In this document: positions 1-64,000 of the stretch, piece by piece | Position numbering within the stretch: position 1 is the stretch's first letter | Layout: each line of letters opens with the position of its first letter | Notes under the pieces: model-generated | The model's database searches: none | What the model saw: only the letters and a program-made list of their open reading frames with translations | Told to the model about the DNA's origin: nothing | DNA from: Bacillus sp. FJAT-45350 | GTDB taxonomy: Bacteria > Bacillota > Bacilli > Bacillales > NISU01 | Length of the DNA: 64,000 nt | NCBI RefSeq assembly: GCF_002335805.1 | Contig: NZ_NISU01000002.1 | Coordinates: forward strand, 76,838 to 140,837 | Reading direction: 5' to 3' | Translations under genes and position numbers: made by a program

Positions 1-153
1 ACTTGAAATCAAAAATCTCGGCAAATCTACGCCTCCTACAACACTTTCAATGAGCACTTGCATGATTAAAACAGCAAACGCTGAAATCTCCATCTCCCAC
101 GCGTAGATGAGCGTACCATCCAAGCCATAATGAGGGAGTTGAAACATCTATGA
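1..153 (+). pseudogene. IS66-type orf1 (tnpA) 3' remnant
   Basis: The last 17 codons before the TGA at 151-153 read as the C-terminus of an IS66 accessory protein (frame beginning at 100, ending RELKHL-stop). Upstream residues resembling the same protein (AEISISH) lie in another frame, so a frameshift near 100 is likely and the gene is broken. The next reading frame starts at the ATG at 150 and overlaps the stop as ATGA, the usual coupling of IS66 orf1 and orf2. The gene begins before the window. Identification rests on a short stretch and on its place before tnpB and tnpC remnants. Confidence 0.5.
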
Positions 154-170
154 AACACAATTATTGAAAC

Positions 171-179
171 GTGAAAAAT
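171..179. repeat. Target-site duplication, left copy
   Basis: GTGAAAAAT directly outside the left end of the IS4 element. The same nine bases occur directly outside the right end at 1584-1592. Nine base pairs lies within the range usual for IS4-type insertions. Confidence 0.93.
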
Positions 180-1583
180 CACTAGTGTTGCATTAATTAA
201 TTTCAAATATTAAAAAGACTCAAAATCTTCAATAATCTCATTTTACGCACAGAAAAAGTCCTTTATAATGGATAAGTCAGGTGGTAACCCGTCCAAATCC
301 ACTAAAAAAGGACTCACACTATGGACAAGATTACACGAAAAACTTCATTTGGACAATGGTTTTCACCCATTAACCTTCAATTATTTGAAGAAAACGTGAA
401 AACGTTGAAATTAGATTACTATACAAAAAAGTTAACGACCGAATCATTTCTAAAATTACTTCTTTTTGCACAACTTCAAGAAATCGAAAGTCTTCATGCA
501 CTGGGCGATAGTCTTTTTGATGACAAGCTGCAAAAAGAAGTTAACCTAGATTCTATCAGTATCTCTCAGCTATCACGGCGATTAAATAATATGAATCCTG
601 ACTTATTTCAAAAGCTTTTCTTAGATCTAGTAGCACAAATTCATGTCAAAACACACCCTACAAAACTGATTATGCCGTTAAAAATCATTGATTCAAGCAC
701 ATTGCCACTTAATTTGACCCATCATAAATGGGCTAAGTTCCGCAAAACAAAAGCGGGAGTTAAGGTGCATTTGCGTCTTGTGTTTATGGAAAATGGACTT
801 TCCTATCCTGAAAAAGCTGTTATTACAACGGCAAAAGAACACGATCGTGGTCAACTTGAAGTGATGATTGATAACAAAGAATGCATGTATGTGTTTGACC
901 GTGGTTACCTTGATTACGAGCGATTTGATCGCATGACGGATGATGGCTACTTTTTTCTTTCAAGACTACGTAAAAATGCGGTCGTACGCGAAGTTTATGA
1001 ATTTAAACTACCAGAAGGTTCAGCAGTATTATCAGATCAAATGGTATTGATTGGTACAACTCAAAACCGTAGTGAAAATTACTTTCGCCTATTAAAAGTG
1101 AAGGATTCAAAAGGAAATGAGCTTCATTTAATCACTAACCGTTTTGATTTGAGTGCTGAAGAGATTTCTGAGATGTATAAATCACGCTGGGCAATTGAAC
1201 TGTTTTTCAAATGGATAAAACAGCATCTCAACATTAAAAAGTTCTATGGTCACAGCGAATGGGCGATTCAAAATCAAGTGTTTATTGCACTGATTGTTTT
1301 TTGCCTGCATGTTCTCGTTCAAATCGAAACGAATAGCAAGCGAAAAACCTTACAAATTAGCCGTTATTTAAGGGCTGCGCTATGGAAACCAGCGTATATC
1401 TGGATTCGAAAAATTGAAGGAAAAGCAGTCCCTTAATAAACAAATTGTCGTCGTTACTTATGCTCAATTGTAAAAAAAATCCAAATGGATGGAACCACCT
1501 TTGGTTAGGTATTTCCTTTTTTGGCTCTAAGCAGAGAAAACATTAAAACTGAAAATTCCAACAATATTTATGCAACACTAGTG
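180..1583 (+). mobile_element. Complete IS4-family insertion sequence (IS4Bsu1-like)
   Basis: A 1404-bp element with near-perfect terminal inverted repeats: CACTAGTGTTGCATTAAT at 180-197 and its counterpart at 1566-1583, differing at one base in 18. It is flanked by an exact 9-bp duplication. It holds one intact transposase gene filling most of its length. From memory, size, ends and protein resemble IS4Bsu1 of B. subtilis; this was not checked against a database. The intact gene, matching ends and identical duplication indicate a fairly recent insertion that may still be mobile. It landed in an IS66 element that was already damaged. Confidence 0.95.
321..1436 (+). CDS. IS4-family DDE transposase
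   Basis: Cuts and joins DNA at the ends of its own element using an RNase-H-like DDE core. The protein is 371 aa. The first catalytic Asp is D124 (in IDSST), the second D193 (in FDRGYLD). The IS4 signature Y-x2-R-x3-E-x6-K is present in full as Y286, R289, E293 and K300, so E293 completes the triad. The N-terminal 110 residues contain a helical, probably DNA-binding region with SISQLSRRLN. No frameshift or stop is seen. It is the only gene of the element and starts about 140 bp inside the left inverted repeat. Confidence 0.95.
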   Translation: MDKITRKTSFGQWFSPINLQLFEENVKTLKLDYYTKKLTTESFLKLLLFAQLQEIESLHALGDSLFDDKLQKEVNLDSISISQLSRRLNNMNPDLFQKLFLDLVAQIHVKTHPTKLIMPLKIIDSSTLPLNLTHHKWAKFRKTKAGVKVHLRLVFMENGLSYPEKAVITTAKEHDRGQLEVMIDNKECMYVFDRGYLDYERFDRMTDDGYFFLSRLRKNAVVREVYEFKLPEGSAVLSDQMVLIGTTQNRSENYFRLLKVKDSKGNELHLITNRFDLSAEEISEMYKSRWAIELFFKWIKQHLNIKKFYGHSEWAIQNQVFIALIVFCLHVLVQIETNSKRKTLQISRYLRAALWKPAYIWIRKIEGKAVP

Positions 1584-1592
1584 GTGAAAAAT
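1584..1592. repeat. Target-site duplication, right copy
   Basis: GTGAAAAAT immediately after the right inverted repeat, identical to 171-179. Removing 180-1592 restores a continuous tnpB sequence. Confidence 0.93.
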
Positions 1593-1680
1593 ATATATAT
1601 CATTTGTGAGAAGACTGATATGCGAAAAGGCATTGACGGATTAACCACACTAATTCAGCGTTTAACTAAGCTTTTTTATG

Positions 1681-2895
1681 GATTTAAAACAGAGAAACCT
1701 ATATATAATTCGCCCGATGGGCAACTGTCATTATTTGAGGATGATCCATCATTTAGTTTTTCTGAGCATACAGAAGAACAAAGCCAACAGACGAATTCTT
1801 ATACTGTTGTTTTTAAAATTCAAAAGAAAAAAAGAAATGACTCCTAGCGTGATGATGTAGAGGAAGAAGAAGTTTACCATCACCCAGAAAACCCCGTCTG
1901 TGATTGTTATCAAAGGAAAATGATTGAAGTTAGTCGTTACATAGCTCGTGAAAAAGCATCTTTATTCCTGCAAATATGAAGAAAGTACAGCATGTCGAAC
2001 ATGCTTATGAATGTAAATCTTTTATAAGCGAGTCATCTCAGCCGGCACAAGTAATTCATGGAAGAGCGCCACAGTCAGTTATTCAAAGTAATATCACAAG
2101 TCCTAGTGTATTTGCCAAAGTCATTCATGATAAATTTGCGCTATACTTACCACTTTGCAGTCAGGTCAATGAATGGGAACGTTACGGACTAAATACAAAT
2201 GATAAAAACCTATCTAACTGGGTCATTGGTTCTGCACATGATTGGTCATTGAAGAGTTACGACCAAATAAAGCCATGATGATGTTTAAATCTGTCTTATA
2301 TGTCGACGAAACTTATTCAAAAATATCCGTCGTTCTGATGGAAAGTCAGGTCATTCTAACGCTAATGGGTATAGCATAGTATGCCAAGTCAAGGACAAAC
2401 GATGATTCTGTCTAAAAGCTCCCTATCACGAGCGCGCTCTGTTCTTGGTAGTTTCATAGAAGGTTATACTAGGATGATCATTTGTGCTGGTAACTCTGCC
2501 AATGATAAAAATGGCGGAGTTACCTTCGCAAATTGGTGGGCGCATGTTCGTCGATATTGGTTGAAAGCAGACAACAATAATGGCCAAGTCGGTGTGAATT
2601 ATTGTGATCAATTATATCGTCTCGAAAGGAAATTTAAAGATTTGTCTCCGAGTAAGCGTAGAAAAAAAACGATAAAAATACTCTAAGCCAATAATGAAGA
2701 ATTCCTTAACTGGGTTGAGACATCACCAGTCTTCGGAAAATGCCCTCGCAAAGGCGAATGCCTTCTGTTTGGGGATCGCAGAAACCGCCAAAAGTAACGG
2801 TGTGGATTTCTACGAATACATAAAGAAACTTTTCACGGAACTACTGAATATCGATATCCATTAAAACCTTGAGATTTTAAATCAGTACATGCCTT
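1681..2895 (+). pseudogene. IS66-type transposase (tnpC) remnant
   Basis: Broken pieces of the large IS66 transposase appear in order on the plus strand: the SPDGQLSLFE segment (about 1710), a zinc-finger-like region with VEHAYEC (about 1990), FALYLPL and QVNEWERYGL (about 2130-2190), a VDETYSK segment holding a probable catalytic Asp (about 2300), FANWWAHVRRYW (about 2525), the KFKDLSPSKRRKK tail motif (about 2630) and AETAKSNGVDFYEY (about 2780). Stops and frame changes separate them. The sequence jumps from ALAKA to NAFCL near 2750, removing the segment expected to hold the catalytic Glu. The gene is dead; no intact copy is in the window. Confidence 0.85.
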
Positions 2896-2959
2896 GAACT
2901 GATAAACCTAACGGATGGATAGTTACAAATGGCTATTTTCAGAATAGTATAAATTTCTA

Positions 2960-2986
2960 TGAAGATATATGTAGAAAATCCGATAT
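2960..2986 (+). promoter_or_regulatory. Probable sigma-D promoter for flaG
   Basis: TGAA at 2960-2963, a 16-bp gap, then CCGATAT at 2980-2986. The B. subtilis sigma-D consensus is TAAA, 15-16 bp, (G)CCGATAT, so only one -35 base differs. It ends 33 bp before flaG. The left part of the spacer is IS66 debris, so any original link to an upstream flagellin gene cannot be seen. Confidence 0.6.
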
Positions 2987-3019
2987 ATTAATTAAAGTAT
3001 TAAATTAGGGGGCGAGGGT

Positions 3020-3412
3020 ATGGAGATAAAATCTTTAGTGGGTTCGGGTGGCGGTACTTATTCTAGTAAAAGTAATCCTAAAGCGGAGAATACATCATTA
3101 GACAGAAAAGAAATTGAGCAATTTAGAGATACAATGTCTGTTACCGAAAAAATTAATGAACATGCTAGGAAAAATAAAGCTAAAATTTCTAGGGAAGAGC
3201 TTGATAAACAAGTTGAAGGCATGAACAAGTTTCTTGAATCTAACTTAACATCATTGAAGTTTAATATCCATGAGAAGCTTGATCGTATCTACGTACAAGT
3301 AGTTGACAAGGAAACGGATGATGTTGTCCGTGAGGTACCACCAGAGCAATTTTTGGATATGGTGGCTGCGATGTTACAACATGTTGGATTAATTATTGAT
3401 GAGCGAGTATAA
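3020..3412 (+). CDS. flaG: Flagellar protein FlaG
   Basis: FlaG-family protein of 130 aa, encoded just before fliD in many motile bacilli and linked to filament length or late filament assembly. The first 60 residues are polar and low in complexity. The conserved FlaG domain fills about residues 70-130, with LKFNIHEKLDRIYVQVVDKET, then VREVPPEQFLDMVAAM near the C-terminus. The ATG follows a purine-rich GGGGGCGAGGG with little spacing. A terminator and a separate promoter follow, so fliD is not wholly dependent on flaG transcription. Confidence 0.9.
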   Translation: MEIKSLVGSGGGTYSSKSNPKAENTSLDRKEIEQFRDTMSVTEKINEHARKNKAKISREELDKQVEGMNKFLESNLTSLKFNIHEKLDRIYVQVVDKETDDVVREVPPEQFLDMVAAMLQHVGLIIDERV

Positions 3413-3430
3413 AAGGAACATAGAAAAGTA

Positions 3431-3465
3431 GGGCAAAAGGAACTTTCTTTTTGCTCTTTTTTAAT
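3431..3465 (+). terminator. Terminator after flaG
   Basis: A hairpin of GGGCAAAAGG against CTTTTTGCTC with a short loop, followed by a run of six T. It lies 18 bp after the flaG stop. Confidence 0.7.
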
Positions 3466-3472
3466 GCCAATC

Positions 3473-3499
3473 TAAACATTATATTTTTTTTACCGATAC
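3473..3499 (+). promoter_or_regulatory. Sigma-D promoter for fliD
   Basis: TAAA at 3473-3476, a 16-bp gap, then CCGATAC at 3493-3499: a near-consensus sigma-D promoter 42 bp before the fliD start. It lies directly after the flaG terminator and would make fliD-fliS-fliT a late flagellar transcription unit. Confidence 0.8.
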
Positions 3500-3540
3500 A
3501 ATTAATAGAATAGTTCTGATTTATATATGAGGTGAGCAGA

Positions 3541-5586
3541 ATGAGAATGGCTGGCTTTGCAACGGGAATGGATTTAAACCAAATTGTCACTGATTTAATG
3601 CGTGCTGAACGTATGCCAGTTGATAAAATGCTCCAACAACGCCAAACGGTTGAGTGGCAAATGGAGTCATATCGTGATGTAAATAGAAAGCTTAATACTT
3701 TTCGAAATAGTATAGTAGATAACTTTGTCTTGACTCGTGCTAACTTACAAGCGAAGACAGTTACAAGTTCAAATAGTGCAAAAGTAACAGCAACAGCAAC
3801 AGCGAATGCAGGGAATACTACGTATCGAATTTCAGAAGTGAAGCAGTTAGCTACTGCTGCTTCTAACTTTAGTGAAAAAGAAATATCTAAATCAGCAATT
3901 CAAAAAGTAGATGGAAACAAAGCAATTCATGATTTAGGTTTTAAATTAGATGATGGATCTTTTGAGTGGAAACAAGGGGTGGTGGAAAGAGCAACTATGA
4001 CAGCAACGGATAATCAAAGAGCTTTTGAAATAGCAAATGGTACAAAGCTAGCCCCTAAATCTGAAAAAGATATGGTTGTTAAGGTCAGTGGAAAATTATA
4101 TGAAGTAATAACAGAAGGAGACCCAGCTGAAAACCAGGTGAAAGTAGAATTTGGAGAAACTGGTGCAAGATTAGAGTTTAGCAAGCCTTTGGCAAATCGT
4201 GCAAATGTAACTGTTGATTATTTTGCGGATAGAAAAACAGAGGTCTTAAACTCACCTACTCCGAGAACGGAAGTGAGACTCGCGAAGGGATCTATTGCAA
4301 ATGATATCACGGTTTCGGGTTATGACGTTGTTACGAAGCCGGAAGATTTAGCAGACGGCAAAGTATTAGTAGATTTTGCTACAGGTAAGCTTACTTTTAG
4401 TCGACCAGTTACTGGAACAATAAATGTCTCGTATACTCAAAACTATACTACTTCTAGCATAACAACTTATAGTACATCTGGAGAGCAAGTGAAGGATAAT
4501 TTTATTATTCAAAGTGGACAAACGATTAACCAGGTTATGAATCAAGTAAGTCGCTCAAATGTGGGTGTAAGTGGTTTTTATGATGAGTTTGCTGATAGAG
4601 TAACAGTTACGAGAAAAGAAACAGGTATATCAAATGGAACTACCGACGGTACGGTATACCAGGCGCAAATGTTATTTGAGGGAACCTTCTTCACTAGAAT
4701 TTTAGGTTTAAATAGTGATATGGAGGAAGATGTAGGTAAGGCTGAAAACGCCCAATTTACAATTAATGGACTTGCAACAGAAAGACGTTCAAATAGCTTT
4801 ACTATTGATGGTGTGACGATAACATTGAAGGATACATTTGATGTAAATGATGCGAATCCAGTTTCATTAAATGTTAATACTGATGTGGATAAAGTGTTTG
4901 ATAACATCAAGAAATTTGTAGATGATTATAATGAACTTTTAGATAGTATAAACGGTATGTTAAAGGAAGAAAGGTATCGTGATTATCGACCTTTAACTGA
5001 TGACCAAAAAGAGGCTATGAGCGACAAAGAAATTGAGCGTTGGGAAGAACGTGCGAGAAGCGGGATGATTCGAAATGATTCGATTATCTCTAATGCTATG
5101 GACCGTTTGCGTGTAGATATTTATGGTGTAATTAACTCCTCATTAGATACGAATTTCAAACAATTATCGGCTTTAGGCATTACAACTTCCAGAGATTTTA
5201 TGGACCGAGGAAAGTTAGAGATAAATGAGGAAAGGCTAAGAAAGGCTATTGAACAGGATCCTGATGCTATTCAAGCAATTTTTGCGGCTGATGGACCTAC
5301 TAGAAGTGAACAAGGGATTGTTCGTCGGATGCGTGATACGCTTGATGGTGCGATGAAATCTATTGCAGAACGAGCAGGCGGTAGTCGCGGGTTGACTCAA
5401 AATCACCAGTTTACCCTTGGACGTAATTTAAATAACATTAATGATAGAATTACGAACTTTGAACGTCGTTTACAACAAGTGGAAGAGCGTTACTGGAAGC
5501 AGTTTACGGCGATGGAATCTGCTGTTATGAGAGCAAACCAACAAGCAGAAGCTATGTTTGCACAGTTATTTGGAAACCAAATGTAG
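3541..5586 (+). CDS. fliD: Flagellar hook-associated protein 2 (filament cap) FliD
   Basis: FliD forms the cap at the filament tip where exported flagellin subunits fold in. The protein is 681 aa. The N-terminal FliD domain has MRMAGFATGMDLNQIVTDLM at residues 1-20; the C-terminal domain has the ITNFERRLQQVEERYWKQF stretch near residues 640-660 and a helical tail. The middle is a variable, Thr-rich beta region. The ATG at 3541 is preferred to the GTG at 3532: it has GAGGTGAG at suitable spacing and gives the typical FliD start. FliS and FliT follow. A second, shorter fliD lies at 7168. Confidence 0.95.
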   Translation: MRMAGFATGMDLNQIVTDLMRAERMPVDKMLQQRQTVEWQMESYRDVNRKLNTFRNSIVDNFVLTRANLQAKTVTSSNSAKVTATATANAGNTTYRISEVKQLATAASNFSEKEISKSAIQKVDGNKAIHDLGFKLDDGSFEWKQGVVERATMTATDNQRAFEIANGTKLAPKSEKDMVVKVSGKLYEVITEGDPAENQVKVEFGETGARLEFSKPLANRANVTVDYFADRKTEVLNSPTPRTEVRLAKGSIANDITVSGYDVVTKPEDLADGKVLVDFATGKLTFSRPVTGTINVSYTQNYTTSSITTYSTSGEQVKDNFIIQSGQTINQVMNQVSRSNVGVSGFYDEFADRVTVTRKETGISNGTTDGTVYQAQMLFEGTFFTRILGLNSDMEEDVGKAENAQFTINGLATERRSNSFTIDGVTITLKDTFDVNDANPVSLNVNTDVDKVFDNIKKFVDDYNELLDSINGMLKEERYRDYRPLTDDQKEAMSDKEIERWEERARSGMIRNDSIISNAMDRLRVDIYGVINSSLDTNFKQLSALGITTSRDFMDRGKLEINEERLRKAIEQDPDAIQAIFAADGPTRSEQGIVRRMRDTLDGAMKSIAERAGGSRGLTQNHQFTLGRNLNNINDRITNFERRLQQVEERYWKQFTAMESAVMRANQQAEAMFAQLFGNQM

Positions 5587-5637
5587 TCTTAAATTATTAA
5601 AATATTACTCAACCACTAGGAAGGATGGAACACAGCC

Positions 5638-6033
5638 ATGTCTACAAACTTACAAGCTTATAAGCTAAATGCGATGAAAACAACATCACCTGGGGAACTA
5701 ACATTAATGCTATATAATGGCTGCTTAAAGTTTATAAAAAAGGCGAAAAGTGCTATAGAAGAAAATAATATTCAAGAAAGAAGTACTAATATTACTAAGG
5801 CACAAAATATTGTACGTGAGTTAATGGTCACGTTAAAGACAGATTCTGAAGTTGGAAAAAATATGTTAACACTATATGACTTTATTCTTAATCGTCTAAT
5901 TGAAGCAAACATTAAAAATGATTCAAAGGCGTTACTAGAAGCTGAAGAATTGGTTGTTGATTTTCGTGATACGTGGAAGGAAGTCATACAATTAGATAGA
6001 CAACAACGCCACGGTTCAGGTGGGAAAGCGTAG
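5638..6033 (+). CDS. fliS: Flagellin export chaperone FliS
   Basis: FliS binds the C-terminus of newly made flagellin in the cytoplasm and delivers it to the flagellar export gate. The 131-aa protein is mostly helical and begins with the family pattern (AYKLNAMKTTSPGELTLMLYNGCLKFI) at residues 7-33. AGGAAGGA precedes the ATG. It lies 51 bp after fliD, and its TAG overlaps the GTG of fliT by one base, implying translational coupling. Confidence 0.95.
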   Translation: MSTNLQAYKLNAMKTTSPGELTLMLYNGCLKFIKKAKSAIEENNIQERSTNITKAQNIVRELMVTLKTDSEVGKNMLTLYDFILNRLIEANIKNDSKALLEAEELVVDFRDTWKEVIQLDRQQRHGSGGKA

Positions 6034-6395
6034 TGTCAGGTGTCAAAGAACTTTATCTGCAATCTAAAGAACTGTTGGACCATTTAGAATCTCCACTACC
6101 AAAAGATGATGATGAACGAGATGTATATATAGAAAAAATAAATGACTTGTTGGATCAACGTGAGGTGTCCCTGAAAAAAATAGGTGATTCTTCAAACTTG
6201 AGCACTTCCGAAATCAAATTAGGTGAAGAGGTGCTAAAGTTAAATAAAGAAATTAATCCTAAGTTAGCCTTTTTAAGGAACCAAATTAGAATAGATATCT
6301 CAGCTTTAAAAGCAAAAAAAGAAAAGGGACAAAAATACGAAAACCCTTATGAAGGTCGAACGGTTGACGGTATTTTCTTTGATAAACGTGAGTAA
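6033..6395 (+). CDS. fliT: Flagellar protein FliT-like chaperone
   Basis: A 120-aa, highly charged, helical protein following fliS, where bacilli encode FliT, the export chaperone that binds FliD. The start is GTG at 6033 inside the fliS stop (TAGTG); AGGTG-like purines lie in the fliS tail. The middle shows NDLLDQREVSLKKI and LNKEINPKL, resembling FliT proteins. The tail carries NPYEGRTVDGIFFDKRE. Sequence similarity in this family is weak, so gene order is the main support. A terminator follows within 10 bp. Confidence 0.8.
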   Translation: MSGVKELYLQSKELLDHLESPLPKDDDERDVYIEKINDLLDQREVSLKKIGDSSNLSTSEIKLGEEVLKLNKEINPKLAFLRNQIRIDISALKAKKEKGQKYENPYEGRTVDGIFFDKRE

Positions 6396-6403
6396 AACTT
6401 CAT

Positions 6404-6436
6404 AAGTGTAACCTCTCATAGGGGGTTACACTTTTC
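6404..6436 (+). terminator. Terminator after fliT
   Basis: A perfect 10-bp stem, AAGTGTAACC and GGTTACACTT, with a 10-nt loop, running into TTTT. It ends the fliD-fliS-fliT unit. Confidence 0.85.
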
Positions 6437-6550
6437 TCAAGTAAAAGATGTTTTCATAGGAATGTTGAAGTGGTGTTTATGTACATATCTTTTTGACCTT
6501 GACGTTAGATATTGTTGACTAATTAATTCATTACTTTGAGGAGTAAACAT

Positions 6551-6775
6551 ATGGAGGACTATGGGTTTTGTCGTGAGTGTGGTAAGGTGAAAGAAGAGAA
6601 ATCTTTACCATACTGTCAAACGTGTTATGAAGTATATCGATATAATTTTGAGTTTATAAAGGATTTTTTAAAGCACACACCTACTGCAAATGCAATGGAT
6701 ATTTCCTTTGGTACAAATATTCCAATTGAGCGAGTATTGCAATATATAAAAGATGGTTTGATTCGTTCAACTTAA
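6551..6775 (+). CDS. YvyF-like flagellar-region zinc protein
   Basis: A 74-aa protein with two Cys pairs near the N-terminus, CREC (residues 7-10) and CQTC (22-25), suggesting a small zinc ribbon. A helix-turn-helix-like half follows: AMDISFGTNIPIERVLQYIKDGLIR, resembling MerR-type N-terminal helices. This matches the YvyF/TIGR03826 flagellar-operon family, normally found beside flgM. The ATG at 6551 is chosen because GAGGAG lies 8 bp before it; a TTG at 6536 would precede that site. Its function is unknown; a role in flagellar gene control is inferred from location only. Confidence 0.75.
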   Translation: MEDYGFCRECGKVKEEKSLPYCQTCYEVYRYNFEFIKDFLKHTPTANAMDISFGTNIPIERVLQYIKDGLIRST

Positions 6776-6827
6776 AAAATATAAAGTGAACTTAATTGAG
6801 AGTAGATACTTAAGGAGGTGAAATACA

Positions 6828-7022
6828 TTGAATATAGCAGCGTTATCAATGGCGATGAATGAAGGACAAGTTAAGCAACAGGCTAGTATTTCAATCATGA
6901 AGCAGGCAATGGGCTCGGCAGAGCAAAATGCAGATTTTTTAAATAAAATGATGGGCGATACAAAAGCATTAGAACAAGCTGCACAACCTCATTTAGGAGG
7001 AAGTATTGATTTAAAGTTATAA
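6828..7022 (+). CDS. YjfB-family putative motility protein
   Basis: A 64-aa protein with a TTG start (AAGGAGGTG seven bases upstream). It matches the short YjfB family: NIAALSMAMNEGQVKQQASI at the start, a central helix with SIMKQAMGSAEQ, and the C-terminal HLGGSIDLKL. YjfB in B. subtilis belongs to the sigma-D regulon; the molecular function is unknown. It sits between a YvyF-like gene and a sigma-D promoter. There is no signal peptide or membrane segment. Confidence 0.85.
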   Translation: MNIAALSMAMNEGQVKQQASISIMKQAMGSAEQNADFLNKMMGDTKALEQAAQPHLGGSIDLKL

Positions 7023-7028
7023 GAGGAC

Positions 7029-7055
7029 TAAAGATTAATTAACATTGTCCGATAA
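7029..7055 (+). promoter_or_regulatory. Sigma-D promoter upstream of the second fliD
   Basis: TAAA at 7029-7032, a 16-bp gap, CCGATAA at 7049-7055: close to consensus, and beginning only 7 bp after the YjfB-type stop. Transcription should begin near 7062, upstream of the hairpin at 7083-7122. Confidence 0.75.
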
Positions 7056-7082
7056 GAGAAGTAAGTAATAATTTTGAAAACC

Positions 7083-7122
7083 AAAAAGAGTCGAAGACAC
7101 TTGTGCTTCTACTCTTTTTTCT
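7083..7122 (+). terminator. Terminator-like hairpin in the leader of the second fliD
   Basis: AAAAAGAGT paired with ACTCTTTTTT, with an inner GAAG/CTTC stem and a 9-nt loop, then more T. It lies downstream of the sigma-D promoter at 7029 and upstream of fliD (7168). It may terminate the YjfB unit, attenuate fliD, or end a short sigma-D RNA. Confidence 0.8.
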
Positions 7123-7167
7123 TTTTATTGGTTAATGAATATTAAACTATTCTTTGGAGGTTTTACT

Positions 7168-8961
7168 ATGCGTATGACAGGCCTAGCAACGGGTATGGAC
7201 ATAGAGCAGACTGTCGCTGATTTAATGCGTGCCGAGCGAAAGCCCATTGATAACATGATTCAACAAAGAGAGCAGCTACGATGGGAGCAAGAAGATTACC
7301 GGGAGATGAACTTAGAGCTCACTAAATTTCGTGATAATTTATTTGATGGGGTCATTCGTGCTTCTAATATGAGTGCGAAAGAAGCAACAAGCTCATATCC
7401 TGCAAGAGTGACAGCAGATGCGAGTGCTTCTGCATCTGCTTCAAGCTATACAATTTCTAAGGTAGAGCAGTTGGCGTCTGCAGCTTATAATGTGAGCAAT
7501 GAAAAAATAAGTGAAGGAAATATCGACCCGAATGCTAGTATTTGGTCACAACAAGAACACCTTTCTGATGCATTTACTATGAGTGAAGAAGTAGTTGAAA
7601 ATGAAAGAGTAGTAGTTGAGGAACCGACGAATGTGTTGCAGCTTTCTAACGGAGCTATTAAAACTGCAGGGGAAGACAATGAATTTATCAATGTGAGTAT
7701 AAATAATGTCGGTTATCAGGTTGTAAGTTCTATAGAGGATTTAGAAATGAATGAACAAGCAGTTTACGTAGATAAAGAACAAGGTACCTTAGTTTTTAAT
7801 GAAGAAGTTGGTAGTAGTGATGATGTTACAGTCGATTATACATATCAATCCATTGAGTTTGGTATCGATGCTTATAGCTCTAATGGAAAAGTAGAAGAAG
7901 TATTTGAATTTAATGGCTCTAGTTCCTTGAATGAGATACTTGATGAAGTGAACGATTCAGAGTTACCGGTAAATGCCTTTTATGATCCGTTTGCTGATAA
8001 GGTGTCAATTACTCGTTCTGAGACAGGTCAGTACAACGACGGTGAAGGCTCAGAAATGAACTTTAGTGGGTCATTTTTAAACGATGGCTTGAATTTAATT
8101 TCAAGTCAAGAACAAGGGGGAGAAAATGCTAAGTTTACAATTAACGGACTTAGCACAGAACGTCAGGAAAACAACTTTACAATTGATGGTGTTTCAATTA
8201 CATTACATGATACGTTTGAAGACCAAGTTACAGTAAATGTAAATGTTAATAATGACCATGTTTTTGATACGGTTATGGAGTTTGTTGAGGATTATAATGG
8301 ACTTATAGATACTGTGAATGGAAAACTAAGTGAAGATCGTAATCGAGACTTTCACCCTTTAACAGATGAACAGAAACAGGCAATGTCCGAGCAAGAGATT
8401 GAACGTTGGGAAGAGCAGGCACGTAGTGGAATGATTCGTAATGATAGAATGTTAAGTGCTGGATTAAATCAATTACGAATTGATATTTACAGTAATGTGG
8501 GACACAGTTCAAGTGATATAGGTTTTTCTCAAATAGCAGAACTAGGTATAACAACGACTAGCAACTATCAAGATGGGGGACGTCTAGAGGTAGATGAAGA
8601 GAGACTACGCCAAGCGATAGAAGAAGACCCGGAGGCAGTTTATCAAATATTTGCTAGTGATGGTGAGTCATATGAAGAAAAGGGAATAGCTCGTAGAATG
8701 CGTGACTCTCTACAAGGAACAATTGAACAGGTATCTGAAAGAGCGGGGCGGTCTGGTATAACAACCAAAGGTCAGTATACTATTGGAAGAGAGATTCAAA
8801 GTGTTAATGATCGAATCTCAAATTTTGAACGTCGAATGCAACAGGTTGAAGAACGATATTGGAATCAGTTCAACGCTATGGAGGCAGCTGTAGCCCAAGC
8901 AAATGCACAAGCTGAGTCAATGTTCTCGATGCTAGCAGGTGGAGGACAGGCGCCTATGTAG
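7168..8961 (+). CDS. Second FliD paralogue (filament cap protein)
   Basis: A 597-aa FliD homologue, paralogous to the gene at 3541. Both share the N-terminal pattern (MRMTGLATGMDIEQTVADLM here) and the C-terminal block from about residue 410, with GMIRND and NFERRMQQVEERYWNQF. The central domain differs and is Ser/Glu-rich and acidic. The ATG at 7168 follows TGGAGG at 8 bp; an ATG at 7135 lacks a ribosome site. The paralogue has its own sigma-D promoter. Bacilli usually have one fliD, so the pair suggests either alternative caps with different exposed domains or divergence after duplication. No companion fliS is nearby. Confidence 0.92.
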   Translation: MRMTGLATGMDIEQTVADLMRAERKPIDNMIQQREQLRWEQEDYREMNLELTKFRDNLFDGVIRASNMSAKEATSSYPARVTADASASASASSYTISKVEQLASAAYNVSNEKISEGNIDPNASIWSQQEHLSDAFTMSEEVVENERVVVEEPTNVLQLSNGAIKTAGEDNEFINVSINNVGYQVVSSIEDLEMNEQAVYVDKEQGTLVFNEEVGSSDDVTVDYTYQSIEFGIDAYSSNGKVEEVFEFNGSSSLNEILDEVNDSELPVNAFYDPFADKVSITRSETGQYNDGEGSEMNFSGSFLNDGLNLISSQEQGGENAKFTINGLSTERQENNFTIDGVSITLHDTFEDQVTVNVNVNNDHVFDTVMEFVEDYNGLIDTVNGKLSEDRNRDFHPLTDEQKQAMSEQEIERWEEQARSGMIRNDRMLSAGLNQLRIDIYSNVGHSSSDIGFSQIAELGITTTSNYQDGGRLEVDEERLRQAIEEDPEAVYQIFASDGESYEEKGIARRMRDSLQGTIEQVSERAGRSGITTKGQYTIGREIQSVNDRISNFERRMQQVEERYWNQFNAMEAAVAQANAQAESMFSMLAGGGQAPM

Positions 8962-9107
8962 ATAATTAATTCTTAAAACAGGAAGTGTTGTTTTAGTTTC
9001 TGTTTATAAAATTCATGAACTACTTCTTTGTACTCGTATTAAAACAATATGTAAATAATATGGTATAATCCAAGTAAAAGATAGCTACTATTCAATGGGG
9101 GGATATC

Positions 9108-9689
9108 ATGAGTGCTATGAGACCAGACCAATCAAAAGTTTTCTCTTATGCTGATTATTTGCAGTGGAAAGAAGGAGACAGACTGGAATTAATCAACGGT
9201 AAAGTATACATGATGACTCCTGCCCCATCTAGAAAACACCAGGAGATAGTACTTGAAATAGGACGCCAACTTAGTAATTCTTTAAAGGGAAATCGATGTA
9301 ATGTCTATATAGCGCCTTTTGATGTACGTTTTTTAGAAAATGAAGACGATGAAGATGACAATATCTATACAGTTGTTCAGCCTGATTTAACAATTGTTTG
9401 TGATAAATCTAAATTAGACGATAGAGGTTTGAAGGGGACGCCTGACTTTGTTATAGAAGTCATCTCACCTTCAACTGCTTCTACTGATTATATTCAAAAA
9501 ATGAACCTTTATGAAAAAAGTGGAGTAAATGAATATTGGATAGTTCATCCAACTGACCAAGTTGTATTGGTATTTGTTTTAGAAGATGGAACATATGGTA
9601 AACCCAAGGTCTATGATAGGGATAATTGTGTAAAGGTAGAGGTAATAAAGGATTTAGAGGTTGACTTGAAAGAAGTGTTCCATGAGTAA
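9108..9689 (+). CDS. Uma2-family (DUF820) putative endonuclease
   Basis: A 193-aa protein with the restriction-endonuclease-like fold of the Uma2 family. A PD-(D/E)xK-type core is visible: D93 in VVQPDLTIV, E117 in DFVIEVISPS, and a Lys at 131 or 137 followed by the NEYWIV strand. An N-terminal LELINGKVYMM strand is also typical. The start follows GGGGGGATATC. The family is common in cyanobacteria and some Bacillota; its biological role and DNA target are unresolved. It stands alone between fliD and a convergent lipoprotein gene, with no partner antitoxin or methylase. Confidence 0.88.
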   Translation: MSAMRPDQSKVFSYADYLQWKEGDRLELINGKVYMMTPAPSRKHQEIVLEIGRQLSNSLKGNRCNVYIAPFDVRFLENEDDEDDNIYTVVQPDLTIVCDKSKLDDRGLKGTPDFVIEVISPSTASTDYIQKMNLYEKSGVNEYWIVHPTDQVVLVFVLEDGTYGKPKVYDRDNCVKVEVIKDLEVDLKEVFHE

Positions 9690-9728
9690 AAAATGTGACA
9701 TTATTAAATATAGAATAGTGTTTTATAA

Positions 9729-9763
9729 AAATTAGCCGACTCAAATCTACTGAGCCGGCTAAC
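9729..9763 (-). terminator. Terminator for the minus-strand lipoprotein gene
   Basis: TTAGCCGACTCA (9732-9743) pairs with TGAGCCGGCTAA (9751-9762) with one mismatch. Reading the minus strand, the hairpin is followed by TTTTTATAAAA. It could also slow plus-strand transcripts from the Uma2 gene, though no T-run follows in that direction. Confidence 0.7.
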
Positions 9764-9771
9764 ATAATAGG

Positions 9772-10614
9772 TTAATTCAAAAACCCATGCTCCAAAGAAA
9801 ACTCCTCTGCATCTAACGCCTCTTCAGGCACAACGATTTCATCAATCTCATTAAAATTAGACATCGTTCCACTTACTCGTTGAATTGTGGACATTGTTTC
9901 TCCTTCAAATGTCATTTCCATTTCCATCAGCATCATCAGTTGCGTTTGGTAATAGCTTTCTTTGTCGATGTGGATCACGTATTCTAATTGTTTAATCTCC
10001 ATCATGTCAAAGATGTCGTCCATCATCATATCAGTGCCAGAGGGATCACCTAATTGCCCCATTAATTCTTGAGCTAGTGATTGAATATCTTCACCATCGC
10101 CAATTAATGTTAGTACATAATGACCATCTTCCTCAGTGAGTTGGACATTTTCGATTACGTTACTCAAGATTTTCATTTGCTCTTCTGGATTCATTTGCAT
10201 GTTAGCCATAGCTGCGATTTCAGTTGCAAACTCTTCGGGGAACTTAATCCACTGATTTTGTAGAGAATCTTTCATAAAGAGCCCTTCTTCAGTGAAGTAT
10301 GATTCTGCTACTGCCATTCCCATGTCTGGTTGGTCGCTAGCAATCTCCATTTGTTGTGAAAAGCGAAGTGGATTAACTGTCATATCCGACTGCATCTCCA
10401 TTGACATCGTAAAAGACTCTTCACCAGGTACTGACATTTCTTGTTCGGAGGACATTTCCATTGAGAAGCTTTCTAATTCTTGCATCGTTCCTATTGACTT
10501 CTCAATAATCCCTAATGCACTTACTTCATTTGTATCAACTTCCTGTGCATCACCGCAGGCAACTAAAAGCATCATGAAACTAAGTAAAAGTAATGCTTTC
10601 TTTACATTATTCAA
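9772..10614 (-). CDS. DUF6612-type lipoprotein
   Basis: A 280-aa secreted lipoprotein. Residues 1-19 form a signal peptide ending in the lipobox LVAC, so C20 should be lipidated after Lgt and signal peptidase II action. The mature part is acidic and very Met-rich, with repeated short strands such as SMEMSSEQEMS and FTMSMEMQSDMTV, as in DUF6612/LolA-like folds of Bacillota. Function is unknown; envelope location is inferred. It is convergent with the Uma2 gene and is the only minus-strand gene besides clpP. Its start is preceded by TAGGAGG on the minus strand. Confidence 0.8.
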   Translation of the reverse strand: MNNVKKALLLLSFMMLLVACGDAQEVDTNEVSALGIIEKSIGTMQELESFSMEMSSEQEMSVPGEESFTMSMEMQSDMTVNPLRFSQQMEIASDQPDMGMAVAESYFTEEGLFMKDSLQNQWIKFPEEFATEIAAMANMQMNPEEQMKILSNVIENVQLTEEDGHYVLTLIGDGEDIQSLAQELMGQLGDPSGTDMMMDDIFDMMEIKQLEYVIHIDKESYYQTQLMMLMEMEMTFEGETMSTIQRVSGTMSNFNEIDEIVVPEEALDAEEFSLEHGFLN

Positions 10615-10744
10615 AACAAAACCTCCTAATAATCTTCATGATGAAACATTACCATACTATTAAAAAATTTTACAGAATAGTAGTGATTTGTGGATTATTT
10701 CGTGTGACTGTAATATAAGGAAGGAATTAAGTAGAAGCAATGAT

Positions 10745-10965
10745 GAGGCATCGATATATGTATTGCGGCTCAGGTAGAGCATAAATGGTTAAAAAGATAC
10801 ACACGTACACCTTATCAATAATCGAGGATAAAAGACTACTGAGCAACGTGTGTCAAAACTTGCTACCGGGGAATCGGCCCCTCTAAAAGAAAGGAGAGGG
10901 AGGTACCAAGTGGAAAATCACAGCCTTCTCTGGAGACTCAAAAGAGTGTCACTGTGAAAGGTATC
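10745..10965 (+). ncRNA. Large pseudoknotted structured RNA, probably raiA class
   Basis: A non-coding stretch with unusually dense pairing. GCTCAGGTAG (10768-10777) pairs with CTACTGAGC (10836-10844) with one bulge. ACACACGT (10799-10806) pairs exactly with ACGTGTGT (10846-10853). The two helices interleave, giving a pseudoknot. ACTTGCTACC (10858-10867) pairs with GGTACCAAGT (10902-10911) with one mismatch and encloses GGGG/CCCC or CCCTCT/AGAGGG hairpins. CACAG (10919-10923) pairs with CTGTG (10952-10956), enclosing ACTC-AAAA-GAGT. It lies upstream of cspB and hpf; hpf is the gene also called raiA. The raiA RNA class is found next to that gene in Bacillota. Class assignment is by context and size, not alignment. 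Ends are approximate. Confidence 0.6.
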
Positions 10966-11262
10966 AAAAAATGCCAAATCATTTACCAATCTGTCATATT
11001 TTGAATAAATTTATTATAATCTGACACAAAAGAAATTTGCAACACAAAAATTTAAAAATTATAAATATTTTAATTATTACGTGATATTAGTGGTGAATAC
11101 TATTTTAAAAAACGGGTAAAGTAAAATTGAGACTATACAGAATGATTAGTAGGTGTATTGGGCAATAGATGTACACCCAATAAGAAATAAAGTAGAATTT
11201 TGTCTACTTATGTCATTTCGATTGAAAAGTCAATGATTATTTTGAGAAATAGACAAAATAGT

Positions 11263-11292
11263 TTGACGCCTATTAAATATTTCTGTTATAGT
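11263..11292 (+). promoter_or_regulatory. Sigma-A promoter for the cold-shock gene
   Basis: TTGACG (11263-11268), an 18-bp spacer, TATAGT (11287-11292). A leader of roughly 50 nt would follow before the ATG at 11347. The 300 bp between the structured RNA and this promoter is AT-rich, with nothing else recognised. Confidence 0.6.
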
Positions 11293-11346
11293 TAAACTGT
11301 GGAAGGGTTTCCACAGAGATTTTTATTACGAAGGGAATGTGAAAAC

Positions 11347-11544
11347 ATGCAAGGAAAAGTAAAATGGTTTAATGCAGAAAAAGGATTTGGTTTCATCGAG
11401 CGCGAAGACGGAGACGATGTATTCGTTCACTTCTCAGCTATCAACTCTGAAGGGTTCAAATCTTTAGACGAAGGACAAGAAGTTGAATTTGAAATCGTTG
11501 AAGGTGCTCGTGGACCTCAAGCTGCAAACGTAGTTAAGCTTTAA
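11347..11544 (+). CDS. cspB: Cold-shock protein, CspA/CspB family
   Basis: A 65-aa OB-fold RNA chaperone that binds single-stranded RNA and DNA. RNP1 (KGFGFIE, residues 13-19) and RNP2 (VFVHFSAI) are intact, as are the first strand KVKWFN and the ending [10 protein letters not shown]. The ATG at 11347 gives the standard family length; an upstream in-frame extension would be atypical. A promoter and a terminator flank it, so it is probably monocistronic. The symbol is by family; bacilli carry several close paralogues that cannot be told apart here. Confidence 0.95.
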
Positions 11545-11590
11545 TTCACATTCCTGGATCAAGGATTTGAATAATAGCTAGACAAAATAT

Positions 11591-11627
11591 ACCCATCTCA
11601 GTCATTTGATTGAGGTGGGTTTTTTAA
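11591..11627 (+). terminator. Terminator after the cold-shock gene
   Basis: ACCCATCTCA pairs with TTGAGGTGGGT with G-U pairs, followed by six T. Confidence 0.85.
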
Positions 11628-11629
11628 TG

Positions 11630-11745
11630 CTGAATTATGAGTGATGAATTAAGAATTCAATTGCAAATTGCAAATGTAGAATTGCAAATTTAAAGTTCTT
11701 TTGTTTTCATTCGCAATTTGCCATTTGCAATTCGCAATTGTTCTT
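11630..11745. repeat. AT-rich 7-mer arm repeats between csp and hpf
   Basis: A left arm, GAATTATGAGTGATGAATTA, is followed by TTGCAAA-type 7-mers (near 11660-11695) and, after about 30 bp, by their inverse (GCAATTTGC, ATTTGCAATTCGC) at 11710-11740. The two halves can pair. This is one member of the dispersed spacer family described under findings. It lies between the csp terminator and the hpf promoter. Confidence 0.7.
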
Positions 11746-11779
11746 CATCATTTCGACATATTTTTCTAAATTATTTTTA

Positions 11780-11806
11780 GTTTGAGAAGGATTAAATGCG
11801 GGGTAT
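11780..11806 (+). promoter_or_regulatory. Sigma-B-type promoter for hpf
   Basis: GTTTGA (11780-11785), a 15-bp gap, GGGTAT (11801-11806). This fits the B. subtilis general-stress (sigma-B) consensus, and B. subtilis hpf (yvyD) is a known sigma-B and sigma-H target. It ends 39 bp before the ATG. Confidence 0.7.
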
Positions 11807-11845
11807 ATAGAATAATAATACATAGAGGAAAGGAGGAGTTCAAAC

Positions 11846-12385
11846 ATGAACTACAACATTCGTGGTGAGAACCTAGAAGTAACTCCAGCAATTAGAGAGT
11901 ATGTTGAGAAAAAAGTGGGGAAATTAGAAAAATATTTTGATACTACCCCAATCGCAGATGTAAATGTAAATTTACAGGTGCACAATAATCAGCAAAGTAT
12001 CGAGGTTACAATTCCGATGCCGCAATTATTATTACGTGCAGAGGATACTCATAATGATCTGTATGCTGCAATTGATCTTGTAGTTGAAAAACTTGAAAGA
12101 CAAATTCGTAAGTACAAAACAAAAGTAAACCGCAAGTTCCGTCAAGAGGGCAGTCTGAAATACATGTTTACAAATGACATTGAAACTGTTGAGGAAGATG
12201 AGGACGAACTTGAAGTAGTACGTACGAAACGATTCAACTTAAAACCAATGGATGCTGAGGAAGCGATTTTACAAATGGACATGCTAGGCCATAGCTTCTT
12301 CGTATTCTCAAACTCAATAAATGGTGATACAAACGTTGTCTACCGTCGTAAAGATGGAAGATACGGATTAATTGAGCCAGAATGA
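11846..12385 (+). CDS. hpf: Ribosome hibernation promoting factor, long form
   Basis: Binds the 30S subunit and pairs 70S ribosomes into inactive 100S dimers in stationary phase or stress. The protein is 179 aa: an N-terminal HPF/RaiA domain (about residues 1-100, MNYNIRGENLEVTPAIREYVEKKV onward), an acidic linker (EDEDELEVV) and the C-terminal dimerisation domain (about 120-177, with RFNLKPMDAEEAILQMDMLGHSFFVF). AGGAGG lies before the ATG. A sigma-B-like promoter is upstream and a strong terminator downstream. Confidence 0.96.
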   Translation: MNYNIRGENLEVTPAIREYVEKKVGKLEKYFDTTPIADVNVNLQVHNNQQSIEVTIPMPQLLLRAEDTHNDLYAAIDLVVEKLERQIRKYKTKVNRKFRQEGSLKYMFTNDIETVEEDEDELEVVRTKRFNLKPMDAEEAILQMDMLGHSFFVFSNSINGDTNVVYRRKDGRYGLIEPE

Positions 12386-12389
12386 TCAC

Positions 12390-12429
12390 AAGCAAAAGAG
12401 CACAGCTATAGCAGCTGTGCTTTTTGCTT
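12390..12429 (+). terminator. Terminator after hpf
   Basis: A stem of AGCAAAAGAGCACAGCT against AGCTGTGCTTTTTGCT with a small loop. The T-run is inside the 3' arm. Confidence 0.85.
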
Positions 12430-12433
12430 GTTA

Positions 12434-12653
12434 ATGATGTATGCTGAGTTATGAGTTATGAATTAAGACCTTAAGACCTTAAGACCTTAAGACCTTAAGA
12501 CCTTAAGACCTTAAGTAAACAGGAACAATGTAGAACAATCCCTCGGCAGGTCTAGACAAAAATTTGAATTGCTTCAAATTTGCAATTTGCAATTTGCAAT
12601 TAACAATTCATAACTCATAACTCATAACTCATAACTCATAATTCACAATTCGA
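12434..12653. repeat. Inverted 7-mer arms with an 8-mer array between hpf and secA
   Basis: Left arm TGAGTTATGAGTTATGAATT (about 12445-12464). Then six exact copies of TTAAGACC (12463-12510) plus a partial seventh. After 70 bp of other sequence come AATTTGC repeats (about 12576-12600) and a right arm of four TAACTCA units with TAATTCA (about 12605-12650). The arms are inverse complements. The secA promoter must lie in or after this block; no clear one was picked out. Confidence 0.8.
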
Positions 12654-12806
12654 CACTAACTCCCTCCCTCCCCTCCTTGTAACTATAGGGGCAAACTGCT
12701 AAAATTGTATTTAAGTACGTTTTTCTAGAATTAGGATTGAAAAACTCTACATATAGTTGTACGGACGTGTAAGACGTGTAAAAAGAGAAGAGAGGACGAA
12801 TGTTGA

Positions 12807-15323
12807 ATGTTTGGACTTTTAAAAAAGGTTATAGGTGACCCGAGCCAACGTGATTTAAAAAAGATGCAAAAAATCGTGGATCAAGTTGAAGCATTAGGGG
12901 ATGAAATAAAAAAGCTTTCTGATGATGGTTTACGTCAAAAGACGGAGGAATTCAAAAAGCGTTATCAGGACGGGGAGTCTATAGATCAACTTTTACCTGA
13001 GGCGTATGCAGTTGTTCGTGAAGGTTCTACTCGCGTATTAAAAATGACACCGTATCCTGTGCAAATTTTAGGGGGGATTGTTCTTCATAAAGGGAATATC
13101 TCTGAGATGAAGACAGGGGAAGGTAAAACCCTTGTAGCAACAATGCCTGTATACCTAAATGCGATAACTGGAAAAGGCGTTCACGTTGTCACTGTAAATG
13201 AATATTTAGCGAGTCGTGACTGTGAAATCATGGGTGAGCTATATCGTTTTCTAGGATTAACAGTTGGGTTAAATCTAAATAGTCTTTCAAAAGAAGAAAA
13301 ACGTGACGCGTATGCGTGTGATATTACATATGGAACGAATAATGAATTTGGCTTTGATTATTTGAGAGATAATATGGTTCTTTATAAGGAGCAAATGGTT
13401 CAACGTTCTCTTCATTTCGCCCTTGTCGATGAGGTCGATTCAATTTTAGTTGATGAAGCGAGAACGCCATTAATTATTTCAGGTTCAGTTGAGCGTACAA
13501 CTCAGCTATATCAACAGGCGAATACGTTTGTTCGTATATTGAAAAAGGAAGAAGATTACACATATGATGAAAAAACAAAGAACGTTCAGCTGACTGAAGA
13601 AGGGGTAAATAAAGCTGAGCGTGCATTTAATATTGAAAACCTTTACGACCAGAAATATGTAACATTAAATCACCATATTAATCAGGCGTTAAAAGCTCAT
13701 GTTGTCATGCTTCGTGATACAGATTACGTTGTTGAAGACGGTGAAATAGTTATCGTTGATTCATTTACTGGTCGTTTAATGAAAGGTCGTCGTTATAGTG
13801 ATGGTCTACACCAAGCGATTGAAGCGAAGGAAGGCTTACAAGTTCAACGTGAGAGTATGACTCTAGCTTCAATTACGTTCCAGAACTATTTCCGTATGTA
13901 TGAGAAGCTTGCTGGGATGACGGGTACAGCGAAAACGGAGGAAGAAGAATTCCGTAATATATATGGTATGGACGTTATGGCAATTCCGACGAATAAGCCG
14001 ATCGCTCGTGAAGATAATGCTGATTTTATTTATAAGACAATGGAAGGTAAGTTTAAGGCTGTTGTTGCTCAGATTGAAGAGCTTTATAAAACCGGACAAC
14101 CTGTTCTTGTTGGTACTGTAAGTGTAGAGACATCTGAACTTGTAGCAGGATTACTGAAAAAGAAAAAGATTCCTCATCATGTGTTAAATGCGAAAAATCA
14201 TGAAAAAGAAGCGGAAATTATTGAAAACGCTGGTCAAAGAGGAGCGGTTACGATCGCTACAAACATGGCAGGTCGTGGTACGGATATACAGCTTGGAGAT
14301 GGAGTTCGTGAACTTGGAGGACTATTTGTTCTAGGCACGGAGCGACATGAGAGTCGCCGTATTGATAACCAGCTTCGTGGACGTGCTGGTCGTCAAGGGG
14401 ACCCAGGTAAGTCTCAATTTTATCTATCAATGGAAGATGAATTAATGCGTCGTTTCGGTTCGGATAATATGAGAGCAGTTATGGAAAGGCTTGGGATGGA
14501 TGAAGACCAACCAATCGAAAGTAAGCTTGTTTCTCGTGCGGTAGAAACTGCTCAGAAACGTGTGGAAGGTAATAACTTTGATGCTCGTAAGCAAATCCTT
14601 CAATATGATGATGTTATGCGTGAACAGCGTGAGATTATTTACAAGCAGCGTATGGAGGTAATGGAGTCAGAGAACCTACGTGAAATTGTCTTAAAAATGA
14701 TTAAATCAGTAATCGAGCGTACAGTTCAGCTTCATACTCCAGAAAACGAGGTACCGGAAGATTGGGATCTTGGTGGAATTGTCACTCATATGAAGGCAAC
14801 GCTTTTAAAAGAAGAGGATTTAACAGAAAAGGATATCAATGGTCTAGATCCTGAAGAAATGATTGAGCTAATTTACGATAAGGTAGTTAAGAGCTATGAT
14901 GAGAAAGAAGAGCAATTTACGCCAGAAAATATGCGTGAATTTGAAAAGGTAATTATGCTTCGTACGGTTGATCGTAAGTGGATGAACCACATCGACCAGA
15001 TGGACCAGCTTCGCCAAGGAATTCACTTAAGAGCATATGGCCAAAATGACCCTCTTCGTGAGTATAAATTTGAAGGCTTTGAAATGTTCGAGCAGATGAT
15101 TAATTCGATTGAAGAAGAAGTTGCGATGTACATCATGAAAGCTCAAGTTGAGCAGAACCTTGAAAGAAAAGAGGTTGCTGAAGGGAAAGCTGTTCATGCG
15201 AGTGCAAACGCTGGTGGCGAAAAGCAAAAGAAACGTCAACCAATTCGTAACACAAGTACAATCGGAAGAAATGACCCTTGTACATGCGGAAGTGGAAAGA
15301 AATATAAGAACTGTTGTGGGTAA
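12807..15323 (+). CDS. secA: Preprotein translocase ATPase SecA
   Basis: The motor that pushes unfolded preproteins through SecYEG. At 838 aa it is full length for Bacillus. Walker A is MKTGEGKT near residues 101-108, the DEAD-type box is [12 protein letters not shown] near 205-216, and the preprotein cross-linking domain follows. Helicase motif VI-like [10 protein letters not shown] appears near 527-536. The C-terminal zinc motif [13 protein letters not shown] is intact; it binds SecB-type partners or phospholipid. prfB follows after 76 bp, as in B. subtilis. secG lies at the other end of the window. Confidence 0.98.
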
Positions 15324-15399
15324 GAAGTTGGAAGGTTAGAAAGTTAGAAAGATAAGTCCTAACCAACTTGAAAAGATACATTTAGAGAGGTAGATGAAC

Positions 15400-16507
15400 G
15401 TGGAATTAGTAGAGGTTAAGCAAGAACTTGCAATAATGGCAAAGAGATTAGTCGACTTTAGGGGGTCTCTTTGACTTAGAGGCAAAGGAAGAGCGTATTG
15501 CTGAGCTTGAGGAGAAGATGACTGATCCAGATTTTTGGAACAATCAAGACGAAGCTCAAGTCGTAATTAATGAATCAAATGCATTAAAAGAAATGGTCAA
15601 CACATATAAAGAGCTTCAAGAAACGTATGATGATTTGGAAGTTTCTTATGAGCTTTGTAAGGAAGAAGAAGATGCTTCTCTTCAAGAAGAATTATTTAGT
15701 GGAGTGAAGCAACTTTTAAATGATTTAAATGAATATGAACTTCAACTATTATTAAGTGAGCCATATGATAAAAACAATGCGATTCTGGAGCTCCATCCAG
15801 GTGCTGGTGGTACGGAATCTCAAGACTGGGCGTCTATGTTATTACGTATGTACACTCGTTGGTCTGAGAAAAAAGGCTTTAAAGTAGAGACAATGGATTA
15901 CTTACCTGGTGATGAAGCAGGTGTGAAAAGTGTAACTTTATTAATTAAAGGTCACAATGCCTATGGATATTTGAAGGCTGAAAAAGGGGTACATCGCCTT
16001 GTGCGAATTTCTCCATTCGACTCCTCAGGTCGCCGTCATACTTCGTTCGTTTCATGTGAAATTATGCCGGAATTAAGTGACGATGTTGAAATTGACATTT
16101 TAACAGAGGACTTAAAAATTGATACGTACCGTGCAAGTGGTGCAGGTGGACAGCATATTAATACGACGGATTCAGCTGTTCGTATTACTCATCTACCGAC
16201 AAATACGGTTGTAACATGTCAAAACGAGCGTTCACAGATTAAGAACCGTGAGCAAGCAATGAAAATGTTAAAAGCAAAGCTCTATCAATTAAAAATTGAA
16301 GAACAACAACAACAGCTTGATGAAATCCGTGGAGAGCAAAAGGAAATTGGCTGGGGAAGTCAAATCCGTTCGTACGTTTTCCATCCGTATAGCCTAGTGA
16401 AAGACCACCGTACTAACCATGAAATCGGAAACACAGGAGCAGTTATGGATGGAGAACTAGACCCATTCATCGATGCCTACTTACGTTCAAACATTCATAA
16501 AAGTTAA
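15400..16507 (+). CDS. prfB: Peptide chain release factor 2 (programmed frameshift)
   Basis: Recognises UGA and UAA stops and triggers peptide release. Translation starts at GTG 15400 (GAGAGG nine bases upstream; the ATG at 15394 is too close). After 24 codons an in-frame TGA (15472-15474) stops the zero frame; a +1 shift continues from GAC at 15473 and gives [12 protein letters not shown]. The joined product is about 368 aa. Key motifs are SPF ([10 protein letters not shown]), which reads the stop codon, and GGQ ([11 protein letters not shown]), which catalyses release. It follows secA. Confidence 0.96.
15460..15475 (+). promoter_or_regulatory. Programmed +1 frameshift site of prfB
   Basis: AGGGGG (15460-15465) acts as an internal Shine-Dalgarno three bases before the slippery CTT (15469-15471), followed by TGA C. 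When RF2 is scarce the ribosome pauses at UGA and slips to UUU. This is the classic autoregulatory arrangement, not a sequencing error. Confidence 0.95.
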
Positions 16508-16518
16508 TATGAAGGTTA

Positions 16519-16550
16519 AAGGGTTGTCTCTAGTAGGCAACCTTATTTTT
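16519..16550 (+). terminator. Terminator after prfB
   Basis: GGGTTG pairs with CAACCTT around an 11-nt loop, followed by ATTTTTG. Confidence 0.6.
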
Positions 16551-16633
16551 GTAAAAAAATGTTACATTAGCTCAAAAACAGTATTCTATTTTCAGTTGAA
16601 AATGCTATAATAAGAAAAAAGTGAGGTGATAAA

Positions 16634-17032
16634 ATGGATAACAACATATTGCAACAAATACTTGAAACTGTAAAATCGATCGACGGAAGAGTGGCAAATG
16701 TAGAAAATCGTTTAGATAATATTGAAAACAGATTAGGGAATATAGAAAATCGTTTAGATAATATTGAAAACAGATTAGAGAGTGTAGAAAGTCGACTAGG
16801 AAATGTAGAAATCCGATTAGAAAATGTAGAGAAAACGCAAGAACAGCATACTACTATGATTGTACAGTTAACCAATAGTGTAGAGCACCTAAATGGAAGG
16901 GAAGAAAAATTACAAGATGCTCTCGATTTATTAAGAGATGAAGTATTATTCAATAAAGAATATGCCACAACTGTTTTAGAAGAAACATTCCGCTTAAAAC
17001 CAAGAATAAGAAAACTAGAATCCTCCCAATAA
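16634..17032 (+). CDS. Small heptad-repeat coiled-coil protein
   Basis: A 132-aa protein without a recognised domain. Residues 15-75 are a run of 7-residue units (VENRLDN, IENRLGN, IENRLDN, IENRLES, VESRLGN, VEIRLEN) with Val/Ile and Leu at a/d spacing, a textbook trimer-type coiled coil. The tail is a helix rich in charge and ends RKLESSQ. The DNA repeats with a 21-bp period, so unit number could change by slippage. TGAGGTG lies before the ATG and a TATAAT at about 16606. A similar small coiled-coil gene is at 37607. Function unknown. Confidence 0.75.
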   Translation: MDNNILQQILETVKSIDGRVANVENRLDNIENRLGNIENRLDNIENRLESVESRLGNVEIRLENVEKTQEQHTTMIVQLTNSVEHLNGREEKLQDALDLLRDEVLFNKEYATTVLEETFRLKPRIRKLESSQ

Positions 17033-17137
17033 CAACACCCCCAGTTGTCCATTGCCGAGGATTTTTTTTGAATTAAAAATGTAATCCACATTATATCCCC
17101 ATCTCCCACACATACTACCAATAACCAATATCATTAT

Positions 17138-17262
17138 TTAACCATTAACCATTAACCATTAACCATTAACCATTAACCATTAACCATTAACCATTAACCA
17201 TTAACCATTAAAAATTTGCCCTTCAATTCATAACCCATAACTCATAATTCATAATTCACTTA
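17138..17262. repeat. Ten-copy TTAACCA array plus right arm
   Basis: Ten perfect tandem copies of TTAACCA (17138-17207), then a short AT stretch and a right arm of the spacer family (CAATTCATAACCCATAACTC and TAATTCA units, about 17225-17258). The 7-mer is the inverse complement of the TGGTTAA array found at 44914. The spacer ends about 90 bp before yvjA. Confidence 0.9.
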
Positions 17263-17350
17263 ATTAAAGCGTTACCCGGCTCTCGTTTACAAGATAGTAA
17301 GTCAGTGATATACTTCATTTCGGTGTTTTACAGATTCTATTGACAGCAAG

Positions 17351-18241
17351 GTGAGTGTGTATGAAATGATGATGATGACAACGAAACGTGGGGAACCGAT
17401 GAGCCCAGTTGCTCGTACGTTCTTAGAATATGGATACATATTGCTCGGTTCAGCCCTAATAGCTCTTTCTTTTAATTTGTTTTTACTACCAAACCGTATT
17501 GCTTCTGGTGGAGTGAGCGGGATTAGTACGATTGTTTTTGAGGTATTTGGAATAGAGCCGGCGTTTACTCAGTGGGCTTTTAATATACCTTTGTTTATTT
17601 TAGGGATACTCCTTCTTGGAGGAATGAAGTACGGGATAAAAACATTAGTAGGGACTTTGTTTTTACCTTTTGTCGTATTTCTATCGCGTAATTTAGAGCC
17701 GGCTACGACTGATCCTCTTTTAGGTGCATTGTTTGGTGGGGTTGGTATTGGGCTTGGCTTGGGGATTGTTTTCCGAGCGAGTGCCAGCACAGGAGGTACG
17801 GATTTAGCTGCCCAAATCGTTAATAAGTATACAGGACTATCACTTGGAGCTTGTATTGTAATCATGGATGGACTAATAGTTGCTACATCCGCTGTTGTTT
17901 TTAATATTGAGTTAGCGATGTATGCACTAATTTCATTATTTATTACTGGAAAAACGATTGATTTTGTCCAAATGGGGGTAGGCTATTCAAAGGTTGCCCT
18001 TATCATTTCTAAAAAGCAAGAGGAAGTACGTAAATCCATCTTAACCGATATTGACCGTGGCGTAACAAGACTTTCGGGGTATGGTGGATATACTGATGAA
18101 AAACGACCAGTTCTTATGTGCGTGGTAAACCAAACAGAGGTCACAAAATTGAAACAAATAGTAAAAAGTGTTGACCCGACTGCGTTTGTAGTCGTTACCA
18201 ATGCAACAGAGGTACTTGGTGAGGGTTTCAAAAGAGAATAA
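17351..18241 (+). CDS. yvjA: YitT-family membrane protein (YvjA)
   Basis: A 296-aa integral membrane protein with five to six hydrophobic segments between residues 20 and 215 (YitT domain), including the GGVSGISTIV and ASTGGTDLAAQIV loops. A cytoplasmic DUF2179 domain follows at about 220-290, with GVTRLSGYGGYT. B. subtilis YvjA sits in the same place, between prfB and cccB. Substrate and function are unknown. The start is uncertain: GTG 17351, GTG 17357 or ATG 17366 are all in frame; AAGGTGAG at 17348-17355 favours a later one. Confidence 0.85.
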   Translation: MSVYEMMMMTTKRGEPMSPVARTFLEYGYILLGSALIALSFNLFLLPNRIASGGVSGISTIVFEVFGIEPAFTQWAFNIPLFILGILLLGGMKYGIKTLVGTLFLPFVVFLSRNLEPATTDPLLGALFGGVGIGLGLGIVFRASASTGGTDLAAQIVNKYTGLSLGACIVIMDGLIVATSAVVFNIELAMYALISLFITGKTIDFVQMGVGYSKVALIISKKQEEVRKSILTDIDRGVTRLSGYGGYTDEKRPVLMCVVNQTEVTKLKQIVKSVDPTAFVVVTNATEVLGEGFKRE

Positions 18242-18309
18242 ATGCGTTATAATGGTAATGTAGGGGACAACTACAAAAATTTGTAAAGTATATGAGGAGG
18301 TCTATACTC

Positions 18310-18702
18310 ATGAAAAAGTTTTTAATGGCAATCATGGGGGCGTCAGTACTTGCTTTAGGAGCATGTGGTGGCGGAGCAGACGAACCAGCTGAAGAAGCAC
18401 CGGTAGAGGAAGCTCCAGCAGAGGAAGCACCAGTTGAAGAGGCACCAGCAGAGGATGATGCTGAAGAGACAGCGGGAGATGTTACATATGATGTTGCATC
18501 GGCTGAAGCAAAGTACAACCAAAGCTGTGCAGCATGTCACGGTGGTAATCTTCAAGGTGGTGTAGGTCCATCACTAGAAGGTGGCGCATATACGTATGAA
18601 GAAATTATGCATGCTATCGAAAATGGAATTGGTACTATGCCTCCAAACTTAGCTGAAGGTGCAGAAGCAGAAAATCTTTCTGCATGGTTAGCTAACCAGT
18701 AA
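18310..18702 (+). CDS. cccB: Cytochrome c-551 lipoprotein CccB
   Basis: A small membrane-anchored c-type cytochrome carrying electrons outside the membrane. At 130 aa, it has a signal peptide with lipobox LGAC (C19 lipidated) and an acidic, Pro/Ala/Glu-rich linker (residues 23-55) built from repeats of EEAPVEEAPA and EEAPAEEAP. The heme site is CAACH (C73, C76, H77), with M110 in GTMPPN as the likely sixth ligand. AGGAGG lies nine bases before ATG 18310. The linker may place the heme beyond the cell-wall surface charge. Confidence 0.95.
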   Translation: MKKFLMAIMGASVLALGACGGGADEPAEEAPVEEAPAEEAPVEEAPAEDDAEETAGDVTYDVASAEAKYNQSCAACHGGNLQGGVGPSLEGGAYTYEEIMHAIENGIGTMPPNLAEGAEAENLSAWLANQ

Positions 18703-18712
18703 TACAAACTAG

Positions 18713-18747
18713 AGCTCTTCTATCTACGGATGGGAGGGCTTTTTTTA
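18713..18747 (+). terminator. Terminator after cccB
   Basis: AGCTCTTCTATC (18713-18724) pairs with GATGGGAGGGCT (18729-18740) using G-U pairs, followed by eight T. Confidence 0.9.
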
Positions 18748-18750
18748 GTG

Positions 18751-18862
18751 CGATTATGAATGCTGAGTTATGAATTAGGGGGAGCTAATTGGCTGTTTGC
18801 CAATTGTGTTTGAGCTATAAAGAACTTAATTCGCAATTTGCAATTCGCAATTCTTAATTGAT
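18751..18862. repeat. Spacer-family arms between cccB and ftsE
   Basis: Left arm ATGCTGAGTTATGAATTA (about 18759-18777), a GCTAATTGGC/GCCAATTG-type inner inverted repeat, then AATTCGCAATTTGCAATTCG (about 18830-18852). The rest up to ftsE (18863-19132) holds a TATAAT at about 18924 with an upstream TTCATG, and a GGTCCAACAACAT/GATGCTGGGCC hairpin near 19010-19032 in the leader. Confidence 0.65.
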
Positions 18863-19132
18863 TTGTTTTTCTGAAATGAAATTGTAATAAAATTGTTCAT
18901 TCATGATTCTTTTATTGGTGCTATAATATAGTGGTGTGAGAAATCGACATTACTTTTCGTTTTTATTGTATTGCTGAGTTTTATAGAGAGCATTTGACAA
19001 CGTTTGGTCCAACAACATTAGAGATGCTGGGCCTTTATTGTTTTATTATAGAGGTTTTACTAGTGTTTTTGTCGAAAATTAAAAGAGTTTCAACATGAAT
19101 ACGCATTTAATTATAGTGGGAAGTGGTAAACA

Positions 19133-19819
19133 TTGATCGATATGAAAGATGTTTGGAAAACGTATCCGAATGGTGTAAAGGCCATTAATGGAATAGATGT
19201 AACAATAAGTAATGGTGAGTTTGTTTATGTTGTTGGTCCTAGTGGGGCTGGTAAGTCTACGTTTATTAAAATGATGTACCGAGAAGAGAAACCAACAAAG
19301 GGAACGATAAATATCAATGGTATGACATTAAGTAACTTAAAGGAAAAACAAATTCCAATATTACGAAGAAGTATTGGTGTGGTTTTTCAGGACTTTAAGC
19401 TATTACCGAAGTTATCAGTTTATGAAAATGTGGCATTTGCTCTTGAGGTTATTGAAGAGAACCCAGCAACGATCAAGCGTAAAGTAATGAATGTACTTGA
19501 TATTGTTAAGCTGAAGAATAAAGCAAGATTCATCCCTGATGAGCTTTCAGGTGGAGAACAGCAACGTGTGGCAATTGCGAGAGCGATAGTCAATACACCA
19601 AGCGTCTTAATTGCGGACGAGCCTACTGGAAACCTTGATCCTGAAACAGCGTGGGAAATTATGGACCTTCTTGAAGAAATTAATGACCGTGGAACAACAG
19701 TTGTTATGGCAACACATAACAAAGATATAGTTAATACTATGCGTAAACGAGTCATTGCAATTGAAAACGGACGAATTGCTCGGGATGAGGTAAGGGGGAA
19801 TTACGGCTATGAAGGCTAG
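19133..19819 (+). CDS. ftsE: Cell-division ATP-binding protein FtsE
   Basis: ATPase of the FtsEX complex, which in bacilli switches on a cell-wall hydrolase outside the membrane. At 228 aa, Walker A is GPSGAGKST (35-43), Q-loop FQDF (85-88), ABC signature LSGGEQQR (138-145), and Walker B with D-loop ADEPTGNLDP (161-170); the H-loop His is in MATHN. The TTG at 19133 gives the usual MI-MK-V start; GGGAAGTGG precedes it. The gene overlaps ftsX by 11 bp. Confidence 0.97.
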   Translation: MIDMKDVWKTYPNGVKAINGIDVTISNGEFVYVVGPSGAGKSTFIKMMYREEKPTKGTININGMTLSNLKEKQIPILRRSIGVVFQDFKLLPKLSVYENVAFALEVIEENPATIKRKVMNVLDIVKLKNKARFIPDELSGGEQQRVAIARAIVNTPSVLIADEPTGNLDPETAWEIMDLLEEINDRGTTVVMATHNKDIVNTMRKRVIAIENGRIARDEVRGNYGYEG

Positions 19820-20702
19820 AACTCTTACTCGTCATTTGAAAGAAGGAACAAAAAACCTCGGTCGTAATGGCTGGATGACATTTGCCTCCATTAGTGCGGT
19901 CGCGATTATGCTATTTGTTGTTGGTGTGTTTTTACTATTAATTATGAATATGAATCATATTGCTACTATGGTTGAAGAGGATGTAGAAATAAGGGTTTAT
20001 ATTGAGTTAACAGCAACCGACGAGCAACAGCAAGAGTTAAGACGCCAAATTGAACTGGTGGATCATATTGATACAATTTACTTTTTAGATAAAGATGAGG
20101 GCTTAGAACAGTTCATTGATAGCTTGGACGAAATGGGACAAGTATTCGAAAACCTTCGTCAGGAAAATCCGTTTAATGATGCATTTATTGTCCGCGCTAA
20201 TACACCACAATTAACGGAAACGGTTGCTAATCAAATAGAAGGGCTACCATATGTAGAATCTATTAATTATGGAAAAGATGTAGTAGAAAGATTGTTTACT
20301 GTGACTGACTTTTTAAGAAATGCTGGCCTAGTATTAGTTGTTGGTATGATGTTTACGGCAATGTTTTTAATTGCTAATACGATTAAACTGACAATTGTAG
20401 CGAGAAAACGTGAAATTCAAATTATGAAACTAGTAGGCGCTACAAACGGATTCATTCGCTGGCCTTTCTTTATCGAGGGTCTTCTTCTTGGGGTAATTGG
20501 GGCACTGATTCCGATACTAGTAATCTTCTTTGGATACACGTATATATTCGATTATTTAGGCAGTAGGATTGAGTTAATGTTCTTTGAATTAATACCAATC
20601 TTCCCTAGTGTTTACCAAATAGGAGGAATACTTATCCTGATTGGTGCATTTATTGGGATTTGGGGAAGTATGATGTCTGTCCGAAAGTTTTTAAAAGTAT
20701 AG
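19809..20702 (+). CDS. ftsX: Cell-division membrane protein FtsX
   Basis: Membrane half of FtsEX. At 297 aa it has a membrane segment at about residues 20-45, a large extracellular domain (about 50-165), then three membrane segments in the C-terminal half around 170-195, 220-245 and 270-290. ATKLVGATN-like KREIQIMKLVGATNGFI is the coupling helix region that contacts FtsE. AAGGGGG lies before ATG 19809 within ftsE. An M23-type hydrolase follows, the likely target of its extracellular domain. Confidence 0.95.
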   Translation: MKARTLTRHLKEGTKNLGRNGWMTFASISAVAIMLFVVGVFLLLIMNMNHIATMVEEDVEIRVYIELTATDEQQQELRRQIELVDHIDTIYFLDKDEGLEQFIDSLDEMGQVFENLRQENPFNDAFIVRANTPQLTETVANQIEGLPYVESINYGKDVVERLFTVTDFLRNAGLVLVVGMMFTAMFLIANTIKLTIVARKREIQIMKLVGATNGFIRWPFFIEGLLLGVIGALIPILVIFFGYTYIFDYLGSRIELMFFELIPIFPSVYQIGGILILIGAFIGIWGSMMSVRKFLKV

Positions 20703-20738
20703 ATAGATTGTTGGATTATGGTGAGGAGGATTTATTGG

Positions 20739-22019
20739 ATGAGGCGAAGAATTGCACTAGTAGCACTAGCAATATCCTTAGCTGCAGGATCTTTACTAGC
20801 AGGAGGAGCTCCACAACTTGTTTCTGCCAATGCACAGTTAGAAAAGAAAATACAAGATATTCAAACAGAACGCACTGAGAAACAAAAGGAATCGGAACTT
20901 ACCGAAGCAGAAATTGCAAAAATTGAAAGAGAAATGCGTCAGTTAGAAGAAGAAATGCGTACAATTGACCATCAAGTAGCAGACACAAATGAAAAAATTC
21001 GTGTGAAACAACAAGAAATTGAAGCAGTTCGTGTATATATAGAACAGTTAAAGGAAGAGTTGAGAATTCTTGAAGAGAGAATTGCAGAGAGAGATAGTCT
21101 ATTAAAAGAAAGAGCCCGCACTATGTACCAAAATGGTGGGAGTGTAAACTATCTTGAAGTAATTCTTGGCGCTAGAAGTTTTGGAGATTTCTTAGATCGT
21201 GTGAGTGCGCTATCAGTTATTGCTCAACAGGACCGTAATATTTTAGAAGCTCATCTTGAGGACCAGCGTCTAGTCGAAGAAACGAAGGCGTTAGTGGAAG
21301 GTGAACTTGAAAAGCTTGAAGGTCATTTAATTGAGCTAGAGCGATTAATGGCAACTCTTGATGACCAAAGAAAGCAAAAAGATGCAATAATGTCTCAGCT
21401 TGAACAGCGTGAAGATGAATTACATGCTGATTTAGGGGAGTTAGAGCAAGCGGATGAAATATTAGCAGCTCAAGAACGAGCGATGAAACAAGAGCTAGAA
21501 GCATTTAAAGAACGAGAAAGACAACGCCAGCAAGAGCAACAACGACAGGCTCAATCTGGTGGTAGTAGTGGTTCATCACATGCTGCTCCTGAAGTAACTA
21601 GAGAAGGGGACTTCATGAGACCAGCAACAGGCCGAATTACGTCTGGATATGGTCCACGTGCTACATTTGGTGGACGTATGCATCATGGAATTGATATTGG
21701 TAAAAATGGACGTACTGGAGATGTACCGATTGTTGCTGCTGAAGCAGGTACAGTTATTCGTTCGTATTACTCTTCTAGTTATGGAAATACAGTTATGATT
21801 TCTCATAACGTCAATGGTCAAGTTATTACAACATTATATGCGCATTTAGAAAATCGTGAAGTAAGTAATGGTGACCGTGTCGAGAAGGGACAACGTCTAG
21901 GATTTATGGGTAATACAGGTCGATCATTTGGTCCTCATCTTCACTTTGAGGTTCATGAAGGGCCATGGAATCAGAACAAAACAAACGCAGTAAATCCGAT
22001 GAAGTATATTCCAAACTAG
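20739..22019 (+). CDS. Coiled-coil M23 peptidoglycan hydrolase (EnvC-like)
   Basis: A 426-aa secreted cell-wall peptidase. Residues 1-32 form a signal peptide. A long coiled coil covers about 33-265 in two blocks rich in Glu, Lys and Gln, followed by a Gln/Gly/Ser linker. The LytM/M23 zinc domain lies at about 290-424 with HHGIDIG and HLHFEVH, including the metal-binding His residues. This domain order matches EnvC and PcsB-type proteins that FtsEX activates, and the gene follows ftsX directly. ATG 20739 has GAGGAGGA eight bases before it. In B. subtilis the FtsEX partner is the unlinked CwlO; here linkage suggests a direct partner. Confidence 0.9.
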   Translation: MRRRIALVALAISLAAGSLLAGGAPQLVSANAQLEKKIQDIQTERTEKQKESELTEAEIAKIEREMRQLEEEMRTIDHQVADTNEKIRVKQQEIEAVRVYIEQLKEELRILEERIAERDSLLKERARTMYQNGGSVNYLEVILGARSFGDFLDRVSALSVIAQQDRNILEAHLEDQRLVEETKALVEGELEKLEGHLIELERLMATLDDQRKQKDAIMSQLEQREDELHADLGELEQADEILAAQERAMKQELEAFKERERQRQQEQQRQAQSGGSSGSSHAAPEVTREGDFMRPATGRITSGYGPRATFGGRMHHGIDIGKNGRTGDVPIVAAEAGTVIRSYYSSSYGNTVMISHNVNGQVITTLYAHLENREVSNGDRVEKGQRLGFMGNTGRSFGPHLHFEVHEGPWNQNKTNAVNPMKYIPN

Positions 22020-22145
22020 GCTGATTGCTTCAACTAGAATACGACATTTTAATGTGGTAAACTTAGAGCTAAAGTAGCTCTGCTCATTGAAGAATTAATC
22101 ATATAACGTACAAGCTGGACATATAGTTAAGTACATGATTGTCAA

Positions 22146-22176
22146 GGCATTGCATCATTTGGTGTAGTGCCTTTTC
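22146..22176 (+). terminator. Terminator between the M23 gene and ctpB
   Basis: An 11-bp stem, GGCATTGCATC (22146-22156) with GGTGTAGTGCC (22161-22171), a 4-nt loop and TTTT. Confidence 0.75.
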
Positions 22177-22200
22177 CTGCAAAAAGAAGAGGAGGATGAA

Positions 22201-23667
22201 ATGAATATCAACGGAAGAGTCGTCGCACTTATCGTATTTTTAGCATTTTTCATTGGCGCCGGTGGAATGTACGCAGGTATGTCGTACGTTGATGGTGGTT
22301 TGTTTAACCAAAATGATCCTGTTGCCTCTGCTCCAACAGGAGAGGTCGAACCGGATAATGATGATGCCATTGCTAAGTTTTCTAAAGCATTTCAGTTAAT
22401 TAGTGACCGTTACGTTGAGGATGTAGACCATCAAGATTTACTAGAGGGAGCAATTGAAGGAATGCTCAAATCTCTTGATGATCCATATTCAGTGTACATG
22501 GATCAAGAAACAGCTTCTCAGTTTATGGAATCTCTAGACTCCCATTTTGAAGGAATTGGAGCAGAGGTGAGTATGACGAATGGACAAGTGACAATTGTTG
22601 CTCCATTTCGTGATTCACCGGCTGAGAAAGCGGGACTACAACCAAATGACCGGATTTTACAAATTGATGGTGAGTCAATTGAAGGACTTTCATTATACGA
22701 AGCTGTTTTACAGATTCGTGGGGAAAAAGGGACGATTGTCGAACTGACGATTGAGCGTCCAGGTGCTTCAGATCCGATCATGATTGATGTGACTCGTGAT
22801 GAGATCCCTATTGAAACAGTTCGTGCTGAGGTCGTTGAAGACAACGGAGTTTCTATTGGTGTACTAGAAATTACCTCATTCTCTGAAGATACGGCTGAAC
22901 GTTTCACAAAAGAATTGCAAGAGCTTGAGAAACAGGGAATTGAAGGTCTAGTGATTGATGTTAGGGGTAATCCTGGTGGGTACCTTAACAGTGTAGAAGA
23001 CATTGGTAAATTAATTATTCCAGGTGGAAAGCCTGTCGTACAAATTGAAAATCGTGAAGGGGAGAAAATGCGCGTACTATCCTCTTTAAAGGAAACAAAA
23101 CCGTATCCAATTGTAGGGCTAATTGACAGAGGGAGCGCCTCAGCTTCTGAAATTTTAGCAGCGGCATTAAAAGAAGGTGGCGGCTATGATGTCGTAGGTG
23201 AAACATCATTTGGTAAAGGAACAGTTCAGCAAGCAATCAAGCTTGGTGATGGTAGTGAAATCAAGTTAACTCTATTTAAGTGGTTAACAACTGATGGAAA
23301 CTTTATCAATCAAGAGGGTGTAGAGCCTACAATCGAAGTACTCCAACCGGACTATTTTTACCTTCCTCCGTTAAACGTAAAAGAGGAAGCATTAAGCTTT
23401 GATATGAATAGCGAGCAAGTAAAAAATGCACAAATGATGCTAAAAGGAATTGGTCTTGAGCCAGGTCGAACGGATGGTTATTATGGTGAGCAAACAGCTC
23501 AAGCTGTAAGAGCATTCCAACAAACAGAAGGCTTATCAGTGACAGGGGAGATTGATGAAGAAACAGCAGCAGCACTTCATCAAAAAATCATGACTTTCGT
23601 AAGAGACAAGAAAAACGATCGTCAATTCAATACTGCCATTGAATTAGTGAAGCAGCAACTAAACTAA
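22201..23667 (+). CDS. ctpB: Carboxy-terminal processing protease CtpB
   Basis: A membrane-anchored S41 serine protease; B. subtilis CtpB cleaves SpoIVFA to advance sigma-K activation in sporulation. At 488 aa, the N-terminal membrane anchor is at residues 7-30 and the PDZ domain about 115-195 (GIGAEVSM, AEKAGLQPNDRILQIDG). The catalytic dyad is S314 (GSASASEIL) and K339 (SFGKGTVQ). A peptidoglycan-binding domain lies at about 405-470 (PGRTDGYYGEQTAQAVRAFQ). GAGGAGG precedes the ATG. minJ follows, as in B. subtilis. Confidence 0.95.
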   Translation: MNINGRVVALIVFLAFFIGAGGMYAGMSYVDGGLFNQNDPVASAPTGEVEPDNDDAIAKFSKAFQLISDRYVEDVDHQDLLEGAIEGMLKSLDDPYSVYMDQETASQFMESLDSHFEGIGAEVSMTNGQVTIVAPFRDSPAEKAGLQPNDRILQIDGESIEGLSLYEAVLQIRGEKGTIVELTIERPGASDPIMIDVTRDEIPIETVRAEVVEDNGVSIGVLEITSFSEDTAERFTKELQELEKQGIEGLVIDVRGNPGGYLNSVEDIGKLIIPGGKPVVQIENREGEKMRVLSSLKETKPYPIVGLIDRGSASASEILAAALKEGGGYDVVGETSFGKGTVQQAIKLGDGSEIKLTLFKWLTTDGNFINQEGVEPTIEVLQPDYFYLPPLNVKEEALSFDMNSEQVKNAQMMLKGIGLEPGRTDGYYGEQTAQAVRAFQQTEGLSVTGEIDEETAAALHQKIMTFVRDKKNDRQFNTAIELVKQQLN

Positions 23668-23675
23668 AAGAGTGG

Positions 23676-23715
23676 AACTGGTTGGTGAATGTTATTTCAT
23701 CAGCCAGTTTGTATT
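23676..23715 (+). terminator. Terminator after ctpB
   Basis: AACTGGTTGGTGAA (23676-23689) pairs with TTTCATCAGCCAGTT (23695-23709), followed by TGTATTT. The T-run is imperfect. Confidence 0.65.
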
Positions 23716-23832
23716 TAAAATGATAATTGAGCTTTATGTAGGAAAATTTTAGGGCTTTGTCGAAGTACATCCTTAGTGGTAAACTATGGGTGTGCTTTTT
23801 TATTTGAAAAAGTAGTGATAGGAGGAACGGGA

Positions 23833-25026
23833 ATGGTAGCGGAAATCTCGCTCGATATTTTGAAGGGAATTGGAATGTTTTTTTTACATCCACTTGTATA
23901 TATTGCATTTTTATTTATGATTTTTATTGGAGTTAAGAGAGTGAAGCGGGAACGAGAGAATTTCAATACGAGGGTATTTGATGTGATAGAGGATGTAGTG
24001 AACCCTCTACTACCTAGTATTCTAGCTGGTCTTGGTGTGACTATTCTTTTAGTCGCTGGAGGATTGGTGTTTCCGTTTGAATGGCTCGTATTAGTAGCTG
24101 CTGTGTACATTCTTTTAAGTTGTACGTTGCAACCACGTTTAGCATCACCATCCTTTGCAATAGGTATATCTATTTTACTAGCAATTACGCTGACCTATGT
24201 GGAGATAGGTATTACGTTTATCGATGTGCTCTCTACACAAGTAGATGCTATTGTGCTACGAAACGCTGTAATATTACTAGTAGTTTTAGTGATAGTTGAA
24301 GGGTTACTAATTCGATATAAGGGTGGAAAAAGAACGTCCCCGAGATTGCTAGAAAGCAAGCGAGGAAAATTGATGGGGTCCCACGAATCGAAAAAGCTGT
24401 GGGTCGTTCCAGTCGGATTTTTTTTACCGAATGGTGTGATTCCTTCGTATGAAGCATGGCCACTATTAACAGTCGGTGGAGAAGAAGGCTTTTCTTTTAT
24501 TCTAGTGCCTTTTCTCATAGGTTTCCAACAGCTTGTTCGCTCAACTCTTCCTCATGAACAGATTGAAAAAGTGGGTCTACGTGTCGTTGGTTTTGGCATA
24601 TTGTTGTCTGCGTTTGCAATTGGTTCGTCTTTCTATTCATGGTTAATTCCAATCACAGCGGTAATCGCAATTGTTGGAAGGGAAGCTTTAACAGCATTCC
24701 ATAGAGTACGAGAAGAATCTCAACAAAGTTGTTTTTCATTGAGAGAAAATGGACTAGTAATCCTAGGAATTATTCCACGTTCACCGGCCGAGAAAATGAG
24801 CTTACAAGTAGGCGAGGTTATCATGAAGGTAAATGGTATCCCTGTTACAAATGAATATAATTTTTATGAGGCATTACAAAAAAATTCAGCTTTTTGCAAG
24901 TTAGATGTTGTTGATTCTGCAGGTGAAGTTCGCTTTGCACAAACAGCCCTATATGATGGTGAACATCATCAAATTGGTGTATTATTTACGAAAGAAGATT
25001 ATGTACTACAAGATTCGGTTGTATAG
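23833..25026 (+). CDS. minJ: Division-site protein MinJ (PDZ membrane protein)
   Basis: MinJ links DivIVA at the poles and septum to MinD, keeping division at mid-cell. The 397-aa protein has about seven to eight hydrophobic segments over residues 10-285, with the conserved SLDILKGIGMFFLHPLVY start and an RVKRERENF loop. A cytoplasmic PDZ domain follows at about 300-380 (NGLVILGIIPRSPAEKMSLQ, then VIMKVNGIPV). ATG 23833 has AGGAGG at good spacing. The order ctpB-minJ-csbA-uvrBA is that of B. subtilis. Confidence 0.9.
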   Translation: MVAEISLDILKGIGMFFLHPLVYIAFLFMIFIGVKRVKRERENFNTRVFDVIEDVVNPLLPSILAGLGVTILLVAGGLVFPFEWLVLVAAVYILLSCTLQPRLASPSFAIGISILLAITLTYVEIGITFIDVLSTQVDAIVLRNAVILLVVLVIVEGLLIRYKGGKRTSPRLLESKRGKLMGSHESKKLWVVPVGFFLPNGVIPSYEAWPLLTVGGEEGFSFILVPFLIGFQQLVRSTLPHEQIEKVGLRVVGFGILLSAFAIGSSFYSWLIPITAVIAIVGREALTAFHRVREESQQSCFSLRENGLVILGIIPRSPAEKMSLQVGEVIMKVNGIPVTNEYNFYEALQKNSAFCKLDVVDSAGEVRFAQTALYDGEHHQIGVLFTKEDYVLQDSVV

Positions 25027-25057
25027 AAGATTTTATATAGAAGGAGACCTCGTTCAG

Positions 25058-25282
25058 ATGATCGATTTACTTCTAGCTCTTGTGTTGCCATTTATATTAA
25101 TGTGGGTCGTCACGAGGGTAGCATTTAGTATAGTAGGTGCATTAATTGTAACAGTAATGATTCTTGTATTTGCACTACAATTCCATGAACGTTCTTATCT
25201 CGAAATAGGACTAGCACTTGCTTCACTAACTTTTGGTTGGATTCAATCGAAAAAGTTATTGAGAAAGAAGCCAGGAATGTAG
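25058..25282 (+). CDS. csbA: CsbA-family membrane stress protein
   Basis: A 74-aa protein with about three hydrophobic segments (residues 2-20, 22-42, 46-64) and a basic tail, KKLLRKKPGM. In B. subtilis, csbA is a sigma-B-controlled small membrane protein immediately before uvrBA; size, topology and position fit. Function is unknown. ATG 25058 follows AAGGAG at eight bases; an upstream in-frame start at 24905 would lie inside minJ and lacks a ribosome site. No sigma-B promoter was seen in the short gap, so it is probably read with minJ. Confidence 0.85.
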   Translation: MIDLLLALVLPFILMWVVTRVAFSIVGALIVTVMILVFALQFHERSYLEIGLALASLTFGWIQSKKLLRKKPGM

Positions 25283-25288
25283 TAGGGG

Positions 25289-25531
25289 AATTATGAATTA
25301 TGAGTTATTAGTTATGAATTAGGGGAAGGAAGGGGCTGGGTTAGGCTACCTTCTTTTTTGTGTATTCTTTATAGGAATGCATGTTCGTTTTATTGTATTT
25401 GAGTATTAAGGCTATGCTATAATAAATTAATTGGAAAAAATGACAAATAGGATAAGTAAATTTAGAATTATGAATATCGATTTATAAATAAAAAGCACAA
25501 TTCATAACTCATCACTCATAATTCATAATTA
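25289..25531. repeat. Spacer-family arms between csbA and uvrB
   Basis: Left arm AATTATGAATTATGAGTTAT (25291-25310 region) and right arm CAATTCATAACTCATCACTC followed by TAATTCA units (25500-25531). Between them lies a terminator-like GAAGGA/ACCTTC hairpin with TTTTTT (25325-25359) and probably the uvrB promoter (TATAAT at about 25418). The right arm ends with AATTAAAAAAACTGGAGG, just before the TTG of uvrB, so it would be in the uvrB leader. Confidence 0.8.
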
Positions 25532-25552
25532 AAAAAACTGGAGGTTATTTTC

Positions 25553-27529
25553 TTGGATGGAGTTTTTGAGCTTGTATCGGATTATGATCCACAAGGGGAT
25601 CAACCTAAGGCGATAGAAAGTCTTGTGAAGGGGATTCATGAAGGAAAGCGACATCAGACGTTGCTTGGAGCAACTGGAACGGGAAAGACGTTTACGATTT
25701 CTAATGTAATTAAGGAAGTGAACAAGCCGACGCTAGTGATGGCTCATAATAAGACGCTTGCTGGTCAGCTTTATAGTGAGTTTAAAGAGTTCTTTCCGAA
25801 TAATGCGGTTGAGTATTTTGTTAGTTATTATGATTATTACCAACCAGAAGCGTATATTCCACAGTCTGATACGTTCATTGAAAAAGATGCTAGCATCAAT
25901 GATGAAATTGATAAATTAAGACACTCGGCTACAAGCTCGTTGTTTGAGCGAAATGACGTGATTATTATTGCCAGTGTTTCGTGCATATACGGTTTAGGTT
26001 CGCCTGAGGAATATCGTGACCTTGTTGTTTCTTTACGTGTTGGTATGGAAAAAGAGAGAAATGAACTGCTTCGTAATTTAGTAGATATTCAGTATGACCG
26101 TAACGATATTAATTTTACTCGCGGGACGTTTAGAGTTCGTGGTGATGTGGTAGAGATTTTCCCAGCCTCAAGAGACGAGCAGTGTATTCGTATTGAGTTT
26201 TTTGGTGATGAAATTGACCGAATTACAGAAGTGGATGCGCTGACAGGTGAAATTAAAGGCGAGCGTAATCATGCTGCAATTTTCCCAGCATCTCACTTCG
26301 TTACTCGTGAAGAAAAACTAAAAAAGGCAATAGCAAATATTGAAGTAGAATTAGAGGCTCGATTGAAAGAGCTACATGAAAAAGGAAAGCTCCTTGAAGC
26401 ACAGCGCCTAGAGCAACGGACGCGCTATGATATTGAGATGATGAGTGAGATGGGCTTCTGTTCGGGTATTGAGAACTACTCCCGTCATTTAACATTAAGG
26501 AATGAGGGAGCAACACCATATACACTAATAGACTTCTTTCCAGATGACTTCTTAATTGTTGTTGATGAGTCTCACGTTACACTTCCACAGGTTCGGGGAA
26601 TGTACAATGGAGATAGGGCACGTAAACAGGTGTTAGTTGATCATGGCTTTCGATTACCATCGGCTCTGGATAACCGTCCATTAAGGTTTGAAGAGTACGA
26701 GGAAAAGGTATCACAAATTGTATATGTATCTGCTACACCAGGTCCGTATGAGCTAGAGCAAACCCCAGAGATGATTCAGCAAATCATTCGTCCAACAGGT
26801 TTGCTTGATCCGACTATTGATATTCGTCCGATTGAAGGGCAAATTGATGACCTTATCGGTGAAATTAATGAACGTGCGGAGAGAAATGAGCGTGTATTAG
26901 TTACAACATTAACAAAGAAAATGTCAGAGGACTTAACAGATTATTTAAAAGAGATTGGGATAAGAGTTCGTTATCTTCATTCCGAAATAAAAACGCTAGA
27001 AAGAATTGAAATTATTCGTCAGCTTCGTATGGGGACGTTTGATGTTCTCATTGGGATTAACCTACTACGTGAAGGACTTGATATTCCAGAGGTGTCTCTT
27101 GTGGCAATTTTAGATGCAGATAAAGAAGGCTTCCTACGTTCAGAGCGATCATTAATTCAAACGATTGGACGTGCGGCGAGAAACTCAAATGGACATGTCA
27201 TTATGTATGCGGATAAAATGACGAAATCAATGGAAATTGCGATTGATGAAACGAAGAGACGGCGTTCAATTCAGAAAACTTACAATGAGAAGCATGGTAT
27301 TACACCGATGACAATTCAGAAAAAGATTCCTGAAGTTATTCAAGCAACATATGTAGCAGAGGAAGAGAATGAGTATGCTGCTGCACCGACACAGAAGTTA
27401 AGTAAGAAGGATAGAATAGCCATGATTGAACGGTTAGAGGTTGAAATGAAGGAAGCTGCAAAGAACTTGAATTTTGAACGTGCGGCTGAGTTACGTGATT
27501 TAATTTTAGAGTTAAAAGCGGAAGGATGA
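25553..27529 (+). CDS. uvrB: Excinuclease ABC subunit B
   Basis: Damage-verification helicase of nucleotide excision repair: loaded by UvrA, it opens the strand and recruits UvrC. At 658 aa, Walker A is GATGTGKT (39-46), and the beta-hairpin that locks onto damaged DNA ([12 protein letters not shown]) lies near residues 92-103. Helicase motifs DESHVT and QTIGRAARN follow. The C-terminal UVR motif ([19 protein letters not shown]) contacts UvrC. The TTG start follows CTGGAGG. uvrA begins 7 bp after the stop. Confidence 0.98.
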
Positions 27530-27536
27530 CGTGCTT

Positions 27537-30407
27537 ATGGCATTAGAAAACATTGTTGTAAAGGGAGCTCGTTCTCATAATTTAAAAAATATAGATGTTA
27601 CAATACCACGGGATAAGCTCGTTGTACTGACAGGGCTCTCTGGGTCAGGTAAGTCTTCCTTAGCATTCGATACTATTTATGCAGAAGGACAACGTCGTTA
27701 TGTTGAATCCCTATCAGCCTATGCAAGACAGTTTTTAGGGCAAATGGACAAGCCGGACGTGGATGCGATTGAAGGGTTGTCGCCGGCGATTTCAATTGAC
27801 CAAAAAACAACGAGTCGAAATCCTCGTTCGACAGTCGGGACAGTGACAGAGATTTTTGATTACTTACGACTGTTGTATGCAAGAATAGGACGCCCTGTTT
27901 GTCCTACCCATGGAGTGGAGATAAGCTCGCAAACGATTCAGCAAATGGTCGATAGAGTTATGGAATTACCAGAGCGTACAAAGCTTCAAATTCTATCACC
28001 GATTGTCTCAGGTAGAAAAGGGGAGCATGTAAAGACTCTTGAGGATATAAAGAAACAAGGGTTTGTTCGCCTTCGAGTTGATGGGGAAATACGAGAAGTG
28101 GCAGAAGAAATTCAGCTTGATAAAAATAAAAAGCATAGCATTGAGGTTGTAATCGATCGGATCGTCGTGAAAGAAGGAGTGGAAACACGTCTAGCCGATT
28201 CACTAGAAACAGCGCTCGAGCTTGGTGGAGGTCGAGTATTAGTTGATGTTATTGGCCAGGAAGAACTTCTCTTCAGTCAGCATCATTCCTGCCCGCAATG
28301 TGGATTCTCAATTCCAGAGCTCGAGCCAAGAATGTTTTCATTTAATAGTCCGTTTGGTGCATGTCCTTCTTGTGATGGGTTAGGTTCGAAGCTAGAAGTA
28401 GACTTAGATTTAGTTTTACCAGATCGCACACGTTCGTTAAAAGAGCATGCGATAGTGGCTTGGGAGCCAACTAGTTCCCAATATTATCCTCAGCTATTAG
28501 AGGCAGTTTGTGATCATTATGGAATTGATATGGACGTACCAGTAGAAAAGATTCCGAAACACCTCCTTGAAAAAGTGCTATTTGGAAGTGATGGCGAAAA
28601 AATCTTCTTTCACTATGAAAATGAATTTGGACAAGTTCGAGAAAATGACATAGTCTTTGAGGGCGTTATTCACAATATTGCACGTCGCTATCACGAGACG
28701 AGCTCTGATTACATTCGTGAGCAAATGGAAGGCTACATGACTCATAAGCATTGTCCTACATGTAAAGGAAATCGCTTGAAAAAGGAAGCTCTATCGGTAC
28801 TAATCGGTGGAAAACACCTTGGTGATGTTGCAGCCTTATCAGTAAAGGAAGCGAAGGTGTTTTTTGAAAATCTTGACCTTACTGAAAAGGAACAAACAAT
28901 TTCTCGTCTTATTTTAAAGGAGATAAATGAGAGGCTTGGATTTTTAATAAATGTAGGACTTGATTATCTCACATTAAGCAGACCTGCTGGAACGTTGTCA
29001 GGGGGAGAGGCGCAACGAATTAGACTTGCGACCCAAATTGGTTCATCCCTAATGGGAGTCTTGTATATATTAGATGAGCCTTCAATTGGCTTGCATCAGC
29101 GTGACAATGACCGCTTAATTAGTGCACTAGAGCATATGCGTGATTTAGGTAATACGCTTATTGTCGTTGAACATGATGAAGATACGATGATGGCTGCTGA
29201 TTATCTGATCGATATTGGTCCAGGTGCCGGTGTTCACGGTGGAGAAATTACTGCTATTGGAACTCCTATGGAAATTATGAATGACCCGAACTCGTTAACA
29301 GGTCAATACTTATCAGGGAAAAAGTTTATTCCTCTTCCGGTTGAGAGACGAAAGCCAGATGGCCGTTACTTAACGATTAAAGGGGCGAATCAAAATAACC
29401 TAAGAAAGCTAACGGCAAAGATTCCTCTTGGTCTTTTTTGTGCGATTACCGGCGTTTCTGGTTCAGGAAAAAGTACATTAATAAATCAAATTTTATATAA
29501 AGCTTTAGCACAGAAACTCAACCGCGCGAAGGAAAAGCCTGGTGAGCATAAAGAAATAGAAGGTATTGAGCAAATAGATAAGGTAATAGAAATTGACCAA
29601 TCACCAATTGGCCGAACACCTCGTTCCAACCCAGCAACCTATACAGGGCTGTTTGATGACGTTCGAGATGTATTTGCGATGACTAATGAAGCAAAAGTCC
29701 GTGGCTATAAGAAAGGTCGTTTTAGTTTCAACGTAAAAGGCGGACGTTGTGAAGCGTGTCGTGGCGATGGAATTATAAAGATTGAAATGCACTTCCTTCC
29801 CGATGTATATGTTCCATGTGAAGTTTGTCATGGCGATCGTTATAATCGAGAAACGTTAGAAATAAAATATAAAGGTAAAACGATATCGGATGTCCTTGAG
29901 ATGACAGTTGAAGATGGTCTTGAATTCTTTGAAAACATACCAAAAATAAAACGTAAAATACAAACTCTCTATGATGTCGGCTTAGGCTATATGAAGCTAG
30001 GGCAGCCAGCGACGACTCTATCAGGTGGGGAAGCACAACGAGTAAAGCTAGCATCTCAACTGCATAAGCGTTCAACAGGGAAGACTATTTATATTTTAGA
30101 TGAGCCAACAACTGGCCTTCACGTACATGATATTGACCGTCTGTTAAAAGTTTTGCAACGCCTTGTTGAAAATGGTGACTCGGTACTAGTTATCGAGCAT
30201 AATCTAGATGTGATAAAAACAGTTGATTATATAGTTGACCTAGGACCTGAAGGAGGAGACAAGGGTGGTAAGCTTGTCGCAGAAGGCACTCCTGAAAAAG
30301 TAGCAGAGGTAAAAGAATCCTACACAGGACACTACCTCAAACCAATCCTCGAACGAGACCGAGCAAGAATGGAAAAACGAATAGAAGAAGTAGAAACAGT
30401 AAAATAA
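27537..30407 (+). CDS. uvrA: Excinuclease ABC subunit A
   Basis: The damage-sensing ATPase that loads UvrB on DNA. At 956 aa, it has two ABC modules with Walker A motifs GLSGSGKSS (about 31-39) and GVSGSGKST (about 640), two LSGGEAQR signatures and two DEP-type Walker B motifs. The zinc modules show CPQCGF...CPSC (about 250-280) and CEACRGDG...CEVCHGDR (about 737-765). ATG 27537 is preferred to GTG 27531 because AAGGA lies ten bases upstream. It forms an operon with uvrB. Confidence 0.98.
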
Positions 30408-30449
30408 ATGAAACCTTTTCGTGGGGAGAAACGTATAGTTAGAAAAGCA

Positions 30450-30588
30450 ATTATGAATTATGGATGACGAATTATGAATGTAAAGAGCAAAAACACTAAA
30501 AAGAAAAGTTAAAGGCAAACATATTGCTGAATTTATTCAGCGGCAATAACTCCAATTCATAACTCATAACTCAGAATTCATAATTAAG
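30450..30588. repeat. Spacer-family arms with GCTGAAT hairpin between uvrA and yvlB
   Basis: Left arm CAATTATGAATTATGG and ATTATGAATG (30451-30481), a core palindrome GCTGAATTTATTCAGC (30525-30540), and right arm CAATTCATAACTCATAACTC with ATTCATAATTAAG (30553-30589). The same core recurs in the triplicated spacer at 31698. The right arm is followed by AAAACCGGGGTGAT, the yvlB ribosome site. Confidence 0.8.
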
Positions 30589-30605
30589 AAAACCGGGGTG
30601 ATTTG

Positions 30606-31697
30606 ATGGAAGAGCGTAAGATGATTTTGAAGATGGTTGAGGATGGAAAGATTACAGCGGAAGAAGGGGTTAAGCTTCTGAATGCGCTTGAAGGTGCCGA
30701 TAAAAAGGCAACAGCACAATCTGAGGGAGGGAATCTCTCAACTTCTGTTGATTGGGAAGAAGGAAATCGCTCGAGGAAAAGCTATCGTCAAACATCGGGA
30801 GCGAGTAAGCTAACAGGATTTATTGAAACCGCTATTCAAAAAATAAAAGATTTAGATTTAGACTTTAACTTCGGTTCTTTTGTTGAAATTGAACATATTT
30901 TTCATCACCGTAATATGGCTGAAACGGTACTAGACGTTTCTCTAGAGAATGGCTCAGTGACTGTTTTACCTTGGGATGAACATGATGTTCGTGTGGAGTG
31001 TAAAGCAAAAGTATATCGAGTAAAGGATACACAAGAAGCTAAGGAAGCCTTTTTGAAGGATGTCCTTTTTAAAGGTGATGGTGAACAGCTTCGATTACGT
31101 TCAAAGGTCAAGTCGATTAAGCTCCAAGCGACAATTTATATACCTGAGAAAGAATATGAGGCAATGAAGCTTTATACTTTTAATGGGCACTTAAAGGGAA
31201 AAGGTATTAAAGTAAGTTCAATGGAAATAAAAGCAGTCAATGGCAGTATTGAGCTTGAACGATTACATGCGAAGAAATTAAACGGTGAAACAGTTAATGG
31301 ACCAGTTGATATTAGGGATGTTCATATTGATACAGCTGATATAAAAACGGTCAATGGAGGAATTACTGTTCACGGAGAGCTATTAGATGTTGAAGTTGAA
31401 ACGGTCAACGGGATGATAATCTATCAATTAGTAGACAGTCAAGAGCCATGTTATGCAGATTTAAGCGCAACAACAGGAAGTATCGATATTCACCTGCCAT
31501 ATTCACTACGAATTGAAGGAAAGTTAAAAACCAACGTTGGCGGGGTTTCATGTGACTTAGAAGACATGGAAATCGTGGAAGAGAAAAAGGAATTTGTTCA
31601 AAAAAGCGTAACTCTAATTGCAAACAAAGAAAAATCACCAAGAATGAAACTAGATGCATCAACAAACACAGGATCGATTACGGTGAAACACAAGTAA
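30606..31697 (+). CDS. yvlB: DUF4097 adhesin-like protein YvlB
   Basis: A 363-aa protein. The first 30 residues form a SHOCT-like helix pair (ILKMVEDGKITAEEGVKLLNAL). From about residue 100 a DUF4097 beta-helix follows, with repeated turns such as VNGSIELERL, TVNGPVDIRDV, TVNGGITVHG and ETVNGMIIYQL. B. subtilis YvlB is encoded with YvlC (PspC) and YvlD in a cell-envelope-stress operon controlled by LiaR or sigma-W-type systems. The same order occurs here, but no such operator was identified. GGGGTGAT precedes ATG 30606. Confidence 0.88.
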   Translation: MEERKMILKMVEDGKITAEEGVKLLNALEGADKKATAQSEGGNLSTSVDWEEGNRSRKSYRQTSGASKLTGFIETAIQKIKDLDLDFNFGSFVEIEHIFHHRNMAETVLDVSLENGSVTVLPWDEHDVRVECKAKVYRVKDTQEAKEAFLKDVLFKGDGEQLRLRSKVKSIKLQATIYIPEKEYEAMKLYTFNGHLKGKGIKVSSMEIKAVNGSIELERLHAKKLNGETVNGPVDIRDVHIDTADIKTVNGGITVHGELLDVEVETVNGMIIYQLVDSQEPCYADLSATTGSIDIHLPYSLRIEGKLKTNVGGVSCDLEDMEIVEEKKEFVQKSVTLIANKEKSPRMKLDASTNTGSITVKHK

Positions 31698-32216
31698 TTT
31701 TAATTATGAATTATGCGTTATGAGTTATGAATTTTGTAAGTGACTGCAAAACAATCTGTGTTAGCGAATTATGGTGGGTTGTTGCCGCTGAATTTATTCA
31801 GGGCAACAACCAATTCATAACTCATCATTCATAACTCATAATTGCACTTAAAAAGGGATGTTATGATTTTAATTATGGATTACGCGTTATGAGTTACGAA
31901 TTTTGTAAGGGAAACTGAGAAAGGTTTTGTGTTAACGAATTATGGTGGTAAATAGGTTTGTTGCTGCTGGATTTATATTCAGGGCAAGACCCAATTAATA
32001 ACTCATCATTCATAACTCATAATTGCACTTAAAAAGAGGTGTTATGATTTTAATTATGAATTACGGGTTATGAGTTATGAATTTTGTAAGTGACTGCAAA
32101 ACAATCTGTGTTAGCGAATTATGGTGGGGTGTTGCCGCTGAATTTATTCAGGGGCAAGACCCAATTCATAACTCATCATTCATAACTCACAATTGCACTT
32201 AAAAAGGGGTGTTATC
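31698..32216. repeat. Three tandem copies of a 169-181 bp spacer before yvlC
   Basis: Each copy begins TTTTAATTATG (31698, 31867 and 32048; lengths about 169, 181 and 169 bp). Each runs through a left 7-mer arm, a TGTTAGCGAATTATGG-type segment, a GCTGAATTTATTCAGG core, a right arm (CAATTCATAACTCATC...CATAACTCA) and CACTTAAAAAGGGRTGTTAT. The last segment is the ribosome-binding region of yvlC, so the leader itself has been repeated. Copies 1 and 3 are closer to each other than to copy 2. Confidence 0.93.
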
Positions 32217-32217
32217 G

Positions 32218-32418
32218 TTGAAAAAGTTATATCGTACTCAATTAGATAGAAAGGTTTCAGGAGTTTGTGGTGGGATTGCTCATTATTTTAATATTGATCC
32301 AACGTTAGTTAGATTGTTAACTGTTGTTTTGGCTCTTGTGACAGCTGTATTTCCTTTTTTATTAGGCTATTTTATTGCAACGTTTATTATTCCGAATGAA
32401 CAGGACGTTATTGATTAA
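32218..32418 (+). CDS. yvlC: PspC-domain membrane protein YvlC
   Basis: A 66-aa PspC-domain protein (phage-shock/envelope-stress family): KKLYRTQLDRKVSGVCGGIAHYF is the PspC signature, followed by one membrane helix (about residues 33-57) and IIPNEQ. TTG 32218 is preferred to the GTG at 32209, which lies inside the AAAGGGGTG ribosome site. The stop overlaps the yvlD start as TAATG. Confidence 0.93.
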   Translation: MKKLYRTQLDRKVSGVCGGIAHYFNIDPTLVRLLTVVLALVTAVFPFLLGYFIATFIIPNEQDVID

Positions 32419-32777
32419 TGGGTTGGCTTGTACATTTGTTAGTAAATAGTGTGGCGTTGATGGTTGTCGCTGGTTACTTTACTGGTTTTCATCTATCAGG
32501 ATTTGGGGCAGCTGTAGGAGCAAGTGTGTTATTGTCTTTTATAAACTTTTTTATTCGTCCAATTTTGATTTTACTTACATTGCCAGTAACGATGGTAACG
32601 TTAGGGTTTTTCATGTTTGTTATTAATGGACTCATGCTTATGTTAACGGCGGCTCTTATGGGAGATGCGTTTGTTATATCTAGTTTCGGAATGGCTTTAC
32701 TTGCAGCTATCATTATAGCTACTCTTAATTTACTCATTCATAAAATGGTCGTTGAGCCTATTAGAAAGCGTAAATAA
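32418..32777 (+). CDS. yvlD: Phage-holin-family-4 membrane protein YvlD
   Basis: A 119-aa protein with four membrane segments filling nearly its whole length and a basic C-terminus, RKRK. SFINFFIRPILILLTLPVTMVTLGFF is characteristic of the family once called phage holin 4. Despite the name it is chromosomal and part of the yvlABCD envelope-stress set; no lytic role is implied. It is coupled to yvlC by a one-base overlap. Confidence 0.92.
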   Translation: MGWLVHLLVNSVALMVVAGYFTGFHLSGFGAAVGASVLLSFINFFIRPILILLTLPVTMVTLGFFMFVINGLMLMLTAALMGDAFVISSFGMALLAAIIIATLNLLIHKMVVEPIRKRK

Positions 32778-32850
32778 AGGTTGTCTCAGTCTAGGTGTTC
32801 ATTTCATCTTGTAAAAAGATAGAAATACACTTCTGAGGCAGCCTTATTTT
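32777..32850 (+). terminator. Terminator after yvlD
   Basis: AAGGTTGTCTCAG (32777-32789) pairs with CTGAGGCAGCCTT (32833-32845), nearly perfect, then ATTTT. The 43-nt loop is long for a terminator. Confidence 0.7.
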
Positions 32851-32940
32851 CATCTCAGTGGTAAAACATGATAAAATGTACAAGTGTGTCAGAGAATAAG
32901 AATGATACGTCGTATGTTATGATGAGATGGAGGTTTTTTA

Positions 32941-33873
32941 ATGGCGAAAGTGACGGCAAGTGAATTAATTGAAAAGTTTAACCTCGAAGTAATTAGTGGA
33001 GAAGAAGGTATTTACCGACCAATTTCAACAAGTGATATATCTCGTCCTGGTATTGAGGTAGCAGGGTTCTTTACATATTATCCAGCAAAACGATTGCAAT
33101 TACTAGGAAGAACAGAATTGTCTTTCTTTGAACAGTTGATGGATCATGAGAAAAAAGAGCGGATGTTAAAGCTTTGTACATATGATACACCTGGAATTAT
33201 TATTTCACGTGGTTTAGATGCACCGAGAGAGTTGATAGAGGCTTCTGAGGAAATAGGAGTCCCACTTCTTCGTTCATCGTTAACGACAACGCGTTTAAGT
33301 AGTCAGTTAACGAACTTCCTAGATAGTAAGCTAGCTCCAACAACAGCTGTACATGGGGTTCTTGTTGATATATATGGTATTGGTGTCCTAATTACCGGCG
33401 CAAGTGGAGTAGGGAAAAGTGAAACGGCGTTAGACCTTGTTCGTCGTGGTCATCGTCTAGTTGCTGATGATTCAGTTGAAATTAGACAAGAGCATGAAGA
33501 TACATTAATAGGTCGTGCACCAGAACTAATTCAGCATTTACTTGAAATTCGTGGATTAGGAATTATTAATGTTATGACTTTGTTTGGAGCAGGTGCGATT
33601 CGTCCATTTAAACGTGTTGTACTTGTAATTCACCTTGAATTATGGGACCAAAACAAAGCATATGACCGATTAGGGTTAGAAGAAGATACGTTAAAAATTA
33701 TTAATACAGAGGTACCAAAACTAACAGTACCGGTTCGACCTGGACGAAATTTAGCGGTAATAGTAGAAGTTGCAGCAATGAACTTCCGACTAAAACGACT
33801 AGGAATGAATGCAGCCCAACAATTCTCAGACCGACTAACAGATGTGATAGAAGAAGGAGATAGAGAGTTTTAG
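32941..33873 (+). CDS. hprK: HPr kinase/phosphorylase
   Basis: Phosphorylates Ser46 of HPr and of Crh in response to fructose-1,6-bisphosphate and removes it with phosphate; the switch of carbon catabolite repression. At 310 aa, the conserved His is H138 ([10 protein letters not shown]), the P-loop is GASGVGKS (153-160) and the family signature is [10 protein letters not shown] (202-211). GATGGAGG precedes the ATG. Its target Crh is encoded at 51520. lgt, yvoD and ppaX follow, the last disposing of pyrophosphate made by the phosphorylase reaction. Confidence 0.98.
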
Positions 33874-34300
33874 TCTATACCAAAAGGGCGATCTTCCCTT
33901 TTGGTATAGACTAAGCAATGAGCGTAGCCGCTGTAATCTTTTAAAGCGTAACTAGGAGTGGTTTTCTCCTAGTTACGCGCACAGCGAGCGAAGCCATTGC
34001 CACTTTAGTGTTACCACTCATTTATTGATAAAGGGCGATCTTCCCTTTTGGTATACACTAAGCAATGAGTGAAGTCGCTGTCATGTTTTAAGCGTAACTA
34101 GGAGTGGTCTTCTCCTAGTTACGCGCACAGCGAACGGAACCATTGCCATCCTTAGTATTATCACTCATTTATTGAGAAAAAAAGGGTGGTTTTCCCTTTT
34201 TGCTTTCAGACTAAGCAATGAGCGAAACCGCTGTAATCTTTTAAAGCGTAACTAGGAGTGGTTTTCTCCTAGTTTAGCGCACAGCGAGCGAAGCCATTGC
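33872..34300. repeat. Array of three two-hairpin elements between hprK and lgt
   Basis: Three units about 150 bp apart. Each has hairpin 1, then hairpin 2 from GCAATG to CATTGC (33915-34000, 34062-34146, 34215-34300). Hairpin 2 nests GCAATG/CATTGC, CGCTGT/ACAGCG and an inner stem GCGTAACTAGGAG/CTCCTAGTTACGC with loop TGGTTTT. Hairpin 1 of the first unit is a perfect 17-bp stem (33872-33888 with 33896-33912) around loop CGATCTT; it starts inside the hprK stop codon. Later units keep only its inner part (AAAGGG/CCCTTT). Not a known named repeat to me. Confidence 0.92.
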
Positions 34301-34420
34301 CACCTTTTGCATTACCTACCACTCAATTTTTTAGAAAAGGTCCTATTTTGTTATAAACTAAATAAAAACAATGGCATGAGAGATGCAAGCATTCTTTCAG
34401 CCTATATAAGAGGTGAAATA

Positions 34421-35290
34421 ATGGAGGAACAAATTGAACCACTAAGTAGAATATTTTTAGAGATTGGTCCTATAACAATCTATTGGTATGGATTATTAAT
34501 AGGTCTTGGAGTTGTTGTTGGGTATCTAATGGCAACGAGGGAAACGGTCAAGCGTGGCTATCCGAAGGACACATTTGCTGACCTTCTTCTCATTGCCTTG
34601 CCTGTTGCGATTATTGGGGCTAGGCTATATTATGTTATATTCCGTTGGGAACACTATATAGATAATCCATTGATGATTTTTGCCATCTGGGAAGGTGGAT
34701 TAGCGATTCATGGTGGGTTAATTGGTGGTGTAGGTACGGCAGTTTGGTTTGCGAAGAAGAGAGGCATTCCAATTTGGAAGCTACTTGATATTGCAGCACC
34801 TAGTATTTTAATTGCTCAAGCGATTGGTCGCTGGGGTAACTTTATGAATCAGGAAGTATATGGGGGACCGGTTACAAGAGAATTCCTGGAAGGCATGATG
34901 CTTCCGCGCTTTATCATTGACCAAATGTATATTAATGGAACATACTACCACCCAACTTTTCTCTATGAATCGATTTGGAATTTAGTTGGGGTTGCTATTC
35001 TATTGTATTTACGTAGACTTAACTTAAAGCATGGTGAGGTTTTCTTAAGTTATATTATTTGGTATTCTTTCGGACGTTTCTTTATCGAAGGCATGCGTTT
35101 AGATAATTTAATGATTGGGGATGTCATTCGAACGGCTCAGCTTGTGTCAATAATTTCTATCGTCGCTGCACTTATTATTTGGTGGTACCGTCGATATAAA
35201 ATAGATACATCTCGATATTTAGATGATGAAGGTCGTCTAGAGAAAGATAAAAAAACAGCTGCAAAAAGAAAGAAAAAAAAGAAAAAGTAA
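34421..35290 (+). CDS. lgt: Prolipoprotein diacylglyceryl transferase
   Basis: Transfers diacylglycerol from phosphatidylglycerol to the lipobox Cys of prolipoproteins, such as the CccB-like and DUF6612 proteins encoded here. At 289 aa it has about seven membrane segments. Signature pieces are RLYYVIFRW, the IHGGLIGG loop and the [16 protein letters not shown] motif near residues 134-150. The C-terminus is very basic (a run of Lys). ATG 34421 follows AGAGGTGAAAT; a longer in-frame extension from 34307 lacks a ribosome site. Confidence 0.96.
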
Positions 35291-35314
35291 ATATTGGGAG
35301 ATAGGGGGCTAACA

Positions 35315-36268
35315 ATGGGGACTCTTAAACGTGGGCTGATTGTTGGCTTACAGACAACCTGGGCGTTAGGGAAAATTATTTTCCCGATTACGTTAATTAT
35401 CACAATTTTAAGCTATACGCCTGTTCTTGATTGGATAGCTCAATTATTATCTCCCTTGATGGGGTTAATTGGCTTGTCTGGTGAGGCAGCAATTCCACTA
35501 GTATTAGGTAATGTGTTGAATTTATACGCCGCGATTGGTGCGATTTTAACGATGGATTTAACGGTGAAGGAAGTATTTATATTAGCGGTAATGCTCTCCT
35601 TTTCCCATAATCTATTCGTTGAGTCTGCTGTGGCCGCGAAAGTTGGAATACGGATTTCTGTCGTCTTAGCTGTTCGAATAGGATTGGCGCTTTTCTCAGC
35701 CTTTTTGATCAATTTGTTTTGGCAGGGTGGACAGGAAACAGCTAAATACGGTCTTGTTCCATCTGCTAGTGGGGCTGAGGTGACTGGATGGCTTGCTATC
35801 GTTTGGAAAGGGATTGAAAGTGCCACTATTGGTATATTTCAATTTGCACTTATTGTCATTCCGATTATGATGTTCATTCAAGTGGCAAAAGATTTAGGAT
35901 GGCTAAGCATTTTATCTAAATGGATGTCCCCTTTTACAAGAGTTCTTGGAATACGTGAAAATACTTCTACTACACTTGCATCAGGTTTATTCTTCGGTCT
36001 AGCATTTGGAGCGGGAGTGATGATTCAAGCTGCGAAAGAGGATGGGGTAAGTAAAAAGGATTTATATTTAGTTTTTATTTTTCTCGTTGCCTGTCATGCA
36101 GTGATTGAGGATACACTCATATTCATTCCTCTAGGAATTCCGATATGGCCGTTATTACTTATCCGACTAGTAACAGCCATCGTATTGACGGTAGCAATTG
36201 CGTATATTTGGAACCGTCTTGAAAAAAACAAGGACATAACAAGAAAGGAAGCAACTTATGAAAGTTGA
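35315..36268 (+). CDS. yvoD: Nucleoside-recognition (Gate) domain membrane protein YvoD
   Basis: A 317-aa membrane protein with about eight hydrophobic segments and two Gate/nucleoside-recognition repeats, related to the spore-maturation SpmA/SpmB family. [13 protein letters not shown] and [16 protein letters not shown] are the matching glycine-rich stretches. B. subtilis YvoD lies in the same place, between lgt and ppaX. Its substrate is unknown. ATG 35315 follows TAGGGGG at seven bases. It overlaps ppaX by 11 bp. Confidence 0.85.
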
Positions 36269-36905
36269 TACTATTTTATTTGATTTAGATGGAACACTTA
36301 TTAATACGAATGAATTGATTATTACATCATTTTTGCACACGTTAGACCATTACTACCCGGGTGAATACACTCGTGAAAAAGTGATAAATTTTATTGGTCC
36401 ACCGTTATATGATTCATTTTACGGGATTGATTCGGGACGTGTGGATGAAATGATTGGCATGTATCGAGAGCACAATTTAGCTCATCATGATGACTTGATT
36501 CTTGAGTATAAAGGTGTATATGAAACAATCAAAACCTTACATGAAAAAGGATATAAGCTAGCTGTTGTAACAACAAAGAAACGTAATACGGCACAACGAG
36601 GCTTAGACGTTTCTGGCTTAAATAAGTTCTTTGATGTCCTTGTTTCAATTGATGATGTTGAAAAAGTAAAGCCAGACCCAGAACCGCTAAATAAGGCGAT
36701 GAAGGCACTAAGCTCTTCTCCTGAAACAACGTTAATGGTAGGAGACAGTCAATACGATATTTTAGGTGGAAAGAATGCTGGAACTCTAACTGCAGGTGTG
36801 TCTTGGACGATTAAGGGAGAAGAATTTCTCAGTTCCTACGAGCCGGATGTCATGTTATCTAATATGAGTGACTTGCTAACATTCTTAGAGGTGGGAGTGC
36901 GTTGA
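36258..36905 (+). CDS. ppaX: Pyrophosphatase PpaX
   Basis: HAD-family enzyme that hydrolyses the pyrophosphate released when HprK dephosphorylates seryl-HPr, which explains its place in the hprK unit. At 215 aa, motif I is FDLDGT (8-13, nucleophile D9), motif II lies around AVVTTKK, the motif III Lys is in VKPDPEP and motif IV is GDSQYD. AAGGAAG precedes the ATG within yvoD. Confidence 0.95.
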
Positions 36906-37426
36906 GAAAAACGACTCGCTATCCGGTAAAGGGCGCAAATTCTCTTTGGAAAATTTACAAAACTGTTCCATTTGCGAAAGTGTGTAAAAACTTTATTGTG
37001 ATCCAAATTTCTCGGTATACACCGATTATATCTGTGAAAAATTGGCTCTATCGAAAACTGCTGAAAATGAAAGTGGGCGACCAAACAGCGGTCGCTCTCA
37101 TGGTCATGATGGATATTATGTTTCCAGAAAAAATTTCAATTGGAAGAAATTCAATCATTGGCTACAATACGACGATTCTTGCCCATGAGTATTTAATAGA
37201 GGAATATCGATTAGGTGATGTCATCATCGGTGATGAAGTAATGGTCGGAGCAAATTCAACAATTTTACCTGGTGTAACAATCGGGGATGGTGCTATCGTT
37301 TCAGCAGGAACACTGGTTCATCAAGATGTTCCCCCAGGTAGTTTTGTAGGTGGTAATCCGATGCGAGTTATTTATACAAAAGAAGAGATGGAACAGAGAA
37401 GGAAAGTCGAACAAGAAGAAAAGTAA
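36902..37426 (+). CDS. yvoF: Hexapeptide-repeat acyltransferase YvoF
   Basis: A 174-aa left-handed beta-helix acetyltransferase-type protein. The hexapeptide region covers about residues 70-160 ([16 protein letters not shown], then [24 protein letters not shown]) and ends with GGNPMRVIY, typical of the maltose/galactoside acetyltransferase superfamily. Substrate unknown. The TTG start overlaps the ppaX stop and is preceded by GAGGTGG. B. subtilis yvoF has the same neighbours. Confidence 0.88.
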
Positions 37427-37606
37427 CTGACCCATACATGTGGGAAGGTTGCTTTTTTTGTTTTTGTTATCTCAAACATATTGAATTGAAAAGGCTTTAT
37501 GATAAAATAAAAAGGAATTATAATTGTCAAATTTAAACAACTATAATGATGACTTTTTCGATTATTGACAATCATAATTTAACTATATGAAGGGAGTTGA
37601 AAGAAT

Positions 37607-37975
37607 ATGGAAGATAAGCTAAATCTAATCCTAAGAGCACTAGAGAAGTTGAGTGGTGAAGTAGAAGGAGTAAAGCACGGAGTATATGGACTTAAGCTTG
37701 ACTTGGAGGTTTTTAAGAATCAATTTAAAGAGCATAAAAAAGATTTTAATAACTTAAAGGGAGACGTTCAGTATGTAAGTGAAGAATTGCATGAGCTAAA
37801 GGATGACTTTCATGTATTAAAAACTGATTTTCATGAACATAAAGAAGATTTCCATGAATTTAAATTTGAAACAACTGAAAACTTCGAAAGTGTACATTCT
37901 TCTTTAAACCGTATAGAGCATGACCAGCAAAATGATGTAGTCGCCCTCCTAAAGCAAATAAACGCAAAAAGCTGA
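37607..37975 (+). CDS. Small coiled-coil protein
   Basis: A 122-aa, highly charged helical protein without a known domain. Residues 25-110 form 7-residue periodic helices (LKDDFHVLKTDFHEHKEDFHEFKF), with Phe and His at regular places; the tail reads VVALLKQINAKS. It resembles the protein at 16634 in its opening (a short acidic start, then hydrophobic heptads) and general build, but the heptad residues differ. GAAGGGAG lies before the ATG. Function unknown; coiled-coil assembly is the only supported inference. Confidence 0.7.
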   Translation: MEDKLNLILRALEKLSGEVEGVKHGVYGLKLDLEVFKNQFKEHKKDFNNLKGDVQYVSEELHELKDDFHVLKTDFHEHKEDFHEFKFETTENFESVHSSLNRIEHDQQNDVVALLKQINAKS

Positions 37976-38466
37976 ATTACAAAAAACTTTTTAATTGGTA
38001 ATTGTAAATGGTTAATTGTTAATGTAAAGGAACCACTTCCACTAACCCTCTTTGAATTTTTATCCCACACTGAATTTTATATTATTAATTTCCTACCAGT
38101 ACTAGGCAATCTTCAAGCCGTGTAAAATTAACTTCATTCAATTCAAACCTCTCACTGCATCACACCATTCTAACTGCTATTTCACTAGATTAGTAACACA
38201 ATTCAAAAAAAAATGAATTTCTAGTTAAAAAAAGGTAAAATAAAAGAAGTAGAGAAAAGTTGGACTGGGGTTCCTTTTGGATACAATGCCAGTTCAATTT
38301 TTTTCTGTAAATAATCCTCAGTTTATACAGAATTAATAGAATAATAAAATTAATCTAATTCCTTCACCGTTCTCGGTTGACGTTATAAAAGAACCGGTGT
38401 AAACTTACATAAAATACTCTTTATCTTGTTAGCACATTAGCGAACTAAAGTATGGAGCGTGAAACT
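37976..38466. other. Spacer before the his operon
   Basis: 491 bp without a gene. Near 38000-38025 there are degenerate 7-mer units (TGGTTAATTGTTAATG) of the spacer family. A terminator is at 38260-38305. Downstream, CACCGTTCT (38365 region) and AGAACCGGTG (38388 region) could form a small hairpin in the hisZ leader. No T-box core sequence is visible and no clear promoter could be fixed. Confidence 0.5.
38260..38305 (+). terminator. Terminator upstream of hisZ
   Basis: TTGGACTGG (38260-38268) pairs with CCAGTTCAA (38289-38297) and is followed by seven T. It ends the coiled-coil transcript or attenuates his transcription, depending on where the his promoter lies. Confidence 0.75.
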
Positions 38467-39651
38467 ATGTCAAAGCCATTTATGTTTGAAAAACCATTAG
38501 GTATGAGAGATACATTACCACAATTGTATGATACGAAAAAAAATGTACGTGTAGATATGGAAGAAGAAATTGCACGTTGGGGTTATCAGTCAATTCAAAC
38601 ACCAACGTTAGAATATTACGAAACTGTTGGAGTTGCTTCGGCAATTCTTGATCAACAATTATTTAAACTGTTAGACCAGCAAGGAAATACATTAGTGCTT
38701 CGTCCTGATATGACGGCGCCAATTGCTAGACTCGTTGCGTCATCATTAAAGGAGAAGGCTTTTCCTTTACGCCTTTCTTATCACACAAATCTTTATCGAG
38801 CACAGCAAAAAGAAGGTGGTCGTGCTGCTGAATTTCAGCAAATTGGTGTAGAGCTAATTGGAGATGGAACGGCAAGTGCAGACGGTGAAGTGATTGCGTT
38901 AATGATTGCTGCATTGAAGAAAGCTGGTTTAAAAGATTTCCAAGTGGCGATTGGCCATATCGGCTATGTAAATGCATTGCTTCTTGATGTTGTTGGAAAT
39001 GAAGAACGAGCAAATACATTACGTCGTTATTTATATGAAAAAAATTATGTAGGCTATCGTCAGCATGTAAAGAGCTTGTCCTTATCATCAATTGATAAAA
39101 GTCGTTTACTCAGCCTGTTAAAGCTACGTGGTGGAAGTGAGAAGATTTCAGAAGCAAAAGAGCTGATTCAGACGGCAGAAGGTGAAAAGGCGTTAAGTGA
39201 CTTATCAAAGATTTGGGATGTTCTTGAGAGCTACGGAGTAACTGAGCATTTAAAAATTGATTTAAATCTTGTCATGCACATGAGCTATTACACAGGGGTT
39301 GTATTTGAAGGGTACGGAAGTCGTCTTGGTGTTCCGTTAAGTAGTGGTGGACGTTATGATGAGTTATTGGAGAAGTTCAATCGTCCTTCTCAAGCGACAG
39401 GATTTGGTATTCGTTTAGATCTTTTAGTAGAAGCGATTGGAGCAAAAGGAGAAGATCCTTCTCAAACGTGTATTATTTTTAGTAATGAAAGAAGGAAAGA
39501 AGCGATTGCTCTTGCTGTTGAAAAAAGAGAGGCAGGAGAAGCTGTAGTTTTACAGGACTTATCTGGTGTTGAGGATATGGATGAATTTTCAGAGCAGTTT
39601 GCTGAAGTTGTATATTGCATTGGGAAAGCGAAGAAGGAGGATGGACAGTGA
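38467..39651 (+). CDS. hisZ: ATP phosphoribosyltransferase regulatory subunit HisZ
   Basis: A HisRS-like protein without aminoacylation function that joins short-form HisG to make active, feedback-sensitive ATP phosphoribosyltransferase, the first step of histidine synthesis. The 394-aa product has [10 protein letters not shown] near the start, [20 protein letters not shown] and a class II-like SGGRYDEL stretch near residue 300. ATG 38467 with GGAG nine bases upstream matches the family start; ATG 38452 is a possible alternative. It overlaps hisG by one base (ATGA-type). Confidence 0.95.
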
Positions 39652-40292
39652 TGAGTGAGCTATTAACGGTAGCAATGCCAAAGGGACGTATTTTTGAAGA
39701 GGCCGCTGATATGCTTAGAAAGGCAGGGTATGAATTGCCTGCTGAATTTGATGATTCAAGAAAGCTTATCGTCGATGCTCCTGAAGCTGGAATGCGTTTC
39801 ATTCTTGCAAAACCAATGGATGTACCGACATATGTTGAGCATGGAGTTGCGGATGTTGGTGTTGCTGGGAAAGATACAATGATCGAGGAAGAGCGAGATG
39901 TGTATGAGGTTCTCGATTTAAAAATTAGTGAATGCTATTTAGCAGTTGCGGGCTTACCAGGCTTTAAAAAAGGCGATAATATTGCGCCGAAAGTAGCTTC
40001 GAAGTATCCATTACTTGCGACGCGCTATTTTAAAGAGCAAGGAGAACAAGTGGAGATTATAAAATTAAATGGTTCAATAGAGCTTGCGCCACTTGTAGGA
40101 TTAGCAGACCGAATTGTTGATATTGTCTCCACTGGACGTACACTTAGAGAAAATGGATTAGTTGAGCTTGAGTATATTGAGCCAATTACATCTAGATTAA
40201 TTGTAAACCCTGTTAGTTATCGTATGAAAGATGCATTGATAGACCAATTAGTCGAGCGGTTGTCAACGATAATTGAGGAGGGTGAATCGTGA
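39651..40292 (+). CDS. hisG: ATP phosphoribosyltransferase, short form
   Basis: Condenses ATP with PRPP to phosphoribosyl-ATP. The short form (213 aa) lacks the C-terminal regulatory domain and needs HisZ, which precedes it. Visible features are the [12 protein letters not shown] start, [12 protein letters not shown] (about 64-75), and the PRPP loop [15 protein letters not shown] (about 158-172). AAGGAGG lies before ATG 39651, which overlaps the hisZ stop. The stop overlaps hisD. Confidence 0.97.
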
Positions 40293-41566
40293 TGAAAATC
40301 ATGCGTGTGACAGATGAGGTGAGTCTTAAGAGAAATATTGACTCAGGAACAGAGATGCAACGAGACGCAGTAACAAATATTATCGCTCAGGTTCGTGAAC
40401 AAGGGGACAAAGCCTTATCAGCATTAACGGAGAAATTTGACGGAGTCTCCCTATCTAACTTTAAAGTGACAAAGGAAGAAATCGAGAAAGCGTACGAAGA
40501 TATCGATGAGACAATTATGCCTGCTTTACGAGACGCTATCGATAATATACGTGATTTTCATCAACGTCAAAAGCGTCAGTCATGGATGACGACAAAAGAG
40601 GATGGGACGATTCTCGGTCAGCAAATTACACCACTTGATTCAGTTGGTTTATATGTACCAGGTGGGACGGCTGCCTATCCTTCTTCAATTATGATGAATG
40701 TGATCCCGGCTCAAGTTGCTGGTGTGAAAAAGATAGTCATTGTTTCTCCACCACAAAAGGGTGGAAACCTACCAGCTGGAGTTCTTGTTGCAGCGAATGA
40801 GCTTGGAGTAGAAGAAATTTATAAGGTTGGTGGAGCTCAAGCGGTTGCTGCATTAGCTTATGGAACTGAGTCGATTCCCGCTGTTGATAAAGTCACAGGA
40901 CCAGGTAACATTTTTGTTGCCCTTGCAAAGCGTGCGGTATTTGGTCATGTAGACATTGATATGATTGCTGGACCTAGTGAAATTGTTGTTCTAGCAGATG
41001 AAAAAGCAAACCCGGCCTATGTAGCAGCAGACCTTTTATCACAAGCAGAGCACGATAAGCTTGCATCTGCTGTTCTAGTTACTACAAGCCAGGAACTAGC
41101 TGAAAAGGTTGCAAATGAAGTAGAAGTACAACTATCTACACTTCCAAGGGAAGAAATAGCGAGAGCTTCAATTGAGGACTATGGAGTAATTTATGTTGTT
41201 GATAACCTAGTAGAAGCTGTCGATGTTGTAAATCAGTTAGCTCCAGAACATTTAGAAATACTAACAGAAGAGCCAATGCTTTTAGTAGGGAAAATTCGTC
41301 ATGCTGGAGCAATTTTTGTTGGGCCTTATAGCTCTGAACCGGTTGGAGACTATTTTGCTGGACCAAATCATGTGTTACCGACAAATGGAACAGCTAGATT
41401 TTCTAGTCCATTAAATGTAGATGATTTCACAAAAAAATCGAGTATTATTTCATATAGCAAAGAGGCACTTCTAGCGAATGGTGAGAAAATTATGAGCCTT
41501 GCGAGACTTGAGGGACTTGAAGCTCATGCTCGTGCCGTTGAGAAGCGAATGGAGGAAAAGAAATGA
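40292..41566 (+). CDS. hisD: Histidinol dehydrogenase
   Basis: Zinc enzyme for the last two steps, L-histidinol to histidine with NAD. At 424 aa, [14 protein letters not shown] and [15 protein letters not shown] are cofactor-region signatures; zinc and catalytic residues are in [11 protein letters not shown] (about 248-258), EHLEI (about 322) and [15 protein letters not shown] (about 350-364). ATG 40292 overlaps the hisG stop as ATGA; GTG 40289 is possible. Its stop overlaps hisB by four bases. Confidence 0.97.
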
Positions 41567-42153
41567 GTGAACGTATTTCTAGTATTGAACGTATAACAAA
41601 CGAAACACAAATCAAACTACAGTTTGCGATTGATGGAGAAGGAAAATCAGAGATCAATTCTCCTGTACCTTTTATGAATCATATGCTTGATTTGTTTACA
41701 AAGCATGGTCATTTTGATTTGAAAATCGAGGCGACTGGTGATACAGAAATTGATGATCATCATACAACGGAGGACATTGGAATTTGCTTAGGACATGTCT
41801 TAAAAGAGGCTCTTGGTGACAAAAAAGGGATTAAACGCTACGGGAATGCCTTTGTTCCGATGGATGAAACTCTGGCGCAAGTCGTTGTTGATTTAAGTAA
41901 TCGTCCACATTTAGAGTATCGTGTAGAACTACCGAGTGCGAAAGTCGGTACATTTGATACAGAATTAGTGCATGAATTTTTAGCGAAGATGGCAATTGAA
42001 GCAAGAATGAACCTTCATGTCATTGTTCATTATGGGACAAACACACATCATATTATTGAAGCAATTTTTAAAGCGCTAGCTCGTGCCATTGATGATGCGA
42101 CACAGCTGGACCCAAGAGTTAAAGGGGTTCCGTCAACGAAAGGAATGTTATAG
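41563..42153 (+). CDS. hisB: Imidazoleglycerol-phosphate dehydratase
   Basis: Manganese enzyme converting imidazole-glycerol phosphate to imidazole-acetol phosphate. At 196 aa it is the single-function form. Two His-rich repeats bind the metals: [10 protein letters not shown] (about 65-74) and the later FEAxxHH-type segment [15 protein letters not shown] (about 163-177). [13 protein letters not shown] near the start is characteristic. It is coupled to hisD, and hisH begins immediately after its stop. Confidence 0.97.
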
Positions 42154-42786
42154 ATGATAGGGATCATTGATTATGGAATGGGAAACCTACATAGCGTTAG
42201 TAAAGCTTTAGAGCGTTTAGACTTTGAGTATTTTATCTCTGAAAAACCAGAAGAGCTAAAACAGGCAACTGGTTTAATTTTACCAGGTGTAGGCTCATTT
42301 CGTGATGCAATGGAGATTTTGCAGAAGGATGGGTTAGCTGATTTTGTTACTAGCTGGGCTAATGATGGTAAGCCACTTTTAGGCATTTGTTTAGGCATGC
42401 AGTTGTTATTTGAAGGAAGTGAAGAGAACGGGGAAACGGAAGGATTAAAGCTTTTATCAGGTGTGGTAAAACGATTCTCGGGTGTTACGTCTGATGGCGA
42501 GAAGTACAAGGTTCCTCATATGGGCTGGAATCGTCTTCAGTTTCATAATCCAGAGCATTCATTATTAGAAAATGTTGAAAAGGGCCATGTGTACTTTGTT
42601 CATTCATATGTCGTGCGAACGGAGGACAAAGAGGTTGTCCTTGCAAGCAGTGACTATGACGGTGAAGTGCCAGCAGTCGTTGGTCGATACAATGTTCTTG
42701 GGACACAGTTTCATCCAGAGAAGAGTAGCTCAATTGGGATGAGTATACTACGTAACTTTGGTGCGATCGTAGAGGGGAGAAAATAA
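42154..42786 (+). CDS. hisH: Imidazole glycerol phosphate synthase, glutaminase HisH
   Basis: Releases ammonia from glutamine and channels it to HisF. At 210 aa, it is a class I glutamine amidotransferase with an oxyanion loop LPGVGSF (about 45-51), nucleophile Cys in GICLGMQLL (about 78-86), and the His/Glu pair in TQFHPEKSS (about 187-195). The ATG follows the hisB stop directly; the ribosome site lies inside hisB. Confidence 0.97.
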
Positions 42787-42788
42787 CA

Positions 42789-43532
42789 ATGAGTTCTTTT
42801 ATTATATATCCAGCAATTGATATGCGTAACGGGAAATGTGTACGGCTAGTTCAAGGGGATTACAATCAAGAAACGATTTATGGAGATTCGCCTTTTGAGA
42901 TGGCAAAGCAATTTGCTGAAGATGGTGCTGAATGGATTCATATGGTTGACTTAGACGGAGCAAAAGAGAAAAAGCGTGTCAATCATGAGTTTGTTGTACG
43001 TGTCGCAAAGGAACTTGATGCCAAGGTACAAATTGGTGGGGGAATCCGTACAGCTGAGGATGTAGCTTACTATTTGGACAATGGTGTAGACCGAGTAATC
43101 TTAGGAAGTGTCGCTGTAAATGCTCCGGACTTCACAAAGGAAATGCTTCAAAAGTATGGAGAAAAAATTGCAATTGGCCTAGATGCTCGTGATGGCTACG
43201 TTGCCACAGAAGGCTGGTTAGAAACATCAAAGGTGAAAGCGACTGATCTTGCTAAAGAAATGGCAAGCTACGGTGCGGAAGTGTTTATTTTTACTGATAT
43301 TTCTCGTGATGGCATGCTTTCTGGACCGAATACGGAAGCAATTGCAGCTCTTGCTGAAGCAACAGGGAAAGAGGTTATTGCATCAGGTGGTGTGAGTAGC
43401 CTAGCTGATTTAACTGAGCTTCGTGCTGAGAAGAGTAAAGGTGTAGCAGGGGCTATCGTTGGGAAAGCACTGTACACAAATCAATTTACGTTAAAAGAAG
43501 CGCTAAGAGAGGGGAACGAAGATGCTAACTAA
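42789..43532 (+). CDS. hisA: ProFAR isomerase HisA
   Basis: An Amadori isomerase that opens the ribose ring in ProFAR. The 247-aa TIM barrel has a general-acid/base Asp in [13 protein letters not shown] (about 7-19) and a second in [12 protein letters not shown] (about 164-175), with phosphate-binding IQIGGGIRT-like and [11 protein letters not shown] loops. AGGGGAG lies before the ATG, two bases after hisH. It overlaps hisF by 11 bp. Confidence 0.97.
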
Positions 43533-44280
43533 ACGAATTATCCCTTGCTTAGACGTAAAAGAAGGACGAGTAGTAAAAGGGGTTCAATTTGTAGATTTAC
43601 GCGATGCTGGGGATCCTGTTGAACTTGCTGCTTTCTATGACGAGCAAGGAGCGGATGAGCTAGTTTTCTTAGATATTTCTGCCTCGCATGAAGGAAGAGA
43701 AACGATGGTAGAGGTCGTAGAAGAGGTAGCTGGTAAACTAGCAATTCCTTTTACAGTTGGTGGCGGTATTAATTCTTTAGCTGATATGAAGCGAGTATTA
43801 CGTGCTGGTGCAGATAAAGTATCCTTGAATACAGCAGCTGTGAAACGTCCTGAATTAATCACAGAAGGGTCAGATTATTTCGGTTCACAATGTATTGTTG
43901 TAGCAATAGATGCAAAGTACGATGAGGAGCTTGGCTCTTGGCGTATTTACACTCATGGAGGTCGTACACCAACTGAGTGGGAAGTAACGGATTGGGCGAA
44001 AGAGGCAGTTCGTCGTGGTGCAGGTGAAATTCTATTAACGAGTATGGACCAAGACGGGGCGAAAAATGGCTTTAATATCGCTTTAACAAAGGCAGTGAAC
44101 GAAGCTGTGACTGTTCCTGTAATTGCTTCAGGTGGTGCAGGGGCAAAAGAGCACTTTTACGATGTCTTTACAGAGGCAAAAGCAGATGCAGCATTAGCAG
44201 CGTCTATCTTTCATTATAAAGAAACGTCAGTGGCAGAAGTAAAAGCAGACTTAAAAGAAAAAGGGGTTGAAGTACGATGA
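43522..44280 (+). CDS. hisF: Imidazole glycerol phosphate synthase, cyclase HisF
   Basis: Uses ammonia from HisH to make imidazole-glycerol phosphate and AICAR. The 252-aa TIM barrel has catalytic Asp residues in [13 protein letters not shown] (D11 region) and [11 protein letters not shown] (about 174-184), and phosphate loops FTVGGGI and ASGGAGA. AGAGGGG precedes the ATG in hisA. Its TGA overlaps the hisI start as ATGA. Confidence 0.97.
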
Positions 44281-44921
44281 GCAATGTCCAAATCAAATTT
44301 GATGAAAAGGGTCTTGTTCCAGCGATCGTTCAAGATGCAGTAAGTAAAGAAGTATTAACTCTTGCTTACATGAATGAAGATTCCCTACAAAAGTCGATTG
44401 AAACGAAAGAAACATGGTTTTATAGTCGTTCACGCCAAGAGCTATGGCACAAAGGAGCAACATCGGGAAACACACAAACGATCATTGATATGAAATATGA
44501 TTGTGATTCAGATGCAATTGTTGTTCTTGTCGTGCCAGAAGGTCCTGCTTGCCATAAAGGTGTATATAGCTGTTTTGACGAATCATTACTTGGAAATGAG
44601 ACTAAGTCAATGAGTAATCGTTTTGAGATTATTAACGAGCTTGAACAAACGATTGCCCAACGTGAAGCAGAGCGCCCAGAAGGTGCGTACACTACATATT
44701 TATTTGAAAAAGGTGTAGATAAAATCCTTAAAAAAGTTGGCGAAGAGGCTAGTGAAGTCATTATTGCAGCCAAAAACCGTGATAAGGAAGAATTGAAGTG
44801 GGAAACTGCTGATCTTCTTTACCATCTATTAGTATTACTTCGAGAGCAAAAGTTACCATTAGATGATGTACTTGCTGTGCTAGAGGAAAGACACAGTTCG
44901 AAGGGTAATGACAATGGTTAA
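44277..44921 (+). CDS. hisI: Bifunctional phosphoribosyl-AMP cyclohydrolase / phosphoribosyl-ATP pyrophosphatase
   Basis: Two early steps in one 214-aa protein. The HisI half (1-115) carries the zinc-site cysteines in [12 protein letters not shown] and [12 protein letters not shown]. The HisE half (about 120-212) is an all-helical pyrophosphohydrolase with [15 protein letters not shown] and [13 protein letters not shown]. The last two codons (Asn-Gly) and the TAA stop lie within the first two units of a TGGTTAA array, so the C-terminus borders on repeat DNA. It closes the his operon. Confidence 0.96.
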
Positions 44922-45085
44922 TGGTTAATGGTTAATGGTTAATTGCGAATTGCTAATAGCGAATTGCAAATTGCAAAATAGAAAACGGAAGCTGAACCTT
45001 TGTTCTGCCTCCGTTTTTTAATACAATCAAAACAAACGATCATTAATTAACAATTAAAATTCATAACTCATAACTCAAAATTCAA
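44914..45085. repeat. TGGTTAA array, his terminator and right arm
   Basis: Four copies of ATGGTTA (44914-44941) begin inside the hisI stop region. AATTGCGAATTGCTAATAGC and TTGCAAA units follow, then a terminator (44982-45019) and a right arm of AATTCATAACTCATAACTC (about 45058-45078). The array is the inverse complement of the TTAACCA array at 17138. yvcD begins about 120 bp later. Confidence 0.88.
44982..45019 (+). terminator. Terminator of the his operon
   Basis: AAAACGGA pairs with TCCGTTTT, with inner GC/GC and GAAC/GTTC pairs and a 4-nt loop. The T-run is six long. Confidence 0.9.
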
Positions 45086-45205
45086 CTTCCCTTTTGGTTT
45101 GTAAAATCTTAAATGACAAAATTACTAAATCCATATTTCAACGAAGGAAAAGTGTAGTATACTTGCATTAATAATGATCTAAGTGATGGAGGTACAATTT
45201 GTTAG

Positions 45206-46237
45206 ATGGATTTTGAGAGGCACAACAAGAGAGAGAAACTAGGAAGGATTATTCCCTTTTACCAAAATGGTGAGTTCTATTTTAACAAGGGTCTAATTGC
45301 ATATCAAAAAAAGCAGGTACCAAAGGCTGTTAAGCTAATGGAAACAGCAATTAAGCTGAGTGAGGACGAACCGATGTTCCATTGTCAGCTTGCTGCTGTG
45401 TTAAGTGAATTAGGACAATACGAGCGTTCGAATGAAATCCTACAGTATGTACTAGATGAGCTAGACTCAAGTATGGATGAATGTTATTTTTTTATGGCAA
45501 ATAACTTTGCTTATTTAGGGCTATTTGATAAGGCAGAAGAATCCGCAAAGAAATATATGAGCATTAGTCCTGACGGGGAATTTTCTCACGATTCAGATGA
45601 TCTTCTTGATTTACTTAAATTTGAAAAAGAAGATGATGATTTAGATGAGGAAGAGGACTTAATTATTGAATATGATTATATATGCCGACTGGTAGAAACG
45701 GAAAAGTACGAGCTAGCTATTAAGAGGCTGGAAACGATGATGAACGAGTATCCTACGTTTTGGCCTGCATATAATCATCTATCGACTGTATTATTTGATA
45801 TTGGACGGAAAGAAGAAGCATTACAGTTGTGTAAAGAGGTACTTGAAAAAGATAAAGGTAACCTAATTGCTCGTTGCAATTTAGCCCAATTTTATTATAA
45901 AAATGGTCAAAAAGACGAGGCGGATTCAATGATTCGCTTGCTTATTTGTGTGCTCCCAATCGACTTTGATCATCGCTTTAAAGTGGCGTCAACTCTTTGT
46001 ATGGTAGGTTATTACGCGGAGGCTCATAAATTATTGCTTCAATTGGAAAAGCGGTTTTATGGACAAAAACCAAGCTTCTTTCGTTGTCTTGCTGTTGCTG
46101 CATATCATAATGGTGATATGAAGAAGGCTTTTGCGAGTTGGAAGATCGCTGGTGATTTAGGTGATGGTAAGGCAAAAGAAATACTAACAAAAGAAGAAAA
46201 TCACTTGCTGACAGAAGCAGATGTATTTTATGACTAA
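45206..46237 (+). CDS. yvcD: Tetratricopeptide-repeat protein YvcD
   Basis: A 343-aa, mostly helical protein with about six TPR units: examples are GLIAYQKKQVPKAVKLMETAIKL (about 28-50), ANNFAYLGLFDKAEESAKKY, YNHLSTVLFDIGRKEEALQLCKEV and CNLAQFYYKNGQKDEADSMI. An acidic linker (EKEDDDLDEEEDL) splits two TPR blocks near residue 140. TPRs scaffold protein contacts; no partner is known. B. subtilis YvcD has the same place beside trxB. No signal peptide, so it should be cytoplasmic. Confidence 0.85.
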   Translation: MDFERHNKREKLGRIIPFYQNGEFYFNKGLIAYQKKQVPKAVKLMETAIKLSEDEPMFHCQLAAVLSELGQYERSNEILQYVLDELDSSMDECYFFMANNFAYLGLFDKAEESAKKYMSISPDGEFSHDSDDLLDLLKFEKEDDDLDEEEDLIIEYDYICRLVETEKYELAIKRLETMMNEYPTFWPAYNHLSTVLFDIGRKEEALQLCKEVLEKDKGNLIARCNLAQFYYKNGQKDEADSMIRLLICVLPIDFDHRFKVASTLCMVGYYAEAHKLLLQLEKRFYGQKPSFFRCLAVAAYHNGDMKKAFASWKIAGDLGDGKAKEILTKEENHLLTEADVFYD

Positions 46238-46344
46238 TCCCAATCATATGCTGAGCAAATAATTAGACATCATGATAGCGATTCTTTAGGATAGAAAATG
46301 GATAGTATATAAAAAGTACGTAAATCGTATCGGTTAGATGTTAG

Positions 46345-47289
<945 letters not shown>

Positions 47290-47398
47290 TTATGAATTCT
47301 AATTTATGAGTTATGAATTGGCTAAAAGCGGTTGAACTTTGTTCATCCGCTTTTAGAAATTAATTCATAATCGATAACTCATAATTCATAATTAAATT
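47290..47398. repeat. Spacer-family arms around the trxB terminator
   Basis: Left arm ATTATGAATTCTAATTTATG...TTATGAATT (47290-47320), a terminator hairpin (47322-47356), and right arm AATTCATAATCGATAACTC plus ATTCATAATTAA (47361-47395). The arms are inverse complements, so RNA across the spacer would place the terminator at the tip of a longer stem. This is the clearest single example of the arm-terminator-arm layout. Confidence 0.88.
47322..47356 (+). terminator. Terminator after trxB
   Basis: A perfect CTAAAAGCGG/CCGCTTTTAG stem with inner GAAC/GTTC. The T-run is within the stem. Confidence 0.75.
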
Positions 47399-47502
47399 AA
47401 CATTTCCGTAACTCCATCTTAACTCCTTTGTAACAGTCATGAAATAAAAAAAGGGTAGGATATAGTTAAGTAATTGACCCCCTTTTTTATATATTTACCT
47501 TT

Positions 47503-47533
47503 TGCACGAGCATAGGCTCGTGCCTTTTTTATG
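47503..47533 (+). terminator. Second terminator-like hairpin downstream of trxB
   Basis: GCACGAGC, ATAG loop, GCTCGTGC and TTTTTT: a very strong hairpin with no gene within the 200 bp before it. It would end read-through from trxB or a short unannotated RNA. An AAAAAAGGG/CCCCCTTTTTT pair lies just upstream (about 47446-47487). Confidence 0.85.
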
Positions 47534-47677
47534 CACTCAATATGTTTCGAAAGCATGAAATGGTTTCGTGGCTCTAGTTTCAAAAATCTCCCACACTCTT
47601 ACAAGAAATTCCCATAGGCTATAATCTATGGCTTCTGTATAATTTAAAGGGTTGTTTGTCCTCTGTTTTTTAGTTTG

Positions 47678-47691
47678 TGAAACTGTTTTCA
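47678..47691. promoter_or_regulatory. cre-like palindrome upstream of the yvcI-crh operon
   Basis: TGAAACTGTTTTCA resembles the CcpA site TGAAANCGNTTTCA with one central mismatch (TG for CG). It is symmetric (GTGAAA/TTTCAC) and lies 127 bp before yvcI. CcpA with HPr-Ser-P or Crh-Ser-P binds such sites; crh is the last gene of the operon. A chance match is possible. Confidence 0.4.
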
Positions 47692-47817
47692 CTATAGTTT
47701 GTATTGAGAAGTATTTTGTTTAGCGTGCGCTCTGATTGTTAGCTTTAAGAAATGGTAGTATACTAACATTAGACGATAACGTGTAAAAATAGCTGTTATG
47801 AAACTGAGGTGATGTTG

Positions 47818-48282
47818 GTGCAAAGAGTAACGAACTGCATTTTAATGAATGAAGATAAAATCTTAATGTTACAAAAGCCACGTCGAGGCTGGTGGGTTGC
47901 CCCCGGCGGAAAGATGGAGCCTGGTGAATCGGTGAAAGAATCAGTGAAACGAGAATATCGAGAAGAAACAGGGTTAATGATACAAAATCCTGAAATAAAA
48001 GGGATATTTACGATTGTCATGATAGAGGATGACAAAATAGTCTCTGAATGGATGATGTTTACCTTTGTTGCTCGTGATTACGAAGGTAACTTATTGGAAC
48101 AATCTCCAGAAGGCGATTTAGAATGGAAGAACATAGATGATGTATTAGGATTACGAATGGCAGAGGGAGATAAGTTTATTTTCAAGCACATAATTGACAG
48201 CAAAGAACCTCTTCTAGGAACATTCCATTACACACCAGACTTCAAACTATTATCATATAGATTAGAACCAAACGTGGGTTGA
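47818..48282 (+). CDS. yvcI: Nudix hydrolase YvcI
   Basis: A 154-aa Nudix hydrolase; such enzymes cleave nucleoside diphosphates linked to another group, using Mg. The Nudix box is GGKMEPGESVKESVKREYREETGL (about 31-54) with REYREE as the metal site. The ending TFHYTPDFKLLSYRLEPN is typical of Bacillus YvcI. GTG 47818 is preferred over GTG 47809, since GAGGTGAT lies just before. It heads the yvcI-rapZ-yvcK-whiA-crh block, although a repeat-rich spacer separates it from rapZ here. Substrate unknown. Confidence 0.93.
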   Translation: MQRVTNCILMNEDKILMLQKPRRGWWVAPGGKMEPGESVKESVKREYREETGLMIQNPEIKGIFTIVMIEDDKIVSEWMMFTFVARDYEGNLLEQSPEGDLEWKNIDDVLGLRMAEGDKFIFKHIIDSKEPLLGTFHYTPDFKLLSYRLEPNVG

Positions 48283-48295
48283 GGAGAATTATAAA

Positions 48296-48555
48296 TGCTG
48301 AGTGATGAGTTATTAATTAAGAGAGTAATTACGAATGTAGAATTGCAAATGGCAAATTTCGAATAGTTAACAACGCTTTCTAGGTTGGCATATATTTTTC
48401 GTGGCAAAGCCACGAAAAATTAGCAATTAGCAATTAGCAATTAGCAATTAGCAATTAGCAATTAGCAATTAGCAATTAGCAATTAGCAATTAGCAATTAG
48501 CAATTAGCAATTAGCAATTAGCAATTCATAACTCATAATTCATAACTCATAATTA
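48296..48555. repeat. Fifteen-copy TTAGCAA array with arms between yvcI and rapZ
   Basis: Left part ATGCTGAGTGATGAGTTATT (48296 on) with TTGCAAATGGCAAATT units, a hairpin TTTTTCGTGGC/GCCACGAAAAA (48396-48418), fifteen exact copies of TTAGCAA (48420-48524), and a right arm ATTCATAACTCATAATTC with CATAACTCATAATTAA (48524-48554). AAAAACCGGGGGGAT follows, the rapZ ribosome site. It lies inside what is one operon in B. subtilis. Confidence 0.95.
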
Positions 48556-48574
48556 AAAAACCGGGGGGATTATT

Positions 48575-49471
48575 TTGACGGACCTTCATGAAGATATTCA
48601 AATTGTCATTATCACTGGAATGAGTGGGGCAGGTAAGACAGTGGCGGTTCAGAGCTTTGAAGATTTAGGTTATTTCTGTGTTGATAATCTACCGCCTGCA
48701 TTAATTCCTAAGTTTGTCGATTTGATTGAAAACTCAGGAGGAAAAATGAACAAGGTGGCTCTCGTCATAGACTTAAGAGGACGTGAGTTTTTTGATCATC
48801 TATTTGAGGCAATCGACTCAATTAGTAACTCTTCGAATATAAGTGTGAAGCCACAAATTTTATTTTTAGATGCAAAGGATGCTAAGCTTGTTCAAAGGTA
48901 CAAGGAAACTCGTCGATCTCATCCTCTTGCTTCGAAAGGGCTTCCGTTAGATGGTATTAAATTAGAGAGAGAGATTCTTGAAGATATTAAAGGGCGTGCA
49001 CAGCAAATTATTGATACGACTGACTTAAAGCCGATCCAATTACGTGAACGCTTAATTCAACGCTTCTCTTCGGAAGAAAAGCATCCATTTTCAGTAAATA
49101 TTATGTCCTTTGGCTTTAAATATGGGATTCCAATTGATGCTGATTTAGTGTTTGATGTACGCTTCTTACCAAATCCTCACTATATTGACCATATGAGACC
49201 AAAAACGGGACTAGATGAAGAGGTTTCTTCTTACGTATTAAAGTGGACTGAAACACAGCAGTTTATTGAAAAGCTATCAGGGCTTTTACAATACATGCTT
49301 CCTCAATATAAGCGAGAGGGTAAGAGCCAGCTTGTAATTGGAATTGGTTGTACTGGTGGTAAACACCGTTCCGTTACACTTGCAGAATACTACGGTGATA
49401 TTTTTGCAGAGGATTATAAGGTTCATGTCAGTCATCGAGATATTGAGAAAGGAAAGGGAACAGCTCAGTGA
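48575..49471 (+). CDS. rapZ: Nucleotide-binding adaptor RapZ (YvcJ)
   Basis: A 298-aa P-loop protein; in E. coli RapZ delivers small RNA to RNase E, while B. subtilis YvcJ hydrolyses nucleotides and affects competence. Walker A is GMSGAGKT (about 14-21), with a DNLPP stretch near 36 and the C-terminal domain from about 165 with [18 protein letters not shown] and [10 protein letters not shown], which binds small ligands or RNA. The TTG start is preceded by GGGGGG. It overlaps yvcK by four bases. Confidence 0.95.
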
Positions 49472-50412
49472 AGAAAAAAAATGTTGTCGTTATTGGGGGA
49501 GGAACAGGCCTCTCTGTTATTTTACGAGGCTTAAAAACCTTTCCTGTTGATATAACTGCGATTGTCACTGTAGCTGATGATGGGGGGAGCTCAGGGCGAT
49601 TACGCCAAGAATTAAATATACCGCCCCCTGGCGATGTTCGCAATGTATTAGTCGCGCTTTCTGAAGTAGAGCCATTAGTAGAGCAGTTGTTCCAACATCG
49701 GTTCGAAAATGGGAATGGATTATCTGGGCACTCGTTAGGTAATTTATTGCTAGCAGGTATGACATCAATAACAGGAGATTTTGCTAGAGGAATCTCTGAA
49801 ATAAGCCGTGTACTTAATGTGAGAGGGAAAGTGTTACCAGCTGCGAATCGAAGCATCGTTCTCCATGCTGAAATGACAGATGGAACAATTGTTAGTGGCG
49901 AATCGCAAATTCCGTTAGCTAAGAAAAAGATTAAAAGAGTATTTCTAACTCCTGAAAAAATTACCCCATTGCAAGAGAGTCTTAAGGCTATAGAAAAAGC
50001 TGATTTGATAGTTATAGGACCTGGAAGTCTCTACACAAGTGTCCTTCCTAATTTACTTGTACCTGGAATCTCAGAAGAGGTAAAGAAGGCAAAGGCTAAG
50101 AAAGTGTATATATGTAATGTTATGACTCAACAGGGAGAAACGGATGATTATCGTGCGTCTGACCATGTACAGTCATTAGTGAAGCATTGTGGTGAAGATT
50201 TACTGGACTATGTCATTGTTAATAAACAAAAAGTTCCTCATGATATGCTAAAACGTTATGCTTTAGAAGGGGCAGAACCTGTTGTGTATGACGAAGATAA
50301 TTTATCAAAAATGAAATTATCCATTATGAACGATCAATTTATACAGTATCGTGATTCCGTACTACGACATGATGCTATGAAGGTATCACAAGCACTTATT
50401 TCGTTAGTGTAA
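49468..50412 (+). CDS. yvcK: Gluconeogenesis factor YvcK
   Basis: A 314-aa CofD-like UDP-sugar-binding protein needed for growth and cell shape on gluconeogenic carbon sources. [14 protein letters not shown] (about 8-21) is the nucleotide loop; [12 protein letters not shown] (about 36-47) and [17 protein letters not shown] follow. The start is GTG at 49468 in the rapZ stop. The position between rapZ and whiA is conserved across Bacillota and Actinobacteria. Confidence 0.95.
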
Positions 50413-50485
50413 GATAATGGTTATAGCTCTGCGTCCTTTTCGGTGACGCTTAAACAATTGGATAAAGAAAAAAGGGGTGAGGCTA

Positions 50486-51430
50486 ATGTCGTTTGCTGCA
50501 AAGACAAAGAAGGAGCTCACTCAAACTGAAGTGAATGATTGCTGTGCAAAGGCAGAATTAGCTGCATTAATTAGAATGAATGGTTCGTTATCCTTCGGGA
50601 ATGGTAAGCTAGGCTTAGATATCACAACCGAAAATGCTGCCATTGCACGAAGGATATACGTTTTAATAAAGAAGCTCTATAAAGAAATTCACATAGAACT
50701 ATTAGTTAGAAAAAAGATGAGATTAAAGAAAAATAATGTCTATTTGGTGAGAATTTCACAGGAAGCTCGCAATTTATTATCAAAATTAGGTATTATAGGT
50801 GAAGGATTTACATTTATAAGAAATATCTCTGAAACAATAGTTCAAGATCATTGCTGTAGGCGCGCTTACTTGCGTGGAGCATTTCTTGCAGGAGGCTCAA
50901 TCAACCATCCAGAGACATCATCTTATCATCTAGAAGTCTTCTCTCTTTACGAAGAGCACAACCAGGCTCTATGCGAACTAATGAATGAGTTTCAGCTCAA
51001 TGCGAAAACATTAGAGCGTAAGAAGGGATTTATTACGTATATTAAAGAAAGTGAAAAAATCACAGAATTTTTAAATATTATAGGTGCACATCAAGCGTTG
51101 CTCTATTTTGAAGATGTTCGTATTATGAAGGATATGAGAAACTCGGTTAATCGTTTAGTTAATTGTGAAACCGCTAACTTAAACAAGACAGTCGGGGCTG
51201 CACTTAGACAAGTGGAAAATATTCGCTTTGTTGAGAAGTATTTTGGCTTAGAACGGTTGCCTGATAAATTACGAGAAATAGCTGAACTTCGAGTGCAACA
51301 TCAAGATGTTACACTTAAGGAGCTAGGTGAGATGGTGGCAAGTGGTAAGGTTAGCAAATCAGGTGTGAACCATCGACTGCGTAAAATTGATGAAATAGCA
51401 GAAAGAATTCGATCTGGTGAGAGTATATAG
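50486..51430 (+). CDS. whiA: DNA-binding regulator WhiA
   Basis: A 314-aa protein combining a LAGLIDADG-endonuclease-like N-terminal domain (about 15-215) that has lost cutting function, with [23 protein letters not shown] as its core, and a C-terminal helix-turn-helix (about 225-310, LRIxxPDKL-type [14 protein letters not shown] and [12 protein letters not shown]). In B. subtilis it affects division and chromosome segregation. ATG 50486 has AGGGGTGAG before it; an upstream GTG at 50477 lies within that site. Confidence 0.96.
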
Positions 51431-51519
51431 TAAGTGTAAAACCTATTGATGAGGTTCAAATATGATCCTTTTTACTGAAAAGGTGAGTAAAGTAAGTAGT
51501 GTAGAATGGAGGGTTAAGC

Positions 51520-51774
51520 ATGATTGAAAAACAAGTAGAAGTTAAATTGAAAACAGGTCTACAAGCGCGTCCTGCAGCTATGTTTGTACAGGAAGCGAGT
51601 CGCTTTAGATCGGATATATTTATTGAAAAAGATAACAAAAAGGTCAATGCGAAAAGCATAATGGGAATAATGAGTCTTGCGTTAGGCGTAGGCACAGAGT
51701 TCAATCTAGTCATTGAAGGTAATGATGAAGAGGAAGCAATGGAAGCGCTAGTTACGTTTCTAGAAAAAGTATAA
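51520..51774 (+). CDS. crh: Catabolite repression HPr-like protein Crh
   Basis: An HPr paralogue (84 aa) that serves only in regulation. The phosphotransfer His15 of HPr is replaced by Gln (TGLQARPAA, Q15), so it cannot act in sugar uptake. The Ser46 site is intact (NAKSIMGIM) and is phosphorylated by HprK (32941), allowing it to bind CcpA. GGAGGG lies before the ATG. It closes the yvcI-crh block and is followed by a terminator. Confidence 0.97.
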   Translation: MIEKQVEVKLKTGLQARPAAMFVQEASRFRSDIFIEKDNKKVNAKSIMGIMSLALGVGTEFNLVIEGNDEEEAMEALVTFLEKV

Positions 51775-51781
51775 TGTATCG

Positions 51782-51826
51782 AAAAGAACCGCTTGGATTT
51801 TGCAAAATCCTATGCGGTTCTTTTTG
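51782..51826 (+). terminator. Terminator after crh
   Basis: AAAAGAACCGC pairs with GCGGTTCTTTTT, and an inner GGATTTT/AAAATCC stem extends it. Five T end the hairpin. Confidence 0.92.
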
Positions 51827-52068
51827 TCTTGTTCAGTGTGCCGGAATGAGTTTAGACGGACTCTGAGTCTGCTATATATGTAAAAATAGATGTTTTGTTG
51901 AAGGGAACGGACAAAGGGTCCGTTATAATCTAATAGGAGAGTTATTTTTAAGGATTTTTCTAAGAATAAAGGAACTGTTGACCGGTACATCACGAAAGTT
52001 GAATGTTTCTTGGAAATAAAGGAACCGCTGTCCGTTTGTCTACAAGGTACTGCATAATTCAATTCAAA
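51827..52068. repeat. Convergent spacer with short GGAAC...CCG repeats
   Basis: 242 bp between convergent crh and clpP. A local palindrome AACGGAC...GTCCGTT lies at about 51910-51928. Two direct repeats 50 bp apart, AATAAAGGAACTGTTGACCG (51965-51984) and AATAAAGGAACCGCTGTCCG (52015-52034), differ at three bases. No gene or promoter is recognised. Confidence 0.6.
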
Positions 52069-52094
52069 TAAAAAAAGCCGAACAAAGTCGGCTT
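52069..52094 (-). terminator. Terminator of clpP
   Basis: On the minus strand AAGCCGAC and GTTCGGCTT form a hairpin followed by a T-run (plus-strand A-run from 52069). Confidence 0.85.
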
Positions 52095-52105
52095 ATAAGT
52101 AAATA

Positions 52106-52693
52106 TTATTTTTTCGTTGGTTCGATAACAGCGTCAATAAGTCCATATTCTTTTGCTTTTGCAGCAGACATGAAGTTATCACGGTCTGTATCACGCTGGA
52201 TAACCTCAAGTGGTTGACCAGTACGATCAGCTAAGATTTGGTTTAGCGTTCCACGCATTTCAATGATACGTCTAGCATGGATCTCAATATCAGATGCTTG
52301 ACCTTGAGTACCACCTAATGGTTGGTGAATCATTACTTCACTATTTGGAAGTGCAAAACGTTTTCCTGGCTCACCAGCTGCTAGTAGGAATGCACCCATA
52401 GAAGCTGCCATACCGATACAAATTGTTGATACCTTTGGCTTGATGTGCTGCATTGTATCGTAAATTGCCATACCAGCCGTTATTGATCCACCAGGGCTGT
52501 TTATATAGAATGAAATATCCTTCTCAGGATCCTCAGCTGCAAGGAATAGTAACTGAGCAACAATCGAGTTTGCTACGTTGTCGTCTACACCAGAACCTAA
52601 CATGATAATTCTGTCTTTTAGAAGACGAGAGTAAATATCATAGGCACGTTCCCCGCGGTTCGTTTGTTCAATGACTGTTGGAATTAAATTCAT
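52106..52693 (-). CDS. clpP: ATP-dependent Clp protease proteolytic subunit
   Basis: The barrel-shaped serine peptidase that, with ClpX or ClpC, degrades misfolded and regulatory proteins. At 195 aa, the catalytic triad is S98 ([10 protein letters not shown]), H123 ([10 protein letters not shown]) and D172 ([11 protein letters not shown]). The N-terminal [26 protein letters not shown] contacts the unfoldase. AAGGAGG precedes the ATG on the minus strand. The promoter overlaps a CtsR box. Confidence 0.98.
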
Positions 52694-52734
52694 AATTTAG
52701 TCCTCCTTTAATTTGGGTTATTTCTCTTATGTAC

Positions 52735-52764
52735 ATCATACCTCGATGGTCAAAATAGGTCAAA
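52735..52764 (-). promoter_or_regulatory. clpP promoter with overlapping CtsR box
   Basis: On the minus strand: -35 TTGACC (plus 52758-52763), a 17-bp spacer, -10 TATGAT (plus 52735-52740). The plus strand shows GGTCAAA at 52748-52754 and again at 52758-52764, separated by three bases: the tandem heptad bound by the heat-shock repressor CtsR. The operator covers the -35 and spacer. ctsR itself is not in the window. The remaining 320 bp to the next gene is AT-rich, with no further feature seen. Confidence 0.88.
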
Positions 52765-53084
52765 TAATTTACCTTTTGATAAGTTTATCACCAAAAAAAG
52801 TAACAAAAAATAACCTACTCTATAATACTATTTCTCTGTTTTCTTTTTAATCCCTCTAACATGTTATCCGAAATCTCTGCATTTCAAACTTTTCGAGGGA
52901 AATAATAAGAATTAAATGAAAACAGTAAATTAAAAACTTCTATAAGATACCACTGTTGCAAACGTTTATCAAATTTTAGTGCATCTTAACAGCTTGTAAT
53001 TCTTAGTTTATGTGGTAATTTAACAAAAATTAATTATAATGGAGAAAAGTAGCTTTTTTAAAATTACTATAGAGGTGAAATTTA

Positions 53085-53366
53085 ATGAACGAACAAAATC
53101 CATTAGTAACAAATACACTAATTAAGTATAAAGAAAAACAGTCAATAGAAGAGCTTGCAAATTTCCTTGAAACAATCGCGAAAAAGTTAAAAGAAAATAA
53201 AGAATTTACGTTAGTTCAAAATGGGGAAGAAGTTACGGTTCAACCAAGCGCTATGGTAAAAACTGAAATCGAATATACTCAAAAGGGTGACAAGCATTCC
53301 TTTGAATTTGAGTTTGACTGGGTTGAAGGAGAAGCGAGAAACGATGGTAAGATGGAGATAAAATAA
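53085..53366 (+). CDS. Amphi-Trp domain protein
   Basis: A 93-aa protein with an N-terminal helix (QSIEELANFLETIAKKLKE, about 20-38) and then alternating strands ending KHSFEFEFDWVEGE, as in the small amphi-Trp domain family found near redox or metal genes and as single genes. Function is unknown. It is divergent from clpP and upstream of rpoN but separated by 165 bp, so it is likely transcribed alone. GAGGTG lies before the ATG. Confidence 0.7.
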   Translation: MNEQNPLVTNTLIKYKEKQSIEELANFLETIAKKLKENKEFTLVQNGEEVTVQPSAMVKTEIEYTQKGDKHSFEFEFDWVEGEARNDGKMEIK

Positions 53367-53530
53367 TGTGACAAATCCTTCTTGGAAGGATCTTGTCCTT
53401 TACAGGTACTTGAAAGTTTCTTTACAATAATAACTAAGTAGAAGAATGTAGACAGGGATTGTTTCGTATGTATTAAAGTAAGCGTTTACATTACCGCAGC
53501 CGCGTATATTTATAAAAGGGGAGATTTAGT

Positions 53531-54865
53531 ATGAAAATGGATTTTGGCTTATATCAACAGCAAACAACAAGCCTTTATATGACGCAACAATTACGCCAAG
53601 CCATTTCGTTATTGCAGCTCTCTACACTAGATTTAGTTACATTTGTTAAGGAACAGGCGATTGAAAATCCTCTTATTGAATTAAACGATGAGATGCCTCA
53701 AGAGAGTGGTACAACAGTTATTGATAGAGAGGAAATAAGTCAGGATGCGAGACCCTATGAAGGGGACATTCAACCGTCACCCTTTGATTTTATCTGTAAT
53801 GGTAGAATTGGTTTAACGGAGCACCTTATAAACCAGATTCGATTATTACCATTAAAGAAAAAGGAAATTCCGTTCGTAGAGTATATTGCTTTAAGTGTTT
53901 CAGATGATGGGTATATACATCGAACAGTAGAAGAGTTGGCAGAGGAATTACATTTATCAGTTGAGGAAACAGAGAAGTGTTTGGGAATTATACAATCTCT
54001 AGAACCAGTAGGTGTGGGCTCACGCAATTTACAAGAGTGTTTGTTAATTCAATTAAGGCATCGGGAGGAAAGAAACTTTCTAACAGAAATCATTGTTGAA
54101 GACTATTTAGATTTATTAGCGGAGAAAAGGTGGAAAGAAATTTCAAAAAGTTTATCCGTTACAATGCATGAGATACAAGAGGTATACGATGAAATTCAAC
54201 AATTGGAACCGAGGCCTGGTTCCAATTTTGGAAATGAACCGACGAAATTTATTATTCCTGATGTGTCAATTGAACTTGTAGAAGGTGAGCTTATTGTCAT
54301 AGTTAATGACGATTACTTACCGACGATTTCAATGAGTCGAGAGTATCGCCATATGTTAAAGGGGAAGGGAAAAACTGAGGAAGTTCAATTTGTGAAGGAT
54401 AAGTATGAGCATATGCAATGGCTTGTAAAGAGTATTCAGCAACGTCAACAAACACTTTATCGAGTGACGCAAGCGATTGTAAAACACCAGCGTGAATTTT
54501 TCTTTCATGGCGCAGAATCATTAAAGCCGATGACTTTAAAGCAAATTGCTGAAGAACTTGATATTCATGAATCTACTGTTAGTCGTACGACGACAAATAA
54601 GTATGCTCAAACACCTCGAGGATTGCTAGAGCTCAAATATTTCTTTAGTAGTAGCCTTGCAAATGAGGAGAAGTCTACTGTATTTATTAAAGAGTTAATT
54701 AAGGACATGGTAAGAGATGAAGATAAACGAAAGCCTTTATCGGACCAAAAGATTGTAAAGAAATTGCTTGAGGAGCAGAATATTCATATATCTCGTCGTG
54801 CTATTGCAAAATATCGAGAAGAGTTAAATATTCCATCGTCCTCAAAAAGAAAAAGGTTTGAATAA
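53531..54865 (+). CDS. rpoN: RNA polymerase sigma-54 factor
   Basis: Alternative sigma factor (SigL in Bacillus) recognising -24/-12 promoters and needing an AAA+ activator. At 444 aa, Gln-rich region I (LYMTQQLRQAISLLQLSTLDLVTFV) contacts the activator; the core-binding domain spans about 70-250; a helix-turn-helix lies near 340-375 (TLKQIAEELDIHESTVSRTTTNKYAQTPRG); and the RpoN box reads SRRAIAKYR (about 422-430). AGGGGAG lies before the ATG. A glutaredoxin-like gene follows after 11 bp. Confidence 0.97.
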   Translation: MKMDFGLYQQQTTSLYMTQQLRQAISLLQLSTLDLVTFVKEQAIENPLIELNDEMPQESGTTVIDREEISQDARPYEGDIQPSPFDFICNGRIGLTEHLINQIRLLPLKKKEIPFVEYIALSVSDDGYIHRTVEELAEELHLSVEETEKCLGIIQSLEPVGVGSRNLQECLLIQLRHREERNFLTEIIVEDYLDLLAEKRWKEISKSLSVTMHEIQEVYDEIQQLEPRPGSNFGNEPTKFIIPDVSIELVEGELIVIVNDDYLPTISMSREYRHMLKGKGKTEEVQFVKDKYEHMQWLVKSIQQRQQTLYRVTQAIVKHQREFFFHGAESLKPMTLKQIAEELDIHESTVSRTTTNKYAQTPRGLLELKYFFSSSLANEEKSTVFIKELIKDMVRDEDKRKPLSDQKIVKKLLEEQNIHISRRAIAKYREELNIPSSSKRKRFE

Positions 54866-54876
54866 CGGAGGAAAAA

Positions 54877-55128
54877 GTGAAAATACTAACAGTAACATTT
54901 TATTCAAAAGAAAATTGTTGTTTGTGTGATGAGGGTTTAGATATAGTTGAAGAACTACAAGAAGAATATCCATTAACAATAAATGTTGTTGATATTTATA
55001 AGGATGACGCTCTTCTGGAGAAATACCAAATCATGATTCCTGTCGTTGAAGTTGATGGAGAGGAAGTAGACTTTGGCATTTTGTCAAAAGAAAAAATAAG
55101 AAAACGTTTACTTTCGTTAATAGGTTAA
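54877..55128 (+). CDS. Glutaredoxin-family thiol-disulfide protein
   Basis: An 83-aa thioredoxin-fold protein. The active-site region is YSKENCCLCDE with a CxxC motif (C15-C18; C14 is adjacent), and the cis-Pro loop is MIPVVEVDGEE (about 52-62). The start is GTG 54877 with CGGAGG upstream. It lies between rpoN and cggR, probably cotranscribed with rpoN. Redox partner unknown; it could reduce a disulfide or bind metal. C14 directly beside the CxxC pair is a slight oddity. Confidence 0.85.
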   Translation: MKILTVTFYSKENCCLCDEGLDIVEELQEEYPLTINVVDIYKDDALLEKYQIMIPVVEVDGEEVDFGILSKEKIRKRLLSLIG

Positions 55129-55135
55129 TTAACGC

Positions 55136-55164
55136 TTGTGCATTGATCATTTCCTTGATAAAAT
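55136..55164 (+). promoter_or_regulatory. Sigma-A promoter of the cggR-gapA operon
   Basis: TTGTGC (55136-55141), a 17-bp spacer, TAAAAT (55159-55164). The CggR operator begins 41 bp downstream, consistent with repression by blocking transcription. Confidence 0.7.
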
Positions 55165-55204
55165 GAACTCGAAGATAAGGTAATGGTCTTTTTTTTCACC
55201 CTAT

Positions 55205-55240
55205 CGGGACGAAAAATGTCACATAGGGACATTGTGTGAC
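55205..55240 (+). promoter_or_regulatory. CggR operator
   Basis: Reads CGGGAC-N6-TGTC-N4-AGGGAC-N6-TGAC, against the B. subtilis operator CGGGAC-N6-TGTC-N4-CGGGAC-N6-TGTC: both half-sites and all spacings agree, with two base changes in the second. CggR binds as a tetramer and is released by fructose-1,6-bisphosphate. It lies 43 bp before cggR. A flanking inverted repeat (GTCACATAGGG/CCCTATGTGAC) overlaps its second half. Confidence 0.92.
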
Positions 55241-55282
55241 CCTATGTGACTATGACCTCTGTAATGGTAAGGAGATCTTTCA

Positions 55283-56302
55283 ATGCGATTATTATTAGAC
55301 ATTCAGAAAAAATTATTACCAGATGTACTAGATATCATGGTGAAGAGATTTCGGATATTACAATTTATTCGACTAATGGAGCCAATCGGTCGTAGAAGCC
55401 TATCTTCTAGTTTGGATATTTCAGAACGTGTTTTGCGAAGTGAAGTTACTTTTTTGAAAGAACAAGGTTTGCTTAACGTAGCTTCAGCTGGTATGAGTCT
55501 TAGTAGCGAAGGGAAAACGTTATTACTTCAACTAGAAGAAGTAATGAAAGAACTATTAGGTTTGAAAGTTTTAGAACAACGTCTTTCGGAAACATTACAA
55601 GTAGATCAAGTGATAGTACTACCCGGTAATAGCGATGAGTTTCCATGGGTTAAGAAAGAAATGGGAAGAGCATGTGTGGCAATGTTAAAAAAGAAATTTC
55701 AAGAAAATGATGTTGTTGCGGTGACAGGCGGGACTACTCTTGCTTCGGTAGCTGAGATGATGACACCAGAAAGTAGCGAGGTAACTTTTGTACCTGCTCG
55801 TGGTGGAATCGGTGAACAAATGGAGAATCAAGCGAATACAATAAGTGCACGCATGGCTCAAAATGCGGAGGGGAGTTATCGTCTCCTTCATGTACCAGAC
55901 CAATTGAGTGAAGAAGCATACTTATCATTAATTTCTGAGCCATCAGTTAAAGAGGTTATCGAGTTAATTAAAGCCTCTAGTATCGTTATCCATGGGATAG
56001 GAGAAGCTACTACTATGGCTTCAAGAAGAGGATCGCCTGAATCAATTATAAAAAAAATAAAAGCTGAAAAAGCAGTTGCAGAAGCTTTTGGTTATTATTT
56101 TGATAAATCAGGAGATATTATTCACAGGGAACGAACGATAGGCTTACAGCTTGAAGATCTAAACGAAGAAAAATATGTAATTGCAGTTGCAGGTGGGACG
56201 TCAAAAGCAGAGGCGATTTCTGCTTATATGAATTACCGACCTAGCCATGTTCTCATAACAGATGAGGCTGCTGCAAAGACTTTATTGAATGTAAGAGTAT
56301 AG
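55283..56302 (+). CDS. cggR: Central glycolytic genes regulator
   Basis: SorC/DeoR-type repressor of its own operon, induced by fructose-1,6-bisphosphate when sugar is abundant. At 339 aa, a winged helix-turn-helix lies at about 25-75 (RRSLSSSLDISERVLRSEVTFLKEQGLL) and the sugar-phosphate-binding domain at about 90-335, with VTGGTTLASVAEMM, PARGGIGEQMENQANTIS and AVAGGTSKAEAI. AAGGAG lies before the ATG. gapA follows after 100 bp. The operator is just upstream. Confidence 0.97.
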   Translation: MRLLLDIQKKLLPDVLDIMVKRFRILQFIRLMEPIGRRSLSSSLDISERVLRSEVTFLKEQGLLNVASAGMSLSSEGKTLLLQLEEVMKELLGLKVLEQRLSETLQVDQVIVLPGNSDEFPWVKKEMGRACVAMLKKKFQENDVVAVTGGTTLASVAEMMTPESSEVTFVPARGGIGEQMENQANTISARMAQNAEGSYRLLHVPDQLSEEAYLSLISEPSVKEVIELIKASSIVIHGIGEATTMASRRGSPESIIKKIKAEKAVAEAFGYYFDKSGDIIHRERTIGLQLEDLNEEKYVIAVAGGTSKAEAISAYMNYRPSHVLITDEAAAKTLLNVRV

Positions 56303-56366
56303 GTGAACAAAGGGTAGCTCTAAATGATGCTCACGTCTTCAAGTGAACAACCCTTTTCAATAATAA

Positions 56367-57410
<1,044 letters not shown>

Positions 57411-57433
57411 TCATCTATAGTGAAAATGTTGGT

Positions 57434-57470
57434 AGAGGAGGAGGAAGTCACCATGAATCCTCGCTCCTCT
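57434..57470 (+). terminator. Hairpin between gapA and pgk (partial terminator or processing site)
   Basis: AGAGGAGGAGGA pairs with TCCTCGCTCCTCT (one mismatch region) around a 12-nt loop, followed by the pyrimidine run TTCTTCTTTTCC. It lies 24 bp after the gapA stop and could lower pgk transcription relative to gapA or protect the gapA mRNA end. Confidence 0.6.
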
Positions 57471-57513
57471 TTCTTCTTTTCCTTATTATTTAACCTGAGG
57501 GGGATCACTTAAA

Positions 57514-58698
57514 ATGAACAAGAAAACAGTTCGTGACGTAGAGCTACAAGGAAAAAAGGTTTTTTGCCGTGTGGACTTTAATGTGCCTATGAGTAATGGT
57601 GAAGTAACAGATGATACGCGTATTCGTGCGGTTCTTCCGACGATTCAATACCTGATTGAACAAGGAGCTAAGATTATTTTAGCTAGTCACCTTGGTCGTC
57701 CAAAAGGGGAAGTTGTGGAAGAATTACGTCTTGATGCGGTAGCAAAACGACTAAGTGACTTGCTAGCAAAAGAAGTAACGAAAACAGATGAAGCTTATGG
57801 TTCTGAGGTTAATGACTCTATTTCAAACTTGAACAATGGTGATGTACTTCTTTTAGAAAATGTTCGTTTCTATCCAGGAGAAGAAAAGAACGATGAAGCG
57901 TTAGCAAAGGAATTTGCAGCACTTGCGGACCTTTATGTAAATGATGCATTCGGTGCCGCTCACCGGGCGCATGCTTCGACTGAAGGGATTGCTCAGCACA
58001 TTCCAGCGGTGGCAGGCTTCCTTATGGAGAAAGAACTAGAGGTACTTGGTAAGGCTCTATCAAATCCAGAGCGCCCTTTCACTGCGATTATTGGTGGAGC
58101 AAAAGTAAAGGACAAAATCGGTGTAATTGATAACCTTTTAGATAAGGTTGATAACTTAATCATCGGTGGTGGACTAGCTTATACTTTTACAAAGGCAAAA
58201 GGCTATGAAATCGGGAAATCTTTATTAGAAGAAGATAAGATTGATTTAGCTAAGTCTTTTATCGAAAAGGCTGAAAAGAAAGGTGTTAAATTCTACATGC
58301 CTGAGGATGTTGTCATAGCTGATGAATTTTCTAGAGATGCGACAACTCAAGTAGTAGATGTAGATTCAATTCCAGCTGATTGGCAAGGGCTCGATATTGG
58401 TCCAAAAACATGCGATACATATCGTGAAGTCATCCTGAATTCAAAGCTTGTACTTTGGAATGGACCTATGGGTGTATTTGAATATGAAGCTTTTGCTAAT
58501 GGAACAAAATCAGTAGCAGTTGCCTTAGCTGATGCGGACGACGCTTATACTGTTATTGGTGGTGGGGATTCTGCTGCAGCTGTAGAGAAGTTCAACTATG
58601 CTGATAGCATGAGCCATATTTCTACTGGTGGAGGAGCTTCTTTAGAGTTTATGGAAGGAAAAGACCTTCCAGGTGTAGTGGCTCTTAATGATAAATAA
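57514..58698 (+). CDS. pgk: Phosphoglycerate kinase
   Basis: Transfers phosphate from 1,3-bisphosphoglycerate to ADP. The 394-aa, two-domain protein has the N-domain signature [11 protein letters not shown] (about 16-26), substrate-binding HLGRPKG (about 62-68), and C-domain nucleotide loops [11 protein letters not shown] and [13 protein letters not shown] with [10 protein letters not shown] near the end. TGAGGGGG precedes the ATG. tpiA follows. Confidence 0.98.
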
Positions 58699-58705
58699 CT
58701 TATAA

Positions 58706-61023
<2,318 letters not shown>

Positions 61024-61100
61024 TTAATTGAGGGTATAAGAGACTAAAAAAGTAATGACTTCGAAGTAAAAAGAAAATGCAACGGAGCATATTCGAAGAA

Positions 61101-61637
61101 GGCAATGGCTGCACACGCTGCGCGCCTATTATGAGAAAACCACTCGTAATAGGCTTAAAATAAGGCAGCGGTTGACTCGGATTGAGAGTAATCTTTAGTG
61201 CATTCAGGGAGAGCAATGGCTTCGTACGCTGCACGTCTTTTAAGAGAAAACCACTCATGAAAGACTAAAAACAAAGCAGCGACTACAAAGTAGAATGAAG
61301 TTGACTCGGGGAAGGCAATGGCTGCACACGCTGCGCGCCTATTATGAGAAAACCACTCATAATAGGCTTAAAATAAGGCAGCGGTTACGCTCATTGCATT
61401 GCAAAATAAAAAAAGTAAAAATCAACTTTTTTATTTTGCAGGAGTTTTGACAATTTTCGCGAATGAATTAGGTGCACTTATCGTACGCTATGTTTGATTA
61501 AAGAATTTGTTCAAAAAGGTCGGATTTTACCTTTTTGAACAAATTCGAGGCAATGAGCGTAGCCGCTGTATTCTTTTAAAAGCCTTGCTAGGAGTGGTTT
61601 TCTCCTAGTAAGGCGCACAGCGCGCGAAGCCATTGCC
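61101..61637. repeat. Cluster of four two-hairpin elements between gpmI and eno
   Basis: Copies at 61101-61172, 61213-61284 and 61314-61397 run in the opposite sense to the one at 61549-61637. Loops read GAGAAAACCACTC (or its complement) and flanks GCAATGGC...GCTGCGCGC, as in the hprK-lgt array, but inner stems differ: GCCTATTATGAG with CTCATAATAGGC, or GCCTTGCTAGGAG with CTCCTAGTAAGGC. Two copies have hairpin 1: 61400-61440 (loop AAAAATCA) and a perfect 18-bp stem at 61503-61520 with 61529-61546 (loop CGGATTTT). Two copies look truncated. Confidence 0.92.
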
Positions 61638-61668
61638 ACTACTTTTTGAACATGCTCTTAAAGTGTAA

Positions 61669-62994
<1,326 letters not shown>

Positions 62995-63290
62995 GAATTA
63001 TTGGTTATGAGTTATGAATTTAAGTGCGAATTGCAAATGTAGAATTGCAAATTGCAAAACGTTTTAAGTATGTATGGAGTTTTCAGGGGACTTCATGCTT
63101 ACTGAATAATATTTGAGGTAGAGTCTTCAGGGGGCTCTATCTTTTTTAATTATGAGTTACGAGTTATGAGTTATGAATGGAAAACATAATTTTACCTATA
63201 ATAAAATAAACTGACTTGCAAAATATAGAGATGGTTTATTACTTCTCTTTAAAAATTCATAACTCATACCTCATCATTCATAATTAACAA
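62995..63290. repeat. Spacer-family arms and eno terminator
   Basis: Directly after the eno stop: GAATTATTGGTTATGAGTTATG (left arm, split at 62997-63018), AATTGCAAATGTAGAATTGC units, a terminator (63116-63147), a second left-type arm ATTATGAGTTACGAG plus TTATGAGTTATGAAT (63149-63178), and a right arm AATTCATAACTCATACCTC then ATTCATAATTAAC (63255-63289). secG starts 74 bp later. Confidence 0.85.
63116..63147 (+). terminator. Terminator after eno
   Basis: AGGTAGAGTC (63116-63125) pairs with GGCTCTATCT (63133-63142), followed by six T. Confidence 0.85.
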
Positions 63291-63363
63291 CCCCCCTTGT
63301 ACTCACACTTCTCTTGTGGTAAATTAGAAGGTAGTGTGAACTGTTTTTTTGGAGGTGGATTTA

Positions 63364-63594
63364 GTGCAAACATTAGCTTTTGTACTATTAATTGTTGTAT
63401 CAATCGCTTTAATCGTAGTTGTCTTACTTCAATCTGGACGTAGTGCTGGTCTTTCTGGGGCTATCTCTGGTGGAGCAGAGCAAATAATCGGTAAGCAAAA
63501 AGCACGTGGTATTGATGCGTTTTTAAGTAAAGCGACAGTTGTTCTTGGGGTGTTGTTTTTCTTACTAACAATTGCAGTTGCGTATCTTATCTAA
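63364..63594 (+). CDS. secG: Preprotein translocase subunit SecG
   Basis: Small subunit of the SecYEG channel. The 76-aa protein has two membrane helices (about 2-23 and 52-75) joined by a loop with [23 protein letters not shown], the family hallmark. GTG 63364 is chosen because GGAGGTGG lies right before it. In B. subtilis, secG precedes the carboxylesterase and rnr, as here. Confidence 0.95.
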
Positions 63595-63627
63595 CAAGAT
63601 AAATGAAGAGCGGATGAAGAAGTGGTG

Positions 63628-63652
63628 AGCAGAGCAGCTTACTGCTTTTTTT
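63628..63652 (+). terminator. Terminator after secG
   Basis: AGCAG pairs with CTGCT, followed by seven T. The stem is short but the T-run is good. Confidence 0.65.
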
Positions 63653-63830
63653 ATTTGTTTTGAATTGCAAGGTCAGATTCAAGAGTAACCTTCCTTTCAA
63701 GTGGGAATAATGCAAATATATATACATGATATTAGGGAATATTTATCCTTTTCAGTGGATTTTTACATATGATTGTGCTACTTTTGAGGATAGCAATCAA
63801 AGACAGAGAGTAAATAGGAAGTGATTGAAC

Positions 63831-64000
63831 ATGAAAATAGTAGCACCGAAGCCGTTTACATTTGAAGGAGGCAAACGAGCTGTTCTATTGTTACATGGCT
63901 TTACAGGCAATACAGCGGATGTACGAATGCTCGGACGTTTTTTACAAGAGAGAGGGTATACGTGTCATGCTCCATTGTACAAAGGTCATGGGGTTCCACC
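63831..64000 (+). CDS. est: Carboxylesterase (Est30/YvaK type), 5' part
   Basis: The first 56 codons of an alpha/beta-hydrolase. [15 protein letters not shown] (about 18-32) is the oxyanion-hole strand and loop, and [13 protein letters not shown] matches Bacillus and Geobacillus Est30-type monoacylglycerol/carboxylesterases. The catalytic Ser, Asp and His lie beyond the window. AGGAAGTG precedes the ATG. Position after secG fits B. subtilis YvaK. Confidence 0.88.

Follow-up and report, generated by a model that had tools for sequence, protein, structure and literature searches.

In Bacillus sp. FJAT-45350 a gene for a DUF6612 lipoprotein (9772–10614, minus strand; Pfam PF20316, E 1.3e-59) and the cold-shock protein gene csp (11347–11544, plus strand; Pfam PF00313) point away from one another, and the spacer that adjoins both raises the question of what the stretch at 10745–10965 is for. 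All coordinates refer to the 64-kb stretch of this genome that was analysed, here called the window. The stretch in question has a G+C content of 0.41–0.43 and is set between A+T-rich flanks of 0.23–0.30 on each side. An earlier note on this DNA had proposed that it is a plus-strand structured RNA with a pseudoknot, lying upstream of csp and hpf and belonging either to the raiA class or to a new one. Its statement that no open frame accounts for 10745–10965 holds, and a structured RNA new to Rfam is very probably real, but the plus-strand reading did not stand, as the RNA most likely lies on the minus strand. The terminator, the G-U pairs and the relatives described below point to that strand, and this changes the genes on which the RNA could act. 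It would be divergent from csp and hpf and thus is not an upstream RNA in their direction; csp has its own promoter, TTGACG-N18-TATAGT (11263–11292, plus strand), which is conserved in relatives.

Two other features of the neighborhood are recorded here. A Uma2-family gene (PF05685, 9108–9689) sits between a fliD-like gene (7135–8961; name assigned by eye) and the lipoprotein gene, with partial matches near the same place at two related loci (L060 and L074). In the interval from csp to hpf, directly past the terminator of csp, the motifs TTGCAAATTG and CATTTGCAATT are repeated and inverted (11655–11745).

On the plus strand the two helices of the proposed pseudoknot are indeed present and interleave. 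Positions 10799–10806 pair with 10846–10853 over 8 bp with no mismatch, and 10768–10777 pair with 10836–10844 as GCTCA/TGAGC and GTAG/CTAC with a one-base bulge between them. The further helices that had been reported, at least three, were found as well (10858–10867/10902–10911, 10879–10884/10895–10900 and 10918–10923/10952–10957). As a signal the pseudoknot fares worse: the stacking energy of its two helices together is −27.6 kcal/mol, and a pseudoknot at least as strong arose in 75 of the 200 dinucleotide-shuffled versions of 10745–10965, which is chance level. The nested plus-strand fold is also ordinary, with z −0.23 for 10745–10965 and −1.3 for 10730–10990. Read on the minus strand, the 8-bp helix forms the foot of a terminator-like hairpin of 20 bp, and the other pseudoknot arm, 10768–10777, falls past the U-run and outside the predicted transcript.

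The minus-strand fold of 10730–10990 reaches −69.8 kcal/mol (z −3.57; none of 300 shuffles was as good), that of 10745–10965 has z −2.95, and the RNA from promoter to terminator has z −2.5, compared with −0.9 on the plus strand. We consider it probable that this strand carries a free-standing small RNA of about 220 nt, predicted to occupy 10790–11006 from a start near 11006, which we infer along with its transcription, to the end of the U-run (222 nt if counted from immediately after the −10 box). The promoter-like site upstream, TTGCAA-N18-TATAAT (11013–11042, minus strand), agrees with the consensus at 10 of 12 positions, and a scan found such sites to be as frequent in shuffled sequence. 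Hairpin 1 (10918–10957) folds as a UCACAGU/GCUGUGA outer stem, with a mean pair probability of 0.95, around an inner ACUC/GAGU hairpin. Hairpin 2 (10858–10911) has the outer stem ACUUG.UACC/GGUA.CAAGU, an inner hairpin UCCCUCU/AGAGGGG (10901–10878) and a C-rich bulge, CCGAUUCCCC (10868–10877), which is predicted to be unpaired. The terminator hairpin (10799–10853; 8+3+9 bp, −18.0 kcal/mol) carries the loop UUUUAUCCUC, which contains AUCCUC, and is followed by AUCUUUUU, with the U-run AUCUUUUUA at 10790–10798 directly after the hairpin. Since csp has its own conserved promoter and the RNA its own terminator-like hairpin, the simplest interpretation is a free-standing RNA.

Of the 80 hpf loci taken from related Bacillaceae (numbered L below), many keep the divergent lipoprotein/csp pair, and the spacer ranges from 355 to 1070 bases when counted from likely start codons. 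By BLAST, the csp promoter region is the only part that the window and the relatives' spacers have in common. Minus-strand hairpins nevertheless occur in the spacers of L043, L049, L051, L053, L058, L060, L062, L064, L071, L074, L079, L122 and L136 (the start of the L136 RNA is uncertain), in the same spacer and on the same strand, between DUF6612 or flagellar genes and a divergent csp. Most of these clusters end in a U-run terminator; in L062 and L064 the run is weak, CUCUUU. Sites of the form TTGNNN-N17/18-TANNAT, read by eye, lie upstream of the hairpins at similar spacing. In 10 of 11 stretches, the window and relatives together, the minus-strand z (−1.0 to −7.9) is lower than that of the plus strand. 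As a separate observation, L130 has several tandem copies of a hairpin-like repeat of about 50 bases (TCTATTAGACAGTTCCTCCGCTTCAGATGGAGTTTCG...) upstream of its DUF6612 gene.

The covariation for which the earlier note had asked in such spacers is there. With L049, L051 and L058 as input, a model covering hairpin 2 plus terminator (model R2) recovered L043 at E 0.00055 in a search of 405 kb; the match lies in the L043 csp spacer and has the same orientation. In a five-sequence alignment of L043, L049, L051, L058 and L060, from which the window was left out, 91% of cells are paired, versus 40–56% with slid partners, and 24 of 34 pairs show compensatory changes, a number reached by none of 500 shuffles. 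Read on the minus strand, to whose structure the alignment was fitted, it contains 17 G-U cells against 2 A-C cells; on the plus strand those 17 would not pair, and so, with that fitting kept in mind, the minus strand is favored. A structure conserved among relatives, a strand preference, a terminator-like end and the lack of an Rfam family are thus supported by computation.

Does the window RNA belong with the RNAs of its relatives? A covariance model from the same five sequences, again excluding the window (model R3), was run unfiltered over both strands of 10000–12000, and its top match, with a modest score, was 10910–10800 on the minus strand (15.1 bits, E 0.0059; runner-up 9.0 bits). In the alignment the window's hairpin 2, with the UCCCC bulge, and its terminator hairpin fall into register with the model. 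R2 places the same site fourth, at 8.6 bits, and the window was not reported in the filtered R3 search of 405 kb. The window RNA has the set of features found in the relatives, namely hairpin 2 with an inner CCUC/GAGG hairpin, then an unpaired UCCCCG, then a terminator with a U-run; UCCCCG is unpaired at the same place of hairpin 2 in L049, L051, L058, L060 and the window. The corresponding pattern CCTC..GAGG..TCCCCG has a single occurrence in the window, which lies within the RNA, and none of 20,000 shuffled spacers contains it; in the rest of the 1.06 Mb compared it turns up in the L049, L051, L058 and L060 RNAs and at two other places. Its gaps were widened to admit the window, and it therefore counts as support rather than a blind test. 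It is likely, if not proven, from these matches that the window RNA is a member of the relatives' csp-spacer family. Among 387 genomes of the order, R3 recovered one, with the same score as L049, and gave no match in this sample to the genomes of L043, L051, L058 and L060; the family is thus narrow, thinly sampled, or beyond the reach of the model under stricter filters.

In Alkalihalobacterium (L071, L074, L079 and L122) the csp spacer contains an element of about 200 bases that is strongly conserved and has no Rfam match; its place and strand are those of the window RNA. It could be a more diverged form of that RNA. Its helices come in the same order, which led us to consider plus-strand homology to the window; this was rejected, as a model of the four elements (R1) did not find the window and has strong matches only within that genus (4 genomes among 397). 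Nor did R3 find the Alkalihalobacterium element. Covariation inside the genus alone is weak because most pairs are invariant. One pair of hairpin 2 varies between U-G (three of the four) and U-A (the remaining one), and the pair at the outer end of the terminator stem varies between G-C and G-U. We also note a possible covarying loop pairing in this element, of the CATTATG/CATAATG type, that differs in each species.

As an explanation of the whole, we favor, with somewhat better than even confidence, a free-standing minus-strand regulatory RNA that acts through C-rich segments. Transcription would begin at the promoter at 11042–11013 and stop at the intrinsic terminator 10853–10790, with the hairpins folding one after another. 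Hairpin 2 would then expose its unpaired C-rich bulge and the terminator loop would offer AUCCUC, and the most likely action of these segments would be base pairing in trans with G-rich Shine-Dalgarno regions on mRNAs from other loci, which would lower the translation or stability of the targets in the manner of RoxS and FsrA in Bacillus subtilis. Both of those RNAs bind their mRNA targets through C-rich regions, and for RoxS pairing with Shine-Dalgarno sequences is described (PMC8216469). By analogy with them we propose the bulge as a putative seed; it lies within the predicted terminated transcript and its UCCCCG is kept in relatives. Pairing with ribosome-binding sites in trans is a tentative part of this proposal, to which we give somewhat less than even confidence. 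We observe nine bases of complementarity in L060 between the terminator loop, ACCUCCCCCUUGAG, and the Shine-Dalgarno region of the lipoprotein gene at that locus, CAAGGGGGA.

The RNA lies upstream of the lipoprotein gene and in the same direction, and it might instead belong to the lipoprotein mRNA as its 5′ leader, acting as an attenuator or riboswitch in which the terminator at 10853–10790 stops transcription unless a signal permits read-through. In the window the sequence downstream of the terminator could then pair back (10768–10777 with 10836–10844, and 10739–10756 with 10962–10983) and close the whole fold, which is stronger with that stretch included (z −3.57 versus −2.5 for the terminated RNA); a role for these pairings would favor the leader. 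They are seen in the window only, however, and relatives have a conserved promoter-like block between the terminator and the lipoprotein gene, L043 and L049 carry the RNA with no lipoprotein gene detected beside it, and no Rfam riboswitch matches. We regard a leader as unlikely.

Still less likely, in our judgment, is that there is no regulatory RNA here, the hairpins being terminators or insulators between divergent genes, or functionless drift. The fast sequence turnover would fit this, as would the several relatives (L125 and L126 among them) whose short spacers lack the element, and the transcript is unreported; but a lone terminator needs neither hairpins 1 and 2 with their compensatory changes nor a kept UCCCCG bulge. 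Improbable, too, is an undescribed RNA family of alkaliphilic Bacillaceae in which the terminator hairpin has a second role in a longer-range fold, through the loop pairing in Alkalihalobacterium and through the read-through pairing and closing stem in the window, and which would sense a signal and switch accordingly, yielding either a short regulatory RNA or a read-through lipoprotein mRNA.

We give very little credence to a plus-strand RNA of a new class with the pseudoknot described above. Its helices are present, reading the equivalent pairing in L079 and L074 on the plus strand adds U-G pairs to it, and on that strand the Alkalihalobacterium element has a fold of about equal quality; against this stand the chance level of the pseudoknot, the weaker plus-strand z in 10 of 11 stretches, the G-U and A-C counts, and U-runs that follow the hairpins on the minus strand. 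Last, the raiA motif RNA (ModT) has nothing in its favor except closeness to hpf and is almost certainly not the answer, as RF03072 gave no match at E up to 10 in 10600–11300, none anywhere in this genome and none in 249 genomes of the order, yet as a positive control it matched 10 genomes in a sample of 101 from the phylum (nine above the cut-off), so that the search works.

At gathering scores no Rfam family matched in the window, RoxS/RsaE and other Rfam-catalogued small RNAs included, and among those of the relatives' spacers that were scanned the sole match was a csp thermoregulator at L047. Two Halalkalibacter-type relatives have c-di-GMP-I riboswitches 3′ of hpf (L060:4897–4979 and L064:5004–5088), and the window has none. 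A tRNA-like origin, suggested by the D-arm resemblance of GCTCAGGTAGAGC, was rejected when no tRNA was found, and a search for relatives at the DNA level in plasmids, phages, this genome and 348 genomes of the order gave chance matches only.

This is probably an RNA family without an Rfam entry that is nonetheless of a known kind; our narrow search of the open-access literature, of incomplete coverage and weak as evidence of absence, found no description of such an RNA. It adds a probable non-Rfam family to bacteria studied for life at high pH, and one that was detected through synteny and structure where sequence similarity fails. If the C-rich mechanism is true, regulation in the style of RoxS extends to these genera.

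Among known systems, raiA/ModT (RF03072; PMC11706538) is also a structured RNA of about 200 nt found near hpf (raiA) in Bacillota, but the window RNA does not match its covariance model and differs from it in strand and gene neighbors, and raiA was not found in 249 genomes of the order. The OLE RNA of Halalkalibacterium halodurans and its relatives is likewise a structured non-coding RNA of related alkaliphiles; it is described as a large RNA class (PMC10898510), and there is no Rfam match to OLE in the window. From the C-rich small RNAs of B. subtilis, RoxS, FsrA and CsfG (PMC8216469), the window RNA differs in having no sequence or Rfam match to them, in its genomic place and in its predicted length of about 220 nt, but it resembles them in its stem-loops, its intrinsic terminator and its predicted unpaired C-rich regions able to pair with Shine-Dalgarno sequences.
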